From: Edaphocola aurantiacus
GTDB taxonomy: Bacteria; Bacteroidota; Bacteroidia; Chitinophagales; Chitinophagaceae
Reading direction: 5' to 3'
Length of the DNA: 64,000 bases
Assembly (NCBI RefSeq): GCF_019797745.1
Contig: NZ_VOSI01000005.1
Span: forward strand, 186,001 to 250,000
The notes below the pieces were generated by a model, which was not told the origin of the DNA, did not search any database, and saw only the letters and a list, made by a program, of their open reading frames with translations. The translations under genes and the position numbers were made by a program. Shown here piece after piece: positions 1-64,000 of the stretch. Within the stretch, counting starts at the first letter, position 1; each line of letters opens with the position of its first letter.

Positions 1-867
1 CGCGCCCTGGCTAAGGAAAGCACGGAATGGGTAGAGAAGCATGACCTGTCTTCACTGAAAGTTATCGGATCAGTAGGTGAGCCGATCAATGACGAAGCAT
101 GGCACTGGTATAATGATCATGTGGGCAGAAAGACCAGTCCGATTGTAGATACCTGGTGGCAGACCGAAACCGGTGGTATCCTTATTTCTCCTTTACCCTA
201 TATTACCCCAACCAAGCCAACCTATGCCACATTGCCGCTGCCTGGTGTGCAACCGGTACTGATGGATGATAAACGTAATGAGATCACGGGTAACCAGGTA
301 ACGGGCAATCTTTGTATCCGTTTTCCATGGCCGGGTATAGCCCGTACAATATGGGGCGATCATCAGCGTTATAAAGAAACTTATTTTACAGCCTTTCCGG
401 GCAAATACTTTACCGGTGATGGTGCCTTACGTGATGAGGTAGGGTATTACCGCATTACCGGCAGGGTAGATGATGTGATCATTGTATCGGGTCATAACCT
501 GGGTACGGCACCGATCGAAGACAGCATTAATGAGCATCCGGCAGTAGCAGAAAGCGCTATTGTAGGCTATCCGCACGATATTAAAGGTAATGCACTGTAT
601 GGCTTTGTGATCCTGAAAGAAAGTGGTGAGGGACGCGATCGCGATAACCTCCGCAAAGAGATCAACCAGCTGATTTCAGAACAGATAGGGCCTATAGCTA
701 AACTGGATAAAATACAGTTTGTATCCGGTCTGCCTAAGACCCGTTCCGGTAAGATCATGCGTCGTATCCTGCGCAAAATTGCCGAAGGTGATTTCAGTAA
801 TTTCGGAGATATCTCTACCTTACTGAACCCTGAAATAGTGGAGGAGATTAAGAATGAGAAGCTGTAA
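1..867 (+). CDS. acs: Acetyl-CoA synthetase, C-terminal part (5' end outside window)
   Basis: This is the 3' part of an AMP-forming acetyl-CoA synthetase, which converts acetate, ATP and CoA to acetyl-CoA in the cytoplasm. The open frame begins at base 1 without a start, so the gene is cut by the window edge; a GTG at 121 is internal, because in-frame residues before it already read VIGSVGEPINDEAW, a conserved Acs segment. Further family motifs are DTWWQTETGG (acetate/AMP pocket), YYRITGRVDDVIIVSGHNLG (hinge to the mobile C-terminal domain) and PKTRSGKIMRR, whose Lys is the residue acetylated by Pat-type enzymes in known homologues. The C-terminus looks complete. A perfect hairpin about 100 bp downstream probably ends transcription. 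Confidence 0.95.
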   Translation, partial: RALAKESTEWVEKHDLSSLKVIGSVGEPINDEAWHWYNDHVGRKTSPIVDTWWQTETGGILISPLPYITPTKPTYATLPLPGVQPVLMDDKRNEITGNQVTGNLCIRFPWPGIARTIWGDHQRYKETYFTAFPGKYFTGDGALRDEVGYYRITGRVDDVIIVSGHNLGTAPIEDSINEHPAVAESAIVGYPHDIKGNALYGFVILKESGEGRDRDNLRKEINQLISEQIGPIAKLDKIQFVSGLPKTRSGKIMRRILRKIAEGDFSNFGDISTLLNPEIVEEIKNEKL

Positions 868-968
868 TCAGTTGAGAGTCTCTGCTTTCAGGAGCCGACG
901 GTTTCTTGCCCTGAGGTTCTCGAAGGGTAATGATTAATTGAGGATCAGCCAAAGTCAGAGCAATAAAA

Positions 969-1005
969 TACAAAAGAGCGGAACCTCAGGTTCCGCTCTT
1001 TTGTA
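969..1005. terminator. Bidirectional rho-independent terminator
   Basis: Two 18-nt arms (969-986 and 988-1005) are perfect reverse complements around a single central base. The GC-rich core is flanked by A-run and T-run, so it can work on both strands. It lies between the convergent acs gene and the lipoprotein gene that ends at 1010. Confidence 0.85.
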
Positions 1006-1009
1006 TGTA

Positions 1010-1423
1010 TCAGTGTTCCTTTTTTCGGTAACATAAATTAGCTGTCCGCCTTTTTTCATTGCTTTTAAAAACAACAGCTTTGTGTAAATGACCTTTACGG
1101 GTGATGCCCAGTTTTTTGGGAATACTAGAAGGTTCCTTTACTGATACGGAATCTTTACCCTTGCTGTCAAAATAAGTAAATGTTTTATGATACAGTAAAA
1201 TGCTGTCACCTGCTACTGACCAGGTGCCTTTCCAGCAACCATTGCAAAAGGTGGAACGAAAAGTGGAATCCGTATTTAAATATAATTTCTCCGTTATAAG
1301 TGCTCTATTATACTCAATATACTTATATTGATAAGCATCATACGCACCCGCAAGTTTACTTTTGCTGAATGACTGACAACTACATAAACATAATAGCATA
1401 AACAAAGCGATAGAATATCTCAT
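1010..1423 (-). CDS. Small hypothetical lipoprotein
   Basis: A 137-residue protein of unknown function. The N-terminus MRYSIALFMLLCLCSCQS is a lipoprotein signal with the lipobox Cys near residue 16, so the mature protein is likely membrane-anchored in the envelope. The mature part is polar and beta-rich in character (YLNTDSTFRSTFCNGCWKGTWSVAGDSILLY), the kind of pattern found in small Bacteroidota lipocalin-like lipoproteins with a 'G-x-W-x-x-x-G/D-S-I' turn; no family can be named with confidence. It contains a CNGC pair. It lies 25 bp downstream of another small, apparently frameshifted lipoprotein gene on the same strand and probably shares its transcript. Confidence 0.65.
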   Translation of the reverse strand: MRYSIALFMLLCLCSCQSFSKSKLAGAYDAYQYKYIEYNRALITEKLYLNTDSTFRSTFCNGCWKGTWSVAGDSILLYHKTFTYFDSKGKDSVSVKEPSSIPKKLGITRKGHLHKAVVFKSNEKRRTANLCYRKKEH

Positions 1424-1448
1424 AATTAGTTGTTTTTAATGTAACTCT

Positions 1449-1674
1449 TTACATCAATTGCGGATAATTAATAAAATCGTAAGGTTGGTCAAATAATGTC
1501 ACATTCAATAATGCTCCTTCTTCAGTTATACAATTCTGGCATGTATCATTTACTTTCTTGAAGGGAAATAAATCTCCTTTTTCGTGGTTACATGAATAAT
1601 GAACAACAATGAAGACAAGGTAATACGCCAGCAAAAAACTTAGGAGTTATTAGTGTTTTAAAATAGCTTTTCAT
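1449..1674 (-). pseudogene. Small lipoprotein gene, apparently frameshifted in a T6 run
   Basis: On the minus strand an ATG at 1674 opens MKSYFKTLITPKF and then runs out of frame. The frame encoding LLAYYLVFIVVHYSCNHEKGD and a further 40 residues to the stop at 1449 has no good start of its own (a stop lies just upstream, leaving only TTG). Removing one T from the run of six (plus-strand A-run 1633-1638) joins both into a clean lipoprotein precursor: charged start, hydrophobic stretch, Cys near residue 28. I infer either a genuine frameshift, slippage-based phase variation, or a sequencing error. The mature part has a CQNC pair. Function unknown. Confidence 0.45.
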
Positions 1675-2084
1675 TGTGTTTAAATTTTAGTTAGGCAACA
1701 ATAATAGCTTACCTGCCCAATAAAAAAGAATATTTGATTGCTCGATGCATATGCAATTAATTAATATAAAATTATCTAATTACTGTTGCAACAGTAATTA
1801 TTGTTAATAAAGACATATTCTGTAATTGGTTCGCGTATGCTAGTTTAAAGGTGATGATTGTATATTGGGTTAAGGGTGGGAAAGCGGTTCTGGATGGTAA
1901 TTACTTGTTGCAGCTGATATATAGCAATGCTTATGTCTGCTTATGTTATATAGCTATTGAATTATTATGATATATAACAATTGTATAATTATAATTTAAT
2001 ATTATTTTAAAATAATTTATATAAAACCTTTGATTCATCATTTCGGCTGATTATATTTAGGAAACAAAAATCCAAAAAATAAAT
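1675..2084. other. AT-rich intergenic region with a 24-bp perfect palindrome
   Basis: About 400 bp without a credible gene, strongly AT-rich. It separates the minus-strand lipoprotein genes from the plus-strand thioredoxin-fold gene, so it must hold both promoters. The one distinct structure is the perfect inverted repeat at 1777-1800. No clean TTG/TAnnTTTG pair was seen. Confidence 0.5.
1777..1800. promoter_or_regulatory. 24-bp perfect palindrome, candidate operator
   Basis: The sequence is a gapless inverted repeat with 12-nt arms centred between 1788 and 1789 (core ACTGTTG/CAACAGT). It lacks a loop and a T-run, so it looks more like a dimeric regulator site than a terminator. It sits between divergently transcribed genes. 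The regulator is unknown. Confidence 0.4.
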
Positions 2085-3113
2085 ATGAAAAAAACAATTT
2101 TTACACTGCTGTGCAGCTTTACCGGATTAACGATGGTACAGGCACAAACACCAGAAATGAAATCACGCTCTTTAGTATGCAAGTTTACCGAAACCTGGTG
2201 CGGACCCTGCGGGGGCTGGGGCTGGAATCTGGCCAACCAGGTCATTGCAGACATCGGTGATAAAGGATATTATGTTGGCGTTATGGGGAGTAGTACACCC
2301 TCCTCTATGAATGCGAACTGTTACGGCCCATTTGAGTCCAATTTTCCTGTAGGGGGTTATCCGACCTTTATCGTAAATGATGAAGATGGAGGAAGCTACC
2401 TGAGCGAGGTGAGTGGTGCCTATAACACTTTTGCAGCGACAACACCTGTTGCCAGCCCTGCGGCATACTTTACTATTAGTGGCACAACCATTAACGTTAC
2501 TTCTAAAACGAAATTCTGGACTGGAACTTCCGGCGAATATTATGTTTCTGCACTGGTAGTAGAAAATAAGGTGCTGGCTGCACAGAATGGCCAGTCCGGT
2601 ACTCCGGAGCATCACTACCTGTTAAGAGGTAGTATGATGGCCAATAAATCGCCATGGGGCATGTTGCTGTATAATGGGGCAATCGCTGCCAATACTGAAT
2701 ACAGCCAGGATTTCTCTATGACTATGGGTGCAGGCTGGAATGCAGATAATATTTCTGTATTAGTAGCCATCTATAAAAAGGATGGGACAAAGTATAGATT
2801 TGTAAATGTAATACAGGCTACGAATAATACTACGGGCCTTCGTGACAATGAGCAACTGGCCGCAGCATCGGTTTATCCTAACCCTGCAACTGCTGAAGCA
2901 ACATTGTCCCTCTCTCTGAAAAATGCACGCAAAGTTGCGGTAACCGTGACGGACCTGAGTGGCCGGGTAGTATATCAGCAATCGGAGCAGGCATTGGCAG
3001 CAGGCACGACTAATATTAAAATACCGGTACAGCAATTTGCTGCGGGTTGTTATAATATCAGCGTTAAAGGCGAAGGCGTTTATACAAATGAAGCCCTGGT
3101 TGTCAGCAAATAA
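2085..3113 (+). CDS. Secreted thioredoxin-fold protein with T9SS type A sorting domain (Omp28-like)
   Basis: A 342-residue exported protein. A Sec signal (MKKTIFTLLCSFTGLTMVQA) is followed by a thioredoxin-like segment with the redox motif WCGPC (Cys39, Cys42) and the cis-Pro region GGYPTFIVND, a pattern shared with Omp28-related Bacteroidota proteins. The last ~80 residues begin SVYPNPATAEATLSL and end GCYNISVKGEGVYTNEALVVSK, the typical T9SS type A C-terminal domain that directs export through the PorU/PorV machinery encoded further along this window. I infer a cell-surface or released thiol-oxidoreductase-like protein; substrate unknown. It is a single gene ending in a strong bidirectional terminator. 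Confidence 0.88.
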   Translation: MKKTIFTLLCSFTGLTMVQAQTPEMKSRSLVCKFTETWCGPCGGWGWNLANQVIADIGDKGYYVGVMGSSTPSSMNANCYGPFESNFPVGGYPTFIVNDEDGGSYLSEVSGAYNTFAATTPVASPAAYFTISGTTINVTSKTKFWTGTSGEYYVSALVVENKVLAAQNGQSGTPEHHYLLRGSMMANKSPWGMLLYNGAIAANTEYSQDFSMTMGAGWNADNISVLVAIYKKDGTKYRFVNVIQATNNTTGLRDNEQLAAASVYPNPATAEATLSLSLKNARKVAVTVTDLSGRVVYQQSEQALAAGTTNIKIPVQQFAAGCYNISVKGEGVYTNEALVVSK

Positions 3114-3131
3114 TCTGATTCCTCAATATTT

Positions 3132-3180
3132 CAATACATAAAAATAGCCGGTGCACAGCACCGGCTATTTTTATGTATTG
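3132..3180. terminator. Strong bidirectional terminator (23-bp stem)
   Basis: Arms 3132-3154 and 3158-3180 are perfect reverse complements around a 3-nt loop, with A/T runs at the base on both strands. It serves the convergent Omp28-like gene and pnuC, and overlaps the pnuC stop codon. Confidence 0.9.
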
Positions 3181-3839
3181 ATCTGTGCAGCAGCGCTGCG
3201 TTTCCATTTCAGGTAACCGTCAATGGCGAGTATGGTGAAGATAAGATATTGCAAGGCCGTTAGCCCCAGTGATTTATAGATCATCATGGGTATACAGATC
3301 GCATCACCGATGATCCAGAACAACCAGTTTTCAACCTTCTGCCGGGCCATAAACCACATGCCCACCAGAAAGATGGAAGTAGTGATGATGTCCAGGTAAT
3401 TAGCCCAGTCCAGGTGGTTCCAGTTCAGGTCTTTTACCTGCAGGTTGCTATCATTAAGCAATGGTTTGTAGTAATAGATAATGCTTACCCCTATAATACT
3501 GAGGAGGAACAGAAGGCCGCCCCAGGCCCAGTCTTTTTTAGTGGCTTTGGTCACCCGCACATGCACGGCATCTACCTTAATCCGGTACCAGGCGATCCAG
3601 CCGTAAATGCTCATTACAGTATAGTAAAAATTAATGAGCGTATCTCCGATCAGCCCGGCCTTAAACAGGATGTATACATATAATACAGTGCTGATAATGC
3701 CGGTAGGATATACCCATATGTGTTTTCGTATCGAAAGCAAAACACTCCATACACCGAATATTACAGCGACAGACTCCAGTATGATAAACTGTGTGCTATA
3801 CTCTTTGTAAGGGGCTATTAAGTACTGTATGAGGTCCAT
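3171..3839 (-). CDS. pnuC: Nicotinamide mononucleotide transporter PnuC
   Basis: A 222-residue polytopic inner-membrane protein of the PnuC family, which takes up nicotinamide riboside/mononucleotide-type NAD precursors by facilitated diffusion. Family hallmarks visible are the VYPTGI segment after the first helices, YGWIAWYR in the middle, and ENWLFWIIGDAICIPMMIYKSLGL near the end; about seven hydrophobic segments can be counted. Length is normal. A TAnnTTTG-type -7 box (minus strand, 3848-3855) lies only 9 nt before the ATG, which suggests a very short leader. No nadR-type kinase or riboswitch is seen beside it. Confidence 0.93.
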   Translation of the reverse strand: MDLIQYLIAPYKEYSTQFIILESVAVIFGVWSVLLSIRKHIWVYPTGIISTVLYVYILFKAGLIGDTLINFYYTVMSIYGWIAWYRIKVDAVHVRVTKATKKDWAWGGLLFLLSIIGVSIIYYYKPLLNDSNLQVKDLNWNHLDWANYLDIITTSIFLVGMWFMARQKVENWLFWIIGDAICIPMMIYKSLGLTALQYLIFTILAIDGYLKWKRSAAAQINT

Positions 3840-3915
3840 AAAGGGTACAAATGTAGCACATCTGTATCAATTACAGGTTTGTCTGCAGTCCATATTGTAC
3901 AAGGTCCCTGTACTA

Positions 3916-4578
3916 TTATAAATCATAAAAAATGCCTGCTTGTAGTTTAAGCTGTTGCTGGTAGTTGGGGAAAGGTTGGCCATAAGAGAAGTCCCCGATA
4001 TTATTCATGCCTTGTGCAAAGTATATTTCAGTGTTGAGGTGCAGCTTACTGCTGAGCTGTAAGCTTACTCCGGTTCCCGCTGCGATAGATATTTCCATTC
4101 GGTTGTAAGGATTGGTCTTGCGGACCCATTGTTCTCCATAAGCATCCATGCTGTTATACGTTACCCTGGCTCCTTTTTTATCGGTGTGGTAACCTGGTAT
4201 GATGGCCATGTAGGCATAGGGCCTTAATTTTTGTGATACTTTACCCCAATTATGCCGTATTTGTACCGGTACCCGCAGAAAATGAGGTTTGACTGTAAAG
4301 TGATAATAAAACGGAGCATCGCGATTGTCCCGGAAATCAACAAGACCGCTATGAGGGTCGAAGGAATATTGTATGGCTGCACCCCATTGCCAATGCTGAT
4401 TGATTGAACATAGTGCCTGTACGCCAAGTCCATAGGCCAGGAAATGATCGTTCTTGGTATAAAAGTTGTTTACTGTAGTAAAACCGGTCTGGGCCTGCAG
4501 GCCTACTGTCCATTGGTGCTTCTGCGCAGAACTGATAAAAGGAGAGCCAAGCAGCAGGAAGGGTATGAGTTTTTTCAT
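3916..4578 (-). CDS. Outer-membrane beta-barrel protein (PorT-like), paralogue 1
   Basis: A 220-residue protein with a Sec signal (MKKLIPFLLLGSPFISSAQ) and alternating hydrophobic/aromatic beta strands ending in an aromatic strand (LQAGIFYDL), as in small outer-membrane barrels of the PorT/OmpW-like superfamily. It shares order and motifs with the gene at 5067-5741 (INQHWQWGAAIQYS / INQHVELSTGVQYS; HFLRVPVQIRH / RFIRIPVQFRY), so the two are paralogues from a local duplication, now well diverged. A hairpin and a dispersed repeat lie between them. Specific function unknown; likely a structural or small-ligand surface protein. Confidence 0.75.
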   Translation of the reverse strand: MKKLIPFLLLGSPFISSAQKHQWTVGLQAQTGFTTVNNFYTKNDHFLAYGLGVQALCSINQHWQWGAAIQYSFDPHSGLVDFRDNRDAPFYYHFTVKPHFLRVPVQIRHNWGKVSQKLRPYAYMAIIPGYHTDKKGARVTYNSMDAYGEQWVRKTNPYNRMEISIAAGTGVSLQLSSKLHLNTEIYFAQGMNNIGDFSYGQPFPNYQQQLKLQAGIFYDL

Positions 4579-4689
4579 GGAATCTTATTTTAATGAAAGA
4601 CCGTGATGTTACTATAACAACGTCACCCGTAAGTGAAATATTATAAATTACCCTGCCTGTTGTCCTTCGCGCTATATCGGGATGAAACT

Positions 4690-4730
4690 CAAAAGGCTAG
4701 AGTGGCCCTCCCGGACACTCTAGCCTTTTG
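4690..4730. terminator. Hairpin terminator, 15-bp stem
   Basis: Arms 4690-4704 and 4716-4730 are perfect reverse complements with an 11-nt loop; T-rich arm bases follow on the minus strand. It lies downstream of the barrel gene at 5067-5741 and of the repeat element, and upstream of the second barrel gene. Confidence 0.7.
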
Positions 4731-4732
4731 AA

Positions 4733-4984
4733 AATATATTAACTGACTATCCGCATACAGTAAACTATTTTATTCGTCCTTTTGTCCGGCAACAAAAGGA
4801 CCAAAAATGCCTTTGTTTTCATCAAGGCGATTGCGGGGCACCGCCATTTTGTACCGTTGTGTGCATTGATCGTCTGAGCGTAGCGTTCTGGTTTGCGACC
4901 GACCGACACATTGATTTTTAGCCAGGGATTTATACAGCCTTGATTTTTTGGCGCTACCTTTTGCATCAAGGCAAAAGGTAGCAA
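4733..4984 (-). repeat. Dispersed palindromic repeat element, copy A
   Basis: Bases ~4735-4879 match, in inverted orientation and with only scattered mismatches, the sequence at ~30848-30990. The element contains a hairpin with 10-nt arms (4776-4785 / 4792-4801), and this copy has a second hairpin with 12-nt arms at its far end (4953-4964 / 4971-4982). An 81-codon open frame crosses it, but it is explained by the repeat and not by a protein family. A short remnant of the far hairpin is also visible near 22442-22465. It sits between two barrel genes, as expected for an intergenic dispersed repeat. Confidence 0.75.
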
Positions 4985-5066
4985 TAGATATATAGGCTAC
5001 TTAAATTATAACGCTAAACTTTGTTTCCTTTAAGCGGAGACTCAGTATATATTATTTGCAATAAAG

Positions 5067-5741
5067 TTACAGACCGAACTGTAATCCTACCTGTCCTCTA
5101 AGGTGCTGATGATATGATTTTTGGGGATTGTTGTATTCCTGATCATATTGTACTGCATCAATCAGGCCGTGGTAAAATCCTGCTTCAGCGGTAAGGGATA
5201 AGCGGTTGCCCAGGCGGACTTTTGCACCCGCACCACCATATACACCGAAGTCAAACTTCCGGCTAACGGTCATGACCATATCCACCTTGGCTAAAAAGTC
5301 ACGACTGTAATCATTGTAGGCGAAATATCTGCTATCGTTGGCTCCGCTACAGCGAAAACCCGCAGATACTCCGGTAACCACATATGGACGTACTCTTTGC
5401 TGTTCTGGCATAAAAGTATACCTGAACTGAACAGGGATACGTATAAATCTTGATCGTTCAGTAATGGAGAAATATAGCCTTTCCGGGGTCTGGCCATTAT
5501 CATATACCGAACGAAATCCTTCAGCAGAGTATTGCACACCGGTACTCAACTCTACATGCTGATTTATGCGGTAAAAGATTTGTCCGGCAATAGCCATAGA
5601 AGACAGGTCCATTTTGGCCTGGGGCTGATTAGTCACAGTGCTTACACCCTGACTGTAATTCAGACCCAGAGACCATTTGCTGTTTTGTGCAAAGCCGGCA
5701 GCAGGTATAGCCAGCATCAGGAAGAATAAAGATTTTTTCAT
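5067..5741 (-). CDS. Outer-membrane beta-barrel protein (PorT-like), paralogue 2
   Basis: A 224-residue protein with signal peptide MKKSLFFLMLAIPAAGFAQ and a repeating amphipathic beta-strand pattern ending LRGQVGLQFGL, consistent with an outer-membrane barrel. Shared motifs show that it is a paralogue of the protein encoded at 3916-4578. The start is supported by the basic n-region directly at the ATG. No enzymatic motif is seen. The 250 bp upstream (to 5997) is AT-rich with one small hairpin (arms 5857-5863 / 5870-5876) and no gene. Confidence 0.75.
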   Translation of the reverse strand: MKKSLFFLMLAIPAAGFAQNSKWSLGLNYSQGVSTVTNQPQAKMDLSSMAIAGQIFYRINQHVELSTGVQYSAEGFRSVYDNGQTPERLYFSITERSRFIRIPVQFRYTFMPEQQRVRPYVVTGVSAGFRCSGANDSRYFAYNDYSRDFLAKVDMVMTVSRKFDFGVYGGAGAKVRLGNRLSLTAEAGFYHGLIDAVQYDQEYNNPQKSYHQHLRGQVGLQFGL

Positions 5742-5997
5742 TGTATAATATGGGGATTAAATATAAGTATATAAAGATAGATTTTATTCTTATTTTTTAC
5801 AATGTTGAGATATAATTATTCAATATATAGAGTATACCAATCTGTAGCTTAAGCTGCTGCTCCTGTATGGGAGCAGGCACAATAGGGTTGTGTAGCGAAG
5901 CTTATTCATAATAGTCTGGGTAAGGTGAAAAAAGAGAAAGCATCCTTTTACTTAACGTCACCTTTTGGGGAAATATTATTCACGCTCCCGGCGAGTA

Positions 5998-6495
5998 TTA
6001 TGGTTGCTTCCTTACTTTAAAATACCCGCTGCGAATTTCTGTTGAAGGATCAACGGAGTAAAAGGCCACATCTCCGGAAAAGTAGGCTTCCAGTTCTGTT
6101 GCTGTATTTTTAATAATATGAATGTTTCCCGCGCGGGTATTGTAGCGGCTCAGTAAGTTACCTTCCATTACTTCATAGTCCAGACGGAAAAAATACTCCA
6201 TTGTATATTTCGTATCATCTGTTACATTGTCCTGGACCTGGATAATTAGCTTAGAGCTGTTCTTTGTTTTGATATCTTTCTGCTCTGCAAATATGTAGTA
6301 GGTACTGCCAATATAGTCTACCGTTATTTTGTCCGGGAGGAATACCGTTTTATTGACCTGCGCTATAAATACATTTTCAGATGAACCAGGCTGTCCTGTA
6401 TTGTCTTTAGGTTTATTGCAGGAGTAAAGGCTGCCCAGCAGCAGCAAGCCACTGAGGATAAGTGTATTGAAGGAAAGGGTAAAATATTTATTCAT
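5998..6495 (-). CDS. Hypothetical lipoprotein
   Basis: A 165-residue protein starting MNKYFTLSFNTLILSGLLLLGSLYSCNK, a lipoprotein signal with the lipobox at SLYSC. I chose this ATG over one 39 nt upstream because the upstream start would lie inside the paaC terminator hairpin and would put a second hydrophobic stretch before the signal. The mature part is rich in beta-type and polar residues (VFIAQVNKTVFLPDKITVDYIGSTYYIFAEQK), like many short Bacteroidota lipoproteins of unknown role. It lies just after paaC, but the terminator argues that it is transcribed separately. Confidence 0.6.
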   Translation of the reverse strand: MNKYFTLSFNTLILSGLLLLGSLYSCNKPKDNTGQPGSSENVFIAQVNKTVFLPDKITVDYIGSTYYIFAEQKDIKTKNSSKLIIQVQDNVTDDTKYTMEYFFRLDYEVMEGNLLSRYNTRAGNIHIIKNTATELEAYFSGDVAFYSVDPSTEIRSGYFKVRKQP

Positions 6496-6513
6496 CATTA
6501 GCAAGTATATAAA

Positions 6514-6548
6514 AAAGGTGCGGCATATTTTCATAACGCCGCACCTTT
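6514..6548 (-). terminator. Rho-independent terminator of the paaBC operon
   Basis: Arms 6514-6524 and 6538-6548 pair perfectly, and the minus strand continues into a T-run. It follows paaC by about 20 bp. Confidence 0.85.
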
Positions 6549-6569
6549 AAGCAATATTGTATTTACGGA

Positions 6570-7382
6570 TTACCAGGTCATATTCGGGTAAGCACGCTGT
6601 ACATACTGTAATTCGGTAAGAATGAATCCCATATGTTCAGTGTGGGTACCGGTTTTACCACCGGAATGCATCCATGCATTAGCATCGGGCATAGCCAGTG
6701 TTGCTTCACTTAAGATCGCATAAACGTTAGTAAACCAGTCTGTTTTGATTTTATCCAATGCAGTTGCAACGCCCTCTGCGAGCATGGCAGTATCTGCCTC
6801 AGAAGCCATAAACAGTTCGCCGCTATAGGCCCACAGTTCATTGATCGCTTCCTGCATACGTGCATGGCTTTCTTCAGTGCCATCGCCCAGGCGTATTACC
6901 CATTCGCTGCTCCACTTCAGGTGGTACTTAGCCTCTTTCAGTGATTTTTCTGCGATTGCCGCAACGCTAGCATCAGTACTGCTTCTTAAAGCAGTGTAGT
7001 GCAATACGGTAAACTGATCGTAGAAGAATGAACGGGCTACAGTGTAGGCCCAGTCTTTATTATCCTGCTCCAGCAACTGTACGTTTCTGAAATCCCAGGC
7101 ATCTCTGTGGTAAGGGAATGTATCTTCATCTGCGATTTGATCCGCAGCAATATTCAGGTTAGGTGCAATGGCAGCACGCTCTTCTGCAGGCAATTCATTA
7201 TACAGGCTGGCTGCATACTGAAACAGGCTGCGTGCCTGACCCAGGTGATCCAGTGCCGTATTGGTAATGGCAATGTCCTGCTCCAGGATAGGGCCGTGGC
7301 CACACCATTCACTGATGCGATGTCCGATAATCAAAGCGTTATCGGCCAGTTGCAAAATATAGTTTAGTTTATTAACGGACAT
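6570..7382 (-). CDS. paaC: Phenylacetyl-CoA 1,2-epoxidase subunit PaaC
   Basis: A 270-residue member of the PaaA/PaaC ferritin-like family. PaaC is the structural, non-iron partner of the catalytic PaaA in the multicomponent epoxidase that starts aerobic phenylacetate breakdown. Visible family features are the helical N-terminus LADNALIIGHRISEWCGHGPILEQDIAITNTALDHLGQAR, the paired-helix segment SLKEAKYHLKWSSEWVIRLGDGTEESHARM, and the C-terminal GGKTGTHTEHMGFILTELQYVQRAYPNMTW. Length is normal. paaB is 34 bp upstream on the same strand. Neither paaA nor paaD is adjacent, so the epoxidase genes are split in this genome. Confidence 0.93.
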   Translation of the reverse strand: MSVNKLNYILQLADNALIIGHRISEWCGHGPILEQDIAITNTALDHLGQARSLFQYAASLYNELPAEERAAIAPNLNIAADQIADEDTFPYHRDAWDFRNVQLLEQDNKDWAYTVARSFFYDQFTVLHYTALRSSTDASVAAIAEKSLKEAKYHLKWSSEWVIRLGDGTEESHARMQEAINELWAYSGELFMASEADTAMLAEGVATALDKIKTDWFTNVYAILSEATLAMPDANAWMHSGGKTGTHTEHMGFILTELQYVQRAYPNMTW

Positions 7383-7416
7383 AATTAGATTTTCCTTTAA
7401 ACAAAGGCATTAAAGA

Positions 7417-7701
7417 TTACATGTACTCAACCTCTTTCGGCAGTACATAAAAAGTAGGGTGACGGTATACTTTATCATTAGCCGGATCATACATAGAATC
7501 CGCTTCGTCCGGGTTAGAGGCATGAATATGTTTGCTCTCTACTACCCAGATACTTACTCCTTCCATTCTTCTGGTATATACGTCTCTGGCATTTTCCATA
7601 GCCATAGCTGCATCAGCTGCATGCAGGCTACCTACATGTTTATGATCCAAACCGGTTTTGCTACGGATAAATACTTCCCATAAAGGCCATTCCTGACTCA
7701 T
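7417..7701 (-). CDS. paaB: Phenylacetyl-CoA 1,2-epoxidase subunit PaaB
   Basis: A 94-residue protein matching PaaB, a small subunit of the phenylacetyl-CoA epoxidase complex. The characteristic N-terminus WPLWEVFIRSKTGLDHKHVGSLHA, the central ARDVYTRRMEGVSIWVV and the C-terminal DPANDKVYRHPTFYVLP are all present. It is the first gene of a two-gene unit with paaC. The gene upstream is unrelated, so paaA, which normally precedes paaB, must lie elsewhere if the enzyme is functional. Confidence 0.93.
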   Translation of the reverse strand: MSQEWPLWEVFIRSKTGLDHKHVGSLHAADAAMAMENARDVYTRRMEGVSIWVVESKHIHASNPDEADSMYDPANDKVYRHPTFYVLPKEVEYM

Positions 7702-7846
7702 AATGTTTTAAATTTTAGAGCGTAAAATTACGCATTTTGTGACAATTTTTTTACTTTTTTCTTTGGGCAGCTTGCTGATTATCAGATGCCGGATCTGAAG
7801 AGATCCGTTTTGGTTTCTGAATGTTTGCTTTTGAATCCTTTCAGGC

Positions 7847-9109
7847 TTAAGTCTTCCGGTGCTTCTTTTTAGCAGCAGGGAATAGGACATTATTCAAGAT
7901 AAGTCTATAGCCCGGCGATTTAGGATGCAGGGACAGGTCTGTCGGCGGGTCGCCAATAGCATGCTGATAATCTTCCGGATCGTGGCCCCCGTAAAAAGTA
8001 AAGGTGCCTTTGCCATACTCGCCGTGTATGTAACGGGCTTCGTTTTCGGCTTTGGTCTCACCCATGATTACGATATTGCTTTTAATATTATCCTTACGGA
8101 ACGAGGTGGTCTGTCCCATAAACCCTTTAATGGTAGTGGTATGATTCTGTGTCAGCATACTGGGTACAGGATCAAACTTTGCCGAAAAGGTAAAGAGGGT
8201 AAAGTAGTCATTGTCCGGTGTTGATCTGCGGGTGGTCGTATTATCTATACTGGAGTATTCATACTCATATGGATTGCGCACCAGGACAAAATCTTTAAAG
8301 GCAAAACAGTTATCAAACTGTAATTTGCTCTGTGCATTAGGGTCCATACCGTCGCCATCAAAGGGCACTTCACATATATCTGTACCATCTGCAGCAAGTG
8401 CAATATCATAACTGTCCGTAGCAGAACACATGGCGAATAGGTAACCGCCACCGGCTACAAAATCACGGATCTTCTGTGCCACCGCCAGTTTTAACTGCGA
8501 TACCTTTTTGAAACCATGTTTATGTGCAGATGCTTCTTGCGTTTTTACATCCTCAATATACCAGTTGGCCATACGATAAGCACCCCAGAACTTCCCGAAT
8601 TGTCCGGTAAAGTCTTCATGGTGCAGATGCAGCCAGTCATACTCGGCCAGCTTGCCGCTCAGCAACTCATCGTCATACACTTTATCGTAGGGTATTTCTG
8701 CATAGGTAAGGGCCATGGTTACCGCATCATCCCAGGGTAGTTTAGACGGTGGGGTATATACCGCAATACGCGGAGGCTTCTCCAGTTTAATGATGTCGCC
8801 ATTGTAATTCGGGTCTGCAATTTTGCTCACTACACCGGAGTACTGCGCATCAGACATAATATTATAATCGACCCCGCGCAGGCGGCAGAGCCGCTCTACT
8901 TCTGCATTCTGCTGCATAGCAAATGCTCCGCCATCATAATTGATCAGCCAGTCTACCGTCATTCCGCTCTTCAGCGCTATAAAAGCAATGCCGTATGCCT
9001 TCAGGTGGTTATTCTGATCATCGGCATTCATGGGTATATATAAAGTTGCAGCCCGGCTGCCGGTGGTCAGGCAGAGTATCCAGAGTAGCAGGTAACAGGT
9101 CTTTTTCAT
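7847..9109 (-). CDS. Conserved secreted Bacteroidota protein (often mislabelled asparagine synthetase B)
   Basis: A 420-residue exported protein: signal MKKTCYLLLWILCLTTGSRA, then LYIPMNADDQNNHLKAYGIAFIALK. I recognise it as a highly conserved Bacteroidota family that databases often call asparagine synthetase B. I see neither the N-terminal nucleophile Cys nor the SGGxDS ATP-pyrophosphatase loop of AsnB, so that name is not supported. Conserved blocks are KLPWDDAVTMALTYAEIPYDKVYDDE, YDWLHLHHEDFTGQ, FVAGGGYLFAMCSATDSYDIALAA (class I amidotransferase-like), TLFTFSAKFDPVPSMLTQNH and GEYGKGTFTFYGGHDPEDYQH. The pattern suggests a DUF4159-like Rossmann fold in the periplasm. The start is the ATG at 9109; a TTG 9 nt upstream is less likely. 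Confidence 0.85.
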   Translation of the reverse strand: MKKTCYLLLWILCLTTGSRAATLYIPMNADDQNNHLKAYGIAFIALKSGMTVDWLINYDGGAFAMQQNAEVERLCRLRGVDYNIMSDAQYSGVVSKIADPNYNGDIIKLEKPPRIAVYTPPSKLPWDDAVTMALTYAEIPYDKVYDDELLSGKLAEYDWLHLHHEDFTGQFGKFWGAYRMANWYIEDVKTQEASAHKHGFKKVSQLKLAVAQKIRDFVAGGGYLFAMCSATDSYDIALAADGTDICEVPFDGDGMDPNAQSKLQFDNCFAFKDFVLVRNPYEYEYSSIDNTTTRRSTPDNDYFTLFTFSAKFDPVPSMLTQNHTTTIKGFMGQTTSFRKDNIKSNIVIMGETKAENEARYIHGEYGKGTFTFYGGHDPEDYQHAIGDPPTDLSLHPKSPGYRLILNNVLFPAAKKKHRKT

Positions 9110-9167
9110 TTGCTGCAAATTAAGAAAATTATTGCACTATTGTAAGTGCTCAATTCAGTGAAACACC

Positions 9168-9175
9168 TATATTTG
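9168..9175 (+). promoter_or_regulatory. Putative -7 box (TATATTTG) of the nucleotidyltransferase operon
   Basis: An exact TAnnTTTG match lies 30 nt before the start codon. A TTG at 9140-9142 is 25 nt upstream, slightly farther than the usual ~20 nt, so the -33 assignment is weak. Confidence 0.4.
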
Positions 9176-9204
9176 CTCAAATTAATCCATTATATTTACC
9201 TCCG

Positions 9205-10212
9205 ATGAACATCATTATACCTATGGCTGGTATGGGCAAAAGAATGCGCCCCCATACACTGACTACTGCCAAACCATTATTACCTGTAGCCGGCAAACCT
9301 GTTGTACAGAGATTAGTGGAAGATATTGTTAGTACTGCTAATACAAAAGTTGAACATATTGCATTTATTATAGGCCCTTCATTTGGTAAAACCACAGAAG
9401 CTATGTTGTTGAAAGTGGCTGCAGATCTGGGGGCTCAGGGACATATCTGTTACCAGGAAGAAGCATTGGGTACTGCTCATGCGATCCTGTGTGCCAAAGA
9501 ATTCCTGCAAGGTAATGTATTTATCGCCTTTGCGGATACACTGTTTAAAGCAACCTTCACCATCGATACTAATAAAGATGCTATTATCTGGACACAAAGA
9601 GTGGCAGATCCTTCTGCATTCGGTGTTGTGAAACTGGATGAGGATGGCCGTATCCTGGAATTTGTAGAAAAACCAGAAATATTTGTATCTGATCTGGCTA
9701 TTATCGGCGTTTACTATTTCAAAGATGGTGAAAACCTGAAGAGTGAGCTGCAATACCTGCTGGATAATAATATTGCTACCAAAGGAGAATACCAGCTGAC
9801 TGATGCGATGGAGCATATGAAGCAAAAGAATGTGAAGTTCTATTGTGATGAAGTAGAAGAGTGGCTGGACTGCGGTAATAAAAATGCTACAGTATATACC
9901 AATCAGCGTATACTGGAGATCAAAAAAGAAAAAGAACACCTGATCTCTGAAACAGCAACTATTGAAAATACAGTGATTATTGCTCCATGCTTTATTGGCG
10001 AGGGTGTAGTCCTGAAAGATTCTGTTATCGGACCGCATGTATCGGTTGAGCGGAATACCACGATCGAGCAATCGGTTGTAAGCAACAGCATAATCCAGGA
10101 AGGAACTTACCTGCATCAGGTAAATCTGACCAACTCTATGCTGGGTAAGCATATTCAATATAAAGAATCTCCGAAGGAATTGAGCCTGGGAGATTATTCT
10201 GTCTTACTATGA
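9205..10212 (+). CDS. Sugar-phosphate nucleotidyltransferase
   Basis: A 335-residue NTP-transferase. The N-terminal catalytic domain has the signature IIPMAGMGKRMRPHTLTTAKPLLPVAGKP, which binds the NTP and metal, plus GTAHAILCAKEF and VEKPEIFVSDLAIIGVYYF. The C-terminal ~80 residues (IENTVIIAPCFIGEGVVLKDSVIGPHVSVERNTTIEQSVV) are hexapeptide repeats of a left-handed beta-helix. Such enzymes activate glucose-1-phosphate or related sugars for surface polysaccharides; the exact sugar and nucleotide cannot be told from sequence. It is the first gene of an operon in which its stop overlaps the next start (ATGA), so translation is coupled to the TPR lipoprotein. Confidence 0.88.
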   Translation: MNIIIPMAGMGKRMRPHTLTTAKPLLPVAGKPVVQRLVEDIVSTANTKVEHIAFIIGPSFGKTTEAMLLKVAADLGAQGHICYQEEALGTAHAILCAKEFLQGNVFIAFADTLFKATFTIDTNKDAIIWTQRVADPSAFGVVKLDEDGRILEFVEKPEIFVSDLAIIGVYYFKDGENLKSELQYLLDNNIATKGEYQLTDAMEHMKQKNVKFYCDEVEEWLDCGNKNATVYTNQRILEIKKEKEHLISETATIENTVIIAPCFIGEGVVLKDSVIGPHVSVERNTTIEQSVVSNSIIQEGTYLHQVNLTNSMLGKHIQYKESPKELSLGDYSVLL

Positions 10213-12044
10213 TAAAAAACAACTCCCCCTTGTGGGGTATAACGACTATCATCGGATGTGTGCTGATACTGTCTTCCTGTAAAACAGTGAAGCAGACATC
10301 CACTGTTGCTGCCAGACGCTCCGGGGCCAGTTCCCTGGAGAGCGTAGCTACTGCCCTGAATCAACCGGAGACCAAAGGAAAGGTCATCGAAGGTTATACA
10401 TTGCAGAACAATGATAGGGTGTATTTTAATGCCATTCGTAACTATGTACAGGGCAAATTTGACACGGCCTTCGTAACACTGAATTATTATAATAAGCTGG
10501 ACAGTACGAATGCAGCTGCATATTATTACCTGGCCAGCCTGAAGGGCAGAGCCAATTTTCTGAAACCAACACTGACCGATGCCGGAAAGGCCGCAAGCCT
10601 GGCACCGGACAATAAATGGATACAGGCTTTCTACGCCAATATCCTGGCTTTTGATGAGTCTTATGATAAATCTGCACAGATATTCAGCGATCTCGCCGCC
10701 AAAAATCCTGTTGACCGTGCGCAGTATTATATCGCTGCCGCTAAAATGTACAGCCGCAGCAAGAACTATGCCGCAGCACTGAAAGTCCTGGATACGCTAC
10801 AGCTGACCAGGCCGCCGGATGATGAAGATATTCTGATGGAAAAGCAGAATATCTATATGACAAGCAAGGACTTGCCTAATGCAATTAAAGTGACACAGCA
10901 ATTGGCAGATGCTTATCCTTTAAGCCCGGAATACCTGATTCAACTGAATGAAATTTATGAAATCCAGGGCAATACAGAGCAGTCACTGGCTACGATAAAA
11001 CTGTTGCAGGATCGTTTTCCCTATAATGATGATATCACCTCCTACACGTTTGGGTATTACCTGAAAAAGCGTAATATGGAAATGGTGACTGAATCGCTGA
11101 ATGAATATATCGATGCAGCAGAGAAGAACCAGGAAAAAGACTTGTCTATTCTTTCCCAGATCGGCTCCTATATCAGCAATAATCCTAAAGATACTGCCGT
11201 ACTGACCTTTATGGCAGAGCTTACCGAGAAGATTACGGTACAGAAGCCCAACAGCTTTACCGCTAAACGCTTACTGGCTTCTCTGAACCTCTTCAGCCGC
11301 AAAGGAGCCTTGGGCTTACAGCAGTCCGAAGCATTGATCAAGGATCGTCCGCATAATTATGCTTTATGGACCCCAGTCTTGAGTTATTACCTGTATTATA
11401 CTAATGATCAGGATGCTACATTAAAATTTCTGGATAGGATGGAAGTTGGTTTCCCGGATTCTATAGACATACCAATGAATAAAATGTTCATCTACCGTGG
11501 AAAGGATAAAATCGACACGGCGCTGAAATATGCCTTTAAAGGACTGGATCTGTCACAAAAACAAAAGGCTACAGAAAGAGAGATTATATTTTACAACAGC
11601 ATTGCAGAGTATTATAATGAGCTGAAACAGTATCTGAAATCAGACTCTGTATTTGAAGATTTGTTAAAAAAGGCTCCTGATAATATTATGGCATTAAACA
11701 ATTATGCATATTATCTGTCAGAAAGAGGGGAGCGGCTTGAGTATGCGCTGAATTTATCCAAAAAAACACTGGAGCAGCAATATGATGAGCCCAATTACCT
11801 GGATACCTATGGCTGGATTTTGTACAAAATGAAACGCTATGAGGAGGCAAAGGTTTATATTGAAAAAGCCATAACCAACGCCGGTAATGATGTTACAGCT
11901 GTAGTGCTGGAGCATTATGCAGATATAGAATTCCAGCTGGGACATGTAGATAATGCCCTCAAGATCTGGAAAGCTATTGATGAGGCAGGGCAGGGATCGG
12001 CTTTGTTGAAGAAGAAAATAAAAGATAAAAAATTGTATGAGTAG
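10209..12044 (+). CDS. TPR-repeat lipoprotein
   Basis: A 611-residue protein with a lipoprotein signal (WGITTIIGCVLILSSCKTVKQ) followed by many tetratricopeptide repeats across the rest of the chain, e.g. AAAYYYLASLKGRANFLKPTLTDAGKAASLAPDNKWIQAFYANILAFD and MALNNYAYYLSERGERLEYALNLSKKTLEQQYDEPNYLDTYGWILYKMKRYEEA. TPR lipoproteins act as scaffolds. It overlaps both neighbours by a few bases, which indicates translational coupling. The order nucleotidyltransferase, TPR lipoprotein, DUF4292 lipoprotein is one I recall from other Bacteroidota, which suggests a shared role in envelope assembly; that role is inferred. Confidence 0.85.
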   Translation: MIKNNSPLWGITTIIGCVLILSSCKTVKQTSTVAARRSGASSLESVATALNQPETKGKVIEGYTLQNNDRVYFNAIRNYVQGKFDTAFVTLNYYNKLDSTNAAAYYYLASLKGRANFLKPTLTDAGKAASLAPDNKWIQAFYANILAFDESYDKSAQIFSDLAAKNPVDRAQYYIAAAKMYSRSKNYAAALKVLDTLQLTRPPDDEDILMEKQNIYMTSKDLPNAIKVTQQLADAYPLSPEYLIQLNEIYEIQGNTEQSLATIKLLQDRFPYNDDITSYTFGYYLKKRNMEMVTESLNEYIDAAEKNQEKDLSILSQIGSYISNNPKDTAVLTFMAELTEKITVQKPNSFTAKRLLASLNLFSRKGALGLQQSEALIKDRPHNYALWTPVLSYYLYYTNDQDATLKFLDRMEVGFPDSIDIPMNKMFIYRGKDKIDTALKYAFKGLDLSQKQKATEREIIFYNSIAEYYNELKQYLKSDSVFEDLLKKAPDNIMALNNYAYYLSERGERLEYALNLSKKTLEQQYDEPNYLDTYGWILYKMKRYEEAKVYIEKAITNAGNDVTAVVLEHYADIEFQLGHVDNALKIWKAIDEAGQGSALLKKKIKDKKLYE

Positions 12045-12840
12045 ACACCTGTTAAAATATGCGACACTTACTGGTATACTGATCTCCTCAATGGTATGGA
12101 ACAGCTCCTGTAAGACCACTAAGAAAGTGCCCAAGAATGATGAGCCGGTTGTGGTTGTGCCTGAAGTGAAAAAAGAGGATCTGGGTAAATTATATGAGCA
12201 TGGCTTTGTATACAATACCTTTTCCGGTAAGGCACAGATGCATTATGTAGGCAACGACAAGGATCAGAACTTTGCGGCTAATATCAAAATGGAGAAGGGC
12301 AAGAAAGTATGGCTTTCGGTAATTGCACTGGGTATCCAGGAGATTGCCCGTGCACAGATCACTCCGGACAGAATGCAGGCCATTGAGCGCCTGGGCCGTA
12401 GTGCATATGACATGTCTTTCGAAGAAGGGCTTAAAAAACTGAATGCACCGATCGAGTTTCCGATGCTGGAGAACCTGCTGATTGGCAATCCGGTAATGCA
12501 GGATCTGAAGATCAAGGAGATTAAGCAAAACGGCAGCGAGGTAAAGATCATCACGGAAAAAGATGGTTTTGTACAAACGCTTACTTACGATAAGAACACA
12601 CAAACACTTACAGAGCAATTAATTGCATCGGAAAAGAAACAATTCAGGTGTACGGTTAAGTACAGTGATTATGTAGCGGTAAACGGACAGGCATTTGCCA
12701 AAAGCCGTGTCATCAACATTGAAGACCTGGCTAAGAACAAAACAACTTTGCTGGAAATGGATTTCAGTAAATATGACCTGGACGGAGCACTTGATATTCA
12801 ATTCTCTATCCCTTCTAATTATAAAATGAAGGATTTATAG
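12037..12840 (+). CDS. DUF4292 lipoprotein
   Basis: A 267-residue protein with lipoprotein signal (LISSMVWNSSCKTTKK) and the DUF4292 body: TFSGKAQMHYVGNDKDQNFAANIKMEKGKKVWLSVIALGIQEIARAQITPDRMQAIERLGRSAYDMSF and a C-terminal beta-rich half. Domain layout resembles LolA/LolB-type lipoprotein-binding folds (a conserved 'shear of DNA-like' beta sheet with covering helices), which suggests an outer-membrane lipoprotein with a hydrophobic-ligand pocket; this is inference. It overlaps the TPR gene by 8 bp and closes the operon before a strong terminator. Confidence 0.85.
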   Translation: MSRHLLKYATLTGILISSMVWNSSCKTTKKVPKNDEPVVVVPEVKKEDLGKLYEHGFVYNTFSGKAQMHYVGNDKDQNFAANIKMEKGKKVWLSVIALGIQEIARAQITPDRMQAIERLGRSAYDMSFEEGLKKLNAPIEFPMLENLLIGNPVMQDLKIKEIKQNGSEVKIITEKDGFVQTLTYDKNTQTLTEQLIASEKKQFRCTVKYSDYVAVNGQAFAKSRVINIEDLAKNKTTLLEMDFSKYDLDGALDIQFSIPSNYKMKDL

Positions 12841-12871
12841 TACTATACTGAAGATAATTATCTGACGATAT

Positions 12872-12899
12872 AAAAGGTGAGCGATTTCGCTCACCTTTT
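12872..12899. terminator. Rho-independent terminator after the DUF4292 gene
   Basis: Arms 12872-12884 and 12887-12899 are perfect reverse complements, with A4 and T4 at the outer ends. Confidence 0.9.
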
Positions 12900-12915
12900 G
12901 CTTTTAAGCGGTTCG

Positions 12916-12950
12916 TTGACATTTTTTTAGCTTTATATTTAGTATTTTTG
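12916..12950 (+). promoter_or_regulatory. Putative porU promoter
   Basis: TTGAC begins at 12916 and TATTTTTG (TAnnTTTG) lies at 12943-12950, with a 24-nt spacer that is a little long for the Bacteroidota consensus. The start codon is 72 nt downstream of the -7 box. Confidence 0.45.
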
Positions 12951-13022
12951 AAGATTATCATTTATTGTAAAATTTTATCTCTGTAACATTCGTTATAGCA
13001 GTATATATATAAACGCGAGATC

Positions 13023-16000
13023 ATGAAAATACCTCAACTTTTGGTTGCCGTATCCCTGATTTGTTCAAGCGCTGCAATGGCCGGAGTAAAGCGTACGATT
13101 CCGGTACAACAGTTCAAATCTTACGAGATTAACGATCAGGGGATATACGTTAACCGTTTTCCCTTAAATAATGCGTATGACACCCCGGTTATTGAAATAA
13201 AGAATATCCAGGCAGTTGCACTGCAGATGGAAGTACCTTCTGGCATAGAGATTGCCAATGGCAAGCCGGCTCCGCGTATCTTTTTTGGTAAAGAGCGCAA
13301 ACAGGCCATTGCCACCATCAATATGCCCATGTTTTACCGGGAAAATCAGGTGATTTATAAAATCACAGGTTTTGATGTGGTAATAGACGAAGAGACCGCT
13401 CCGCAGGTACTGGGAAGAACCTATGCCGGACATTCGGTACTGGCTAGTGGTAACTGGTATAAAATTGCGGCGGGTCAAAGAGGGGTGTTTAAGATAGATT
13501 ATGCTTTCCTGCAAAGCCTGGGTATCAATCCGGCTACAGTTAATCCCAATAATATCCGCTTGTATGGTAATGGCGGTACCGTTATACCGGAAGCCGTAAC
13601 AGACGGTGCTCCGGACGATCTGGTTGAAAATGCAATTGAAGTACACAGCAGTGGCAGCACCTTTGGCCCGAACGATTATGTATTGTTCTATGCCAATGGA
13701 CCGCAGTCATGGCAATTCAGTGTAGCCGATCAGCAATTTGTACATACACAGAACTATTATGAAAATAAGAGCTACTATTTCCTGAATGTAGACCTGGGAC
13801 CGGGCAAACGCATTCAGGCACTGGGTGCACCAGGCGCACCGGTAGCGGAGACTTTCAACACTTTTAATGATTACCGTGTTTATGAAAAAGACTCTGTAAA
13901 CATTGGCCAGATGGGTAAAGAATGGTACAGCAACATGATGAACAGTAATAATTCATCCAGTCTGAACCAGTATGTATCTATAAACCTGGGTTCTGTATCC
14001 GATACGGTACGCTATACTTTCCGCGCTGCGGGCAAGGTCGATGTGGGTTCAGGAACAGTATCCCTGTTCAACGGCAGTACTGCGCTGACCTCTATTAATT
14101 TTCTGTCTTCAGGCTCTGCCAGCGTGGCATTCGCTGCAGATAGCCGTAGTGGTATATTCACAACCAATCAGTCCGGCCTTAATTTCAGGGTTAATTTCTC
14201 CTCCTCTCAGTCTAACCGGGCATACCTGGATTATATCCGGCTGAATTATAAAAGACCTTTGTCGCTGCAGAACGGGCAGATGAATTTCCGCGCTATAGCA
14301 CAACGCTATATCAGTGATGCTGTTGCCTATAACCTGGGTAATATGAACAGTGCATCAAGGGTATGGGATGTGAGTGATATGCTGGCCCCTAAAACAGTGA
14401 GTGGTAACCTTTCCGGCAGTACCTTCTCCTTTTCGGATAATGGCGGTGCACTGAAAGAGTATATTGCTTTTGATGGCAGCACTTACCTCGCTCCGGAGAA
14501 AATAGGCACGGTAGAAAACCAGGATCTGCATGCAATGGCACAGGTCGACTACCTGATTATTACCAATAATACACTGAAGCCTGCGGCAGATGAACTGGCA
14601 CAAATGCACCGCACCAAGTACAATACAAGGGTTGAAGTCGTTACGATTGATAAAATATACAATGAATTCTCTTCGGGCGGACAGGATATCGCGGGTTTAC
14701 GCAACTTTATCCGCATGTTCTACGACAGAGGTACAGGTTCAGACCTGATCAAAAATGTACTGTTATTCGGTATGGCCTCTTTTGATTATAAAGACCGGAT
14801 CAGTAACAATACCAATCTGGTGCCAACCTACCAGACCCTGAACAGCCAGAACAAAACCCTTGCCTTTGCAACAGACGAGTATTATACTTTACTGGATGAT
14901 GGTGAAGATGTAAACAGCAATGGCAACCAGGGCGATTATATTGACATAGGGCTGGGCCGTATTCCGGCAGCTACTCTGGCAGAAGCACAGGCTGTGGTGC
15001 AAAAGATCAAAAGATATACCAGCTCACAGGCTTTTGGTGAGTGGAAAAATAACCTCACCCTGGTGACCGACGATTATGAGCCGGGCTTCTATTTCCTGAC
15101 CAGCTCGGAATCGATCAGCGATGCTATTGCGGGGGCTGATTATGGCATGAACCAGAGCAAACTGTATACAGATGCTGCTCCGCGTATAGCCACACCAAGC
15201 GGTACCAAATTTCCGACCGTTACCAGAGATATTAATAATCAGATCATTAACGGTACATTCCTCATGAACTATATCGGCCATGGCAGCCCGCAACGCTGGG
15301 CCCTGGAAGAGATCCTGTACAAAGGAGATATAGAGCAGTGGAATAATGATTCAAAGTTGCCTATCATGGTGACAGGTACCTGCGACTATGGCCGCTTCGA
15401 TAATCCCGAAGAGCCGTCTTCCGGTGCTTACCTGATTACGAAAAGCAATGGCGGAGCTATTGCTGCTATTACCACCACGCAAGAAGTATATGAGGGTCAG
15501 AATAATCGTATGAATATCGGTTACCTGTCCGCTCAGTTCGAGAAAGATGCCAATGGCCGTTACCTGACCTTCGGAGAGGCATTCCGTGAGGGTAAAAACC
15601 GTGCAGGCGCTTCTGTGCAGGACAACTCCCGTAAATTCGCTTTACTGGGCGATCCGGCGATCAAACCGGCCCTTCCGGAAAATGTGGTACAGACAGACAG
15701 TATACTGGTCAAAACCAATACAGGTGCTTTTGTGCCTGCCGATAGCTTAAATGCATTGGGTAAATATAAAATCTATGGCAATATCGCAGATGCAAACGGA
15801 AATGTAAGAACCGGCTTCAGCGGCCAGGTTTTTGTTACGGTTTTTGATAAAATGAAAATCGTAACCGCCACCAATCCTGCATTACTGGCTTCTCCTCAGC
15901 AGAAAACATACAAGTCGCAGAACAATATCCTGTTTAAAGGAAGTGCACAGGTGGTGAATGGCGTATTCACAATCGATGCGATCATCCCGAAAGATATCAA

Positions 16001-16769
16001 CTACGATTTCGGTAAGTGTAAGATCAGTTACTATGCTTATAGTACGGACGAAGATGCTGCCGGAACAGATACCAGTTTTGTGCTGGGAGGCTTCAGCGCT
16101 TTTGCTGATGCTGATAATCAGGGACCAGTAGTAAGACCCTATATCGATAATAATAAATTCAGAGACGGAGATATCGTGAGTGCCAATCCGCTGCTGTACG
16201 TTGAGCTGGAAGATGATAACGGGATCAATGTATCCGGTTCTTCTGTAGGTCATGATCTTATTGCAGTACTGGATGGCGATTATGAATCACCGTTTATCCT
16301 GAATGCCTTATACACACCAGAATTAAATGATTATACCCGTGGTAAAGTGTATTTCCAGCTGAATAAAATACCGGTAGGAAAACACACCATTACGGTTAGG
16401 GCATGGGATGTATATAACAATTCTGGAGAGGGTACGGTTAATTTCGAAGTCAGAGGTTCAGATACAGTAGCATTTGACGTGTACAATTATCCTAATCCGT
16501 TCAGTGATCAGACCAATATAGTGATCCAGCATAACCAGCCTAATACAGATATGGAGCTGAGTCTGCGCATTTTCAACAGTGCCGGCATGGAAATTTATAC
16601 CAAAACACAGCAGATACGTCCTACGGGAAGCTTTACTACCTGGCAATGGGATGGCAGTACTTCTGCAGGCAGTAAACTGGCCAATGGAATCTATTTCTAC
16701 CAGGTGAATATGAAGACAGCCAAAGGTGCTGAATCGGCCCATCAGAAGCTGATCCTGACCAGGCAATAA
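13023..16769 (+). CDS. porU: Type IX secretion system sortase PorU
   Basis: A 1248-residue exported protein, the T9SS C-terminal signal peptidase/transpeptidase that removes sorting domains and attaches cargo at the cell surface. After a Sec signal and a long N-terminal beta region it has a gingipain-type C25 peptidase domain. The catalytic dyad is visible: His753 in NYIGHGSPQRW and Cys787 in VTGTCDYGRFDNPEEPSSG, 34 residues apart. The LGDPAIKP segment follows. The C-terminus (YNYPNPFSDQTNIVIQHN ... GIYFYQVNMKTAKGAESAHQKLILTRQ) is itself a T9SS CTD-like domain, as in known PorU, where it is retained. porV follows at once. The start is supported by the signal peptide MKIPQLLVAVSLICSSAAMA. Confidence 0.95.
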   Translation: MKIPQLLVAVSLICSSAAMAGVKRTIPVQQFKSYEINDQGIYVNRFPLNNAYDTPVIEIKNIQAVALQMEVPSGIEIANGKPAPRIFFGKERKQAIATINMPMFYRENQVIYKITGFDVVIDEETAPQVLGRTYAGHSVLASGNWYKIAAGQRGVFKIDYAFLQSLGINPATVNPNNIRLYGNGGTVIPEAVTDGAPDDLVENAIEVHSSGSTFGPNDYVLFYANGPQSWQFSVADQQFVHTQNYYENKSYYFLNVDLGPGKRIQALGAPGAPVAETFNTFNDYRVYEKDSVNIGQMGKEWYSNMMNSNNSSSLNQYVSINLGSVSDTVRYTFRAAGKVDVGSGTVSLFNGSTALTSINFLSSGSASVAFAADSRSGIFTTNQSGLNFRVNFSSSQSNRAYLDYIRLNYKRPLSLQNGQMNFRAIAQRYISDAVAYNLGNMNSASRVWDVSDMLAPKTVSGNLSGSTFSFSDNGGALKEYIAFDGSTYLAPEKIGTVENQDLHAMAQVDYLIITNNTLKPAADELAQMHRTKYNTRVEVVTIDKIYNEFSSGGQDIAGLRNFIRMFYDRGTGSDLIKNVLLFGMASFDYKDRISNNTNLVPTYQTLNSQNKTLAFATDEYYTLLDDGEDVNSNGNQGDYIDIGLGRIPAATLAEAQAVVQKIKRYTSSQAFGEWKNNLTLVTDDYEPGFYFLTSSESISDAIAGADYGMNQSKLYTDAAPRIATPSGTKFPTVTRDINNQIINGTFLMNYIGHGSPQRWALEEILYKGDIEQWNNDSKLPIMVTGTCDYGRFDNPEEPSSGAYLITKSNGGAIAAITTTQEVYEGQNNRMNIGYLSAQFEKDANGRYLTFGEAFREGKNRAGASVQDNSRKFALLGDPAIKPALPENVVQTDSILVKTNTGAFVPADSLNALGKYKIYGNIADANGNVRTGFSGQVFVTVFDKMKIVTATNPALLASPQQKTYKSQNNILFKGSAQVVNGVFTIDAIIPKDINYDFGKCKISYYAYSTDEDAAGTDTSFVLGGFSAFADADNQGPVVRPYIDNNKFRDGDIVSANPLLYVELEDDNGINVSGSSVGHDLIAVLDGDYESPFILNALYTPELNDYTRGKVYFQLNKIPVGKHTITVRAWDVYNNSGEGTVNFEVRGSDTVAFDVYNYPNPFSDQTNIVIQHNQPNTDMELSLRIFNSAGMEIYTKTQQIRPTGSFTTWQWDGSTSAGSKLANGIYFYQVNMKTAKGAESAHQKLILTRQ

Positions 16770-16792
16770 ATATTGTGAGAAATAATTGAAAG

Positions 16793-16825
16793 ATTCGCTG
16801 CTTAATAATACTTTAAGCAGCGAAT
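16793..16825. terminator. Hairpin between porU and porV
   Basis: Arms 16793-16804 and 16814-16825 pair over 12 bp with a 9-nt loop. The T-run is weak, so it may only attenuate. Confidence 0.6.
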
Positions 16826-16849
16826 TCTGCGTTTAAGGGTATATACAGA

Positions 16850-16881
16850 TTGAGAAAATAAACGCAAATGTTCTATATTTG
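16850..16881 (+). promoter_or_regulatory. porV promoter
   Basis: TTG at 16850-16852 and TATATTTG at 16874-16881 are separated by 21 nt, fitting the Bacteroidota -33/-7 consensus. The porV start lies 32 nt downstream, giving porV its own promoter in addition to any read-through from porU. Confidence 0.7.
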
Positions 16882-16912
16882 CGCGGATACTTAAAAATAA
16901 AAAGATAAATAA

Positions 16913-18094
16913 ATGACAAAAAAGCTGATTCTTTCAGGCGTTGCACTATTAAGTGCAGCTTGTATCAACAATGCGCAGGCACAGCAATATAGTGAAGTAG
17001 GTCCTATTTCCTATGCTGTACCTTTCCTGACCATCGCTCCTGATGCTCGTTCAGGCGCTATGGGTGATGTAGGTGTAGCGCTGTCTCCGGATGCCAACTC
17101 TCAACATTATAATGTTAGTAAAATCGCTATGAGCGAAGATAATGGCGGTATTGGCCTTACTTACTCTCCGTGGCTGAAAGATATCGTTCCTGATGTAGCC
17201 CTCATTTATGCTTCCGGTTTTTATAAATTCGGGGAGAAAAAAGACCAGGCTATTAGCGGATCTTTACGTTATTTCAACCTGGGTGAGATCAACTACAGAG
17301 ACCCTAACAATGTCGATATGGGTATTGGTAAACCATACGAGCTGGCCTTTGATTTAGGTTATTCCAGAAAACTGTCTGATAACCTGTCTGTTGGTGCAAG
17401 TCTGCGCTATATCAATTCCAATATTGCACCGGGTAGCAATGCCAATGGTGGCGGTTATGCTCCTGCAAGCACTTTTGCGGCTGATTTAGGGGTATTCTAT
17501 ACCAAAACCACAATGATCACCGAAGAGACCGGCGGAACGTTCAACTTCGGTGCCGTACTGCGCAATGTGGGTGGTCGTGTAACCTATACACAGGCGGTAA
17601 GAGACTATCTGCCGGCACAACTGGCAATAGGTGCTGCTTATACCTACAAAATCGATAAATACAACAAGATCACTGCTTCTGTAGACCTGACTAAATTACT
17701 GGTTCCGGCTGCAAAAAGAGTAATCGACAATAACGGTGATACCTCTTATGTAGCTCCGAGAGATGAATACAGTGTAGTTTCCGGTATCCTGAACTCTTTC
17801 CAGAGAGCTCCGGGTATGTATGGTACAACTGTAGGTATCGGTGGTGAATACTGGTATCAGGATCAGTTCGCTTTAAGGGCTGGTTACTTCTACGAAGCAC
17901 CTAAGCTGGGTAACAGACAATTCTTTGCACTGGGTCTGGGCGTTCGTTACAGCATGTTCGGTATCGATGTATCATACCTGGTTCCATCAGGAAGCGGTAT
18001 TGCACGTAACCCGTTAAGCAATACATTAAGATTTACTTTGTTGTTCAATTTCAACGACAAGTTCATGAAAGATAAAGAAAGTTCAGAATCTTAA
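16913..18094 (+). CDS. porV: Type IX secretion outer-membrane protein PorV
   Basis: A 393-residue FadL-like outer-membrane beta-barrel. PorV is the shuttle protein that binds cargo CTDs and delivers them from the SprA translocon to PorU. Family-specific blocks after the signal peptide are VPFLTIAPDARSGAMGDVGVALSPDANSQHYNVSK, GGIGLTYSPWLKDIVPDVALIYASGFYKF and the C-terminal GLGVRYSMFGIDVSYLVPSGSGIARNPLSNTLRFTLLF. Length is typical. It is adjacent to porU, as in many Bacteroidota, with its own promoter and a strong terminator. At least four likely substrates are encoded in the window. Confidence 0.96.
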   Translation: MTKKLILSGVALLSAACINNAQAQQYSEVGPISYAVPFLTIAPDARSGAMGDVGVALSPDANSQHYNVSKIAMSEDNGGIGLTYSPWLKDIVPDVALIYASGFYKFGEKKDQAISGSLRYFNLGEINYRDPNNVDMGIGKPYELAFDLGYSRKLSDNLSVGASLRYINSNIAPGSNANGGGYAPASTFAADLGVFYTKTTMITEETGGTFNFGAVLRNVGGRVTYTQAVRDYLPAQLAIGAAYTYKIDKYNKITASVDLTKLLVPAAKRVIDNNGDTSYVAPRDEYSVVSGILNSFQRAPGMYGTTVGIGGEYWYQDQFALRAGYFYEAPKLGNRQFFALGLGVRYSMFGIDVSYLVPSGSGIARNPLSNTLRFTLLFNFNDKFMKDKESSES

Positions 18095-18111
18095 TTGATC
18101 TGAATGATCCT

Positions 18112-18140
18112 GAAAGCCGGCGCAATTTGCGCCGGCTTTC
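18112..18140. terminator. Rho-independent terminator after porV
   Basis: Arms 18112-18125 and 18127-18140 are perfect reverse complements with a GC-rich core, followed by a pyrimidine-rich stretch. Confidence 0.88.
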
Positions 18141-18173
18141 TCTATTGTATTAGATTATGTTCGCCAAAAGGCT

Positions 18174-18181
18174 TAAGTTTG
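18174..18181 (+). promoter_or_regulatory. Putative -7 box (TAAGTTTG) of ispF-thiL
   Basis: An exact TAnnTTTG match about 70 nt before ispF and just after the porV terminator. No well-spaced TTG was found. Confidence 0.35.
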
Positions 18182-18251
18182 CGGCAATGTAAACGGTCCC
18201 TGATCGGGCACCCGGAAACGGATCATATACCTCAAAATACCAGATTATTTT

Positions 18252-18731
18252 ATGAAATTCAGAATTGGAAACGGAGTGGATTTTCACAGATTAGAGGATG
18301 GCTTACCTTTTACCCTTGGTGGCATTCAGATCGAGCATACCAAAGGTCCTGTAGGGCATTCCGATGCCGATGTACTGTTGCATGCCATCTGTGATGCGAT
18401 GCTGGGCGCCCTCAACCTGGGCGATATCGGCAAGCATTTTCCGGATACAGATATGTCGTATAAAGGTATAGACAGCAAGATATTATTACAACGCAGCCAT
18501 GATCTGATCAAGGAGAAAGGCTATAGCGTAGTGAACATTGATGCTACTGTATGCCTGGAAAAACCGAAGATTGCACCACATCTGGATAAGATGAAAGCTG
18601 CCATTTCAGGTGCTACCGGTATTGATGTGGCTGATATTTCCATTAAAGCAACTACCACGGAGCAACTGGGCTTTGTAGGCCGTGAAGAAGGTGTGGTAGC
18701 CTATGCAAACATTTTATTATCAAGTAATTAA
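18252..18731 (+). CDS. ispF: 2-C-methyl-D-erythritol 2,4-cyclodiphosphate synthase
   Basis: A 159-residue IspF, the MEP-pathway enzyme that closes the cyclic diphosphate, releasing CMP. Zinc ligands and family motifs are present: GNGVDFHRL (Asp10, His12), GHSDADVLLHAICDAMLGALNLGDIGKHFPDTD, and the C-terminal TTEQLGFVGREEGVVAYA. Length is normal for a stand-alone IspF. It lies 16 bp before thiL, with which it probably forms a transcript. Confidence 0.96.
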   Translation: MKFRIGNGVDFHRLEDGLPFTLGGIQIEHTKGPVGHSDADVLLHAICDAMLGALNLGDIGKHFPDTDMSYKGIDSKILLQRSHDLIKEKGYSVVNIDATVCLEKPKIAPHLDKMKAAISGATGIDVADISIKATTTEQLGFVGREEGVVAYANILLSSN

Positions 18732-18747
18732 AGAAAAGAGTAGGGAT

Positions 18748-19779
18748 ATGAACGAAGAGCGTACCGAAATAGGATCCTTGGGCGAATTTGGCCTCATTGA
18801 GCACCTGACCCGTAATAACGAAACCCGTCAGGCCAGTACTATACTGAGTGTGGGTGATGATGCTGCGGTAATAGATCAGTTTGGTAAACAAACCCTGATT
18901 TCTACCGAACTGCTGGTAGAAGGTGTACACTTTGACTTGATGTACACACCATTAAAACACCTGGGCTACAAATCTGTAGTAGCGGCCATTTCCGATATCT
19001 GCGGAATGAATGCTACACCTACACATATAACCGTAAGCATTGCTATATCCAACCGTTTTTCTATAGAGGCATTGGATGACTTATATAACGGCATTTATGC
19101 CGCTTGTGAGGTGTATAATATAGACCTGATCGGTGGCGATACGACCAGCGCAGGCAAAGGACTGATTATCAGTGTAACGGCGGTGGGCGAAGTAACACCG
19201 GACAAGTTTATTACCCGCTCGGGCGCACAGAAGGGTGATCTTATCTGTGTTACCGGTGATCTGGGTGCCGCTTACCTGGGACTGCAACTGCTGGAGCGCG
19301 AAAAGAAAATATTCCTGGAGCACCCTGGAGTGCAACCTGATCTGGATAATCGTAAGTATGTAATCGGCAGAACGCTGAGACCAGAGGCAAGGGTAGATAT
19401 TGTAGAGTGGCTGGCCACACAGGAGATTACCCCAACCGCAATGATGGATATTACAGACGGACTCAGCTCTGAACTGTTCCACATCTGTAAACAAAGCAAT
19501 GTTGGTTGTGTGATATATGAAGACAAAATCCCGTTTCATGATGAAATGAGAGAAGTAGCTTATAAGTTTGAAATAGATCCTACAGCCTGTGCATTGAGTG
19601 GTGGCGACGATTATGAATTACTCTTTACGGTAAACCAGGAGGAGTATGATAAAATCCGCTTTACAGAAAAGATCAGTGTAGTGGGCTATATCACCGAAGC
19701 AGGTGAAGGGAAGAAAATGATTACCCGTAAAGGAAATACCCATGACCTGGTAGCGCAGGGCTGGCAGCAGGATAAATAA
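18748..19779 (+). CDS. thiL: Thiamine-monophosphate kinase
   Basis: A 343-residue ThiL, which phosphorylates thiamine monophosphate to the active diphosphate. The signature of the AIRS/ThiL family is clear: SVGDDAAVIDQFGKQTLISTELLVEGVHFDL, SDICGMNATPTH, DLIGGDTTSAGKGLIISV, VTGDLGAAYLGLQLL, MDITDGLSSELFHICKQS and the late SGGDDYELLFTV. I chose the ATG at 18748, which has a GGGA ribosome-binding site and places EIGSLGEFGLIEHLT at the N-terminus as in the family; an upstream in-frame ATG at 18703 would overlap ispF by 29 bp. Confidence 0.95.
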   Translation: MNEERTEIGSLGEFGLIEHLTRNNETRQASTILSVGDDAAVIDQFGKQTLISTELLVEGVHFDLMYTPLKHLGYKSVVAAISDICGMNATPTHITVSIAISNRFSIEALDDLYNGIYAACEVYNIDLIGGDTTSAGKGLIISVTAVGEVTPDKFITRSGAQKGDLICVTGDLGAAYLGLQLLEREKKIFLEHPGVQPDLDNRKYVIGRTLRPEARVDIVEWLATQEITPTAMMDITDGLSSELFHICKQSNVGCVIYEDKIPFHDEMREVAYKFEIDPTACALSGGDDYELLFTVNQEEYDKIRFTEKISVVGYITEAGEGKKMITRKGNTHDLVAQGWQQDK

Positions 19780-19842
19780 TTCTGCGGCGGCATTAAACCT
19801 TGGCGGCAAATGAGCATCTATGTATTATAAAACGCAAGAAAG

Positions 19843-20256
19843 ATGAAAAAAATCCTCATACTGACCGGAATAGTTTGTACCCTGATCACTGGCACCCTGA
19901 TTGCACAGAATACGCAGCAAAAGCAACGTACTACAAGGGCACAGGCACAGCAGAACAGCGCTGCCCGTGCACAACAAATGACAGATCGCATGTCCAGTGA
20001 GCTGCAGTTGAGCGCCGATCAGAAACAAAAGGTATACCAGATCATGCTGGAAAGCCAGAAACAACAGATCCGTACCAAAGAGCAGACTGCAAAGTTTAAT
20101 ACACAGCTGGATGCGGTACTGACATCAGAGCAAAAGGCTACTATGCAAAGATTAAAAGAGCAGAAAGTACAGCCGGACCGTATGTCACAACTGAGACAAG
20201 GCAACCTGCAGGCCGCTCCGCCACTGCGTGCTGAGAAGGCTGGAATAGCTAAATAA
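19843..20256 (+). CDS. Small periplasmic helical protein (Spy/CpxP-like character)
   Basis: A 137-residue protein with a Sec signal (MKKILILTGIVCTLITGTLIA) and a Gln/Arg-rich helical mature part. The stretch MTDRMSSELQLSADQKQKVYQIMLESQKQQIRTKEQTAKFNTQLDAVLTSEQKATMQRLKEQK resembles the L-[ST]-x-[ED]-Q-x-x-x-[VI] ... LT-x-E-Q-x-x-x-x repeats of Spy/CpxP/DUF4890-type periplasmic proteins. I infer a periplasmic chaperone-like or metal/stress-related helical protein; the family match is by pattern only. A terminator follows. Confidence 0.65.
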   Translation: MKKILILTGIVCTLITGTLIAQNTQQKQRTTRAQAQQNSAARAQQMTDRMSSELQLSADQKQKVYQIMLESQKQQIRTKEQTAKFNTQLDAVLTSEQKATMQRLKEQKVQPDRMSQLRQGNLQAAPPLRAEKAGIAK

Positions 20257-20280
20257 GAGCTTGATATATTAATAAATTGT

Positions 20281-20316
20281 AAAAAGGCGTAAATCTACAG
20301 GGTTTACGCCTTTTTT
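20281..20316 (+). terminator. Rho-independent terminator
   Basis: Arms 20281-20293 and 20303-20315 pair, followed by T6. It ends the Spy-like gene. Confidence 0.9.
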
Positions 20317-20375
20317 GTCAAACGCTTTTTAGCTTTTATACGTCTTTTAAAGTAGAATGTAATAAATTGTGAGCT

Positions 20376-20756
20376 ATGCGTAGAATGGTACTCCTGCTAA
20401 TAACGGTACTTTGTGCAGGAACAGAAATGTTTGCACAGGAACAAAAAGAAATAAACAAACAAACAGAAATAGTAGCCCAGAGAAATATACTGATTCCTAA
20501 TGCTTTTACGCCTAATGGAGACGGAAAGAATGATGTATTCAAACTGATCAACGTAAAAGGTGCACAAGTGATTGAGTTTAAGATATTTAATCGTTGGGGA
20601 ACGGTTATGTTCAATACCGTTGATCCGGAAGAAGGCTGGGACGGACGCTACCGTAACCAGGAGCAGCCGGTAGGTGTGTATGGCTACGGCATCCGTATTA
20701 AATACAGCGACGGAGTTATCGAAACCTACAGAGGTACTGTTACCCTTATCCGGTAA
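20376..20756 (+). CDS. CTD-only T9SS type B sorting-domain mini-protein
   Basis: A 126-residue protein consisting of a signal peptide (MRRMVLLLITVLCAGTEMFA), a ~16-residue polar link, and a complete T9SS type B ('gliding motility-associated') C-terminal domain: ILIPNAFTPNGDGKNDVFKL, IFNRWGTVMFNT, GWDGRY, QPVGVYGYGIRIKY, GTVTLIR. Normally this domain sits at the end of a very large adhesin. Here no passenger is left and no larger open frame precedes it, and the gene has an intact start and its own signal. It may be a remnant of a large gene or a genuine small surface protein. Confidence 0.85.
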   Translation: MRRMVLLLITVLCAGTEMFAQEQKEINKQTEIVAQRNILIPNAFTPNGDGKNDVFKLINVKGAQVIEFKIFNRWGTVMFNTVDPEEGWDGRYRNQEQPVGVYGYGIRIKYSDGVIETYRGTVTLIR

Positions 20757-20783
20757 GCGTGCAGCAGCACTTGCTACTTTTAG

Positions 20784-20791
20784 TATCTTTG
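20784..20791 (+). promoter_or_regulatory. Putative -7 box (TATCTTTG) abutting the GNAT start
   Basis: An exact TAnnTTTG match ends 4 nt before the ATG of the acetyltransferase gene, so any transcript from it would be practically leaderless. No spaced TTG was found. Confidence 0.35.
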
Positions 20792-20795
20792 ATGC

Positions 20796-21248
20796 ATGCA
20801 GGACTTTAACATAAGAAAGTATACACCGGAAGATAAAGCAGGTATTATGCATATGATCCGGTTAAATACACCAGCGTATTTTGCACCGGAAGAGGCAGCA
20901 GATCTGGATCATTACCTTGATCATGAAGTAGAACAGTATTTTGTTGTACTGAATGAAGCAGAGACCCTTATCGGTTGCGGGGGCATCAATTATTTTCCGG
21001 AAGAGCAACTTGCCCGTATCAGCTGGGATATTATTCATCCAGAATGGCAGGGCAAGGGCGTAGGTTCCCGTTTACTGCAGCATCGCCTGGATGTATTAAA
21101 ACCTGATGAACAGGTAAACACAATTATGGTCAGAACCTCACAGCTGGTTTATCCCTTTTATGAAAAGAACGGATTCAGGCTGTCGGAAATAGTAAAAGAC
21201 TACTGGGCTCCCGGATTTGATCTGTACACAATGTTGTACCAATATTAA
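20796..21248 (+). CDS. GNAT-family N-acetyltransferase
   Basis: A 150-residue acetyl-CoA-dependent acetyltransferase of the GNAT fold. Motif A is visible as IHPEWQGKGVGSRLLQHRLDVL (acetyl-CoA pyrophosphate-binding Q/R-x-x-G-x-G/A), preceded by the core strand GCGGINYFPEEQLARISWDI and followed by motif B VYPFYEKNGFRLSEIVKDYWAPGFDLYTM. Substrate cannot be inferred. It starts 40 bp after the mini-CTD gene and is followed 18 bp later by the alpha-CTD-like gene. Confidence 0.88.
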   Translation: MQDFNIRKYTPEDKAGIMHMIRLNTPAYFAPEEAADLDHYLDHEVEQYFVVLNEAETLIGCGGINYFPEEQLARISWDIIHPEWQGKGVGSRLLQHRLDVLKPDEQVNTIMVRTSQLVYPFYEKNGFRLSEIVKDYWAPGFDLYTMLYQY

Positions 21249-21266
21249 TGTCTAAATATCTATATT

Positions 21267-21554
21267 ATGGCTACGATAATCTGGAAAACATGTGAAATGG
21301 GGCATCGCTTTCAGAAAAGCAGCGATTGCCCGGTATGCCCTAAATGTGCCGAACTATCCCGGCCGGAAGAGGGGCTTTTATCCCGCTTGTCGGCACCGGC
21401 AAGAAGAGCATTGGAAAGCCATAATATACATAACGCCAGTACCTTATCGGCTTATTGCCTTAAGGAAGTGCTGTCCTGGCATGGCATTGGTAAAGCCAGT
21501 ATCCCGATCTTTATGGGCGCACTGGAGCAAGAGGGATTGCACTTTAAAGAATAA
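21267..21554 (+). CDS. RNA polymerase alpha-CTD-like small zinc protein
   Basis: A 95-residue protein in two parts. The N-terminal ~30 residues hold Cys and His in a likely zinc ribbon (KTCEMGHRFQKSSDCPVCPKC). The C-terminal part (LSRLSAPARRALESHNIHNASTLSAYCLKEVLSWHGIGKASIPIFMGALEQEGLHFKE) resembles the helix-hairpin-helix fold of the RNA polymerase alpha C-terminal domain, which binds DNA and transcription factors. I recall related stand-alone proteins in Bacteroidota with the 'C-x-x-GH-x-F-x-KSSDCP' start. Function is unknown; DNA or RNA-polymerase contact is an inference from the fold. Confidence 0.75.
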   Translation: MATIIWKTCEMGHRFQKSSDCPVCPKCAELSRPEEGLLSRLSAPARRALESHNIHNASTLSAYCLKEVLSWHGIGKASIPIFMGALEQEGLHFKE

Positions 21555-21753
21555 TTACAGATTTTCATTATATACACAAGTTTAGTTAATTGGTAATTAG
21601 TGGTTTGTGTTAGATAACGGCTGTGCGGTTGCATAGCCGTTATTGTTTTTTGTATCACTCCTGTACAAAATGTAGCGGTGTTTTTACAATTAAAGATAGA
21701 AAGTAGATATTTTTGCATCAATTAAGAAACGAGTATTTAATAAGAATTATAAG

Positions 21754-22308
21754 ATGACATACAATCTGGACTGGCTAATAGACAATGTTGAAAAAGGAAC
21801 GCGAGCAAAATATTTATTTTTCTGGGGACACCAGAAAAGTAAAAGTGGAGAACTGACATCATCTTGTTTTAGTCAATGGTGGACATCACCTTTTATCGTT
21901 GACAAAGTAAAATATAACACTGCCGAGCATTGGATGATGGCACAAAAAGCACTTTTGTTTGACGACCAAGAAACTTATGAGAAGATCATTATTGCAAAAT
22001 CTCCTGCAGAAGCAAAATCTTTGGGCAGGCAAGTGCGCAATTTTGATGATACTACCTGGAACAGCAAACGATTTGAAATGGTTGTGAAAGGAAACTTTGA
22101 GAAATTCACACAGGATAAGGACTTGAAAGACTTTTTACTTAATACAAAAGACAGGGTTTTAGTAGAAGCGAGTCCTGTCGACAGAATCTGGGGCAACGGA
22201 CTGGCAGCAGATAGCGACAAATCAGAAAATCCCAAGTGTTGGAATGGATTAAATCTACTTGGCTTTGCTCTGATGGAAGTTAGAGATATGATCCTGAATG
22301 CTGAATAG
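21754..22308 (+). CDS. NADAR family protein (YbiA-like)
   Basis: A 184-residue NADAR/DUF1768 protein. Signature blocks are LFFWGHQKS, FSQWWTSPFIV, YNTAEHWMMAQKALLFDD, AKSLGRQVRNFDDTTWNSKRFEMVVKGNFEKFTQDKDLKDFLLNT, LVEASPVDRIWGNGLAADS. Members are N-glycosidases; YbiA-type enzymes remove damaged riboflavin intermediates, and others reverse ADP-ribosylation of nucleic acids. No ribD or DarT-like gene is adjacent, so the role here is open. The gene looks more AT-rich than its neighbours and lies in an intergenic-rich stretch, which hints at later acquisition. Confidence 0.9.
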   Translation: MTYNLDWLIDNVEKGTRAKYLFFWGHQKSKSGELTSSCFSQWWTSPFIVDKVKYNTAEHWMMAQKALLFDDQETYEKIIIAKSPAEAKSLGRQVRNFDDTTWNSKRFEMVVKGNFEKFTQDKDLKDFLLNTKDRVLVEASPVDRIWGNGLAADSDKSENPKCWNGLNLLGFALMEVRDMILNAE

Positions 22309-22380
22309 GCAAAATGGATACTTTAGATAGGATACAAATAGTGCTGTAAATTAATGCTATGTGTATAAAGTGTTTTTACA

Positions 22381-22420
22381 TACTAATAAAGGCTGCGTGG
22401 TAACGCAGCCTTTATTAGTA
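22381..22420. terminator. Bidirectional rho-independent terminator
   Basis: 18-nt arms 22381-22398 and 22403-22420 pair perfectly with a 4-nt loop. It serves the NADAR gene and the convergent six-gene operon. Confidence 0.9.
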
Positions 22421-22441
22421 TTATTTATTTGAATATGACTT

Positions 22442-22465
22442 CTGCATCAAGGCAAAACGTAGTCA
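22442..22465. repeat. Short remnant resembling the end hairpin of dispersed repeat copy A
   Basis: About 24 bases, including CTGCATCAAGGCAAAA, match the far-end hairpin of the element at 4953-4982 with a few differences. It is too short to be sure of common origin. Confidence 0.35.
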
Positions 22466-22507
22466 ATAAATTAAATTAAATGGAAATGAATAATCTAAGG
22501 GGGGTAC

Positions 22508-23692
22508 TTATTTGTTCAGATATTGATAAGCTGTCCAGGCCATCAATCCAGCACCGGTAATCAGAGCTGATTCATCAATATCGAAACGGGCATGATGCAC
22601 CGGGAAAGTAAACTCCTGATTATCTTTATTGGTACCCAGGCGGTAAAAACATCCGGGTATTTCGTGGCTGTAGAAGCTGAAATCTTCGGCAGTCATACGC
22701 ATATCCAGGTCTCCCACCTTTTCTGCACCCAGGTAATTGATCGCTTCTGCTTTTACCATATCATGCAGTTCCGGATCATTATACAGGCTAGGGTAGCCGT
22801 CAGGGAAGTGTACCTCAGCTGTTGCACCCCAGGCCGCACAGGTATCCTCGCATACCTTTTTGAGCAGCTCCAGCGCCTCTTTGCGCCAGGGCTCATCGAA
22901 GGTACGCATAGTGCCCAGAATCTCTACTGTTTCTGGTATTACATTGGTTACCATACCTCCGGAGATCTTACCGAAAGTAAGTACCGTCGGCGTTAGCGGA
23001 TTACAGCGGCGGGATACGATCTGCTGCAGGGAAACAATAAGGTTCGCCGCAATCGTAATCGGATCTATTGTTTTATGCGGAAGGGCAGCATGGCCGCCTT
23101 TTCCCTTAATGGTAATATGGATTTCGTCTGCACTGGCCATATACTGACCAGGGCGGAAAGCTACTGTCCCTGCTGGTAATTCCGGGAAAACGTGCAGCCC
23201 TATAATGGCTGAAGGTCTTGGATTTTCCAGTACACCGGCTTTGATCATAAGACTGGCGCCACCAGGGCTTTGTTCTTCGCCCGGTTGAAAGATCAGTTTC
23301 ACCGTTCCTGAAAATTCTTGTTTAATATCATTTAGAATGCGTGCAGCGCCTAAAAGACAGGTGGTATGTACATCATGTCCGCAGGCATGCATTACCCCTT
23401 CATTGGTACTTTTGTACGGCACCTCATTCTGCTCGTGAATCGGTAGCGCATCCATATCGGCCCTCAAGGCTATACAACTCCGTTCCGCATCATTACCACG
23501 AATATAGCCGACAATACCGGTACCGGCAATGCCTTTTTCAAAAGGAATGCCCATTTCGCTGAGTTGGCTGCAGACATATTCCATAGTTTCCTGCTCTTCA
23601 AAAGAAAGCTCAGGGTGTGCATGTAAATGTCTCCTGGTCTGGATAAGGTAATCGTTTAATGCCTGTGCCTTGGAATGGATGGCTTCTTTCAT
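22508..23692 (-). CDS. M20-family N-acyl-amino-acid amidohydrolase
   Basis: A 394-residue metallopeptidase-like hydrolase of the M20D (aminoacylase/HipO) group, which removes acyl groups from N-acylated amino acids in the cytoplasm. Metal-binding and catalytic features: LRADMDALPI, MHACGHDVHTTCLLGAA, FQPGEEQSPGGASLMIKAGVL, the lid dimerisation segment with GKGGHAALPHKTIDPITIAANLI, and the late MTAEDFSFYSHEIPGCFYRLG. Length is normal. It is the last gene of a tight minus-strand operon (5 bp after the SPOR gene). The natural substrate is unknown. Confidence 0.9.
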   Translation of the reverse strand: MKEAIHSKAQALNDYLIQTRRHLHAHPELSFEEQETMEYVCSQLSEMGIPFEKGIAGTGIVGYIRGNDAERSCIALRADMDALPIHEQNEVPYKSTNEGVMHACGHDVHTTCLLGAARILNDIKQEFSGTVKLIFQPGEEQSPGGASLMIKAGVLENPRPSAIIGLHVFPELPAGTVAFRPGQYMASADEIHITIKGKGGHAALPHKTIDPITIAANLIVSLQQIVSRRCNPLTPTVLTFGKISGGMVTNVIPETVEILGTMRTFDEPWRKEALELLKKVCEDTCAAWGATAEVHFPDGYPSLYNDPELHDMVKAEAINYLGAEKVGDLDMRMTAEDFSFYSHEIPGCFYRLGTNKDNQEFTFPVHHARFDIDESALITGAGLMAWTAYQYLNK

Positions 23693-23697
23693 GTGTA

Positions 23698-24291
23698 TTA
23701 ATGTGCCGAATCGTTTTTAGAAGAAGTACCTGTATTCAGGTTTGTGCCTGGTAAGCCTGCCGGTTTGGGCGGAATGCGGTTATTGATGAGCGATGGTACA
23801 ATCATTACAGTATAGCTTTGTCCCAGGTAGCGATAGAACTCGCCGGCTTCCTGGCGGCTGCGGAAATCACCTACACGTATTCTGTAATAAGGAGATGCAT
23901 AAGTAATGTAAGAGCGTACAGAAGGGAAGCGCTTCATAAAGTCAATCTTTACGGATTTGGCTTTTTCACGATCCGGGCCACTATAGATCTGGATGCGATA
24001 ACCTTTGGAAACGTTTGATATTCTTCGTTTTACAGTATATGTACCACCTTCTTCGGTATAATGATCTACACTCTCCAGGCTTTGCTGTTGCGGGGCCTGC
24101 TCCTTTGGTACCTGTGCCGATGGCGGCGGGGCCGATGGTTTGGAACTTTGTGCACCAGGCATCTCCGGACCTATCATCTTACCCGTGCTCACAGCCTTAG
24201 GAGGCAGGTTGCCGGATTTTTTATCTTGAGAATATCCTAATTTATTAACAATCAATAGCAATGATAGTGTTAGATAAAGTAGTTTTTTCAT
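23698..24291 (-). CDS. SPOR-domain periplasmic protein
   Basis: A 197-residue exported protein: signal MKKLLYLTLSLLLIVNKLGYS, a Pro/Ser/Gln-rich linker (~residues 30-80), then a SPOR-type domain (GYRIQIYSGPDREKAKSVKIDFMKRFPSVRSYITYASPYYRIRVGDFRSRQEAGEFYRYL). SPOR domains bind denuded septal peptidoglycan glycans. Such short SPOR proteins are common in Bacteroidota; a cell-division or wall-remodelling role is inferred. It is 2 bp from deoC and 5 bp from the amidohydrolase gene. Confidence 0.85.
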   Translation of the reverse strand: MKKLLYLTLSLLLIVNKLGYSQDKKSGNLPPKAVSTGKMIGPEMPGAQSSKPSAPPPSAQVPKEQAPQQQSLESVDHYTEEGGTYTVKRRISNVSKGYRIQIYSGPDREKAKSVKIDFMKRFPSVRSYITYASPYYRIRVGDFRSRQEAGEFYRYLGQSYTVMIVPSLINNRIPPKPAGLPGTNLNTGTSSKNDSAH

Positions 24292-24293
24292 AA

Positions 24294-24956
24294 TTACATG
24301 TTTTTGCGTTGTTCTTTAGCAATCTGCACACTGGCCGATGCGCCGATACGGCTGGCCCCTGCTGCCACATATTTTGCTGCATCATCATAGGTTCTGATGC
24401 CACCTGAAGCTTTGATCATAATCGATTCTGGAAGGTGTGCCCGCATCAGTTGAACTGCCTCCAGGCTAGCGCCTTTTTCAGCATAGCCTGTTGATGTTTT
24501 TACAAAATCAACATGATGTTTGGCATACAATTCGCAGGAGCGTATAATTTCAGTATCGGTCAGTATTCCACTTTCGATAATAACCTTTAATGCTTTGTTA
24601 TTCAGTCTTATTGGTACTAATATTTTAGCAACTTCTTTAGATAGGAAATCCCAATCTCCATTCTTTAAAGCAGCCAGGTTGTGCACCATATCAATCTCGT
24701 CTGCACCGTCGGCCAATGCATCTTCTACTTCCTGCACCTTGCTTTTAGTACTGCTGTACCCAAATGGGAAGCCGATTACCGTAGCTACCTTTACCGGAGT
24801 ATTCAGTAGTATCTGCTTCGCCGCTTTCACGTAAAAGGGAGGCACACATACTGCTGCAAACTGATACGTAATCGCATCCTGGCAGAGTTGCTCTACTTCG
24901 CTAATCGTCGTTGACGGTTTTAGTATTGTATGGTCTATATATGATTCTATCTGCAT
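24294..24956 (-). CDS. deoC: Deoxyribose-phosphate aldolase
   Basis: A 220-residue class I aldolase that cleaves 2-deoxyribose-5-phosphate to glyceraldehyde-3-phosphate and acetaldehyde in deoxynucleoside catabolism. Family blocks are IDHTILKPSTT, VATVIGFPFGYSSTKSKVQEVEDALADGADEIDMV, KVIIESGILTD, HHVDFVKTSTGYAEKGA (the Lys forms the Schiff base) and IMIKASGGIRTYDDAAKYVAAGASRIGASASV. Length is normal. It is embedded in the six-gene operon. Confidence 0.95.
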   Translation of the reverse strand: MQIESYIDHTILKPSTTISEVEQLCQDAITYQFAAVCVPPFYVKAAKQILLNTPVKVATVIGFPFGYSSTKSKVQEVEDALADGADEIDMVHNLAALKNGDWDFLSKEVAKILVPIRLNNKALKVIIESGILTDTEIIRSCELYAKHHVDFVKTSTGYAEKGASLEAVQLMRAHLPESIMIKASGGIRTYDDAAKYVAAGASRIGASASVQIAKEQRKNM

Positions 24957-24981
24957 TGTTTATTTAGATAGTGTTAGTCTT

Positions 24982-25881
24982 TTAATTTATAATCAGTGTT
25001 TTATATGCAGATGCATATCCTGCCCAAATGCCCAGTGCACCATTGGAAACATTGCTGCCTACCTTAATCGGGGTACTGAAGGGATTGCCCGTTGTGCCTA
25101 TAGAGAACTCCAGCGTTTGCCAGAAAGTATAGGTGGTGCGGTCAATCGCAGACCATTTTACGGTAACAGTATCGCCTCGTTCAAAGTAGCGGTAAGTCAT
25201 GAAATTAAAGGTATCCATAGGTTGAACGCCATTAGAAATGTCGATGTCTATAGAGGTGCCGTTAATGATATCATCATTATATGTCGAAAAACGATCGGTA
25301 AGGTACCCTTCGTTATTGCGGCTTGTAAATATACGTACGCTGTTGCCCGGTGTATCCGGATCGGTATAACGGGCTTTTAATTGGCGAAAATCCGGATTAT
25401 TGTCCACCACTTCCGGCAATTGCTCTGCCCAGATAGAATCCAGGGCTTTTACATGCGGAATGAAAGTGGAGGCTTCGTGTATTTTGCCTTGATAATCAAT
25501 AGTTAGCTTGTACGATCTTCCCTGCACACCCAAAAAAGTGAGATCTGCTGCATTAGCGGTATCCACCGTATAAAAAGAGTAGCGGTTATTCAGCGTATCA
25601 ATACTATACTCCCTTAACTGGATCGTACGGGTGCCATCGCTGACTTTTACCGTAGCACCATGTATAAAAGAGTTTTGCAGATTGCCCAGGTCTATTTTGG
25701 AAAAGAAGCCCAGGCTTTTGGTCAGTAATACAAACGGTGGCTGACCTGCTTCAATATTCCCTTCTACGACCAGTTTTTCAGTAATGTCGGTAGGGAGATT
25801 GAAGTTGACTTCTTTCTCGCAGGAGCTGAATCCGGCGATGATACCTATTAAAATAATTACAGACGCGAATAGCTTTTTCAT
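24982..25881 (-). CDS. DUF4249 lipoprotein
   Basis: A 299-residue protein with lipoprotein signal (SVIILIGIIAGFSSCEKEVNF) and the DUF4249 body, recognised by KLVVEGNIEAGQPPFVLLTKSLGFF, GATVKVSDG, YKLTIDYQGKIHEASTFIPHVKALDSIW and the late GNPFSTPIKVGSNVSNGALGIWAGYAS. In other Bacteroidota DUF4249 lipoproteins are often paired with TonB-dependent receptors; none is adjacent here. It sits in an otherwise housekeeping operon, 25 bp from deoC and 15 bp from rlmB. Function unknown, probably at the outer membrane. Confidence 0.9.
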   Translation of the reverse strand: MKKLFASVIILIGIIAGFSSCEKEVNFNLPTDITEKLVVEGNIEAGQPPFVLLTKSLGFFSKIDLGNLQNSFIHGATVKVSDGTRTIQLREYSIDTLNNRYSFYTVDTANAADLTFLGVQGRSYKLTIDYQGKIHEASTFIPHVKALDSIWAEQLPEVVDNNPDFRQLKARYTDPDTPGNSVRIFTSRNNEGYLTDRFSTYNDDIINGTSIDIDISNGVQPMDTFNFMTYRYFERGDTVTVKWSAIDRTTYTFWQTLEFSIGTTGNPFSTPIKVGSNVSNGALGIWAGYASAYKTLIIN

Positions 25882-25896
25882 AAAAAGTAGACTGTT

Positions 25897-26697
25897 TTAC
25901 TGTCTTTGCTTGAATGTCTCATACATTATGATGCCGGCTGCAACAGAAACGTTCAGGGAATCGAAATGTTCAGACATAGGTATTTTCACCAGGTGATCTG
26001 CTGTTTTTAAAACATAATTGCTCACACCGGTATCTTCTGCACCCATTACTACAGCCAGCGGCGCTTTCAGATCTACATCGCTCAGCATTGTTTCGGTTTG
26101 CAGACTGGTTGCAATCACAATGATACCGTTTAAACGTAAAGTATCGATTGCTTGTTGCACAGAAGCAACACGGCAGATCGCGATTTTCTCCAGTGCACCG
26201 GCAGAGGTTTTGATTCCATCTTCCGTAATGGCCGCATTGTTAGAGCTGGGCACTACAATTGCATGTGCACCAAAGCCATAAGCCGAACGGGCAATGGCAC
26301 CCATATTACGGGTATCGGTAATGCCGTCCAGCACAACCAGGAGAGGAGTCTCGCCCTTATCCACAATCAGGTCTATAACGCCCTGCAATGGCTGATAAGT
26401 GATCAAGCCGGCAATAGCCACCACACCCTGGTGGTTGACTTTGGTAAAACGGTCCAGTTTTTCGGTAGGTACATAACTTACCATAATGTCCCGCTTCTTT
26501 GCCAGGTTCTTGATCGTACCGATCTCATCTCCTGTAGCTGTTTTTAAGATAAAAATCTTTTCAATATCTGTACTTTCATTCAGTGCCTCGATCAGGGGTT
26601 TGCGCCCGATGATCAAACGGCTTTTAGGTACAGAAGTGCGCTGATTGCGATAATTACTGGTGGTATTCTTGCTGTTGCTGTTGTTGTTAAAGCTCAA
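25897..26697 (-). CDS. rlmB: 23S rRNA (guanosine-2'-O-)-methyltransferase RlmB-type
   Basis: A 266-residue SpoU/TrmH methyltransferase. The N-terminal ~30 residues are Asn/Ser-rich, then a substrate-binding domain (RLIIGRKPLIEALNESTDIEKIFI) and the SPOUT catalytic domain: VVLDGITDTRNMGAIARSAYGFGAHAIVVPSSNNAAITEDGIKTSAGALE, LAVVMGAEDTGVSNYVLKTADHLVKIPMSEHFDSLNVSVAAGIIMYE. These are the three SPOU motifs with the knotted SAM site. RlmB (G2251) is the likeliest member given the N-terminal domain, but related rRNA or tRNA targets are possible. Confidence 0.88.
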   Translation of the reverse strand: MSFNNNSNSKNTTSNYRNQRTSVPKSRLIIGRKPLIEALNESTDIEKIFILKTATGDEIGTIKNLAKKRDIMVSYVPTEKLDRFTKVNHQGVVAIAGLITYQPLQGVIDLIVDKGETPLLVVLDGITDTRNMGAIARSAYGFGAHAIVVPSSNNAAITEDGIKTSAGALEKIAICRVASVQQAIDTLRLNGIIVIATSLQTETMLSDVDLKAPLAVVMGAEDTGVSNYVLKTADHLVKIPMSEHFDSLNVSVAAGIIMYETFKQRQ

Positions 26698-26703
26698 AAT
26701 GTA

Positions 26704-27180
26704 TTAAGGATTAATCTTTTTATAAGTCCATATTTTCAGGAAATCGGCTATTTTCTCTGCACTATACCCCCTTCCTTCTTCAAGAAAGGCTGTATTCTGG
26801 GTCATAATCTGTTGTCCTTTTTCATTGAGGATAACAATAACCGGAAAGCCGAATCGCTGAGGCTCCTGCAGGGAATGCAGCACCTTTTCGTTTTTATTTT
26901 CTTTACTATAGTTCACATGAACTACTTCATATTCATTCAGAAAGGTTTTCAGAGAGTCGTTCTCGCTCAGAAAACGATCCAGTCGCATGCACCAGGTACA
27001 CCAGTTGCCACCGACAAAAACCATAATATGCTTTTTGTTTTTTGCTGCACTTTTCTTTGCATCGGCAATCGCTTTGCTGGCATCTGCTTCCGGATGGTAT
27101 ACTTTTTTAGCAGCGGTTTGCTGGCTAAAGCTCTGAAGACCAAACAGGATACAAATAATCAGTAACCAGAATCTTTTCAT
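26704..27180 (-). CDS. Periplasmic thioredoxin-like protein
   Basis: A 158-residue protein with signal MKRFWLLIICILFGLQSFS and a thioredoxin fold: HIMVFVGGNWCTWCMRLDRFLSEND (active site CTWC, Cys61/Cys64), the central VVHVNYSKENKNEKVLHSL, and cis-Pro segment RFGFPVIVILNEKGQQIM. It is of the DUF255/thioredoxin_7 style and likely reduces or isomerises disulfides in periplasmic partners. It is the first gene of the six-gene operon, 43 nt after a well-formed promoter. Confidence 0.88.
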   Translation of the reverse strand: MKRFWLLIICILFGLQSFSQQTAAKKVYHPEADASKAIADAKKSAAKNKKHIMVFVGGNWCTWCMRLDRFLSENDSLKTFLNEYEVVHVNYSKENKNEKVLHSLQEPQRFGFPVIVILNEKGQQIMTQNTAFLEEGRGYSAEKIADFLKIWTYKKINP

Positions 27181-27222
27181 ATTTCATTTTGCTCCCTTTG
27201 GAAGAGGGGCTCTTTGTATTGG

Positions 27223-27254
27223 CAAATGTAGCATATATCAGGCAGATAACACAA
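27223..27254 (-). promoter_or_regulatory. Promoter of the six-gene minus-strand operon
   Basis: On the minus strand TTG (27254-27252) and TACATTTG (27230-27223) are 21 nt apart, the consensus Bacteroidota arrangement, 43 nt before the thioredoxin-like start codon. Confidence 0.65.
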
Positions 27255-27288
27255 AAATACTGGGTCTATGCGTTGCTGCAACTGGATT

Positions 27289-28245
27289 TTAGCTGTTGGG
27301 TATTAAGATACGGTATGTTTTCCCGGCGCGTACGGTCAGTGATTTGCTGCGCAGCCATTGGTTAGCCAGTTTGATCTGCTGGTAAGTACTGCCGTTTTGC
27401 TTGGCCCACGCCGCCAGGTCGGGAATCGAGTTGGCCACCTCAACGGTACGGCCTGCAATTGGCTGATACACATCGTCTTTCTCGATCACAAAGCCAAGTT
27501 TGTCTGAGTTGGAAATGATGTACTTCAGTGCCAGGATGCGGTATACATAGCGATTGGTCTCTTCCGGCAGCAGCAGGTTGTAATAATTGGTTTCGTATTG
27601 CTGGCTGCTGTAATTACTGTATCCGCCCATGCCCATATTATAGGAAGCAGCGGCTGCAGTCCAGTTGCCAAATTTGGTATAAGCCTGTTTCAGGTAGCGG
27701 CAGGCAGCCTCTGTAGACCTTTCCAGGTCGTAGCGCTCATCTACCTCATCGGTGATCTCCAGTCCGAATTGCTGTCCGGAACCTTTCAGGAATTGCCAGT
27801 AACCGGCTGCGCCAGCTTTGGACACCTGGTTGTACAGGGCACTTTCTGCCACGCAGAGATATTTAAAATCTTCCGGCAGGCCATTGGCTTTAAGAATGCG
27901 CTCAATAGTAGGGAAGGTGCGGTAAGCCAGTTTTAATATATATATGGTACTGCCGTGCATATAAGCATTAAACAGCAACTCGCGGTCCAGTCTTTCTTTT
28001 ACATCCCAGCGGCTGAGCGGGGTAGCCTCGCCGGCAAATGCAATACTCTTTGGTAATTTAGGTGCAGCCCATTTGCCACTGGTAGACAATGGTGTATACG
28101 CCTCAGTAGGTGCAGAATTTACTACAGGAGCATTGGTCGTCAGCGTATTGTCGTCAGCACTGTTTCTGTCCTTTTTCTTATCTGTTGCCAGGGCAGGAAG
28201 GCTTAATCCTAAGAAGGTGAAGCCCAGTATATATCTGTTTATCAT
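27289..28245 (-). CDS. Membrane-bound lytic transglycosylase (MltD-like)
   Basis: A 318-residue exported protein. I place the start at the ATG giving MINRYILGFTFLGLSLPALA, a good signal peptide, not at an upstream ATG that adds 12 polar residues. The SLT domain covers the middle: LPEDFKYLCVAESALYNQVSKAGAAGYWQFLKGSGQQFGLE (catalytic Glu in ESAL), ERYDLERSTEAACRYLKQAYTKFGNWTAAAASYNMG. A C-terminal segment (DLAAWAKQNGSTYQQIKLANQWLRSKSLTVRAGKTYRILIP) resembles a degenerate LysM. It cleaves glycan strands non-hydrolytically during wall turnover. Divergent from carA. Confidence 0.88.
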   Translation of the reverse strand: MINRYILGFTFLGLSLPALATDKKKDRNSADDNTLTTNAPVVNSAPTEAYTPLSTSGKWAAPKLPKSIAFAGEATPLSRWDVKERLDRELLFNAYMHGSTIYILKLAYRTFPTIERILKANGLPEDFKYLCVAESALYNQVSKAGAAGYWQFLKGSGQQFGLEITDEVDERYDLERSTEAACRYLKQAYTKFGNWTAAAASYNMGMGGYSNYSSQQYETNYYNLLLPEETNRYVYRILALKYIISNSDKLGFVIEKDDVYQPIAGRTVEVANSIPDLAAWAKQNGSTYQQIKLANQWLRSKSLTVRAGKTYRILIPNS

Positions 28246-28366
28246 ATGGTGGTATTTGTATGGTTGTGGAATGTAATACAAGCTTAAACTTGCAATATAA
28301 CTAAGAAATTGCAGAATAATTTGTTAATGAAATGATACAAAATACGAGAAACAATTTATTAATGAG

Positions 28367-28374
28367 TATATTTG
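28367..28374 (+). promoter_or_regulatory. Putative carA -7 box (TATATTTG)
   Basis: An exact TAnnTTTG match 50 nt before the carA start. No TTG at the expected distance, so only the -7 element is supported. Confidence 0.45.
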
Positions 28375-28423
28375 CACCCCGGTAGATATTACCACATTCC
28401 CGCATTACATTATTTAATTATTT

Positions 28424-29545
28424 ATGCCCCAACAAGCTAACATCGAAAGACCGGCTTACTTGTTATTAGAAGACGGTACCTTATTCAAAGGAAAATCATT
28501 TGGTAAAATCGGAACGACCGGAGGGGAGCTTTGCTTCAATACCGGTATGACCGGCTACCAGGAAGTATTTACCGACCCATCTTATTCCGGACAAATGCTG
28601 ATTATGAATACAGCATATGTTGGGAACTATGGTGTGAATGACGTAGATGTAGAATCCGGGAAAGTGATGATCAAAGGCCTGATCTGTAAAAATATCACTG
28701 CCCGTTATTCCAGAATGATGGCAACCGGTTCTTTAAGTGACTACCTTATCGAAAACGGCATCGTTGCCATCCAGGACGTGGACACCCGCGCACTGGTACA
28801 GCACGTACGTACCAAAGGTGCTATGAACTGTGTTATCTCTTCTGAACATGAAGATATTGCGCAGCTGCAGGAAGCACTGAAGGCTATTCCTAAAATGGAA
28901 GGTCTGGACCTGGCTTCAGGTGTCAGCACCAAAGAAGCATATACCTTCGGTAGCGAAGATGCTCCGATCCGTGTATCGGTGCTGGACTTCGGTATCAAGC
29001 GCAACATGTTACAATGTTTTGCCGACAGAGGTGTGTATGTAAAAGTATTCCCGGCTACTTCCGGTATCGATGACCTGCTGTCCTTTAACCCGGATGGTAT
29101 CTTCGTATCCAATGGCCCCGGCGATCCGGCTTCTATGGGTTATGCGATCAAAACCGTACAGGATATCCTGGCCAGCGGTAAGCCAATGTTTGGTATCTGC
29201 TTAGGACACCAGTTACTGGCCCTGGCTAATGGTATCAAAACCTTCAAAATGCACCACGGTCACAGAGGTCTGAACCACCCGGTGAAAAACCTGATCAGCG
29301 GCCGCAGCGAGATCACTACGCAGAACCACGGTTTTGGTGTAGACCAGGAATCCATCAAAGAACATGCTGATACTGTTGAAGTATCTCACGTAAACCTGAA
29401 TGACGGTTCTATCGAAGGTATCCGTATCAAGAACAAACCAGCCTTCTCGGTACAGTATCACCCGGAAAGTACACCTGGTCCTTACGATTCCCGTTACCTG
29501 TTTGACGATTTCCTGAACCTGATCAAAAAACATAAATTAAACTAA
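28424..29545 (+). CDS. carA: Carbamoyl-phosphate synthase small subunit
   Basis: A 373-residue glutaminase subunit that supplies ammonia to CarB for carbamoyl phosphate, the precursor of pyrimidines and arginine. The N-terminal CPSase_sm domain reads GELCFNTGMTGYQEVFTDPSYSGQ; the C-terminal class I amidotransferase has GPGDPASM, the nucleophile in MFGICLGHQLLALA, and the His/Glu pair in QYHPESTPGP. Length is normal. carB is not adjacent. The next gene starts 42 bp downstream and may be co-transcribed, as no terminator lies between. Confidence 0.95.
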   Translation: MPQQANIERPAYLLLEDGTLFKGKSFGKIGTTGGELCFNTGMTGYQEVFTDPSYSGQMLIMNTAYVGNYGVNDVDVESGKVMIKGLICKNITARYSRMMATGSLSDYLIENGIVAIQDVDTRALVQHVRTKGAMNCVISSEHEDIAQLQEALKAIPKMEGLDLASGVSTKEAYTFGSEDAPIRVSVLDFGIKRNMLQCFADRGVYVKVFPATSGIDDLLSFNPDGIFVSNGPGDPASMGYAIKTVQDILASGKPMFGICLGHQLLALANGIKTFKMHHGHRGLNHPVKNLISGRSEITTQNHGFGVDQESIKEHADTVEVSHVNLNDGSIEGIRIKNKPAFSVQYHPESTPGPYDSRYLFDDFLNLIKKHKLN

Positions 29546-29587
29546 TACACAATCATTCGTAAACCTTACGGATAATCATATTATTAT

Positions 29588-30538
29588 ATGGAGAAAATTT
29601 TGGTGATCGGTGCCGGCGGACAGATCGGCGTAGAACTGACATTAGCATTAAGAGAAAAATACGGTGCAGATAATGTAATTGCATCTGACATTCGCGAACC
29701 GCATGCCTTACTGGCAAATAGTGGTCCGTTTGTAGAACTGGATGTGATGAACTCACACGCAGTGTCTCTGCTGGTACAGAAAGAAAAGATCACTCAGATA
29801 TATTTACTGGCTGCTATCCTGTCTGCAACAGGGGAGAAGAACCCGCTGTGGGCCTGGGATATCAACATGAAGAGCCTGATGAATATACTGGATATCTGTG
29901 TGGAGCATAAAGTAGCCAAACTGTACTGGCCTAGCTCTATTGCAGTATTTGGTAACACCACTCCTAAAGATAACACTGAACAAAAGACTGTTATTGAGCC
30001 GGTTACGGTTTATGGTATCAGTAAGTACGCCGGTGAGTTATGGTGTCAGTACTACTTCAACAAATACGGACTGGATGTGCGCAGCCTGCGCTACCCGGGC
30101 CTGATCAGCTGGAAATCAGCTCCAGGTGGTGGTACTACCGATTATGCAATCGATATCTATATCGAAGCATTAAAGAAACAATCTTATGAGTGTTTCCTTG
30201 GCGAAGATACTTACCTGCCGATGATGTATATGGATGATGCCATCCGTGCAACAATCGAACTGATGGAAGCGCCAAAAGAATCTATCAAAAACAGGATGTC
30301 TTATAACCTGTCCGGTATGAGTTTCTCTCCTAAAGAGATCGCAGCATCTATTCAAAAACATATTCCTGGGTTCACGATCAGTTACGCTCCTGACTTCCGT
30401 CAGCAGATCGCAGATAGCTGGCCGAACAGTATTGACGACAGCGAAGCGGCAAAAGACTGGGGTTGGAAAACAGAATTTGACCTGGATAAAATGACAGAAG
30501 CCATGCTGGAAAACCTGAAAACGGTAAACAGAATGTAA
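29588..30538 (+). CDS. NAD-dependent epimerase/dehydratase family protein, L-threonine 3-dehydrogenase type
   Basis: A 316-residue extended short-chain dehydrogenase. The Rossmann NAD motif is ILVIGAGGQIGVELT. The middle and C-terminal blocks AAILSATGEKNPLWAWDINM, YWPSSIAVFGNTTPKDNTEQKT, VTVYGISKYAGELWCQYYFNKYG (catalytic Tyr-x-x-x-Lys), LRYPGLISWKSAPGGGTTDYAIDIY and YLPMMYMDDAIRATIELM match the UDP-galactose-epimerase-like L-threonine dehydrogenases known from Flavobacterium. I infer oxidation of threonine to 2-amino-3-ketobutyrate. No kbl (2-amino-3-ketobutyrate ligase) is adjacent, so the assignment rests on motifs only. Confidence 0.82.
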   Translation: MEKILVIGAGGQIGVELTLALREKYGADNVIASDIREPHALLANSGPFVELDVMNSHAVSLLVQKEKITQIYLLAAILSATGEKNPLWAWDINMKSLMNILDICVEHKVAKLYWPSSIAVFGNTTPKDNTEQKTVIEPVTVYGISKYAGELWCQYYFNKYGLDVRSLRYPGLISWKSAPGGGTTDYAIDIYIEALKKQSYECFLGEDTYLPMMYMDDAIRATIELMEAPKESIKNRMSYNLSGMSFSPKEIAASIQKHIPGFTISYAPDFRQQIADSWPNSIDDSEAAKDWGWKTEFDLDKMTEAMLENLKTVNRM

Positions 30539-30558
30539 TCTTAGTCATATTATAATAT

Positions 30559-30600
30559 TAAAAAATTCGTCCGGAGCATTTGCTCCGGACGAATTTTTTA
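30559..30600. terminator. Bidirectional rho-independent terminator
   Basis: 20-nt arms 30559-30578 and 30581-30600 pair perfectly; A and T runs flank the GC core. Confidence 0.92.
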
Positions 30601-31254
30601 ATGAAGTATTCTCTTCCCATCTAGCGCACGCGCCCTCTCATGTGCCGTTCTTCCCGTCATTCCACTGCGCTCAAATAGTGGTTTCCGATTTTATCGACCT
30701 AGCCAATGATTTTATGAATGCCGGATTTATAAGGGCATCCTAAGTGATCTGTACAAGTACACATCGCTTATTGTTTTCATCACAGCGATAGCCATTTTGG
30801 AGTGGAGCTGCGATCGTTGAGCACCGAACGCGTCACACGTTAAGCTCAAACGATCAGTGCACGCAACGGTACAAAATGGCGGTGCACCGCAATCGCCTTG
30901 ATGAAAACAAAGGCATTTTTGGTCCTTTTGTTGCCGGACAAAAGGACGAATAAAAGAGTTGACTACATGCGGATAGTCAGTTTATAATATTATGAAATAT
31001 TTTCTATAAAATGTTAGGGCACAAGCCTTTGCATGCGCCATTTTCCCATCATTTAGAGTATAAACGAATAGCAAGTGCAACTTTTGATGAAGTTTGCGAG
31101 CGTAGTTGTGCAGTGGCGTCAAGAAATCTTCAAGTCTTAGTGCAAAAGGAGATAGGGCGAATGGATGTTCCTGGAGTGAGTGCATCGGGTATTAAACCGT
31201 GTAGTGGCAACCATTACACATGTACAAGCAATAGTTGTCAGTGTACTGGTAGCC
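30601..31254. other. Gene-free, repeat-rich intergenic segment
   Basis: No frame here shows a protein family. It contains dispersed repeat copy B and, from ~30990 to 31190, a stretch whose short open frames have no recognisable domain. With the tandem array that follows, more than 1 kb separates the dehydrogenase gene from the FAD oxidoreductase gene, unusually long for this compact region. Confidence 0.55.
30773..30990 (+). repeat. Dispersed palindromic repeat element, copy B
   Basis: Bases ~30848-30990 match copy A (~4735-4879) in inverted orientation. A hairpin with 10-nt arms (30922-30931 / 30938-30947) is conserved in both copies. Bases ~30773-30823 resemble the reverse complement of the same unit (TTTTCATCA, GCCATTTT, GATCGT in order), so this copy looks like a large imperfect inverted repeat around ~30835. 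No transposase frame or target-site duplication was recognised. Confidence 0.7.
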
Positions 31255-31506
31255 ATTGCTAATGTACTATTAATGATTGCTTGTGTACTATGGATGATTG
31301 CTAGTGTGTTATTAACGATTGCTAGTGTGCTATTAACGATTGCTAGTGTGCTATTAACGATTGCTAGTGTGCTATTAACGATTGCTAGTGTGCTATTAAC
31401 GATTGCTAGTGTGCTATTAACGATTGCTAGTGTGCTATTAATGATTGCTAGTGTACTATGAATGATTGCTAGTGTACTATGAACGATTGCTAGTGTGCTG
31501 GGAATC
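31255..31506. repeat. 21-bp tandem repeat, 12 units
   Basis: Twelve head-to-tail units of exactly 21 bp fill the interval. The five central units are identical (ATTGCTAGTGTGCTATTAAC plus G); outer units carry one to seven changes, so the array is most homogeneous in the middle. Further degenerate units seem to precede it. Because 21 is a multiple of three, both strands show open frames with seven-residue repeats (minus: STLAIVN), but there is no supporting start context or family. There are no spacers, so it is not CRISPR. Confidence 0.9.
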
Positions 31507-31607
31507 ATCCATCATCATCCTTTTTTAACACGGAGAACTGCCCGGAATTGCTTAAATTTGAGTAGAACTTATTACACCTGAACTGATACTACCCAAAACT
31601 ACAGGTT

Positions 31608-32816
31608 ATGAAACTCAAATCCAGTGAGCCATTCTGGCTGGTGAAAAACGGGATCATAGCATCTTACCCATCGGTGAAGCAAGATCTCGAAACCGACATT
31701 CTTATTGTCGGAGGAGGCATTACCGGAAGCCTCATGGCCCATCAATGCATACAGGATGGGTACAGGGTTATCCTTACTGACCGGCGCGAGATTGCTCATG
31801 GTAGCACCTCAGCCTCGACCTCCATGTTACAGTACGAAATAGATACGCCTTTATACCGCCTGATCGATATGATCGGTGAGGAAGGAGCTGTAACCAGTTA
31901 CCAGGCTTGTTTTGAAGCGATCGGGCATCTGGGAGAGATTGCAGCTTCGGTTCGCTCTCATTGCGGCTTTGAGGCAAAACAATCTCTGTACTTTGCTGCA
32001 TTTAAGAAAGACCTGCCCTGGCTGGAGCAGGAATTTGAAGCAAGACATAAATATGGCTTTCCGGTGCATTGGCTTTCCGAAGAGGTGATCCTTTCCGAAT
32101 ACGAAATGCATCATGCATACGGAGGTATTCTTTCAGAGCAGGGCGCCAGTGTAGATATATTCCGGCTTACCCATGATCTTTTACAGCACAACATAGCAAA
32201 GGGATTACAGGTTTATGACCAGACCAATATTGAAGAAGTGCGTTATAAACGTAACGGCATAGAAGCCCGTACCGAATATGGTACAAAGATCAAAGCCCGG
32301 AAGATTGTATACTGTAACGGATACGAAAGTACAGAGACCATTAAGGAATCATTCGTTCGCCTGTTGTCTACCTATGCATTGGTAGGAGAGTGTTTTGAAG
32401 CCGATGAGGGCAATACCCTGAAAGATACCCTGTTCTGGAACACAGCCGATCCTTACCTGTATATGCGTACTACAGATGATAACCGGCTGCTGATCGGTGG
32501 CGGGGACGAAGACTTCGTAAATGCACAGAAGAGAGATCACCTGATCCCGGCTAAGGAGGCTAAACTGAGAAAGCAATTAGAGCGACTAATGCCTGATTAT
32601 GAACTCCGTACAGACTTTACCTGGGCAGGTACGTTCGGTGCTACCAAAGATGGATTACCTTATATAGGCACACATCCCGATTTCAAGAATGCCTATTTTG
32701 TATTAGGTTTCGGGGGCAATGGTATTACCTTTTCCGTAACCGGTATGCAGATGCTTTCAGCCTATCTGAAAGGGCAGCACCATCCACTCAATCACTTTTT
32801 CCGGTTCAGGAGGTAG
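31608..32816 (+). CDS. FAD-dependent amine/amino-acid oxidoreductase (DAO family)
   Basis: A 402-residue flavoprotein. The dinucleotide-binding motif DILIVGGGITGSLMAHQCIQDGYRVILTDRR lies near residues 29-59, followed by GSTSASTSMLQYEID. The C-terminal half has YLYMRTTDDNRLLIGGGDEDF and DGLPYIGTHPDFKNAYFVLGFGGNGITFSVTGMQML, typical of the glycine/D-amino-acid oxidase (DAO) fold. No cytosolic signal or membrane segment is present. Substrate cannot be named. It lies directly downstream of the tandem repeat array and ~85 bp before the copper operon, which starts from its own -7 box. Confidence 0.85.
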   Translation: MKLKSSEPFWLVKNGIIASYPSVKQDLETDILIVGGGITGSLMAHQCIQDGYRVILTDRREIAHGSTSASTSMLQYEIDTPLYRLIDMIGEEGAVTSYQACFEAIGHLGEIAASVRSHCGFEAKQSLYFAAFKKDLPWLEQEFEARHKYGFPVHWLSEEVILSEYEMHHAYGGILSEQGASVDIFRLTHDLLQHNIAKGLQVYDQTNIEEVRYKRNGIEARTEYGTKIKARKIVYCNGYESTETIKESFVRLLSTYALVGECFEADEGNTLKDTLFWNTADPYLYMRTTDDNRLLIGGGDEDFVNAQKRDHLIPAKEAKLRKQLERLMPDYELRTDFTWAGTFGATKDGLPYIGTHPDFKNAYFVLGFGGNGITFSVTGMQMLSAYLKGQHHPLNHFFRFRR

Positions 32817-32884
32817 ACAGATAAAATGAAAATATCTTAAGAACAATTTAAGGTATCAAATACAAGGCTGGTCAGAAATTACTT

Positions 32885-32892
32885 TACATTTG
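32885..32892 (+). promoter_or_regulatory. Putative -7 box (TACATTTG) of the copper operon
   Basis: An exact TAnnTTTG match ends 8 nt before the first ATG. No TTG at the expected distance. No obvious CueR- or CopY-type palindrome was seen. Confidence 0.4.
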
Positions 32893-32900
32893 TAACATTA

Positions 32901-33278
32901 ATGAAAAACAGGATATTGTACATATTGCTCTGCTGCATTGGTCTTTTATTCACCCCGCGGGTGAGTACAGCCTGTGCCTCAGCAGTAAACACAAAATCCT
33001 GTACCACTCAAAAACTACAGCATCATAAGAGCAGTGTGGAAAAACATTCTTGTTGCCACAAAGACCGTAAGGTAAAACATGCCGATTGTAAACATTGCAG
33101 CGGACATTCCTGTACTTGTTCCGGTTCTGTACGCAGCAGCTTCGACACCTCATTGACCGAGGCTTATGATCTGTCTCTTGTAACACAATACTGGCAGGAC
33201 CTGGCGGCTATAGCCGTTGCTGATCAATCGTACCTGTCCGCCGGCTTTTACTCCTGCTGGTTACCCCCTAAAATATAA
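32901..33278 (+). CDS. Secreted Cys/His-rich small protein of the copper operon
   Basis: A 125-residue protein with signal peptide (MKNRILYILLCCIGLLFTPRVSTA) and a mature N-terminal half rich in Cys and His: KSCTTQKLQHHKSSVEKHSCCHKDRKVKHADCKHCSGHSCTCSGS. Such clusters bind soft metals such as Cu(I), Zn or Ag. The C-terminal half is ordinary (FDTSLTEAYDLSLVTQYWQDLAAIAVADQSYLSAGFYSCWLPPK). I recognise no family by name; small proteins of this design are common in Bacteroidota metal-resistance loci. It is first in line before the HMA-DUF3347 and multicopper oxidase genes, so copper binding in the periplasm is a reasonable inference. Confidence 0.75.
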   Translation: MKNRILYILLCCIGLLFTPRVSTACASAVNTKSCTTQKLQHHKSSVEKHSCCHKDRKVKHADCKHCSGHSCTCSGSVRSSFDTSLTEAYDLSLVTQYWQDLAAIAVADQSYLSAGFYSCWLPPKI

Positions 33279-33356
33279 GATTTCTTGTTGTACAGCCATA
33301 CATGTGCTCTGTAAGGAACACATCATGTTTTTAATTCATCATTAAATATTCCAACA

Positions 33357-34196
33357 ATGAAATCTATCATAAAGATTGCAGCATTAATCCTATTCCTGCT
33401 GCCCGTATCCGCATCTGCACAGCAGTTCAAACACTCCAAACAAGTTACAGTGCCCGTTTCCGGCAATTGCGATATGTGCGCGGCTACGATACAAAAAGCG
33501 GGTAACGCCAAACAATTATCCTCCGTAAGCTGGAACAAGGATACCAAAATCGCCACCATAACCTTCGACAGCAGCCGCACATCAGCAGATGCAGTATTGA
33601 AGAAAATAGCCCTGGCGGGTTATGACAATCCCTCTTTCCGTGCACCGGAAGATGTCTATGCAGCCTTACCGGGCTGTTGTAAATATGAGCGTGCTGTAGC
33701 GGTACAGCCGGCAGCTCAGCATCATCAGATGCAGGACCATAAACCGCATGAGCAGATACAAAACCAAAGCCTGCTGCAACCGGTGCTGAACAACTACCTG
33801 GCCGTAAAAGATGCGCTGGTACAGTCAGATGGAGCAGCGGTGCAACAACAGGCTACAGCCTTGCAGAAAACCCTGGAAGGCATTTCGATGAGCAGCCTTG
33901 GTGAGAAAGAACATATGGCCTGGATGAAGGTGTATGAGCAACTGATCGCAGAAAGCAAAGTGATGGCCGCCGGCAAAGATGTGGCGAAGCAACGCCGTGT
34001 GTTTATAGAATTGTCTCAGCATATGTACACACTGGTGCAGACCATGGAACTGACCGAGCCCCTGTACTGGCAGTTCTGCCCCATGTATAATAATGGCAAG
34101 GGGGCCAACTGGATCAGTAAGGAAAAAGAGATTCAGAATCCGTATTATGGCAGCCAGATGTTGACCTGTGGCCGTGTAGCAGCAACTATAGAATAG
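33357..34196 (+). CDS. HMA-like and DUF3347 periplasmic metal protein
   Basis: A 279-residue exported protein. After signal MKSIIKIAALILFLLPVSASA comes a heavy-metal-associated ferredoxin-like domain (~26-95) with metal motif GNCDMC (Cys38, Cys41) and the βαββαβ pattern VTVPVSG...IATITFDSSRTSADAVLKKIALAGYDN. A His/Gln-rich linker (HHQMQDHKPHEQ) leads to a DUF3347 domain (~145-279): VLNNYLAVKDALVQSDGAAVQQQATALQKTL, LYWQFCPMYNNGKGANWISKEKEIQNPYYGSQMLTCG, in which Cys, Met and His resemble CusB/CusF-type copper sites. I infer a periplasmic copper chaperone or buffer feeding the oxidase encoded 22 bp downstream. Confidence 0.85.
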   Translation: MKSIIKIAALILFLLPVSASAQQFKHSKQVTVPVSGNCDMCAATIQKAGNAKQLSSVSWNKDTKIATITFDSSRTSADAVLKKIALAGYDNPSFRAPEDVYAALPGCCKYERAVAVQPAAQHHQMQDHKPHEQIQNQSLLQPVLNNYLAVKDALVQSDGAAVQQQATALQKTLEGISMSSLGEKEHMAWMKVYEQLIAESKVMAAGKDVAKQRRVFIELSQHMYTLVQTMELTEPLYWQFCPMYNNGKGANWISKEKEIQNPYYGSQMLTCGRVAATIE

Positions 34197-34218
34197 ATCA
34201 TAACCTAAATAAGAACGC

Positions 34219-36480
34219 ATGCAAAAAAGACATTTTTGGAGTGGCTGCTTATTTGTGATCATACTATGGAGTGCATGCAGCACCTGGGCACAAAAAGTAG
34301 TCCGCTACGACCTGTATATACAGGATACCACTGTTAACTTTACCGGTAAGACCAAGCGTGCCATTGCCGTCAATGGCCAGATACCAATGCCCGACCTCCA
34401 TTTTACCGAAGGTGATACCGCCGAGATATGGGTCCATAATCAACTTGAGGAATCTACCTCTTTGCACTGGCATGGTTTATTCCTGCCCAATAAAGAGGAT
34501 GGGGTGCCTTACCTCACCCAGATGCCCATTGCACCGGGTGCAACACATGTATACCGCTTTCCGCTCATACAGAACGGCACTCACTGGTATCATAGCCACA
34601 GCGGTCTGCAGGAGCAGATCGGTATGTACGGCAGCTTCATCATTCATAAACGTGAGGGAGATAAAACCGTGCGAAAAGGAATTGATGATCTGCCGGTTAT
34701 GCCTGTGATCTTAAGTGAATGGACCGATATGAAACCAGAGAATGTGCATCGTATGCTGCACAATGCCAATGACTGGTTTGCCCTGCGCAAGAATGCCGTG
34801 CAGAGCTATACAGAAGCAGCACAGGCAGGCAAGCTGGGAGTGAAATTCAGTAATGAATGGAAGCGTATGCTGGCTATGGATGTCAGCGACGTGTATTACG
34901 ATAAGGTATTACTGAACGGCCAAACTGAACTACAGTTCGATCAATACAATCAGCAGCCCTTGAAGGCCGGCGATAAAGTCAGGCTGCGGATCTCCAATGG
35001 AGGGGCATCATCCTATTTCTGGCTGCGCTATGCAGGTGGTAAGATTACGGTTGTGGCTACTGATGGCAATGATGTTGAACCGGTTGATGTAGATCGCCTG
35101 ATCATTGCAGTATCAGAGACGTACGATATTGTCCTGACCATTCCACAGGAGGGTTTATCGTACGAATTGCTGGCAACTACTGAAGACCGTACCCAGTCTG
35201 CTTCTATGTATATCGGCAATGGAATCAGGCAACTGATCAGCCCGCTGCCCAGGCTTCGTTATTTTGAGGGAATGAAGATGATGAATGATATGATGAAGAT
35301 GAACGGAGACATGAAGGACATGGGTATGAATATGAGCCTGAACCAGATGGATATGAATATGGTCATGTATCCAGAGGCGATGAATGCAGGTGGCAAAGGC
35401 CAGCAGATGGATCATTCGGCCCATGATGGCCATAGTAATGGCATGCAACCCATGGTAAAGAAGCCGGGTATCGTAACCCTGAATTATGCCATGATGAAGG
35501 CCACCGCGCCCACTACCTTGCCCGATGGGCCGGTACGTACCCTCACCTTCGAGCTGACGGGTAATATGAACCGGTATGTCTGGAGCTTGGACAATAAAGT
35601 AGTCTCAGAAACCGATAAAATACTGATCCGGAAAGGGGAAAACCTGAGGCTGGTTATATATAACAACTCTATGATGCGACACCCCATGCACCTGCACGGG
35701 CACGACTTTCGTGTGCTGAACGGGCAGGGAGCCTATGCCCCGCTGAAGAATGTGATCGATATCATGCCTATGGAAACAGATACGCTCGAGTTTCATGCCA
35801 ATGCCGAAGGCGACTGGTTCTTTCACTGCCACATTCTGTATCATATGATGAGTGGCATGGGCCGTATCTTCAGCTATACACCCGCTACACCTAATCCATT
35901 ATTGCCCGAGCCTAAAAAGGCCCTGCGCATGTTGTATATGGATGATCGTATGCCGCACTTTATGGCTGAGAATGATTTTGCCAGCAATGGTAATGATGGC
36001 ATGTTTATGCTGCAAAATACCCGTTGGAGCCTGGGCACAGAGTGGCGGCTGGGTTATAATTCCATGCATGGTTTTGAGACCGAGACCCATCTGGGCCGGT
36101 ACATCGGCCGCATGCAATGGCTTATGCCTTTTGTAGGCTTCGACTGGCGCTACCGCAAAATGGGCCATCATGAGGTGGAGCGCAACCTCTTCGGGCAGAC
36201 CAATACCAAAGACAACCGGGCTATGCTCAGTCTCGGGGTACAATATACACTGCCCATGCTGGTCCAGTTCCAGGCAGAGGTATACCAGGATGGTAACCTG
36301 CGCCTGCAGCTGATGCGGGAAGACATACCACTGGCCAAAAGGCTGAGAATGAGCTTTATGGTAAATACCGATAAAGAGTATATGGCCGGACTGCGGTATA
36401 TTATACACCGCAATTTTGCCCTGTCGGCGCATTACGACAGCGATATGGGCTTTGGTGCCGGACTTACTGTAAGCTATTAA
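34219..36480 (+). CDS. Multicopper oxidase fused to a CopB-like outer-membrane barrel domain
   Basis: A 753-residue exported protein. Residues ~25-560 are a CopA/PcoA-type laccase with all copper ligands visible: SLHWHGLF (83-85), HWYHSHSG (122-127), HPMHLHGH (488-495), HCHILYHMMSGM (536-547, type 1 Cys537). A Met/His-rich insert (~352-412: MKMMNDMMKMNGDMKDMG and on) matches Cu(I)-binding inserts of cuprous oxidases. The last ~190 residues (WSLGTEWRLGYNSMHGFETETHLGRY ... NFALSAHYDSDMGFGAGLTVSY) show alternating strands ending in an aromatic residue, as in CopB barrels, which are normally separate proteins. Predicted role: oxidising toxic Cu(I) at the outer membrane. Confidence 0.9.
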   Translation: MQKRHFWSGCLFVIILWSACSTWAQKVVRYDLYIQDTTVNFTGKTKRAIAVNGQIPMPDLHFTEGDTAEIWVHNQLEESTSLHWHGLFLPNKEDGVPYLTQMPIAPGATHVYRFPLIQNGTHWYHSHSGLQEQIGMYGSFIIHKREGDKTVRKGIDDLPVMPVILSEWTDMKPENVHRMLHNANDWFALRKNAVQSYTEAAQAGKLGVKFSNEWKRMLAMDVSDVYYDKVLLNGQTELQFDQYNQQPLKAGDKVRLRISNGGASSYFWLRYAGGKITVVATDGNDVEPVDVDRLIIAVSETYDIVLTIPQEGLSYELLATTEDRTQSASMYIGNGIRQLISPLPRLRYFEGMKMMNDMMKMNGDMKDMGMNMSLNQMDMNMVMYPEAMNAGGKGQQMDHSAHDGHSNGMQPMVKKPGIVTLNYAMMKATAPTTLPDGPVRTLTFELTGNMNRYVWSLDNKVVSETDKILIRKGENLRLVIYNNSMMRHPMHLHGHDFRVLNGQGAYAPLKNVIDIMPMETDTLEFHANAEGDWFFHCHILYHMMSGMGRIFSYTPATPNPLLPEPKKALRMLYMDDRMPHFMAENDFASNGNDGMFMLQNTRWSLGTEWRLGYNSMHGFETETHLGRYIGRMQWLMPFVGFDWRYRKMGHHEVERNLFGQTNTKDNRAMLSLGVQYTLPMLVQFQAEVYQDGNLRLQLMREDIPLAKRLRMSFMVNTDKEYMAGLRYIIHRNFALSAHYDSDMGFGAGLTVSY

Positions 36481-36484
36481 TATG

Positions 36485-36515
36485 AAGCGGATACATTATT
36501 GTATCCGCTTTTTTA
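36485..36515 (+). terminator. Rho-independent terminator of the copper operon
   Basis: Arms 36485-36495 and 36500-36510 pair, followed by a T-run. It begins 5 bp after the stop codon. Confidence 0.88.
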
Positions 36516-36654
36516 TTGACTGTTCACCGTTGTAAATGACCAGCCGTATTTAGTAATAGAATAGGGTATTATGGATTTGAGAACTACTGGAATTTGTTTT
36601 TATAATATGTATTGAAAATTATATAATTATATTTGATGGGTAATCATTCAGATC

Positions 36655-37905
36655 ATGAAACGTTTTCTTTTTTTGTGGAGTATTCTGCTCCTCACCTTTT
36701 CTCCATCCAGGGCAGCAGACAGCCTGCGTGTATTGTTTATCGGGAATAGTATGACCTATTTTAACGATATGCCATATATGTTCCGCTCTATAGCAATAGA
36801 AAAGGGTAAGCCAGTAGCCGTACAGTTTTATGCACCTGGTGGCTCGGGCTTTATCAATCATGTGAGTGATCCGAATGTCTGGAACTTATTTGCTGATGCA
36901 CCCTGGGATGTAGTGGTGCTGCAGCCGGGCACTTCCGAATCGGCCGGGGCTTCTGCTACAGTAAATGAAACCATCGGCCGGGGCAGGCAACTGCTGGATT
37001 CGGTATATCATTATAATCCCTGTGCCAGAGTATTCCTGTATGAAATCCCTTATGGAGTGCCTTCGGCAAGTACATACAATAACTATTTTGCAGTGCAGAC
37101 TATGATCCGGGATTCGATCAGCAAAATGGCCGACTCCCTTCATGTGCAGATGATCCCTGCAGGGGAGTGTGCCCGTGCCTATTATGCTATGCATCAGAAT
37201 CTGCTGTTGCATGGCAGTTACAATGATATACATCCCAGTGCTAATGGTTCTTTGTTGATCGCCGCAGCAAGCTATGCCGCCATTTTTCAGGATACGGTTT
37301 CCGGATCAGCTTATCATGCCAATCTGGTTGCCGATACTGCAGCTAAATTGTACAGCATTGCGGATACTGTTGTGCTCTATGATCTTACCGATTGGCGTAT
37401 CAACACATACAACCTGCATGCAGCTTTTAGCTATGCATCATCCGGTTTGAGTATTACGTTTAATAGTAATGTGGCTAATGCAGCACAGGTATCCTGGGAC
37501 TTTGGTGATGGGCAGAGCAGTACGGTCCTGAATCCGGTACATACTTATAGCAATCCCGGAACCTATACGGTAAGCCTCACAGTCTCTGGTGTAAATGGAT
37601 GTACAGAAAGCGTCTCGCAGATATTGACAGTTGCGGGCAGTACAGGGATAAAAGGCATTGCATCTGACTATAGTGTAAGTATATATCCAAATCCTGTAGA
37701 TAATAAGTGTATGATACATCAGGACAAACTTATTTATACGCAGTACGAATTGTTGAACTATATGGGACAGCATGTGATTGGTGACATGATAAGCACCACT
37801 GACCATGGCCTTGATTTATCGGGACTTCCAGCAGGGACTTATCTGTTGTATTTATCCGGTACAGATTCGGGCCACCGCCTTATTCGCCTGATTAAGCTGT
37901 CTTAG
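36655..37905 (+). CDS. Secreted SGNH-like hydrolase with PKD domain and T9SS type A sorting domain
   Basis: A 416-residue exported protein. Signal MKRFLFLWSILLLTFSPSRA; then an SGNH/GDSL-like hydrolase domain with block I LRVLFIGNSMTYFNDMPYMF (nucleophile Ser), VVVLQPGTSES, and a late DIHPSANGSLLIAAASYA (Asp-x-x-His). A PKD domain follows (SWDFGDGQSSTVLNPVHTYSNPGTYTVSLTV), and the C-terminus VSIYPNPVDNKCMIHQDKL ... GTYLLYLSGTDSGHRLIRLIKLS is a T9SS type A CTD. The N-terminal assignment fits esterase/acetylhydrolase activity on a polymer, but the substrate is unknown. It is a likely client of PorU/PorV. Confidence 0.85.
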   Translation: MKRFLFLWSILLLTFSPSRAADSLRVLFIGNSMTYFNDMPYMFRSIAIEKGKPVAVQFYAPGGSGFINHVSDPNVWNLFADAPWDVVVLQPGTSESAGASATVNETIGRGRQLLDSVYHYNPCARVFLYEIPYGVPSASTYNNYFAVQTMIRDSISKMADSLHVQMIPAGECARAYYAMHQNLLLHGSYNDIHPSANGSLLIAAASYAAIFQDTVSGSAYHANLVADTAAKLYSIADTVVLYDLTDWRINTYNLHAAFSYASSGLSITFNSNVANAAQVSWDFGDGQSSTVLNPVHTYSNPGTYTVSLTVSGVNGCTESVSQILTVAGSTGIKGIASDYSVSIYPNPVDNKCMIHQDKLIYTQYELLNYMGQHVIGDMISTTDHGLDLSGLPAGTYLLYLSGTDSGHRLIRLIKLS

Positions 37906-37944
37906 TTATATGTGCTGTATATCATTGTTTTATACAAATAGATC

Positions 37945-37994
37945 ATTAATAAACAATCGGGGTGCCAGAAATGGCACCCCGATTGTTTATTAAT
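37945..37994. terminator. Strong bidirectional terminator, 23-bp stem with GAAA tetraloop
   Basis: Arms 37945-37967 and 37972-37994 are perfect reverse complements around GAAA on the plus strand, with A/T-rich ends. It separates two convergent genes. Confidence 0.92.
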
Positions 37995-38009
37995 CAAAAA
38001 TATACTTAC

Positions 38010-38633
38010 TCAAAACCGGTAACCGATACCTGCATTCCACACCAGACTGTTGCGGTAATACTTGCTTTCGGCCCAGGGGGCTGTTGTATAGCGAACATTG
38101 CTGTTGATATACAATCCCTTCCATACAAAAGCCTTCAGGTTAATGCCCAGCTGCAGGCCTGCTGTGCTGATATCTTTCGATGCCGCATCCATAACCGGTT
38201 CATAGAAGAAACCATTACTTAGCCAGCCGCTCACTACATCTGAGGTGTACCAGCCATAATTGATACCGGCAAAGGGACTAACCTCCCAGTGCTTTGACTG
38301 GTATGCAGTGTAATGATAATTGATGCCGATCAGTGTCCGGCTGATGGTGGCAATACCACCATTGGATAATTCACTGTATTCCATGTTATGGTACTTGCGG
38401 AAATAATAGTTGTAATATACTTCCAGTCCTTGTTTACCCTTGCCCAGGGTATAACTTAATTCCGGAACGGATTCATGCGCATCAAATAAAACTACTGGTC
38501 CGAACGGCTCTTTTTCAGGATTGAAAAAGTTGGCATACAGGTTAGTGCTGAGCTGCACAGAATGTGTGTACTGCGCCACTGCATTAAAAGAAAGGCAACA
38601 TGCTATAGGTAACAGGTAGTATGGTTTGAGCAT
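38010..38633 (-). CDS. Hypothetical outer-membrane beta-barrel protein
   Basis: A 207-residue protein with signal MLKPYYLLPIACCLSFNAVA and many alternating aromatic/polar strands (LEVYYNYYFRKYHNMEYSELSNGG, LIGINYHYTAYQSKHWEVSPFAGINYGWY), ending VWNAGIGYRF with the terminal Phe usual for outer-membrane barrels. No named family is recognised. It is the second gene on the minus strand after the M4 protease, with a hairpin between them, so it may be transcribed with or without it. Confidence 0.7.
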   Translation of the reverse strand: MLKPYYLLPIACCLSFNAVAQYTHSVQLSTNLYANFFNPEKEPFGPVVLFDAHESVPELSYTLGKGKQGLEVYYNYYFRKYHNMEYSELSNGGIATISRTLIGINYHYTAYQSKHWEVSPFAGINYGWYTSDVVSGWLSNGFFYEPVMDAASKDISTAGLQLGINLKAFVWKGLYINSNVRYTTAPWAESKYYRNSLVWNAGIGYRF

Positions 38634-38660
38634 CAGTATGTATTGTTAAGTAGTAGATAA

Positions 38661-38691
38661 CCCATACCGGTGGTTTCCCGGCCGGTATGGG
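38661..38691. terminator. Hairpin downstream of the M4 protease gene
   Basis: 10-nt arms 38661-38670 and 38682-38691 pair perfectly. The following sequence is not strongly T-rich on the minus strand, so termination may be partial. Confidence 0.55.
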
Positions 38692-38704
38692 TGTTTAAAG
38701 ATAA

Positions 38705-41005
38705 TTATTGTTTTACAAATTGTTTCGTGGCAGTGAATTCACCTTGTTTAATGGTCAGGTGGTAGTTGCCCGGAGCATAGTTACCTACATTAAGTGTAAA
38801 CTCTGCAGATTCAATAACACCTTCATACTTCACTACGCCTTGCAGGTCATATACTTGTACCTGAATAGGATTAGAAGGGCTGATCTCTGGCAATTCTACC
38901 GCTATATGTGCTACCTGGCTTACCGGGTTAGGGTTGATCACGATCACATGCTCCATATTGATGAAGTAGATCTTCTTGGTTGCAGAACCACAGATATCAT
39001 TTACTTTCAGCGTAGTCGTCGTGTATGCACCATTAAAGTTATTGATACGGAATATATTATCCCAAGGAATAGTCGGAGACAGGATGCTGCGGTTCCAAGG
39101 GCCACTGTACGTCCATACATATCTGCGGGCATTACCGCCACTGGCTACGTAATCTTTAGGCATGCCACCGGAAATAGCTCCTGTAGTCGGGTAGTACAGA
39201 ATAAAGCTAGGTCCGTTGATCACCAGCGGTACCCGTGGGCTACCCAGTCCTACAGCCGCCCAGGCATTGATTGTTTGCGTCAGTTCATTGGTACAATTAC
39301 CATATATAGACATGGCACCCAGGATAGACCCCGTGCGGGCATCGTTATAGTTAGAGTTGTTACCCATGAAGTTATCCAGGTTATAGTAAGCGATATTACG
39401 GGCTTTATCTGCACCGATACCATTTACCGCTACACTGCCTACCATGCCATCCGGAGCACCGGCAGAACCTTGGGTCAGCAGGTAGAACCAGTAGTTCTGT
39501 ACACCACTGTTGGTATGTACACCACCAGCATCACAGGTGCCATAATACCATCGGGCCCCGTGGTAAAATGATGGTTGCGCCTGACCATTGCAGGGAGACG
39601 CCACAGAAGCAGAAGGCTTGTTCAGTTTGCGCAGCAGCCAGGCATCCTCACCCAGATCCCAGTTAGTGTGTACCCCACCATTCAGGTAGCGCTCCACCTC
39701 ATAACCAAAGATGTCGGAGAAGGATTCGTTAAGTGCACCAGATTCGTTCTGATACACCAGACCGGCAGTATACTGCGTTACAGCATGTGTAAATTCATGG
39801 CCCACAATGTCTTTAGTGGCCAGGTGGTTAGAACCGTTCTTGCCAAATACCAGCCATTTATCGGTAGGGCTCCAGTACGCATTCTGTATACTGGCTCCAC
39901 CCATAATCTTCACTTCGGCATTGCTGTTATCGTAGCTGCTACGGTTCAGTATGTTTTTGTAATAGTTCCAGGTTTGCGTAGCTACCCAGTGCGGGGTAGT
40001 CTCCTCGGCACGATCCGATCCCCAGACATCATCTCCGTCAAAAGAGTTCTTGGTACAGTTGCCTATGGTACAGTCGTATCCGCCAAAGTTTTTATTGTTG
40101 TATTTCTTAGTCCAGATAGCCGCACCGCCATCATTGCTGCGCAGCACATGGTGGTTATAAAGCCCACCTCTATAGCGGGTATCGATATATGTATTGGTGC
40201 CGTAACCATAAGAAAGATCAGCCTGACCATCCTGTATATTGCTATACTCTTTTATGACCGTTCCGGTAGCCGCATCGACATACACCGTCATATCCAGTTC
40301 CGGGTTCAGTACCTTAATGGTAAATTTCCAGGCCAGCACAAACTCTTCCGGATTATAGAATTCATTTACATTCTTTTTAGCAATAATCAGCTCACCTACA
40401 GGATAGCTGGTAGCATAAGGATCTTCACGCTCTTCTTTATAAGAGGTTTCATAATCCTGATCCTGCCAGGAGAAGAGGCCGTTTGGCGCCAGGTGATCCA
40501 TGGCTTTATCCAGCGCCTGAGTTTCACCCAGTGCCGGGGTTACAGACATGTTCAGGCCTTCTGCAACCTTTGCATTCACAATAGATACGCGATTGTTTTG
40601 AGAGTGGATAAACAATTCGGCATATTCAACCTTAACGCCTTTATGGACCTGGTTGTAGCGCATGTGTACCATTTTGCGCTGGTCTTCGATGAAAGGGTAA
40701 TCATCATCTGTAGTACGCACCAGAACAAAATCATCATCAGCGCCAAAGCCATATGCCTGCATGATCTCCGGCAGGATATTGTCTATGGTAACGTTAGACT
40801 CCTCGGTCGCCTGTAGCCATCCCGACAGGTCTATAATGTCGAAATTCTGCTGAATGAAGGGGCTTCCGCCACCATTCTTAATGTAATTGGGTATATAACC
40901 CGGTGTCTGCGACTGTACCGCCGCTGTCTGTGCCTGCACCTGTAGCGAAAGCCCCAGCAAGGTAACAAAAAGGAATGCTTTTCTTTTTTTGTAAATAAAA
41001 TGCAT
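38705..41005 (-). CDS. M4-family metalloprotease (thermolysin-like) with T9SS type A sorting domain
   Basis: A 766-residue secreted zinc protease. Signal peptide (to ~residue 26), an FTP/PepSY-like propeptide (~60-260), and an M4 catalytic domain: zinc ligands His403 and His407 in VGHEFTHAVTQY with Glu404 as base, third ligand Glu427 in GALNESFSDIFGYE exactly 20 residues after His407 as in thermolysin, and the later active-site His in GGVHTNSGVQNYWFY. A beta domain precedes the C-terminal T9SS CTD (VIVINPNPVSQVAHIAVEL ... NYHLTIKQGEFTATKQFVKQ). It is predicted to be exported by Sec and then T9SS, cleaved by PorU and released or anchored at the surface. Confidence 0.94.
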   Translation of the reverse strand: MHFIYKKRKAFLFVTLLGLSLQVQAQTAAVQSQTPGYIPNYIKNGGGSPFIQQNFDIIDLSGWLQATEESNVTIDNILPEIMQAYGFGADDDFVLVRTTDDDYPFIEDQRKMVHMRYNQVHKGVKVEYAELFIHSQNNRVSIVNAKVAEGLNMSVTPALGETQALDKAMDHLAPNGLFSWQDQDYETSYKEEREDPYATSYPVGELIIAKKNVNEFYNPEEFVLAWKFTIKVLNPELDMTVYVDAATGTVIKEYSNIQDGQADLSYGYGTNTYIDTRYRGGLYNHHVLRSNDGGAAIWTKKYNNKNFGGYDCTIGNCTKNSFDGDDVWGSDRAEETTPHWVATQTWNYYKNILNRSSYDNSNAEVKIMGGASIQNAYWSPTDKWLVFGKNGSNHLATKDIVGHEFTHAVTQYTAGLVYQNESGALNESFSDIFGYEVERYLNGGVHTNWDLGEDAWLLRKLNKPSASVASPCNGQAQPSFYHGARWYYGTCDAGGVHTNSGVQNYWFYLLTQGSAGAPDGMVGSVAVNGIGADKARNIAYYNLDNFMGNNSNYNDARTGSILGAMSIYGNCTNELTQTINAWAAVGLGSPRVPLVINGPSFILYYPTTGAISGGMPKDYVASGGNARRYVWTYSGPWNRSILSPTIPWDNIFRINNFNGAYTTTTLKVNDICGSATKKIYFINMEHVIVINPNPVSQVAHIAVELPEISPSNPIQVQVYDLQGVVKYEGVIESAEFTLNVGNYAPGNYHLTIKQGEFTATKQFVKQ

Positions 41006-41461
41006 AAGTAAAAGAACGATACCACAATGAAAGGAACAGCAGGGCAGGTGGTACCGCAGATTTAGAGGCTGCGCTGCTGCATTGGTTTTTTGGGTAAGTG
41101 CGTATGCATAAGGGTAATTTACTGAAGTGGCCGGCGCGGTTTGCGTAGTGGTTTTTCGTAATAGCTAGGTCTTAATATTTAACATATGTGTTAAATATTA
41201 GGGCTAATGTATAGGTAATTGATTTTTATTCCAAGCTTTAGGAAATATATTTTTTTAGAGATGAATATTGCTTTGGTATACAGCTACCATTTTCGGGAGA
41301 TGAGGTACGCTCTGGGAGCCTCGAAACGAAAAAAATGGTTTCTTCCAGGTACCATCAAGCACCTCAGGATACACGCCTTACCCAGTCACATGATTGTTTC
41401 ACCAAGTGGTGCTTAAGTGGGTCTTTAATCCGTCTTATCTTGTGGTTTATAAATAATAGAT
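41006..41461. other. Intergenic region between the M4 protease and the secreted unknown protein
   Basis: About 450 bp between divergent genes with no convincing reading frame. It holds a 12-nt-arm inverted repeat (41173-41184 / 41189-41200) and, near 41304-41375, a stretch that resembles sequence just after the next gene (about 42512-42575). Confidence 0.45.
41173..41200. promoter_or_regulatory. AT-rich inverted repeat, candidate operator
   Basis: 12-nt arms (TAATATTTAACA and its complement) around a 4-nt centre, located 168 bp upstream of the M4 protease start and 262 bp upstream of the opposite gene. It has no T-run. Regulator unknown. Confidence 0.3.
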
Positions 41462-42508
41462 ATGTTCCACAATACCTTAACAAACAATTATTTAAGATCG
41501 TTATGTATCCTGATTTTTATCTGGCTTGCCTGTAGCTTTAATGTCTATGCCCAGCCCGGACCCTCTGGTGGGCAGTTGAGTATAAGAGTATACCATAAAG
41601 GCAAGCTGGTTAATCTTCGTGAAGACAATTGGAAGGTAATACCAACGAACATTAACCTGGCCGATACAAACCATGCCAGGGGCTGGTATACTCCTGAGCA
41701 GGAACCGGGATACTATTACATTATACCGAATCCTACACCTGCCGGCGGAGATGTAAGGGATAATTTTTACCTGGACATCGTGCATCACAGAGATACTATG
41801 CGCATACATCCGCCTGTTTTCCGGCATAGAAACATAGAACTGGATAGTATTCCTTTTGCCAAAGGGGATTATACTATTCCAATGAGTATATACCAGCTCA
41901 AAGCCATATCGAAAGATTCATCGCGTACTTACGATCAATTGCCCGTACCCAACATCTACAGCGACTGGAAACTGTTTCGGAAAGAAACCTATAAATGCTA
42001 CCTGGAAAAGCTCATAGACCTGGACAGCGTACCGGAAGATAACAGCATTTATGGCGAACCGGATATCTATACTTATCGTAACTGGCCCTACCTTTCAGTA
42101 GCTTATGGGTCAGTCAATTATTATTTTAACCGTAATGTGGTTATACAGTATACTTACAGTACCCGTGCCGTAAAGGTTTTTGAGGTAAAGGATATTTCAG
42201 CAGATCATTTTGTCAGCTGGGGTGGCGGCGAACCCCGGATTACGGGCCTGTATCAGAAAGACGGGGATATTTTAGCAATGGTGTATAAGAATAGTGATAA
42301 TTGCGGCATCTTCCGGTTGAACTTTGTGGAAGAGCAGGATACCCCGCGCGCTTCCGGACTGGTGCTGAAACAGCTGCAGGAGGAATATCAGTCCGCGATA
42401 AAAGCATTAAAGGTATACGAACCGGAGTACCGTGAACGGGAGACAAGAGTACTCACCGAGGCATATAAGGAACGCCGGAGTGCATTAATGCAGCAGCACA
42501 GACAATAA
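41462..42508 (+). CDS. Secreted protein of unknown function
   Basis: A 348-residue protein I do not recognise. The N-terminus MFHNTLTNNYLRSLCILIFIWLACSFNVYA is a long but plausible signal peptide; cleavage before QPGPSGGQ is expected. The mature part begins LSIRVYHKGKLVNLREDNWKVIPT, continues with many Asp, Tyr and Pro residues, and ends in a charged helical tail (LKQLQEEYQSAIKALKVYEPEYRERETRVLTEAYKERRSALMQQ). No catalytic motif, repeat or T9SS domain is seen. It stands alone between two intergenic stretches that resemble each other. Confidence 0.6.
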   Translation: MFHNTLTNNYLRSLCILIFIWLACSFNVYAQPGPSGGQLSIRVYHKGKLVNLREDNWKVIPTNINLADTNHARGWYTPEQEPGYYYIIPNPTPAGGDVRDNFYLDIVHHRDTMRIHPPVFRHRNIELDSIPFAKGDYTIPMSIYQLKAISKDSSRTYDQLPVPNIYSDWKLFRKETYKCYLEKLIDLDSVPEDNSIYGEPDIYTYRNWPYLSVAYGSVNYYFNRNVVIQYTYSTRAVKVFEVKDISADHFVSWGGGEPRITGLYQKDGDILAMVYKNSDNCGIFRLNFVEEQDTPRASGLVLKQLQEEYQSAIKALKVYEPEYRERETRVLTEAYKERRSALMQQHRQ

Positions 42509-42596
42509 GATTCGTTCGCTGAGGCCTCAAAGCGAAAAATTGTCTACCCTTCGAGTACCTCATGGTACGGGTGTTCGTATCCGGATACAAAAAAAC

Positions 42597-42629
42597 AAAA
42601 AGCGCGCCATGAATCATGACGCGCTTTTT
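42597..42629. terminator. Bidirectional hairpin terminator
   Basis: 10-nt arms 42597-42606 and 42620-42629 with A5/T5 ends flank a 13-nt loop. It serves the secreted unknown gene and the convergent hmgA. Confidence 0.85.
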
Positions 42630-42648
42630 ATATATAGTATTGTAAAGA

Positions 42649-43812
42649 TCAATCTTCGATCCAGCTAAGAGCATAGCCCTCATCTTCGATGTTCAGGGCA
42701 TCATCAGTCATCTTCAGCGGGTGGAAGGTATCTACCATTACCGCCAGCTCCAGTGTTTCTTTAGCACCGATGCTCTTCTCCACTGTACCCGGGTGCGGAC
42801 CATGCGGGATACCGGATGGGTGCAGGGTAATCATACCTTTGGTAACATGCTTACGGCTCATAAAGTCGCCGTCTACATAATACAGTACCTCATCGCTGTC
42901 GATATTACTGTGGTGGTACGGTGCCGGAATAGACAATGGATGATAGTCGAACAGGCGCGGTACAAACGAACAGATTACGAAATTATGTGCATCGAAGTGC
43001 TGATGTACCGGTGGTGGCTGGTGTACGCGGCCGGTAATAGGCTCGAAATCATGTATGCTGATGGCATAAGGATATTCGCAGCCATCCCAACCCACCACAT
43101 CGAATGGATGGTAACCGTACCAGATAGGGTACATCAGTCCTTTTTTCTTAGTATTGATCAGGAACTCACCTTTGATGTCAAAGGTTTGCAGGTCCTGTGG
43201 TTTGCGGATGTCGCGCTCGCAGAACGGTGCATTTTCCAGCAGCTGTCCGTAACGGCTCAGGTAGCGTTTAGGGAAGGTAATCGGGCTGAAAGAATCTACG
43301 ATAAACAGGCGGTTCTCTTCTGTTTTGAATTCGATCTGGTAGATACAGCCTCTCGGGATTACCAGGTAATCGCCGTAGCCAAACGGAATCTGGCCATACT
43401 GTGTTTTCAGTACGCCTTCGCCCACATGTACGAAGATAACTTCGTCCGCATCAGCATTTTTGAAAAATACATTGCCTTCCAGTCCCTTGGTAGGGGCTGC
43501 CAGTGCAATCTGTACATCATTATTAAATAAAACTACTTTTCTGGATTTCAGGTAATCAGCATTAGGTGCAACGCTGAATCCCTGGAAGCTGCGGTGCTTC
43601 AGGATATTTTCACTGGCTTGTTTAGGAGATACATCGTACGGCTCTTCGGTCTTGATGATTACCGTAGGCGGATGAACATGGTACAAAAGGGAATAATTAG
43701 AAGAAAAGCCTTCTGTACTGAATAATTGCTCTGAATACAATTTACCATTCTCCTGACGATACTGTGTGTGTCTCTTATTGGGAACTTTACCCAAACTATA
43801 ATAATGTGCCAT
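42649..43812 (-). CDS. hmgA: Homogentisate 1,2-dioxygenase
   Basis: A 387-residue cupin-fold dioxygenase that opens the ring of homogentisate in tyrosine/phenylalanine breakdown, giving maleylacetoacetate. Metal ligand regions are visible in order: PPVHQHFDAHNFVICSFVPR, YHHSNIDSDEVLYYVDGDF (His and Glu ligands) and HPSGIPHGPHPGTVEKSIG (last His ligand). Other family blocks are FGYGDYLVIPRGCIYQIEF and MYPIWYGYHPFDVVGWDGCEYPYAISIHDFEPITGRVHQPP. It is shorter than the human/Pseudomonas enzyme (~430-445), as usual for the bacterial short form. It follows a thioesterase gene by 16 bp; the rest of the pathway is not in the window. Confidence 0.93.
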   Translation of the reverse strand: MAHYYSLGKVPNKRHTQYRQENGKLYSEQLFSTEGFSSNYSLLYHVHPPTVIIKTEEPYDVSPKQASENILKHRSFQGFSVAPNADYLKSRKVVLFNNDVQIALAAPTKGLEGNVFFKNADADEVIFVHVGEGVLKTQYGQIPFGYGDYLVIPRGCIYQIEFKTEENRLFIVDSFSPITFPKRYLSRYGQLLENAPFCERDIRKPQDLQTFDIKGEFLINTKKKGLMYPIWYGYHPFDVVGWDGCEYPYAISIHDFEPITGRVHQPPPVHQHFDAHNFVICSFVPRLFDYHPLSIPAPYHHSNIDSDEVLYYVDGDFMSRKHVTKGMITLHPSGIPHGPHPGTVEKSIGAKETLELAVMVDTFHPLKMTDDALNIEDEGYALSWIED

Positions 43813-43828
43813 TTCGGTTTTACTTTTA

Positions 43829-44227
43829 TTATGCTAAAATACCATTTTTAAATTTCTCTTTGATCTTTTCATCCAAAGATCTTGGATTTCCATCCTCATC
43901 TATACGTACAAATGTAGCGGCTGTGGTACAGGCCACGCTCTCTTCTGCATTATATACGCTATACTTACGGGCCTCTATTACAACGGTTATGGAGGTGTTA
44001 CCTACATGAGACACTTCTCCGTACAGTCTGATGTGGTTACCGGCCTTTAAAGGCTTCTTGAATAAAAGCTCACCTACACGCAGGGTCACCATATTTGGTG
44101 TCTGGCAATATTCGGTGGCAAATGAGCCGGCGGCCTCATCAATCCATGACATCAGTATACCGCCAAAGAGGTTTCCGTGAATACCAATGTCTTTGGTCAT
44201 CACGATTTTTTTGGTAATTAATTCCAT
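43829..44227 (-). CDS. Acyl-CoA thioesterase (hotdog fold)
   Basis: A 132-residue hotdog-fold protein of the YciA/BFIT type: TKDIGIHGNLFGGILMSWIDEAAGSFATEY (catalytic Asp in the long helix), NHIRLYGEVSHVGNTSITVVIEARKYS. It hydrolyses an acyl-CoA, with unknown chain preference. A minus-strand TATATTTG box (44262-44269) lies 35 nt upstream, so it likely leads the thioesterase-hmgA unit. Confidence 0.88.
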   Translation of the reverse strand: MELITKKIVMTKDIGIHGNLFGGILMSWIDEAAGSFATEYCQTPNMVTLRVGELLFKKPLKAGNHIRLYGEVSHVGNTSITVVIEARKYSVYNAEESVACTTAATFVRIDEDGNPRSLDEKIKEKFKNGILA

Positions 44228-44261
44228 ACTACTTGCTGTGTGATTCTGATAAAAATCGCTG

Positions 44262-44269
44262 CAAATATA
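44262..44269 (-). promoter_or_regulatory. Putative -7 box (TATATTTG) of the thioesterase-hmgA unit
   Basis: Exact TAnnTTTG match on the minus strand, 35 nt before the thioesterase ATG. No spaced TTG found. Confidence 0.4.
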
Positions 44270-44356
44270 GCACTATTTGCGGGGCTTCGAATTTTATAAA
44301 ATTAATATGACAAAATCCGCGTATTCGGTTGTAACTTCGACCAATTTTTTAAGGCA

Positions 44357-45436
44357 ATGATCGAAAATTATTCAGACCAGGAAAGAAAAAATAAAATCGT
44401 CGCATATTGGCTGCTGACGGGCGTTTTCATGATCATCATCCAGACGCTGCTGGGTGGTATAACCCGGCTTTCGGGATCGGGGCTCTCCATTACCGAATGG
44501 AATGTGGTGACCGGTACTTTACCGCCGATGAACCAGGATGCCTGGGCGGCAGAATTTGCCAAATACCAGCAGTCTCCGCAATTCAAATACCTCAACCAGG
44601 ATTTTACCGTTTCAGACTTTAAGTTTATTTTCTTCTGGGAGTGGTTTCACCGCTTATGGGCCCGGCTGATCGGCTTTGTATTTGCCATTCCGTTTATCTA
44701 CTTCCTGGTCAAGAAATATTTTACCCGTGAGATGGTACTGCCCATCTTTGGTATGTTTGCCCTGGGTGCCTTGCAGGGAGCTATTGGCTGGATCATGGTC
44801 GCGAGCGGTCTGGTAGGAGATGCTATTTATGTGCGTCCGACCAAACTGGCCATGCACTTTGTTTTCGCCATGATACTTGCTTGTTATGTATTATGGTTTG
44901 CCTTAAAATTACTCGTTCCGAATACAAAGAGGGTACTGAATCCTGCACTGAGCAGACTTACTATAGTGATGCTGGTATTGCTATTCATTCAGCTTACCTA
45001 TGGTGCCCTCATGGCAGGCCATAAAGCGGCTACTGTAGCGGCCACCTGGCCTACAATTAATGGGATGTGGGTGCCGGATAATATGACGGCTTCACCATCG
45101 GGACATTATCTGCTGGAAAATAAGATAACCATTCACTTTATACACCGCGGACTGGCTTACCTGTTATTTGCACTGATCCTGATCTATACCGTTAAAGCGG
45201 CAAAAATCAGGCCATCTGCGGTATACAACCGCCAGAAATGGTATCCTATGGTGCTGGTGAGTATACAGGTATTATTGGGAATCTTTACTGTACTGAGCAG
45301 TACGACTATACAGGCCAATCGCTGGAGATTGTTCGAAACGATTGCGGAACTGCATCAGCTGGTAGCCATGTTCCTGATGCTGAGTCTGGTGGTACAGGTT
45401 TACCTGGTACGTACTAAGCCTGTTGTAGCGGGATAA
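44357..45436 (+). CDS. ctaA: Heme A synthase (CtaA/COX15)
   Basis: A 359-residue integral membrane protein with about eight hydrophobic segments that oxidises heme O to heme A for aa3-type terminal oxidases. Signature blocks: LLGGITRLSGSGLSITEWNVVTGTLPPMN, WEWFHRLWARLIGFVFAIPF, AIGWIMVASGLVG, TKLAMHFVFAMILACYVLW, ITIHFIHRGLAYLLFALIL and ELHQLVAMFLML; the four His residues in the paired heme sites are all present. Length fits the COX15-like type II form. It is transcribed alone, ending at a hairpin with a T8 tail. Confidence 0.94.
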   Translation: MIENYSDQERKNKIVAYWLLTGVFMIIIQTLLGGITRLSGSGLSITEWNVVTGTLPPMNQDAWAAEFAKYQQSPQFKYLNQDFTVSDFKFIFFWEWFHRLWARLIGFVFAIPFIYFLVKKYFTREMVLPIFGMFALGALQGAIGWIMVASGLVGDAIYVRPTKLAMHFVFAMILACYVLWFALKLLVPNTKRVLNPALSRLTIVMLVLLFIQLTYGALMAGHKAATVAATWPTINGMWVPDNMTASPSGHYLLENKITIHFIHRGLAYLLFALILIYTVKAAKIRPSAVYNRQKWYPMVLVSIQVLLGIFTVLSSTTIQANRWRLFETIAELHQLVAMFLMLSLVVQVYLVRTKPVVAG

Positions 45437-45458
45437 TATTATATACTGAAATTATATG

Positions 45459-45495
45459 CCTTGTTATAGATGACACCTGTAACAAGGTTTTTTTT
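45459..45495 (+). terminator. Rho-independent terminator of ctaA
   Basis: 8-nt arms 45459-45466 and 45480-45487 with a 13-nt loop, followed by eight T. Confidence 0.85.
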
Positions 45496-45582
45496 GTCCT
45501 GCAGACAGGAAGGGATGGGGGAAATGCGGCACTGGAAAGCATGCCTCATCTTTACAGGAAGGAGCTGAAGGTACCTGCTATA

Positions 45583-45909
45583 TTAAGTATGAGAAGTATT
45601 AGGCGCTTGCTTGTGCCCGTAGAAATACAGGTTGGTCATAGCAGCCTCTGGTGTAAAGCTGATGCTGAGATAAGGGTTCATGGTGGTTGCAGAAACCTTG
45701 TTCTTTACTTTGGAGGCGGCCTCCGCTTTTACCGCAGCAGGCTTTGCTGCTTTCTCTTTTTGTGCAGCATTACTGTTGTTGATCGTTTCGCTGACGCTGA
45801 CATTATTGGTTGCCATCGCTTTTTCCGAGACTAGCAGGTGTTTGGCCTGCGCCTGGCTGATGCAGCCTAAGCTCAGCATACAGGTAAGAAATGTTAGTTG
45901 TGTTTTCAT
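45583..45909 (-). CDS. Small secreted Ala/Lys-rich protein
   Basis: A 108-residue protein starting MKTQLTFLTCMLSLGCISQAQA, a signal peptide that may be processed by either signal peptidase (a Cys lies at LSLGC). An upstream TTG/ATG alternative adds six residues and is not preferred. The mature chain has a low-complexity Ala/Lys-rich middle (NAAQKEKAAKPAAVKAEAASKVKNKVSA) and a short C-terminal segment NPYLSISFTPEAAMTNLYFYGHK. No family recognised. It is a single gene between ctaA and the kinase operon. Confidence 0.55.
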   Translation of the reverse strand: MKTQLTFLTCMLSLGCISQAQAKHLLVSEKAMATNNVSVSETINNSNAAQKEKAAKPAAVKAEAASKVKNKVSATTMNPYLSISFTPEAAMTNLYFYGHKQAPNTSHT

Positions 45910-46057
45910 AATGGTGTTTTTGTACAATTAAATAATGGTGAATACATGCTTCATCCGACTCATTCCAATCAACAGTACAAAGGTATAACCGATCTTTCTC
46001 CTCAAAGATAACAAATAGATCAATGCCGGTAATTATTCGACGAGTGTCGTGGCGTGT

Positions 46058-46086
46058 TTTCGTCGAAAAAAACGGGGCTTTCGTCG
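46058..46086 (+). promoter_or_regulatory. Candidate LytTR-type direct repeats upstream of the kinase-pseudokinase operon
   Basis: TTTCGTCG occurs at 46058-46065 and again at 46079-46086, a period of 21 bp (two helical turns), 59 bp before the kinase start. LytTR regulators typically bind pairs of ~9-bp direct repeats with ~12-bp gaps. A related TCGT lies at 46047. A matching -7 box is not evident. Confidence 0.4.
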
Positions 46087-46144
46087 TAAATATGGCCTGA
46101 GCGGATTTTTTATACGCATTTTCGCAATGCAGTAATCTGAAATA

Positions 46145-47254
46145 ATGGATAAGACAAGCACATTCCGGGAGCGATTTAAAGCAGAAGTAACCAAACAGTT
46201 TGAAAACCTGTTTGGTGGCCGGCGCTATTGGTTGCATATCGTAGTGGTCTTGCTGAACATCCTCTTTTTCAGCAGTTCCTACTTCTCCGGTTTTGAGCTG
46301 GGCAAGAATACCGGTTATGGTATTGTGCTGATGATACTGACGGTAATCACTATTCTGCTTGAGGTGTACACCTTCCTGTTATTGATCATCCCATACGGAA
46401 GAGTAAAGCGGAAAGCACTGGTACTGTGGCTTGGATTCCTGCTTAATTTTATACTTTGGTATGCAGTACAAGGAGGACTCATATACCTCATCACACACTT
46501 TGTTGCCGGTAAGAGCTATACCATGGCCTATATTGCCGGGTATTCCTTTGGTCGCGCGATCAGGCTCATATGGCTTTTCTTTGCTATTTACTACTTCTTT
46601 GACCTGTATTACCAGCAGCGACAGTTTCGTAAATACAAGCAGGGACTAAAGGAGCGGCTGGCCGCAGAGAATCGTTTCCTGAAGTCGCAGATCAATCCGC
46701 ATTTTCTGTTTAATACATTGAATAACATCTACTCCAAAGCGCTACATAATGTAACGGAGGCAAGTGGGCTGATCGATAAATTAAAGAACCTGCTGCACTA
46801 TATGCTCTATGAGTGTGAACGGGATTTTGTGCCATTGAAAGGAGAGCTTGCTTTTATACAAAGTTATATTGCCCTGGAAGAAATCCGTAATAAAGCAACA
46901 CGGCTGCAAATAAGGGTACAGATAGATGGTGAGGTAAAAGAACAATTGATTGCACCCCTGCTGATCGTGAACTTTATCGAGAATGCTTTTAAACATGGGG
47001 TAAAGGCGCATACCGAAGAGGCCTTTATCGAACTGCAGCTGCATATAACAGATACCAGGCTGCATATGGAACTGAGCAATACCGTACCGCCGGAAACAGA
47101 CAAGGCACTGGCGATTAAAAGTGAAGGAGGCATTGGCGTAGAGAATGTACGCAAACGCCTCGCCCTGCTGTATCCCGGTGCACATCAGCTTTCTATCAAA
47201 AAAGATAGTACACGCTATACCGTATCGCTAACCCTTAACCTGTTTTCTGCCTGA
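46145..47254 (+). CDS. LytS/YehU-type sensor histidine kinase
   Basis: A 369-residue inner-membrane kinase. Four hydrophobic segments occupy the first ~150 residues with no large periplasmic domain. The His_kinase (PF06580-type) region has the H-box SQINPHFLFNTLNNIYSKAL with phospho-acceptor His186, then LLHYMLYECERDFVPLKGELAFIQSYIALEEIR, and the HATPase N-box LLIVNFIENAFKHGVKAH with the G-box GGIGVENVRKRLALLY. It should phosphorylate the LytTR regulator encoded two genes downstream. The next gene starts 3 bp after its stop and encodes a degenerate relative. Confidence 0.92.
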   Translation: MDKTSTFRERFKAEVTKQFENLFGGRRYWLHIVVVLLNILFFSSSYFSGFELGKNTGYGIVLMILTVITILLEVYTFLLLIIPYGRVKRKALVLWLGFLLNFILWYAVQGGLIYLITHFVAGKSYTMAYIAGYSFGRAIRLIWLFFAIYYFFDLYYQQRQFRKYKQGLKERLAAENRFLKSQINPHFLFNTLNNIYSKALHNVTEASGLIDKLKNLLHYMLYECERDFVPLKGELAFIQSYIALEEIRNKATRLQIRVQIDGEVKEQLIAPLLIVNFIENAFKHGVKAHTEEAFIELQLHITDTRLHMELSNTVPPETDKALAIKSEGGIGVENVRKRLALLYPGAHQLSIKKDSTRYTVSLTLNLFSA

Positions 47255-47256
47255 TT

Positions 47257-48333
47257 ATGAAAGATTTTATTGTAGACTATCACGTCCGGGAGAAACTGAA
47301 GAACTTTTACCTGCGCAAAGGCCGCTGGCTGATACACCTTTTATACTGGGCCTATGTGTATATATTAGGGCAGGTGAGGGCAGAAGAACCGGTATGGGCC
47401 TGGGAGGGTTTCCTGTTGAACTTCCTGTTCGATAACTGGCTCATCATTGTTTTCTACTATCTGTACTGCCTGGTGCTGGTACCGGCCTACCTGAAGAAGG
47501 AGCGTTATGGTCGTTTCTGGACTGTGCTGGCCATAGCATTTATCGTACTGCCTGTTGCTGATATGTATTTTCAACTGCATTTTCAGTCCTATGTACCAAA
47601 GCAGTACCAGGATTATGACTTCACTGATTTTCATTTCAGAAGCCATGTAGGACAGTTCTATTACCTGTATTTTATGAACTTCCTCCTGTTCTCCACCTTC
47701 CTGTTCCTGATGGAGACTGCCGAGAGCCTGACCAATTATCGTGAAGAGCAGGAAGCTGAAGAGGTAAAGCTGCAGCATGAAAAAATGCTGTTGCAGACCA
47801 ATATAGATCCGGCCTTTGTTATGCATGCACTGGATGGTCTTTCTGCCTTATCGGCCAATAGTGATACCCACACGCCCGATGCGGTGATCCGCTTTTCCGA
47901 TATCCTTCGTTATCGCCTCTATCGCAGCAATGAAGCCCGGGTACTGCTTGCAGATGAGATCGCGCAGGTGCGCAACCTTTTCGAATTGCAGAACAGCCTG
48001 TACGGCCCTTGTTGTATTTTAGAAACAGAAGGAGATACCACCGGAAAGTTTATCCCGACCCTGGCTATGGTCAATATTGCCGAGCCTATATGCAATACCT
48101 TTCAGCCCGGTCATGAATGGCAGCTGATTATGTACCTGCTTATCGAGGATAAGCAATTGCATATTGCCATAGAATGGAATGCGGCACTCGCACATAAAGA
48201 ATCTGTACTGGCTGCAATCAGGCAAAACCTCACCCATTTCTATCCAGAAGAGTCAGCCGTACTGGATACAGAACTGATGGACTATAACTATAGCATACGC
48301 ATCAGCCTGCCCATGCATTATACAGCTACATAA
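47257..48333 (+). CDS. Catalytically degenerate LytS-type kinase homologue (pseudokinase)
   Basis: A 358-residue protein with the layout of its upstream neighbour: four hydrophobic N-terminal segments, a coiled linker (YREEQEAEEVKLQHEKMLLQ), then a kinase-like region. The H-box is degenerate: where PHFLFN is expected it has DPAFVMHALD, so the phospho-acceptor His is Ala186. The following FSDILRYRLYRSNEARVLLADEIAQVRNLFELQ keeps the family pattern, but the ATP-binding N-box is lost (NIAEPICNTFQPG) and no Gly-rich box is visible. The reading frame is intact, which argues against simple decay. I infer a regulatory partner that may dimerise with the active kinase. Confidence 0.85.
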   Translation: MKDFIVDYHVREKLKNFYLRKGRWLIHLLYWAYVYILGQVRAEEPVWAWEGFLLNFLFDNWLIIVFYYLYCLVLVPAYLKKERYGRFWTVLAIAFIVLPVADMYFQLHFQSYVPKQYQDYDFTDFHFRSHVGQFYYLYFMNFLLFSTFLFLMETAESLTNYREEQEAEEVKLQHEKMLLQTNIDPAFVMHALDGLSALSANSDTHTPDAVIRFSDILRYRLYRSNEARVLLADEIAQVRNLFELQNSLYGPCCILETEGDTTGKFIPTLAMVNIAEPICNTFQPGHEWQLIMYLLIEDKQLHIAIEWNAALAHKESVLAAIRQNLTHFYPEESAVLDTELMDYNYSIRISLPMHYTAT

Positions 48334-48336
48334 AGC

Positions 48337-48367
48337 TTGTCTGCTACGGGATTTACTCCTATCTTTG
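48337..48367 (+). promoter_or_regulatory. Internal promoter for the LytTR regulator
   Basis: TTG at 48337-48339 and TATCTTTG at 48360-48367 are 20 nt apart, fitting the Bacteroidota consensus. The regulator start lies 28 nt downstream. It overlaps the gap just after the pseudokinase stop. Confidence 0.6.
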
Positions 48368-48395
48368 GTAAGCACCTTTTGTACTTAGAGAAAAA

Positions 48396-49124
48396 ATGAA
48401 CTGCTTAATCATTGATGATGAACCCCTGGCTATTGATATCATTGCGGCGCATTGTGCCCAACACAGCGATATCAAAGTTATAGATACCTGTTGTATGGCT
48501 ATGGAGGCTTTCCAGGCTTTGCACCAGTACGAAATAGATCTTATCTTCCTGGATATAAATATGCCTGTTGTCAGCGGGTTGAATTTTCTTAAATCCTTAA
48601 AAGATCCTCCAGCGGTAATCCTCACCACTGCTTATCCTGATTACGCACTGGAAGGCTATGAATTAAATGTAGTAGACTACCTGCTGAAACCGATTTCGCT
48701 CGAGCGATTCAATATGGCTATTGATAAAGTGCGCCAAAGACTGGCATTGCCCAAACCTGCTGTAGCAGATACGGCGAGCGTGCGTAACCTCAGTGTGGCT
48801 CAAAGCGGACCGGTTAAGAATTTTATCTTTATTAAATCCAATGGCAAACTGGTCAAGCTGGACTTCTCTGATATACATTATATCGAGGGTATGAAAGATT
48901 ACCTGAAGATCTACACACATGATAAAGTGCATGTGATTCATCAGACGATGAAGAATATGGAGGAGCAATTGCCGGAATCATTGTTCAGAAGGGTACATAA
49001 ATCTTATATTATCGCCCTGAATGCCATCAAACAGATTGATGGAAACTGCATAGAAACAGAGAAAGGCGGTGTACCGCTGAGTAGTACTTACAGAGACGCT
49101 TTACTGAAAACGATAGAAAAATAA
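48396..49124 (+). CDS. LytTR-family response regulator
   Basis: A 242-residue regulator: receiver domain (1-~120) with acidic pocket CLIIDDEP, phospho-acceptor Asp53 in LIFLDINMPV, TTAYPDYALEGYELNVVDYLLKPIS (Thr and Lys), and a LytTR DNA-binding domain (~140-242) with FIFIKSNGKLVKLDFSDIHYIEGMKDYLKIYT, FRRVHKSYIIALNAI. LytTR domains bind direct-repeat sites; a candidate pair lies upstream of the first kinase gene. Its stop overlaps the next start by one base (TAATG). Confidence 0.95.
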   Translation: MNCLIIDDEPLAIDIIAAHCAQHSDIKVIDTCCMAMEAFQALHQYEIDLIFLDINMPVVSGLNFLKSLKDPPAVILTTAYPDYALEGYELNVVDYLLKPISLERFNMAIDKVRQRLALPKPAVADTASVRNLSVAQSGPVKNFIFIKSNGKLVKLDFSDIHYIEGMKDYLKIYTHDKVHVIHQTMKNMEEQLPESLFRRVHKSYIIALNAIKQIDGNCIETEKGGVPLSSTYRDALLKTIEK

Positions 49125-50299
49125 TGGAGACAAACAATACGTCTACACCTGCCGAGCGCCTGCCCCGCAAGCATTCGGGTGCAGATATGACTATATTCAG
49201 CGTAATGAGCATGCTGGCACAGGAATGTGGTGCCGTAAACCTCTCACAGGGCTTTCCCGATTATCCGATCGATGCGCGCCTGATGGAGAATCTATTTGAG
49301 GCAGCCCGTAAGGGAATGAACCAGTATGCACCCATGGCTGGCTTACCGGCACTGCAACTGGAGATCTGTACACATGTGACGCGCCAGACCGGCGTGGCTT
49401 GTACCCCTGACCAGGTAACGGTTACACCAGGTGCCAGTTATGGAATATATACCGCATTGGCCACTATATTACAGGCAGGAGATGAAGTCATTATCCTGGA
49501 GCCTGCTTACGATAGTTATATACCAGCCATTGAGGTTAATGGGGGAACAGTAGTGCCTGTGGCCTTACAGCCCGGAACCTTTGCCCCGGACTGGCAGCTG
49601 ATTGCTGATCGCATCAGCCCCAAAACAAAAGCAATTATCGTCAATACCCCTCATAACCCCACCGGAACGGTATGGAGTACAGCAGACTGGGAGCAGTTAT
49701 ATCAGCTGATCGCCGGTAAGCAGATCTATATCATATCTGATGAGGTATATGAGCAGGTAATCTTTGACGGGGTGCTGCATAACAGTGTATGGTCACACGA
49801 GGGATTGCGGGAGCATTGTTTTGCAATCTATTCTTTCGGTAAGGCCCTGCATAATACCGGCTGGAAGGTCGGTTACGTGCTGGCTCCTGCAGACCTGAGC
49901 AAAGCTTTTCGCCGTATACATCAATACCTGGCCTTTTCAGTAAACACTCCCGCACAAGGAGCAGTTGCCGCTTTTATGGCGCAGCAGCAGGTCAATGACA
50001 GCAGTCTTATTCTGGAGCAAAAAAGAAATTATTTTATTGAGCTGTTGAAGGATCTGCCGTTTACGATACCGTATATATCGAAGGGTAGTTATTTTCAGCT
50101 GGCTGACTATAGTGCAGTGAGCGACCTGCCGGATACAGAGTTTGCCAAATGGCTTACCCGTGAGGCTGGGGTGGCTACCATACCCATCAGTGCATTTTAC
50201 AGAAAGGGTTCCGATCAGCGACTGATCCGTTTTTGTTTTGCAAAGAAAGAAGAAACGTTATCAGAAGCTGTAAACAGGATGAAAGCGAGGTTGTTATAA
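49124..50299 (+). CDS. Class I/II aminotransferase (methionine aminotransferase, YbdL-like)
   Basis: A 391-residue PLP enzyme of aminotransferase fold type I. Blocks shared with YbdL/KAT-type methionine or kynurenine aminotransferases: MSMLAQECGAVNLSQGFPDYPID, VTPGASYGIYTALATIL, EPAYDSYIPAIEVNGG, IIVNTPHNPTGTVWS, IISDEVYEQVIFD and SFGKALHNTGWKVGYVLAP, whose Lys carries PLP. The C-terminus has GSYFQLADYS and IPISAFY. The expected reaction is methionine with a 2-oxo acid giving 2-oxo-4-methylthiobutanoate. It is translationally coupled to the LytTR gene, a curious pairing. Its stop is 3 bp from the stop of the convergent DUF721 gene. Confidence 0.9.
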   Translation: METNNTSTPAERLPRKHSGADMTIFSVMSMLAQECGAVNLSQGFPDYPIDARLMENLFEAARKGMNQYAPMAGLPALQLEICTHVTRQTGVACTPDQVTVTPGASYGIYTALATILQAGDEVIILEPAYDSYIPAIEVNGGTVVPVALQPGTFAPDWQLIADRISPKTKAIIVNTPHNPTGTVWSTADWEQLYQLIAGKQIYIISDEVYEQVIFDGVLHNSVWSHEGLREHCFAIYSFGKALHNTGWKVGYVLAPADLSKAFRRIHQYLAFSVNTPAQGAVAAFMAQQQVNDSSLILEQKRNYFIELLKDLPFTIPYISKGSYFQLADYSAVSDLPDTEFAKWLTREAGVATIPISAFYRKGSDQRLIRFCFAKKEETLSEAVNRMKARLL

Positions 50300-50302
50300 A
50301 GG

Positions 50303-50584
50303 CTACTTGATCTGTATGTCCTTTACAACTGCTTCGCCGAAGTGTTGGTTTATGCTCTGGATCAACTGATCTTTGGCGTAACGCAATTCCTGCTTGAGCG
50401 GAGCGACGGTAGTAGTAATGGTAAGGATACGATTGTACAGGTGTACTTCCTGGGTATATTTAGCAATGGTTTTGCCCACGATCTTTTCCCAGTCTGTACG
50501 CATGCGGATCTGGAGCATACGCTGCTTCCATCCGTTGCTTTCCAGCACCTGCTTTATTGCATCACCAATTGACATCTGACCCAT
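50303..50584 (-). CDS. DUF721/DciA-like protein
   Basis: A 93-residue protein starting MGQMSIGDAIKQVLESNGWKQRML; a GTG 9 nt upstream is less likely. The pattern WEKIVGKTIAKYTQEVHLYNRILTITTTVAPLKQELRYAKDQLIQSINQHFGEAVVKDIQIK fits DUF721, a family that includes DciA, the loader/partner of the replicative helicase DnaB in bacteria lacking DnaC. Whether this short version has that role is not certain. It is convergent with the aminotransferase gene. Confidence 0.82.
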   Translation of the reverse strand: MGQMSIGDAIKQVLESNGWKQRMLQIRMRTDWEKIVGKTIAKYTQEVHLYNRILTITTTVAPLKQELRYAKDQLIQSINQHFGEAVVKDIQIK

Positions 50585-50663
50585 ACTGAACACTGTTGTA
50601 TAACCTGAACGGTAAAGCTACTATTTTTTAAAAATTTAGCATTATAATTCTTTATTTAAACTG

Positions 50664-50671
50664 TATTTTTG
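50664..50671 (+). promoter_or_regulatory. Putative -7 box (TATTTTTG) of the ZIP transporter gene
   Basis: Exact TAnnTTTG match ending 10 nt before the ATG, implying a very short leader. No spaced TTG found. Confidence 0.4.
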
Positions 50672-50681
50672 CGCCCTCTGT

Positions 50682-51434
50682 ATGTTACTTGTCTACAATA
50701 TATCACTACTCATAATCACCGTCATCGGGGGCAGTATCCCGCTCTGGACCAGCTCCTGGTCTGATAAGCGTATGAAAAACCTGCTGGCTTTTTCCGGTGC
50801 ATATCTCCTGAGTATTACCATGCTGCATCTGATACCTGAATCGGTAGAGAATGTGGGCTTTGCAGCCGGTGGTTATATGTTGCTTGGGTACTTTTTACAA
50901 CAGATACTACAGAAGTTTACCCACGGGGTAGAACATGGTCACCATCATAGTACTGGTCATCAGCATCATTTACCCATTGTAAGTTTGTTTTTTGGTATGG
51001 CCCTGCATGCTTTTGCAGAAGGTATACCATTGGGTACTACCTATCATGAAGATAGTACTGTACCATCTCTGTACCTGGCCATAGCCCTGCATAAACTGCC
51101 GGAAGCCATGCTATTGGTGTCTTTACTGATACACAGCCATCGTTCTAAAAATGCATCTCTGCTGTGGTTATGCCTGTTTGCCCTGCTGACGCCGGTATCC
51201 AGTATGCTGACTCATTATGCAGGCATACAACTGATCTCCTTTGCCACGGCATTGCCATACATCATTGCAGTAGTAACCGGTTCATTCCTCCAGATTGGTA
51301 CTACCATCTTTTTTGAAAGCGGCAGTAATGCACATGATATGTCCTGGCGCCGCTGGATCGTGATCCTCGCCGGTATCGGCATGGCACTCTTATCCGTGAT
51401 CGGGCAGGGGCATGATCACGTTCATGCACACTAA
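50682..51434 (+). CDS. ZIP-family divalent metal transporter
   Basis: A 250-residue membrane protein with about eight helices. The ZIP signature lies in MALHAFAEGIPLGTTYH and IALHKLPEAMLLVSL, the metal-coordinating helices, and a His-rich loop (GVEHGHHHSTGHQHHLP) precedes them, as in many Zn/Fe importers. A second His cluster closes the protein (GQGHDHVHAH). Substrate is probably Zn2+ or another divalent cation. It starts close to a -7 box and ends just before the direct repeats that precede the LiaF-like operon. Confidence 0.9.
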   Translation: MLLVYNISLLIITVIGGSIPLWTSSWSDKRMKNLLAFSGAYLLSITMLHLIPESVENVGFAAGGYMLLGYFLQQILQKFTHGVEHGHHHSTGHQHHLPIVSLFFGMALHAFAEGIPLGTTYHEDSTVPSLYLAIALHKLPEAMLLVSLLIHSHRSKNASLLWLCLFALLTPVSSMLTHYAGIQLISFATALPYIIAVVTGSFLQIGTTIFFESGSNAHDMSWRRWIVILAGIGMALLSVIGQGHDHVHAH

Positions 51435-51438
51435 CACC

Positions 51439-51470
51439 TCATTTACCGAGTATATAATTTCATTTACCGA
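51439..51470 (+). promoter_or_regulatory. Two identical 11-bp direct repeats, 21-bp period: predicted LytTR binding site
   Basis: TCATTTACCGA occurs at 51439-51449 and 51460-51470, identical in all 11 bases and exactly 21 bp apart. The copy next to the promoter ends 5 nt before the -33 TTTG. Size and spacing agree with LytTR sites (AgrA-type: two ~9-bp repeats with a 12-bp gap, ACCG in the core), and the operon they precede encodes a LytTR regulator. Confidence 0.65.
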
Positions 51471-51475
51471 AAGCA

Positions 51476-51508
51476 TTTGGGCCGCGAAATATTCGCGGCC
51501 TACTTTTG
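51476..51508 (+). promoter_or_regulatory. Promoter of the LiaF-like/kinase operon with a palindrome filling the spacer
   Basis: TTTG (51476-51479) and TACTTTTG (51501-51508) form a consensus Bacteroidota promoter with a 21-nt spacer. The spacer is wholly occupied by an inverted repeat (arms 51480-51488 / 51492-51500, core GGCCGCGAA), which could be an operator or the ZIP-gene terminator doing double duty. The first gene starts 39 nt downstream. Confidence 0.65.
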
Positions 51509-51547
51509 TTTCAGAAAATAAAGCACAAATAAATAAATCGAATTTTT

Positions 51548-51919
51548 ATGGAACAGATTTCTCAACCTTACTTCAAGTCCTGCGATACCCGGGCCGACGA
51601 TCGTCTGAGGCAGGTGGCCAAAGGTGGCCTGCTGATTACACTGGGTGTGGCCATCCTGTTGCGCAAGATGCCGGAGACCGCTTACCTCATGCCGGACTGG
51701 CTGTTCGGACCACACACATTGCTGATGCTCCTGGGGCTGTACAATGGCGTGAAGCACCGCTTTAGCAATACCACATGGTTGATTTTAGTTTTAGTTGGTG
51801 TATATTTAGCGCTCAGAAAATATTCAGATATCGGTTTTCATGACCTGAACTTTGTAGGGTTACCGGTAGCGATCGTTGTCGTGGGCATTTACATAATGTT
51901 TAAAAGAAGCAGAAAATAA
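51548..51919 (+). CDS. Small membrane protein (LiaI/LiaF-TM-like)
   Basis: A 123-residue protein: a polar N-terminus (MEQISQPYFKSCDTRADDRL) and four hydrophobic segments (GGLLITLGVAILLR, PDWLFGPHTLLMLLGLYNGV, TTWLILVLVGVYLALR, LPVAIVVVGIYIMF). The layout matches the transmembrane half of LiaF-type proteins, which sense cell-envelope stress. It ends one base before the next start, so the two are surely co-translated. Named function unproven. Confidence 0.7.
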   Translation: MEQISQPYFKSCDTRADDRLRQVAKGGLLITLGVAILLRKMPETAYLMPDWLFGPHTLLMLLGLYNGVKHRFSNTTWLILVLVGVYLALRKYSDIGFHDLNFVGLPVAIVVVGIYIMFKRSRK

Positions 51920-51920
51920 T

Positions 51921-52676
51921 ATGGAACAGCAATATAATTTCGAAGGAGAACAATTCAAGCAACCGACTCCACCTCCGAATAATCCTCTGAACAAACGTAA
52001 TGACAATACCATCATTGGTATCCTTGTTGTACTCTTCGGTATCTTTCTCTTTTTACGGAATACCAATATTATCGAAGGTCCATTCCTGAGGCTGGTTACC
52101 TCCTTCCCGGTATTTATGATCGCAGGTGGTCTGATCCTGGGGGCACGCAACAACTTCCGCCTGGGTGGCTGGGCTGTACTGACAGGAATCGGTATCTTCC
52201 TCTTCCTGCAGAAGCTGCACCTTAATGTAGGTCAGTTTATCCTGCCTACTTTATTAGTGGGTATTGGTATACACCTCCTGGTCAGAAACCGTAACAAAGA
52301 AGCTACAGAGACAAGACAAAAACAATATGGCGGTACCAATGAAGACTACGTAAATATAGATTCTATATTCTCCGGTGCAGACCGCATTGTACAGACCCAC
52401 AACTTTCGCGGGGGCAATGTATCTTCTGTATTCGGTGGGGTAAAGCTGGATTGCAAACAAGCCAACCTGGAAGAAGATGCGGTACTGAACCTGACGGTAT
52501 GTTGTGGTGGCGTGGAACTGATTGTACCGGCCAACTGGATCGTGATCAATGATGCGACCGTGATCCTGGGTGGCGTAGAAGATAAACGCAGACTGGTGAA
52601 TATGACCGGTTATGAAAAAAGACTGATCCTGAGAGGTACTGTGGTATGTGGTGGCATTGATATTAAAAGCTATTAA
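51921..52676 (+). CDS. LiaF-like envelope-stress membrane protein
   Basis: A 251-residue protein: Pro-rich N-terminal ~30 residues, four hydrophobic segments (IIGILVVLFGIFLFLRN, FPVFMIAGGLILG, WAVLTGIGIFLFLQ, ILPTLLVGIGIHLLV), then a C-terminal beta domain with repeating turns SVFGGVKLDC, CCGGVELIVPANW, VILGGVEDKR, VVCGGIDIKSY. This matches LiaF/DUF2154 ('cell-wall-active antibiotic response') proteins; in Bacillus LiaF restrains the LiaSR two-component system. Here the two-component system is LytS/LytTR-type and follows directly (12 bp gap), which suggests a parallel role. Confidence 0.85.
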   Translation: MEQQYNFEGEQFKQPTPPPNNPLNKRNDNTIIGILVVLFGIFLFLRNTNIIEGPFLRLVTSFPVFMIAGGLILGARNNFRLGGWAVLTGIGIFLFLQKLHLNVGQFILPTLLVGIGIHLLVRNRNKEATETRQKQYGGTNEDYVNIDSIFSGADRIVQTHNFRGGNVSSVFGGVKLDCKQANLEEDAVLNLTVCCGGVELIVPANWIVINDATVILGGVEDKRRLVNMTGYEKRLILRGTVVCGGIDIKSY

Positions 52677-52688
52677 CCGCAAAACCTG

Positions 52689-53768
52689 ATGAAGCAAACC
52701 CTATCAGCAAACAACACAAATATAATTGTCTCGGTATTTCTTCTGGTATTGAGCATAGTAGAGGCATATTGGCTTATGGTCAGTATGCACTTTACTTTAG
52801 CGACAGCTGCCAGCCTGGTACTGATTGTGAATGTAACACTGTTCGCCCTGTTCTACCTTACTTCCCAGACAAGACTGGGCTGGTTGCGGGAACAAAATAT
52901 ACCGGTGCTGATCGTACAGAGTTTTCTCTATGCGATTGTCTGTATATTCACGGTTAAATGGACCTTTGACGGATTGTTCCCAGAGGTACAACTGATCCCG
53001 CTTTGGGGCAATGCCTTTTTTATCCTGGGCATTACTTCCTGGATATTACTGTCTTTCTTTTCTGTGATCCATCACCTGAGTAAGATCGTAGCGGCACAAA
53101 AACAGCAATTACATGTAGAGAACCATGTACAACAATTAAAGAACGATGCAGAACTGTTCAAACTGAGGCAGCAACTGCATCCGCACTTCTTATTCAACAG
53201 CCTCAACTCTGTCAATGCACTGATCGGCGGCAATCCCAAACTGGCGCGGGAGATGCTGATGAAGCTCTCTACATTCCTGAGGCAAACCCTCAAAAAAGAA
53301 GATGATCAGCTGGTATTATTGTCGACCGAACTGGAAGAGCTGCACCTGTACCTGGATATTGAAAAAGTAAGATTCGGTGATCGCCTGCAGGTAGAAGAGT
53401 CTATACCCGAGCAACTTTCTGAGATCAGGATACCTCCGTTTCTGCTGCAACCGTTGGTAGAGAATGCAATTAAATTCGGACTCTATGGCACTTTAGGTAA
53501 TGTGCTGATCTCCATCACCGTTACAGAGATGGAGCACTTTTTTAAATTTGAAATCACCAATCCTTTTGATAAAGAAAGCATAGCGCCCAAGGGTACAGGC
53601 TTCGGACTCAAGTCCATTGCCCGCAGGTTGTACCTGCTCTATGCCCGTAACGACCTGCTCAAAACAGAACGGATCGAGGGCGGGCAGCCGGAGGATATGG
53701 ATACCTTCTTCGCCCGCTTATTTATACCCAAGGAAACAATATTGCCTGAACAGGCGCAAACGAACTGA
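52689..53768 (+). CDS. LytS-type sensor histidine kinase (LiaF-like operon)
   Basis: A 359-residue kinase with four hydrophobic N-terminal segments (residues ~12-125), a helical linker (IVAAQKQQLHVENHVQQLKNDAELFKLRQQL), and the His_kinase region: LHPHFLFNSLNSVNALIGG (phospho-acceptor His166), LSTELEELHLYLDIEKVRFGDRL, N-box PPFLLQPLVENAIKFGLYG and G-box GTGFGLKSIARRLYLLY. The partner regulator starts 17 bp downstream. With LiaF-like proteins upstream, envelope or lipid-bilayer stress is the likely input; inferred. Confidence 0.93.
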   Translation: MKQTLSANNTNIIVSVFLLVLSIVEAYWLMVSMHFTLATAASLVLIVNVTLFALFYLTSQTRLGWLREQNIPVLIVQSFLYAIVCIFTVKWTFDGLFPEVQLIPLWGNAFFILGITSWILLSFFSVIHHLSKIVAAQKQQLHVENHVQQLKNDAELFKLRQQLHPHFLFNSLNSVNALIGGNPKLAREMLMKLSTFLRQTLKKEDDQLVLLSTELEELHLYLDIEKVRFGDRLQVEESIPEQLSEIRIPPFLLQPLVENAIKFGLYGTLGNVLISITVTEMEHFFKFEITNPFDKESIAPKGTGFGLKSIARRLYLLYARNDLLKTERIEGGQPEDMDTFFARLFIPKETILPEQAQTN

Positions 53769-53785
53769 TATAAATCCTCTTTATT

Positions 53786-54526
53786 ATGTTGAAATGTATA
53801 CTAATTGATGATGAGCCATTGGCCAGGAGCATGCTCAAAGAAATGCTGCAGGACGTAGACGGAATTGAGATTGTAGGAGAGTGCAGCAATGGGTTTGAAG
53901 GTGTGAAAAGCATACAGGCATTGCAGCCGGATATCGTATTCCTGGATGTGCAGATGCCGAAGATCAATGGTTTTGAAATGCTGGAGCTGCTGGACGAAAA
54001 ACCCAATGTTATTTTTATCACCGCTTTTGACGAGTATGCCGTACAGGCATTTGAAGTGAATGCGATAGATTACTTATTGAAACCCATAGAGCCGGCACGA
54101 TTAACTAAAGCAATTGATCGTATTCGCTCCAAGAGTACTGTGGTGGCAGCACCTAAGGCTGCCGATGAACCGGAGAAGAATATATTCCTGCCGGAACAGA
54201 TGCAAAGGGTAGTGGTAAAGGATAATGGTGAGATCAAGATCATTCCGCTGGCACAGATCCTGTTCCTGGAAGCGGCAGATGATTATGTGAAGATACAGAC
54301 CCAGGATAAGTACTACCTCAAGTACCAGACCATGTCTAAATTTGAACAGCAATTACCACCTGCACAATTTGTGCGCGTGCACCGTTCCTATTTTGTAAAT
54401 GTCACGTATATCAATAAAATAGAGCTGCTCGAGAAAGAACAGTACTGTATTTTGTTAAAGACAGGCCAAAAAATCCCGGTGAGCAAAAGTGGCTATGCAA
54501 AGCTGAAATCTTTCTTGGGCATTTAA
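53786..54526 (+). CDS. LytTR-family response regulator (LiaF-like operon)
   Basis: A 246-residue regulator: receiver with CILIDDEPLARSML, phospho-acceptor Asp54 in VFLDVQMPKINGF, ITAFDEYAVQAFEVNAIDYLLKPIEP, and a C-terminal LytTR domain (RVVVKDNGEIKIIPLAQILFLEAADDYVKIQT, QFVRVHRSYFVNVTYINKIELL). It is the obvious partner of the kinase upstream and the best candidate to bind the 21-bp-spaced repeats at 51439-51470, closing an autoregulatory loop. The promoter of the next gene overlaps its 3' end. Confidence 0.95.
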   Translation: MLKCILIDDEPLARSMLKEMLQDVDGIEIVGECSNGFEGVKSIQALQPDIVFLDVQMPKINGFEMLELLDEKPNVIFITAFDEYAVQAFEVNAIDYLLKPIEPARLTKAIDRIRSKSTVVAAPKAADEPEKNIFLPEQMQRVVVKDNGEIKIIPLAQILFLEAADDYVKIQTQDKYYLKYQTMSKFEQQLPPAQFVRVHRSYFVNVTYINKIELLEKEQYCILLKTGQKIPVSKSGYAKLKSFLGI

Positions 54527-54545
54527 GCCGCATCAGCTATTTTTG
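54515..54545 (+). promoter_or_regulatory. Promoter of the TonB-dependent receptor gene
   Basis: TTG at 54515-54517 and TATTTTTG at 54538-54545 with a 20-nt spacer, the consensus arrangement. The -33 lies inside the end of the LytTR gene. The ATG is 19 nt downstream. Confidence 0.65.
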
Positions 54546-54563
54546 TTAGAATTTCATATAACG

Positions 54564-56915
54564 ATGAAAAAAACACTTCCACTACTGCTCGTCATAGTGT
54601 TCCCTATATCCCTGCTGGCACAGAAAAGAGTAACCGTAAGCGGTTATATTAAAGATGGCACCAACGGGGAGACCCTGATCGGTGCAAATGTATTTGCCTC
54701 AGAAAGCAAGGAAGGTACCGCTGCTAATACTTACGGGTTCTATTCCCTGAGTCTGAAACCGGGTACTTATACCATTCGGTACAGCAGCATGGGATTAAAA
54801 GACTATGTAGTTAATCTTACGCTGAATAACGATACCACCATTAATGCAGACCTGCAGAATGAGAATAACCGCGACCTTGAAGAGGTAGTGGTAACCGGAG
54901 AGCGTGCAGATAAAAATGTAAGTGGTACACAGATGGGTACCATTGGATTGACTACAGAAAAGATCAAAAAACTACCAGTTGTTTTCGGGGAGTCTGATGT
55001 GCTCAAAGCCATACAACTCTTGCCCGGCGTACAATCTGCCGGTGAGGGTCAGTCGGGCTTTTATGTGCGCGGAGGTGGTCTGGATCAGAACCTGGTGTTG
55101 CTGGATGAGGCTGTGGTATACAATACCGGTCACCTGTTCGGCTTTTTCTCTATATTCAACTCCGATGCCATTAAGAATGTTAACCTGGTAAAAGGTGCGC
55201 CACCAGCCAATTACGGCGGTCGCTTATCTTCTGTACTGGATGTAAACATGAAAGATGGTAATAATAAAAAGTTTGGAGGAGAGGGGGGTATCGGGCTTAT
55301 TGCCTCACGCCTGACCCTTGAAGGCCCGATTGTAAAAGATAAAGGTTCCTTTATGATCTCCGGTCGCAGAACCTATATCGATGTCATCACAAAGCCATTC
55401 CTCAAAGGAAATGCAAAGGGCAGCGGTTATTATTTTTATGATGCCAACCTTAAGGCGAATTATCGCCTGGGCAAAAAAGACCGTTTGTACCTGAGTGGTT
55501 ATTTTGGAAAAGATGTATTCAATTTCAAAAGCCAGAGCGGCGATTTTGATGTAAAGGTACCCTGGGGCAATGCTACAGGAACCCTGCGCTGGAATCACCA
55601 GTTCAATGATAAGCTATTTATGAATGTTTCGGCAATTTATAACAGCTACAACTTCCAGTTTACCGGTGGCCAGAACGATTTATACATTACCCTGAAATCA
55701 GGTATTAGGGACTGGAACGGTAAAGTGGATTTTGACTACTATACTTCCTTCGGACACCATTTCAAATACGGGGTAAACTATACCTATCATACCTTTACGC
55801 CAAGCCAGTTATCCGGCTCTTCGGCAGATTCTATGTTCAGTGTAGACAATCCGTTTATTAAGTATGCTCATGAATCGGCAGTATACCTGACCGATGAGTT
55901 CGACCTGGGACCTGTAGTGAAGATCAATGCAGGTATACGTTACTCCCTGTTCAATCAAATGGGGCCATATACCAATTATACCTATAATGGTAATGGTAAC
56001 AAGATCGACAGTACTACATTCGGCAGCGGTGATCTGGTGAAAACTTATGGTGGCTGGGAACCGAGAATAGGTGCCCGTTTTGCCCTGAGCGAATCGTCTT
56101 CGATCAAAGCAGCGGTGGCCAGAAGTATGCAATACATACACCTGGTTTCCAACAACGGCAGCACCTTACCTACAGATGTATGGATGCCGAGTACACTGAT
56201 TGTACAACCGCAGAAAGCATGGCAATATTCATTGGGCTACTTCCAGAACTTCCTGAACAATGCCCTGGAAACTTCTGTAGAAGTATACTATAAAGACCTT
56301 AAGAATCAGATCGAATATCGTGAAGGCTATACGCCCAATAATGTACGCGATCCGGAAGCAGACCTGGTATTCGGTACCGGACAGGCGTACGGTGCAGAGT
56401 TCTTTGTCAATAAGACCAAAGGAAAATTCACCGGTTGGGTAGGTTATACGCTGGCCTGGACCAACAGGCGTTTTGCCTTATTAAATAATGGCGATCCATT
56501 CCCGGCTAAGTATGACCGCAGACATGATCTGTCGATCGTAGCCAATTATGAGTTTAGCAAAAAATGGAATGCCTCGGCTGTGTTTGTGTATGCCACAGGT
56601 AATGCCATTACACTGCCTACCGGTTATTACTTTATCGACGGTAAGCTGGTGCAGGATTATAGTAAGATCAACCAGTACCGCATATTCCCATACCACCGCT
56701 TAGACCTGTCGGTAAATTATACACCGAGAGCAGACTCAAAGAGAAGAGTCAAAGGAACCTGGTCATTCTCTATATACAATGTATACAGCAGACTGAATCC
56801 TTATCTGCTCTATGTCAGCACGGAAGGTACCCTGCAACAGGGCACCGATGTCAAAGTAAAACAGGTATCCATCTTCCCGATTATACCGAGTATAACATAC
56901 AATTTTAAATTTTAA
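54564..56915 (+). CDS. TonB-dependent receptor
   Basis: A 783-residue outer-membrane transporter. Signal MKKTLPLLLVIVFPISLLA; a carboxypeptidase-D-like regulatory domain (KRVTVSGYIKDGTNGETLIGANVFAS ... NTYGFYSLSLKPGTYTIRYSSMGL); a plug domain (KKLPVVFGESDVLKAIQLLPGVQSAGEGQSGFYVRGGGLDQNLVLLDEAVVYN); and a ~530-residue barrel ending PIIPSITYNFKF with the terminal Phe. There is no SusD-like partner, so it is not a classic SusCD pair. Ligand unknown. I start at the ATG 54564 with the signal peptide; a TTG seven codons upstream lies inside the promoter's -7 box and is ruled out. Confidence 0.93.
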   Translation: MKKTLPLLLVIVFPISLLAQKRVTVSGYIKDGTNGETLIGANVFASESKEGTAANTYGFYSLSLKPGTYTIRYSSMGLKDYVVNLTLNNDTTINADLQNENNRDLEEVVVTGERADKNVSGTQMGTIGLTTEKIKKLPVVFGESDVLKAIQLLPGVQSAGEGQSGFYVRGGGLDQNLVLLDEAVVYNTGHLFGFFSIFNSDAIKNVNLVKGAPPANYGGRLSSVLDVNMKDGNNKKFGGEGGIGLIASRLTLEGPIVKDKGSFMISGRRTYIDVITKPFLKGNAKGSGYYFYDANLKANYRLGKKDRLYLSGYFGKDVFNFKSQSGDFDVKVPWGNATGTLRWNHQFNDKLFMNVSAIYNSYNFQFTGGQNDLYITLKSGIRDWNGKVDFDYYTSFGHHFKYGVNYTYHTFTPSQLSGSSADSMFSVDNPFIKYAHESAVYLTDEFDLGPVVKINAGIRYSLFNQMGPYTNYTYNGNGNKIDSTTFGSGDLVKTYGGWEPRIGARFALSESSSIKAAVARSMQYIHLVSNNGSTLPTDVWMPSTLIVQPQKAWQYSLGYFQNFLNNALETSVEVYYKDLKNQIEYREGYTPNNVRDPEADLVFGTGQAYGAEFFVNKTKGKFTGWVGYTLAWTNRRFALLNNGDPFPAKYDRRHDLSIVANYEFSKKWNASAVFVYATGNAITLPTGYYFIDGKLVQDYSKINQYRIFPYHRLDLSVNYTPRADSKRRVKGTWSFSIYNVYSRLNPYLLYVSTEGTLQQGTDVKVKQVSIFPIIPSITYNFKF

Positions 56916-56918
56916 AAC

Positions 56919-56946
56919 AAGCGGCACACTTCAAAGTGTGCCGCTT
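56919..56946. terminator. Rho-independent terminator of the receptor gene
   Basis: 13-nt arms 56919-56931 and 56934-56946 pair perfectly, followed by a T-rich stretch, starting 4 bp after the stop. Confidence 0.88.
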
Positions 56947-57094
56947 TCGTTTATGCTATTGCTTGTTGTACTAACATTTTGGATCAAGACCAAAGGTAGT
57001 AAAGGCATAAATGGGTATATGTTACGCTGAAAAGAGCGAAAAAAATTATACCTGTTGTTTACTAAAAGCAGCTATGTATTTAGCATTATATCCC

Positions 57095-57102
57095 TATTTT
57101 TG
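57095..57102 (+). promoter_or_regulatory. -7 box (TATTTTTG) abutting the orphan kinase start
   Basis: The exact TAnnTTTG match ends 4 nt before the ATG of the kinase gene. Transcription starts usually lie a few bases past this box, so the mRNA would be leaderless or nearly so. Confidence 0.45.
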
Positions 57103-57106
57103 AGAC

Positions 57107-58246
57107 ATGATTAAACAATTTCTGACCTGGCGCAGTTTTGCTATCCTTTTCGGACTGGCAATCGTGGCCATTTCTTTTTATTACATCAACGGTATTACAA
57201 AAGAAATGGAAGTGGCGGAAAAGGAAAAAGTAAAGACCACCATAGAAGGTATCAAATACCTGAACCAGCTGGAAAACAATTCAGATGCGAATTTTGCCAC
57301 CTCCATCGTGGCACAGAATAAGACCATTCCTATCATTATTGTGAGCGATGACGGCAATAACATCTACATCAATCTGGACTCGAATCAGGTACAAAAGGAC
57401 AGCGCATTTGTCGATAAAAAAATCAAGGAGTATAAAGCACTGAAGCAGTATTTCGTTTCCGATTTTGGCTATGGTCGATCCACCATATATTATGGCAATT
57501 CGGCCATGCTGGAGCGATTGAAATATTACCCTTTGATGCAGATTGCCATTATTACCGTATTCATCAGTATCGTAATCATTGCCATATTTAATGCCCAGAG
57601 AAGCCTGCAGAACCAGGTATGGGTGGGCATGTCCAAAGAGACCGCACACCAGATGGGTACACCTTTATCCTCAATAGTTGGCTGGCTCGAACTCCTGAAA
57701 GACAATGAAGAAAACCGTGAGTCTGTAGAAGAAATGGAGAAAGATGTACTGCGCCTGAAACTGGTGGCAGACCGTTTTTCCAAGATCGGCTCTATACCGG
57801 TCCTGGAGGAAGAAAACCTGGTGCCAAGGTTGCAGAATATGGTGGATTATATGCAGCTGCGTGCGCCCAAGAAAGTGCAGATCACCTTTGACAGTAATGG
57901 TGCTGAGGAAGCCTGTTACCTGTTGAGCGGTCCGCTGTTTGACTGGGTGATCGAGAACCTGATCCGTAATGCACTGGATGCGATGGAGGGTGCGGGCAAG
58001 ATCCATATCAATATGACCAATACTACCCGCCAGATTGTGATTGATGTCTGCGATACCGGTAAGGGGATGCCTAAGACCTCTTATAAAAAGGTGTTCAATC
58101 CCGGCTATTCGACCAAACAGAGAGGCTGGGGCCTGGGCTTATCACTGGCCAAGCGTATCATTAATGTATACCACAATGGTCAGATATTTGTAAAGAACTC
58201 AGAAATAGGAAAAGGCACTACTTTTCGGATAATATTAACCCGTTAG
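57107..58246 (+). CDS. Orphan HisKA-type sensor histidine kinase
   Basis: A 379-residue kinase. An N-terminal membrane segment (FAILFGLAIVAISFYYI), a ~110-residue periplasmic/extracytoplasmic sensor region, a second membrane segment (YPLMQIAIITVFISIVIIAIF), then HisKA with H-box SKETAHQMGTPLSSIVGWLELL (phospho-acceptor His181) and HATPase_c boxes VIENLIRNALDAM, VCDTGKGMPKTSYKKVFNPGYSTKQRGWGLGLSLAKRIINVYHNG. The sequence 'AHQMGTPLSS' is common in Bacteroidota orphan kinases. No response regulator is adjacent. Confidence 0.92.
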   Translation: MIKQFLTWRSFAILFGLAIVAISFYYINGITKEMEVAEKEKVKTTIEGIKYLNQLENNSDANFATSIVAQNKTIPIIIVSDDGNNIYINLDSNQVQKDSAFVDKKIKEYKALKQYFVSDFGYGRSTIYYGNSAMLERLKYYPLMQIAIITVFISIVIIAIFNAQRSLQNQVWVGMSKETAHQMGTPLSSIVGWLELLKDNEENRESVEEMEKDVLRLKLVADRFSKIGSIPVLEEENLVPRLQNMVDYMQLRAPKKVQITFDSNGAEEACYLLSGPLFDWVIENLIRNALDAMEGAGKIHINMTNTTRQIVIDVCDTGKGMPKTSYKKVFNPGYSTKQRGWGLGLSLAKRIINVYHNGQIFVKNSEIGKGTTFRIILTR

Positions 58247-58284
58247 ACACAGAATAATAAAGAACGCTAACCGTGAAAATAGCC

Positions 58285-58292
58285 TAACTTTG
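58285..58292 (+). promoter_or_regulatory. Putative -7 box (TAACTTTG) of the PfkB-pyk operon
   Basis: Exact TAnnTTTG match 22 nt before the first start codon. No spaced TTG found. Confidence 0.4.
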
Positions 58293-58314
58293 CAGTATAG
58301 GATTGAGATAAATT

Positions 58315-59328
58315 ATGTACCAGACACTGATGGCAGAAAAAGAGATTGACATAGAAGAAATATTTGACCAGTTCGAAGACCTGCGCGTTGTCGTGGTCGG
58401 GGATGTGATGCTGGATAAATACTTCTGGGGAACTGTAGACCGCATTTCTCCGGAGGCGCCTGTGCCTGTGGTGCGGGTAAACCAGAAAGAATCGCGTCTG
58501 GGTGGTGCCGCCAATGTAGCCCTTAACTGTAAGCAATTGGGGGCACAGGTTACGATAGCCAGCGTAATCGGAAACGATGCAGATGGTATTGTACTGAGAG
58601 ATATGCTGAAGAATGCCGGTATCGGTACTGAATTACTGCATAACAGTGAGCACAGACCAACGACTACCAAATCCCGTATCATCAGCCGTAACCAGCAAAT
58701 GATACGCCTGGACGAGGAAGTGACAGAGGAGCTGAACATTAAAGAAGAGCACCATTTCATTGACACCACATTGCGCTTTTTGCAGATCGAAAAGCCACAT
58801 CTGGTCATCTTTGAAGACTATAATAAAGGTGTCCTCAAGCAGAATATCATTGACAAAATCATTGCACATTGTAAGAACATAGGGATTACAACTGCAGTCG
58901 ATCCCAAGTTTGCAAATTTCCTGAATTATAAAGAAGTAGACATCTTCAAACCCAACCTGAAAGAAGTAAAAGAAGGTTTAGGTATTGACGTAGATGTATT
59001 GAATGAGAAGACCTTATTCGATGTGCATCTGCGCTTATCAGAAGAGATCAATCATAAAGTGACCCTGCTGACGCTGTCTGAACATGGTATGTACTATCAT
59101 GATAACACACAGGGTGCGCTGATACCAACTATGGTACGCAGTGTATCGGATGTATCCGGTGCGGGAGATACCGTAATTGCGGTAGCTGCTATGGTATATG
59201 AACTTACCCGTGATGTGGCTGTTATGGCACAATGGAGTAATCTTGCCGGCGGACTGGTCTGCGAAGAAGCAGGTGTAGTGCCTATTTCAAGAGAAGTATT
59301 TTTAAAAGAACTGCAACAAAAATTTTAA
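58315..59328 (+). CDS. rfaE1: D-glycero-beta-D-manno-heptose-7-phosphate kinase (RfaE1-type PfkB)
   Basis: A 337-residue ribokinase-fold kinase. The N-terminal block LRVVVVGDVMLDKYFWGTVDRISPEAPVPVVRVNQKESRLGGAANVALNCKQLG is characteristic of the HldE/RfaE kinase domain, and the C-terminal catalytic motif is VSGAGDTVIAVAAMV. It phosphorylates heptose-7-phosphate at C1 toward ADP-heptose for LPS inner core. The adenylyltransferase half is absent, so RfaE2 must be encoded separately. The start could also be an ATG five codons downstream. It is followed by a second PfkB kinase and pyk. Confidence 0.82.
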   Translation: MYQTLMAEKEIDIEEIFDQFEDLRVVVVGDVMLDKYFWGTVDRISPEAPVPVVRVNQKESRLGGAANVALNCKQLGAQVTIASVIGNDADGIVLRDMLKNAGIGTELLHNSEHRPTTTKSRIISRNQQMIRLDEEVTEELNIKEEHHFIDTTLRFLQIEKPHLVIFEDYNKGVLKQNIIDKIIAHCKNIGITTAVDPKFANFLNYKEVDIFKPNLKEVKEGLGIDVDVLNEKTLFDVHLRLSEEINHKVTLLTLSEHGMYYHDNTQGALIPTMVRSVSDVSGAGDTVIAVAAMVYELTRDVAVMAQWSNLAGGLVCEEAGVVPISREVFLKELQQKF

Positions 59329-59357
59329 ACCCAAAGCAAAACAACAGAATTTAAACA

Positions 59358-60296
59358 ATGTCATTAGTTATCGTTGGTACCATGGCGTTCGACGCCTTAG
59401 AGACTCCATTCGGAAAAGTAGATCGTATTATCGGAGGCTCTGCCACTTACGCCGCATGGGCAGCTTCAAACTATTATCATAATATCAAACAGGTTTCTGT
59501 TGTAGGTGGTGATTTTCCTCAGGAAGAAATGGACCTGCTGGCAGATCGTGGTGTAAGCTGCGAGGGTGTTGAAATAAAAAAAGATGAGAAAAGCTTTTTC
59601 TGGAGTGGTCGTTACCACGAAGACATGAATACCCGTGATACACTGGTTACAGACCTTAATGTACTGGCAGATTTTAATCCTGTTTTGCCGGAATCCTACC
59701 AGGATTGCACATACCTGATGCTGGCCAACCTGGCTCCTGCAGTACAGCAGAGCGTGATCAACCAGATGAAAACACGTCCGAAACTGATCATTATGGATAC
59801 CATGAATTTCTGGATGGAAATTGCCATGGATGATCTGCGGGAGACAATGAAAATGGTAGACCTGATCGTACTGAACGATGGTGAAGCCAGACAACTGACC
59901 GGGCAGTACTCTTTGGTGAAAGCCGCACAACAGATCCGTGAAATGGGTCCTAAGTATGTGGTGATCAAAAAAGGAGAGCACGGCGCTTTATTATTCCACG
60001 AAGACAAAGTATTCTCTGCACCAGCATTGCCGCTGGAAGAAGTATTTGACCCGACAGGTGCCGGCGATACTTTTGCAGGAGGTTTCATTGGCCATATTGC
60101 TAAAGAAGACGATTTCAGCTTTGAAACGATGAAAACAGCCGTGATCATGGGTTCTGCCATGGCTTCTTTCTGTGTAGAAAAATTCGGACCGGAAAGAATG
60201 AAAGAGATCACCGATGCGGACATTAAACAACGCCTGGAGCGCTTCAGTGAACTCACGAATTTTAACCAAGTGATATATACTAAAGAAAATGCTTAG
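59358..60296 (+). CDS. PfkB-family carbohydrate/nucleoside kinase
   Basis: A 312-residue ribokinase-fold kinase. N-terminal substrate side: MAFDALETPFGKVDRIIGGSATYAAWAASNYYHNIKQVSVVGGDFP; C-terminal: IVLNDGEARQLTGQYSLVKAAQQIREMGPKYVVIKKGEHGALLFHE, and the catalytic anion hole DPTGAGDTFAGGFIGHIA. Such proteins are widespread in Bacteroidota, often called adenosine or sugar kinase; the substrate is unclear. Its 3' end overlaps pyk by 8 bp, indicating translational coupling. Confidence 0.9.
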   Translation: MSLVIVGTMAFDALETPFGKVDRIIGGSATYAAWAASNYYHNIKQVSVVGGDFPQEEMDLLADRGVSCEGVEIKKDEKSFFWSGRYHEDMNTRDTLVTDLNVLADFNPVLPESYQDCTYLMLANLAPAVQQSVINQMKTRPKLIIMDTMNFWMEIAMDDLRETMKMVDLIVLNDGEARQLTGQYSLVKAAQQIREMGPKYVVIKKGEHGALLFHEDKVFSAPALPLEEVFDPTGAGDTFAGGFIGHIAKEDDFSFETMKTAVIMGSAMASFCVEKFGPERMKEITDADIKQRLERFSELTNFNQVIYTKENA

Positions 60297-61716
60297 AAAA
60301 ACAAAAATTGTCGCGACCGTAGGTCCGGCAAGTGATACGTATGAGAAATTATTAGGATTAGTAGAGGCAGGGGTAAATGTGTTCAGACTTAATTTTTCAC
60401 ATGGTGCGTACGAAAAACATAAAGAGGTAATTGACCTTATCCGTAAGATCAATGCCGAATATCCGTTCAATATTGCCATCCTGGCCGATCTGCAGGGACC
60501 TAAACTGCGTATCGGTGAAATGGAGAACAATGGTGTGTTCTTTGATGAAGGAGATATCATCACGTTCACCAATGAGCAATGCGTGGGCAATAAAGAACAG
60601 GTGTACATGTCGTATACCGAATTTGCTAAAGATGTAAAAGTTGGCGAAACTGTTTTACTGGACGATGGTAAGATTGAAACCAAAGTGGTAGAGATCTTTG
60701 CTGCCGAAGGTAAGGTAAGAGCCCGCGTGGTAAATGCTGGTATCCTTTCTTCCAAAAAAGGGGTGAACCTGCCGGATACAGCCGTATCTATTCCGTCCCT
60801 GACAGAGAAAGACCTGAGAGATCTGGACTTTATCATTGAGCAGGAGATCGACTGGATCGGTTTGTCTTTTGTGCGTAAACCAGAGGATATCAAGAATTTA
60901 CGTGCGCTGATTGAAGCCAAGAACAGCGGAGCCAAGATCATTGCAAAAATAGAAAAACCAGAAGCGCTGGAACACCTGCGTGATATCATTATTGCTTCTG
61001 ATGCGGTAATGGTGGCCCGTGGCGACCTGGGTGTAGAACTGCCCCTGGAGCGCATTCCGAATATACAGAAAGAAATCGTGCGCAAATGTATACACCGTGC
61101 CAAACCGGTGATCATTGCAACACAGATGATGGAAAGTATGATGGACCGTACCCGTCCTAACCGCAGTGAGATCACTGATGTAGCCAATGCGGTACTGGAA
61201 GGAGCAGATGCCGTAATGCTGAGTGGTGAAACCGCTATGGGACAACATCCTGCACTGGTTGTGAAAACGATGTCCAACATTATTGTAGAAACGGAAAAAC
61301 AGGAAATGGTATATAACCGAAACCTGACTCCGCAACCGCACTCACCTAGCTTCCTGAGCGATGCTTTATGTTACAATGCCTGTAAAATTGCAGAAGACAT
61401 TAAGGCCAATGCCCTGATTGGTATGACACAGAGTGGCTATACCGGGTTTATGCTATCCAGCTTCCGCCCGCATGCACCACTGTTTGTCTTTACCAAGACA
61501 CAGTCGCTGGTGAACCAGTTGAGCCTGAGCTGGGGTGTAAATGCATTCTTCTACAGTAATGAAGAAGGGCTGGACGATATCATCTTCGAACAGATCGATT
61601 TCTTAAAACAGAAAGGCTTACTGAAGAAAGACGATGTGGTAGTCAATACCGGTAGTACACCTGTATCGGCACACTTACCCACCAATATGCTTAAGATTAC
61701 TAAAATAAGCTGGTAA
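60289..61716 (+). CDS. pyk: Pyruvate kinase
   Basis: A 475-residue enzyme of the last step of glycolysis (phosphoenolpyruvate + ADP to pyruvate + ATP). Family blocks in order: TKIVATVGPASDTYEKLLGLVEAGVNVFRLNFSHGAYEKH, ILADLQGPKLRIGEM, the B-domain loop, PSLTEKDLRDLDFIIEQEIDWIGLSFVRKPEDI, AKIIAKIEKPEALEHLRDIIIASDAVMVARGDLGVELPLE (catalytic Lys), VIIATQMMESMMDRTRPNRSEITDVANAVLEGADAVMLSGETAMG. The C-domain is complete. It overlaps the PfkB gene and ends at a strong terminator. Confidence 0.97.
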   Translation: MLRKTKIVATVGPASDTYEKLLGLVEAGVNVFRLNFSHGAYEKHKEVIDLIRKINAEYPFNIAILADLQGPKLRIGEMENNGVFFDEGDIITFTNEQCVGNKEQVYMSYTEFAKDVKVGETVLLDDGKIETKVVEIFAAEGKVRARVVNAGILSSKKGVNLPDTAVSIPSLTEKDLRDLDFIIEQEIDWIGLSFVRKPEDIKNLRALIEAKNSGAKIIAKIEKPEALEHLRDIIIASDAVMVARGDLGVELPLERIPNIQKEIVRKCIHRAKPVIIATQMMESMMDRTRPNRSEITDVANAVLEGADAVMLSGETAMGQHPALVVKTMSNIIVETEKQEMVYNRNLTPQPHSPSFLSDALCYNACKIAEDIKANALIGMTQSGYTGFMLSSFRPHAPLFVFTKTQSLVNQLSLSWGVNAFFYSNEEGLDDIIFEQIDFLKQKGLLKKDDVVVNTGSTPVSAHLPTNMLKITKISW

Positions 61717-61739
61717 TCATTATTCAGCTTTTATAAGAA

Positions 61740-61769
61740 GAAGCCCTGCATTTCAGAATGCAGGGCTTC
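61740..61769. terminator. Rho-independent terminator of pyk
   Basis: 13-nt arms 61740-61752 and 61757-61769 pair perfectly around a 4-nt loop; a T-rich stretch follows. Confidence 0.9.
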
Positions 61770-62152
61770 CTTGTTTATATATAATTACGCTTGATGCCTG
61801 TCGAAGTGAAGATCTTCTTTCCATTTTCTACTCCAAAAAAACTGTTAAAAACAGTTGAAGAATCCGTTTGGCTAATCTATATGTCACTACATCGGAGGCT
61901 CATATATATGGACTTAATAGTATTGTTTTAATAGCTTGATATTTAGCTTTTTATGAGCTTCTGCTCTTCCTGATAAGCAATGAAAATACATAAAACACAT
62001 CCATTTTATATGGTAATGTTCTGTTATGTTTAGGGCTGAAACCCTTTACAGATAAGCATTTTTCGTAACTTGTATGATGTAAAGTTACTCCTCCTTTTTA
62101 AACCTTTGCTCCCACTATGCAATCAAAGGACAAACTATTAAAACATTGGGTT
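61770..62152. other. AT-rich intergenic region before the Gly/His-rich gene
   Basis: Nearly 400 bp with no supported gene. A small inverted repeat (AGGGCT/AACCCT, ~62029-62043) is the only local structure noted, and no TAnnTTTG box with a spaced TTG was found. Confidence 0.4.
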
Positions 62153-62689
62153 ATGAAAAAGGGATTAATCATTTTAGGAGCACTCATGATGTTCTCCTTT
62201 ACGCAGATAACAGACGTTGCCGCTCAAGGCAAAGGCCATGGTAAGGGCAACGGACACGGTAATAATGGCCATGGAGGCAAAGGCAACCAGGGTAAAGAAT
62301 ATTACAAGCAAGACAAACATGTATACAAAACGGTAAGAAAAAGCAACAAAACAGTTGTGTATAACCATAACAAGGGATACCGTCGCGGCGGACCTCCTGC
62401 CTGGGCACCGGCTCATGGCTACCGTATGAAACAACACGTATACTTCCCGGATTACTATGCATTCTATGATCCGTACCGTAACGGATATGTATACTGGAAT
62501 AACAGTGCCTGGATCTTCAGTGCAGTACCGCCACCATATATGACCGGTGTAAACCTGAATAGGGCGAGGGTACAAATCGTTTCAGATATTCCATTGACGA
62601 CCAGACCGGAACGTTACTGGAGACGTTACTATAACTCTTATCCGCCAAACGGCAGTGTTAACATCAACATTAACTTACCAATCAGGTAA
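62153..62689 (+). CDS. Secreted Gly/His-rich protein
   Basis: A 178-residue exported protein. I start at the ATG giving MKKGLIILGALMMFSFTQITDVAAQ; an ATG 36 nt upstream would put 12 extra residues before the signal. The mature N-terminus is a Gly/His/Lys/Asn-rich low-complexity run (GKGHGKGNGHGNNGHGGKGNQGKE, residues ~26-48), which may bind metals or polyanions. The rest is Tyr/Arg-rich (FPDYYAFYDPYRNGYVYWNNSAWIFSAVPPPYMTGVNLNRARVQIV), similar in style to small Bacteroidota secreted proteins with YDP-x-R-x-GY-x-YW motifs. Function unknown. Confidence 0.7.
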   Translation: MKKGLIILGALMMFSFTQITDVAAQGKGHGKGNGHGNNGHGGKGNQGKEYYKQDKHVYKTVRKSNKTVVYNHNKGYRRGGPPAWAPAHGYRMKQHVYFPDYYAFYDPYRNGYVYWNNSAWIFSAVPPPYMTGVNLNRARVQIVSDIPLTTRPERYWRRYYNSYPPNGSVNININLPIR

Positions 62690-62694
62690 ACCTG

Positions 62695-62730
62695 TAGTTT
62701 CTGAAAGCGCTAAATGGCTTTCAGAAACTA
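62695..62730 (+). terminator. Rho-independent terminator
   Basis: 14-nt arms 62695-62708 and 62717-62730 pair perfectly, followed by a T-rich stretch. It starts 6 bp after the Gly/His-rich gene. Confidence 0.85.
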
Positions 62731-62766
62731 TTTATTTTCAACTATATAAAAAAACAGGAGGGGGAA

Positions 62767-63534
62767 ATGAAAAAAATAGCCGTTTTATTAATGCTCGTTT
62801 TGTCGGTAATGGGTATCTATTCCTGTTCCAAGGACAAAGAAGGTCAGGCAAAGGTGAAAGTAATGCTGACCGACGCACCGGGTATTTACGATGCTGTCTA
62901 TGTTGATATTCAACGCATCGAATTTAATGTAAATAATGAATGGCATACCCTGAATCCTGTGGTTCCGGGCGTGTATAACCTGATGGAGCTGAGCAATGGT
63001 ATTGATACGCTGATGGGCGATATCTTATTGCCTCCGGGACAGATCAGCCAGATCAGACTGATACTGGGTAGTCAGAATAGTGTAGTGGTAGGTGGTGTAA
63101 GCCATCCGCTTAATACCCCTTCGGCCCAGCAAAGCGGACTGAAATTGAATCTGCATACCACACTGGAAGCGGGCAAGTCTTATACCATATGGCTGGACTT
63201 CGATGCCGGTAAGTCAATTGTAGCAACCGGTTCGGGAAATTATAACCTGAAGCCCGTGATTCGTGCTTACAGTGATCTGACCAATGGCCGTATCCAGGGT
63301 AATGTTTTACCCATGACTGCCAACACCATAATCTATGCTATCTCCGGTACAGATACCTTTTCTGCTATTCCGGATGCTGCGGGTAATTTCCTGATTTCGG
63401 GATTACCACAGGGCACCTATAATGTATGGTTTGATGCAGATGCTGCTACTGGTTTTAATGACCAGGTGGTCAATAATGTTTCGGTTACCTTCGGGAATAT
63501 AACCGTATTACCACCGGTATTGTTACTGCCTTAA
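62767..63534 (+). CDS. DUF4382 lipoprotein
   Basis: A 255-residue protein with lipoprotein signal (LMLVLSVMGIYSCSKDKE) and the DUF4382 domain: AKVKVMLTDAPGIYDAVYVDIQRIEFNVNNEWHTLNPVVPGVYNLMELSNGIDTLMGDILLPPGQISQIRLILGSQNSVVV and LDFDAGKSIVATGSGNYNLKPVIRAY. The last ~75 residues (GRIQGNVLPMTANTIIYAISGTDTFSAIPDAAGNFLISGLPQGTYNVWFDAD) form a carboxypeptidase-regulatory-like beta sandwich. It is probably surface-exposed; function unknown. A GGAGGG ribosome-binding site, unusually strong for this genome, precedes the ATG. Confidence 0.92.
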   Translation: MKKIAVLLMLVLSVMGIYSCSKDKEGQAKVKVMLTDAPGIYDAVYVDIQRIEFNVNNEWHTLNPVVPGVYNLMELSNGIDTLMGDILLPPGQISQIRLILGSQNSVVVGGVSHPLNTPSAQQSGLKLNLHTTLEAGKSYTIWLDFDAGKSIVATGSGNYNLKPVIRAYSDLTNGRIQGNVLPMTANTIIYAISGTDTFSAIPDAAGNFLISGLPQGTYNVWFDADAATGFNDQVVNNVSVTFGNITVLPPVLLLP

Positions 63535-63560
63535 CAGGAGCATTGATCTTGTAATACATA

Positions 63561-63600
63561 TAAAGAATAAGCCCCGGCACATGCCGGGGCTTATTCTTTA
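63561..63600. terminator. Bidirectional rho-independent terminator
   Basis: 19-nt arms 63561-63579 and 63582-63600 pair perfectly around CA, with A/T-rich ends. It includes the stop codon of the convergent DegT-family gene. Confidence 0.92.
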
Positions 63601-64000
63601 TGATTGTGTGTATTGATTGACCATAGCACTGATGTATTGAATCGTTTCCTCATCCATTTCTGTATGTATCGGGAGCGATAAAACAGTTCTGGATAATTGC
63701 TCTGAAACCGGAAGTTGCCATCCGGCCGGTACAAAAGGCTTCATAGCCTCCTGCAGATGGCAGGGTACAGGGTAGTAGATCATGCTGGGAATACCCGCTT
63801 CCTTAAGCCTGGCCTGCAATTGCGCCCGATCGATGTGGCTGGCCAGTTGCATCGTGTACTGATGGTATACATGCGTAGCCTTCGGATCTTTGTATGGAGT
63901 TTTGATATTAGGGTTTTGTGCAAAAGCAAGATCATATTGTGCTGCAACAGCAATGCGTGCGGCACAGTACTGATCCAGGAGCGGTAGCTTTATCCTTAAG
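63598..64000 (-). CDS. DegT/DnrJ/EryC1/StrS-family aminotransferase, C-terminal part (5' end outside window)
   Basis: About 133 residues of a PLP-dependent sugar aminotransferase (or dehydratase) that makes amino sugars for LPS or polysaccharides. The frame is open to base 64000, so the start is off the edge; an internal ATG at 63852 is not the real start, because the upstream residues read KLPLLDQYCAARIAVAAQYDLAF and THVYHQYTMQL, conserved in the family. Further C-terminal blocks are LQARLKEAGIPSMIYYPVPCHLQEAMKPF and LPVSEQLSRTVLSLPIHTEMDEETIQYI. The PLP Lys lies in the missing part. Confidence 0.92.
   Translation of the reverse strand, partial: LRIKLPLLDQYCAARIAVAAQYDLAFAQNPNIKTPYKDPKATHVYHQYTMQLASHIDRAQLQARLKEAGIPSMIYYPVPCHLQEAMKPFVPAGWQLPVSEQLSRTVLSLPIHTEMDEETIQYISAMVNQYTQS

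Follow-up and report, generated by a model that had tools for sequence, protein, structure and literature searches.

The window, meaning the whole 64,000-nucleotide stretch of Edaphocola aurantiacus DNA that was analysed, carries an operon for two LiaI/LiaF-like proteins, a LytS-type kinase and a LytTR regulator. The operon is preceded by a compact set of repeats and promoter elements and lies between the genes for a metal transporter and a TonB-dependent receptor. The features are as follows:

50682-51434, forward strand: gene for a ZIP-family metal transporter, the upstream neighbour (Pfam, in the window)
51439-51449, forward strand: distal direct repeat TCATTTACCGA, with the conserved core TTTACCG at 51442-51448
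51460-51470, forward strand: promoter-proximal direct repeat TCATTTACCGA, with the core TTTACCG at 51463-51469 and its CC at 51467-51468
51476-51479, forward strand: -33 element TTTG (from the sequence; consensus from PMC6847099)
51480-51500, forward strand: perfect 9-bp inverted repeat, GGCCGCGAA-ATA-TTCGCGGCC, occupying the whole 21-nt promoter spacer
51501-51508, forward strand: -7 element TACTTTTG (from the sequence; consensus from PMC6847099)
51548-51919, forward strand: gene for a LiaI-like protein with a LiaF-TM domain (Pfam)
51921-52676, forward strand: gene for a LiaF-like protein (LiaF-TM; LiaF-like_C under the Pfam cut-off)
52689-53768, forward strand: gene for a LytS-type sensor histidine kinase (His_kinase PF06580, 85.9 bits)
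53786-54526, forward strand: gene for a LytTR response regulator, the putative binder of the repeats (receiver PF00072, 92.5 bits; LytTR PF04397, 96.2 bits)
54564-56915, forward strand: gene for a TonB-dependent receptor, next after the regulator (Pfam; gene order)
56919-56946, forward strand: terminator-like hairpin after the TonB-receptor gene (hairpin scan)

The gene content given in the initial annotation agrees with the Pfam domains. The LiaF-TM domain (PF22570) scores 53.9 and 49.9 bits in the two operon proteins, and in the second of them LiaF-like_C (PF09922) scores 26.6 bits, under the Pfam cut-off of 29. A LytS-type His_kinase protein and a receiver-LytTR regulator are encoded in one operon, as in LytS/LytTR two-component systems, and LiaI/LiaF-TM proteins are found alongside them, as in LiaFSR or PSP-like systems. 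Another such system, made up of two genes for LytS-type kinases and a single LytTR gene, occupies 46145-49124 and ends 2.3 kb upstream of the site; a scan of it found no repeat pair of 21-bp period next to a -7 box.

The layout previously read at this locus (repeats, TTTG, spacer palindrome and -7 box) is correct base for base. The sequence TCATTTACCGA occurs twice, 21 bp from start to start with a gap of 10 bp, as read in the sequence and found again by search. Five bases, AAGCA, separate the proximal repeat from TTTG, and the distance from the first C of its CC to the T that opens the -7 box is 34 nt (51467 to 51501). The arrangement TTTG-N21-TACTTTTG has the TTTG / TAnnTTTG form of Bacteroidota primary-sigma promoters, with a predicted transcription start near 51513, 4-5 nt past the -7 element; in other family members, the conserved -33 T's are shifted by about 2 nt towards the -7 box relative to the TTTG of the window. 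Two direct repeats 21 bp apart, placed 5 nt before the -33 element, correspond to the layout of a LytTR direct-repeat operator. When the entire 3.69-Mb genome is searched for the repeat pair with up to 3 mismatches allowed, the site itself is the single match. Within the window, identical 11-mers 21 bp apart occur only here and in one tandem array at about 31296-31465. The array as a whole (31255-31499) comprises 11.7 copies of a 21-bp unit with 92% matches, and has open frames of 7-residue repeats on both strands.

The gene order (ZIP, LiaF-TM pair, kinase, regulator, TonB receptor) is the same in all five genomes of the genus. Neighbouring genes were identified with Pfam in G002-G004 for ZIP and in G001-G004 for the TonB receptor, while the ZIP gene of Edaphocola flava (G001) and the genes between ZIP and TonB receptor in the relatives were named by resemblance. 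All five genomes have two (A/G)CCGA half-sites, 21 bp apart and exactly 30 nt before TANNTTT, ahead of the LiaI gene. The site of E. flava, a member of the Chitinophagaceae whose LiaF-like protein is 98% identical to that of the window's genome (G000), is identical to the one in the window, palindrome included.

Similar sites are widespread in the family. A relative of the LiaF protein is present in 227 of 294 family genomes, and 91 of these, none from the genus, were scored for TTYACCG pairs in the 350 nt that precede the LiaF match (14 letters, threshold at least 12/14). Closer relatives are over-represented among the 91 because the sample was drawn mostly from the top of the similarity list, and 20 of them had already been viewed earlier. 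Pairs with a period of 21 reached at least 12/14 in 84 loci and at least 13 in 67, and were perfect in 42; the other periods from 10 to 33 gave at most one perfect pair each. At period 21, the same threshold of 12 was reached by reversed strings in 2 of 91 loci and by reverse complements in 3 of 91, with no perfect pair. Across all periods, each control produced one perfect pair (periods 11 and 24). The seven family loci under 12/14 are L026, L031, L037, L163, L167, L174 and L183. Periods 10 and 11 give a side signal, with 31-32 of the 91 loci at 12/14 or above; loci often have an additional weak half-site about halfway (10-11 bp) between the conserved two. A scan of genome contigs provided 11 loci that were used for names and synteny. 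A search for the bare pair without the promoter matched 103 of 147 genomes; its control also matched many, and given this high background the result was not used as evidence.

Two promoter classes can be distinguished by the position of the -7 box. A TANNTTT box follows the second half-site in 83 of the 84 sites, at 51-53 nt in 73 of them and at 31-32 nt in ten, and in one site no -7 box was found. Members of the long class, for example the Chitinophaga loci L094-L099, have an extra conserved element, RCCTAA, whose CC lies exactly 21 bp past the CC of the second half-site; from its sequence and position it reads as a degenerate third half-site. The main spacing in both classes puts the -7 box 34 nt after the CC (in some two-site loci TC) of the half-site nearest the promoter. 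The promoter in the window belongs to the two-site class and has the same 34-nt distance.

With up to 3 mismatches, the long-class pattern was found in 94 of 147 family genomes, compared with 8 of 147 for the reversed control. We fetched 40 pattern places that had not yet been matched to a LiaF gene, and the next gene was LiaF-like in 18. The other 22 include five places before CarboxypepD_reg genes, two before TetR, one before MarR and two before ABC ATPase genes. A TonB Plug domain accompanies CarboxypepD_reg in L255, L257, L258 and L260, and is absent from L256; the site of L260 falls within a long open frame. The TetR genes are those of L251 and L254, the MarR gene is that of L245, with L246 similar in look, and the ABC ATPase genes of L267 and L279 have poor -7 boxes. 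The remaining places precede single or unidentified genes, and some of them are surely chance matches. Three-site-like promoters of other genera thus stand before five CarboxypepD_reg/TonB-receptor-like genes, two TetR genes and one MarR gene, which are candidate extra targets.

Comparable sites also occur elsewhere in the Bacteroidia. A DNA-only search of 247 genomes of this class, in which two half-sites and a -7 box were sought at up to 2 mismatches with no protein information, returned 38 places in 32 genomes, against 9 places in 8 genomes for the control. A LiaI/LiaF-like gene lies just downstream of 12 of the 38 places, and 9 of these 12 are outside the family; 11 were recognized directly downstream among 30 loci examined and one (in G321) by coordinates. 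In addition, a LiaF-like match was obtained in 61 genomes outside the family, of which 60 were scored for half-site pairs alone. Here 39 loci reached at least 12/14, 21 reached at least 13 and 11 were perfect, with 21 loci under the 12/14 threshold, and both controls gave 0 at period 21. The initial annotation had proposed searching the genome and its relatives for the repeats; half-site pairs of this kind recur at the same place, in 84 of 91 loci in the family and 39 of 60 outside it.

The site is closely associated with the regulator gene. Among 30 loci that were read through, the regulator gene is present in 29, and 29 of the same 30 have a half-site pair at 11/14 or above. The exception, L120, has a pair of 13/14, yet neither a regulator gene in the stretch read nor a recognisable -7 box. 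The lia-linked regulators are 51-99% identical to the regulator in the window, compared with 25-33% for the LytTR paralogs of the same genome (8 of the 12 others scored; four gave no match and were left out of the comparison). A tree was calculated from the 30 lia-linked regulators and the 8 paralogs. The operator class may have changed together with the regulator: the ten regulators from two-site loci share one fork of this tree (support 87/76, not strong). The tree does not establish a single clade for the lia-linked regulators, since three of the 8 paralogs join them, on very long branches.

On the basis of these comparisons, 51439-51470 is very probably the operator through which the operon's own LytTR regulator activates its own expression, with the palindrome outside this control. 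The repeats are very probably the docking site of that regulator because like pairs, at the same distance from the promoter, precede the matching operon in most relatives. The earlier proposal of a LytTR-type autoregulated target is thereby strongly supported, given the conserved half-sites, the 21-bp period, the fixed distance to the -7 box and the fact that 29 of 30 loci carry the regulator gene. We infer binding and activation at the repeats as follows. Two regulator molecules would bind the two TTYACCG half-sites, which lie on the same face of the helix at a distance of 21 bp, or two turns. Once bound, with the proximal repeat 5 nt before the -33 element of TTTG-N21-TACTTTTG, they would help RNA polymerase to initiate. 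In this genome they would act on a distant DUF2807 ('toastrack') gene as well as on the LiaI/LiaF/LytS/LytTR operon. A Lia/PSP-like envelope-stress system would thereby be under positive feedback, with the LytS kinase as its sensor and perhaps the LiaF-like membrane protein as a brake. Apart from this control, the spacer palindrome would end ZIP transcription and overlap the promoter by chance.

Activation rather than repression is the better guess because the site ends before the -33 box. A regulator that represses the operon until signalled has a precedent in CoxC, which binds three repeats overlapping the -35 box (PMC11347149), and the proximal repeat in the window is likewise near the -33 element (5 nt). 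However, the repeats here stop before that element without overlap, the authors of the CoxC study describe most LytTR regulators as activators bound upstream of -35 (PMC11347149), and the tested autoregulatory LytTR operon of Streptococcus mutans is activated (PMC6193735). Repression is therefore unlikely. In published LytTR systems, the sites share this period and lie in a comparable position (PMC6193735, PMC11347149). Repeats spaced by two turns of the helix just upstream of a promoter mostly act as activator sites in such systems (PMC4847170, PMC11347149, PMC6193735), and positive feedback from such repeats is described for the LRS operons (PMC6193735). The genome contains 13 LytTR domains and, between a SIMPL gene and a further LytS-type gene, a related pair (TTCACC/TTCACC) with the 21-bp period, which would fit a site bound mainly by another of the 13 regulators. 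We regard this as quite improbable, given that the site travels with the operon (regulator gene and pair at 11/14 or above in 29 of 30 loci each) and that 10 of 12 stretches near other LytTR genes of the genome have no comparable pair at a -7 box. These stretches were scanned in one orientation each, except L049 in both (13 scans), and the operon starts may lie outside some of them. The exceptions are L153, with one weak match, and L049, with a pair; a general LytTR rule for this genome was dropped on this result. Additional binding of the site by a second LytTR protein of the cell is conceivable. In L049 (G000, C4:128438-131501), the pair TTCACCaa/TTCACCca, 21 bp apart at about 1503-1566, sits between the SIMPL (DUF541) gene and a divergent gene for a TPR-LytS-type kinase. 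It fits a -7 box in either direction, and is perhaps one LytTR operator for two divergent promoters.

For the palindrome, the initial annotation had suggested a second control, either as a repressor site or as a hairpin ending transcription of the ZIP gene; the former is not supported, the palindrome not being conserved, and the latter is likelier. An operator for a repressor of the LiaI operon would be in keeping with a palindrome that takes up all 21 nt of the spacer and has an identical counterpart in E. flava. Against this, within the genus it is confined to these two genomes, being missing from the other three, and it is also missing from 83 spacers of other genera. When 87 spacers were compared (the window, three of the genus and 83 of the family, with the identical E. 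flava not counted again), the longest perfect stem was 9 bp in the window, whereas none of the other 86 exceeded 5 bp, near the values of shuffled spacers, and a conserved operator was dropped as an explanation. With up to 2 mismatches allowed in the arms, the genome yielded a single near-copy, for which reason a repeated element was also dropped. This copy has one mismatch and forms the core of a long hairpin just after the stop codon of an aldo/keto reductase gene. Moreover, 20 of the 25 strong hairpins in the window are intergenic, and 13 of these 20 begin 4-46 nt after a same-strand stop codon. A second operator is accordingly very improbable. More likely, the palindrome serves the ZIP gene as an intrinsic terminator that overlaps the promoter of the following operon. 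The hairpin begins 46 nt past the ZIP stop codon and has 11 pairs counting G-T, followed by CTTTTGTTTC; as RNA it folds at -18.9 kcal/mol (z -4.25), its position is usual for the hairpins of this window and its near-copy sits behind another gene. Intrinsic terminators combine a GC-rich hairpin with a T-run; here the hairpin is strong, but the T-run is weak and interrupted, which is the main reservation. Among the 13 post-stop hairpins it has the shortest stem and the largest distance, and a terminator scan of the window gave 15 sites versus 10.5 in shuffles. G003 and G004 have the same gene order without such a hairpin, the same region folding no better than shuffles. The palindrome lies outside the LiaI mRNA because it is upstream of the predicted start. 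We consider it a lineage-specific hairpin and a local oddity that probably ends the ZIP gene.

The operator has a second exact occurrence in the genome. The pattern ACCGA-N16-ACCGA-N30-TANNTTTG is found twice, here and before a gene for a DUF2807 protein (head GIN, PF10988, 133.7 bits) at 559 kb of C1 in G000. Allowing up to 2 mismatches raises the number to 11 places, but the reversed control then has 5, and the weaker sites are therefore indistinguishable from chance. Exact sites also precede DUF2807 genes (by Pfam) in G001, G003 and G004, which together with G000 makes four of the five genomes of the genus; the search of these five listed no site before a DUF2807 gene in G002. One exact site of G003 precedes a TonB-receptor gene. 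DUF2807 and the C-terminal domain of LiaF (DUF2154) are grouped as 'toastrack' domains (PMC11237479).

The system resembles several that have been described, and differs from each. The LRS operons HdrRM and BrsRM (PMC6193735) are similar at the sequence level in having ACC-containing autoregulatory direct repeats upstream of the operon promoter. LRS consist of a regulator and a membrane inhibitor, whereas the operon here includes a His_kinase gene. The passages on LRS in that source describe no kinase and present the Bacteroides regulators as membrane proteins, in contrast to the receiver-LytTR protein found here. The same source reports two LRS-like operons of Bacteroides with a DUF2154 membrane protein, 11-bp repeats with an 11-bp gap and a -7 box TATCTTTG; their half-site and its distance to the -7 box differ from those in the window. 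YpdA/YpdB of Escherichia coli (PMC4847170) likewise pair a LytS-type kinase with a receiver-LytTR regulator and a direct-repeat operator (GGCATTTCAT twice in E. coli), but the target of YpdB is a separate gene, yhjX, without a LiaF-like partner. CoxC/RcoM (PMC11347149) matches the long class in having three direct repeats two helical turns apart by the promoter. CoxC differs in that it represses and overlaps -35. In the present system, the third repeat of the long class is degenerate and the promoter belongs to the Bacteroidota type. As in LiaFSR or PSP systems with toastrack proteins (PMC11237479), one operon encodes both the LiaI/LiaF-TM proteins and a two-component system, and DUF2807, a member of the toastrack group, is here behind the same kind of site. 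LiaR, however, has a wHTH domain (PMC11237479), whereas the regulator here has LytTR. LytTR together with LiaI-LiaF-TM-toastrack is mentioned in that source for Firmicutes.

LytTR autoregulatory repeats are known already; the operator variant, the three-site class and the spread in Bacteroidia appear to be new. Our search of the open-access literature found no description of these three. In the literature searched, LytTR sites in Bacteroidota are hardly described, the one precedent being the two Bacteroides operons, identified in silico (PMC6193735). The present analysis yields a testable motif, fixed in its geometry, for a regulator and operon that occur together across many families of the class, and links it to envelope proteins (LiaF-like, DUF2807 and TonB-receptor-like). 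Two-site and three-site promoters also provide a natural comparison between versions of one operator. The chances seem even to us that Bacteroidia widely run a Lia/PSP-like response through LytS-LytTR. Such a response would depend on one self-activating operator, of two or three half-sites at 21-bp steps, that changes together with its regulator, and on a regulon with toastrack lipoproteins and outer-membrane TonB receptors. Its proximal half-site, strong in the two-site class or kept degenerate (RCCTAA) in the three-site class, would tune cooperativity or threshold.

The gene for the TonB-dependent receptor follows the regulator in all five genomes of the genus, and is possibly part of the same transcript as the operon; the hairpin at 56919-56946 is a possible end of the transcription unit. 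Read by eye, a -7-like box, TATTTTTG, is present at 54538-54545, shortly before the start of the receptor gene (54564), and could be an internal promoter.
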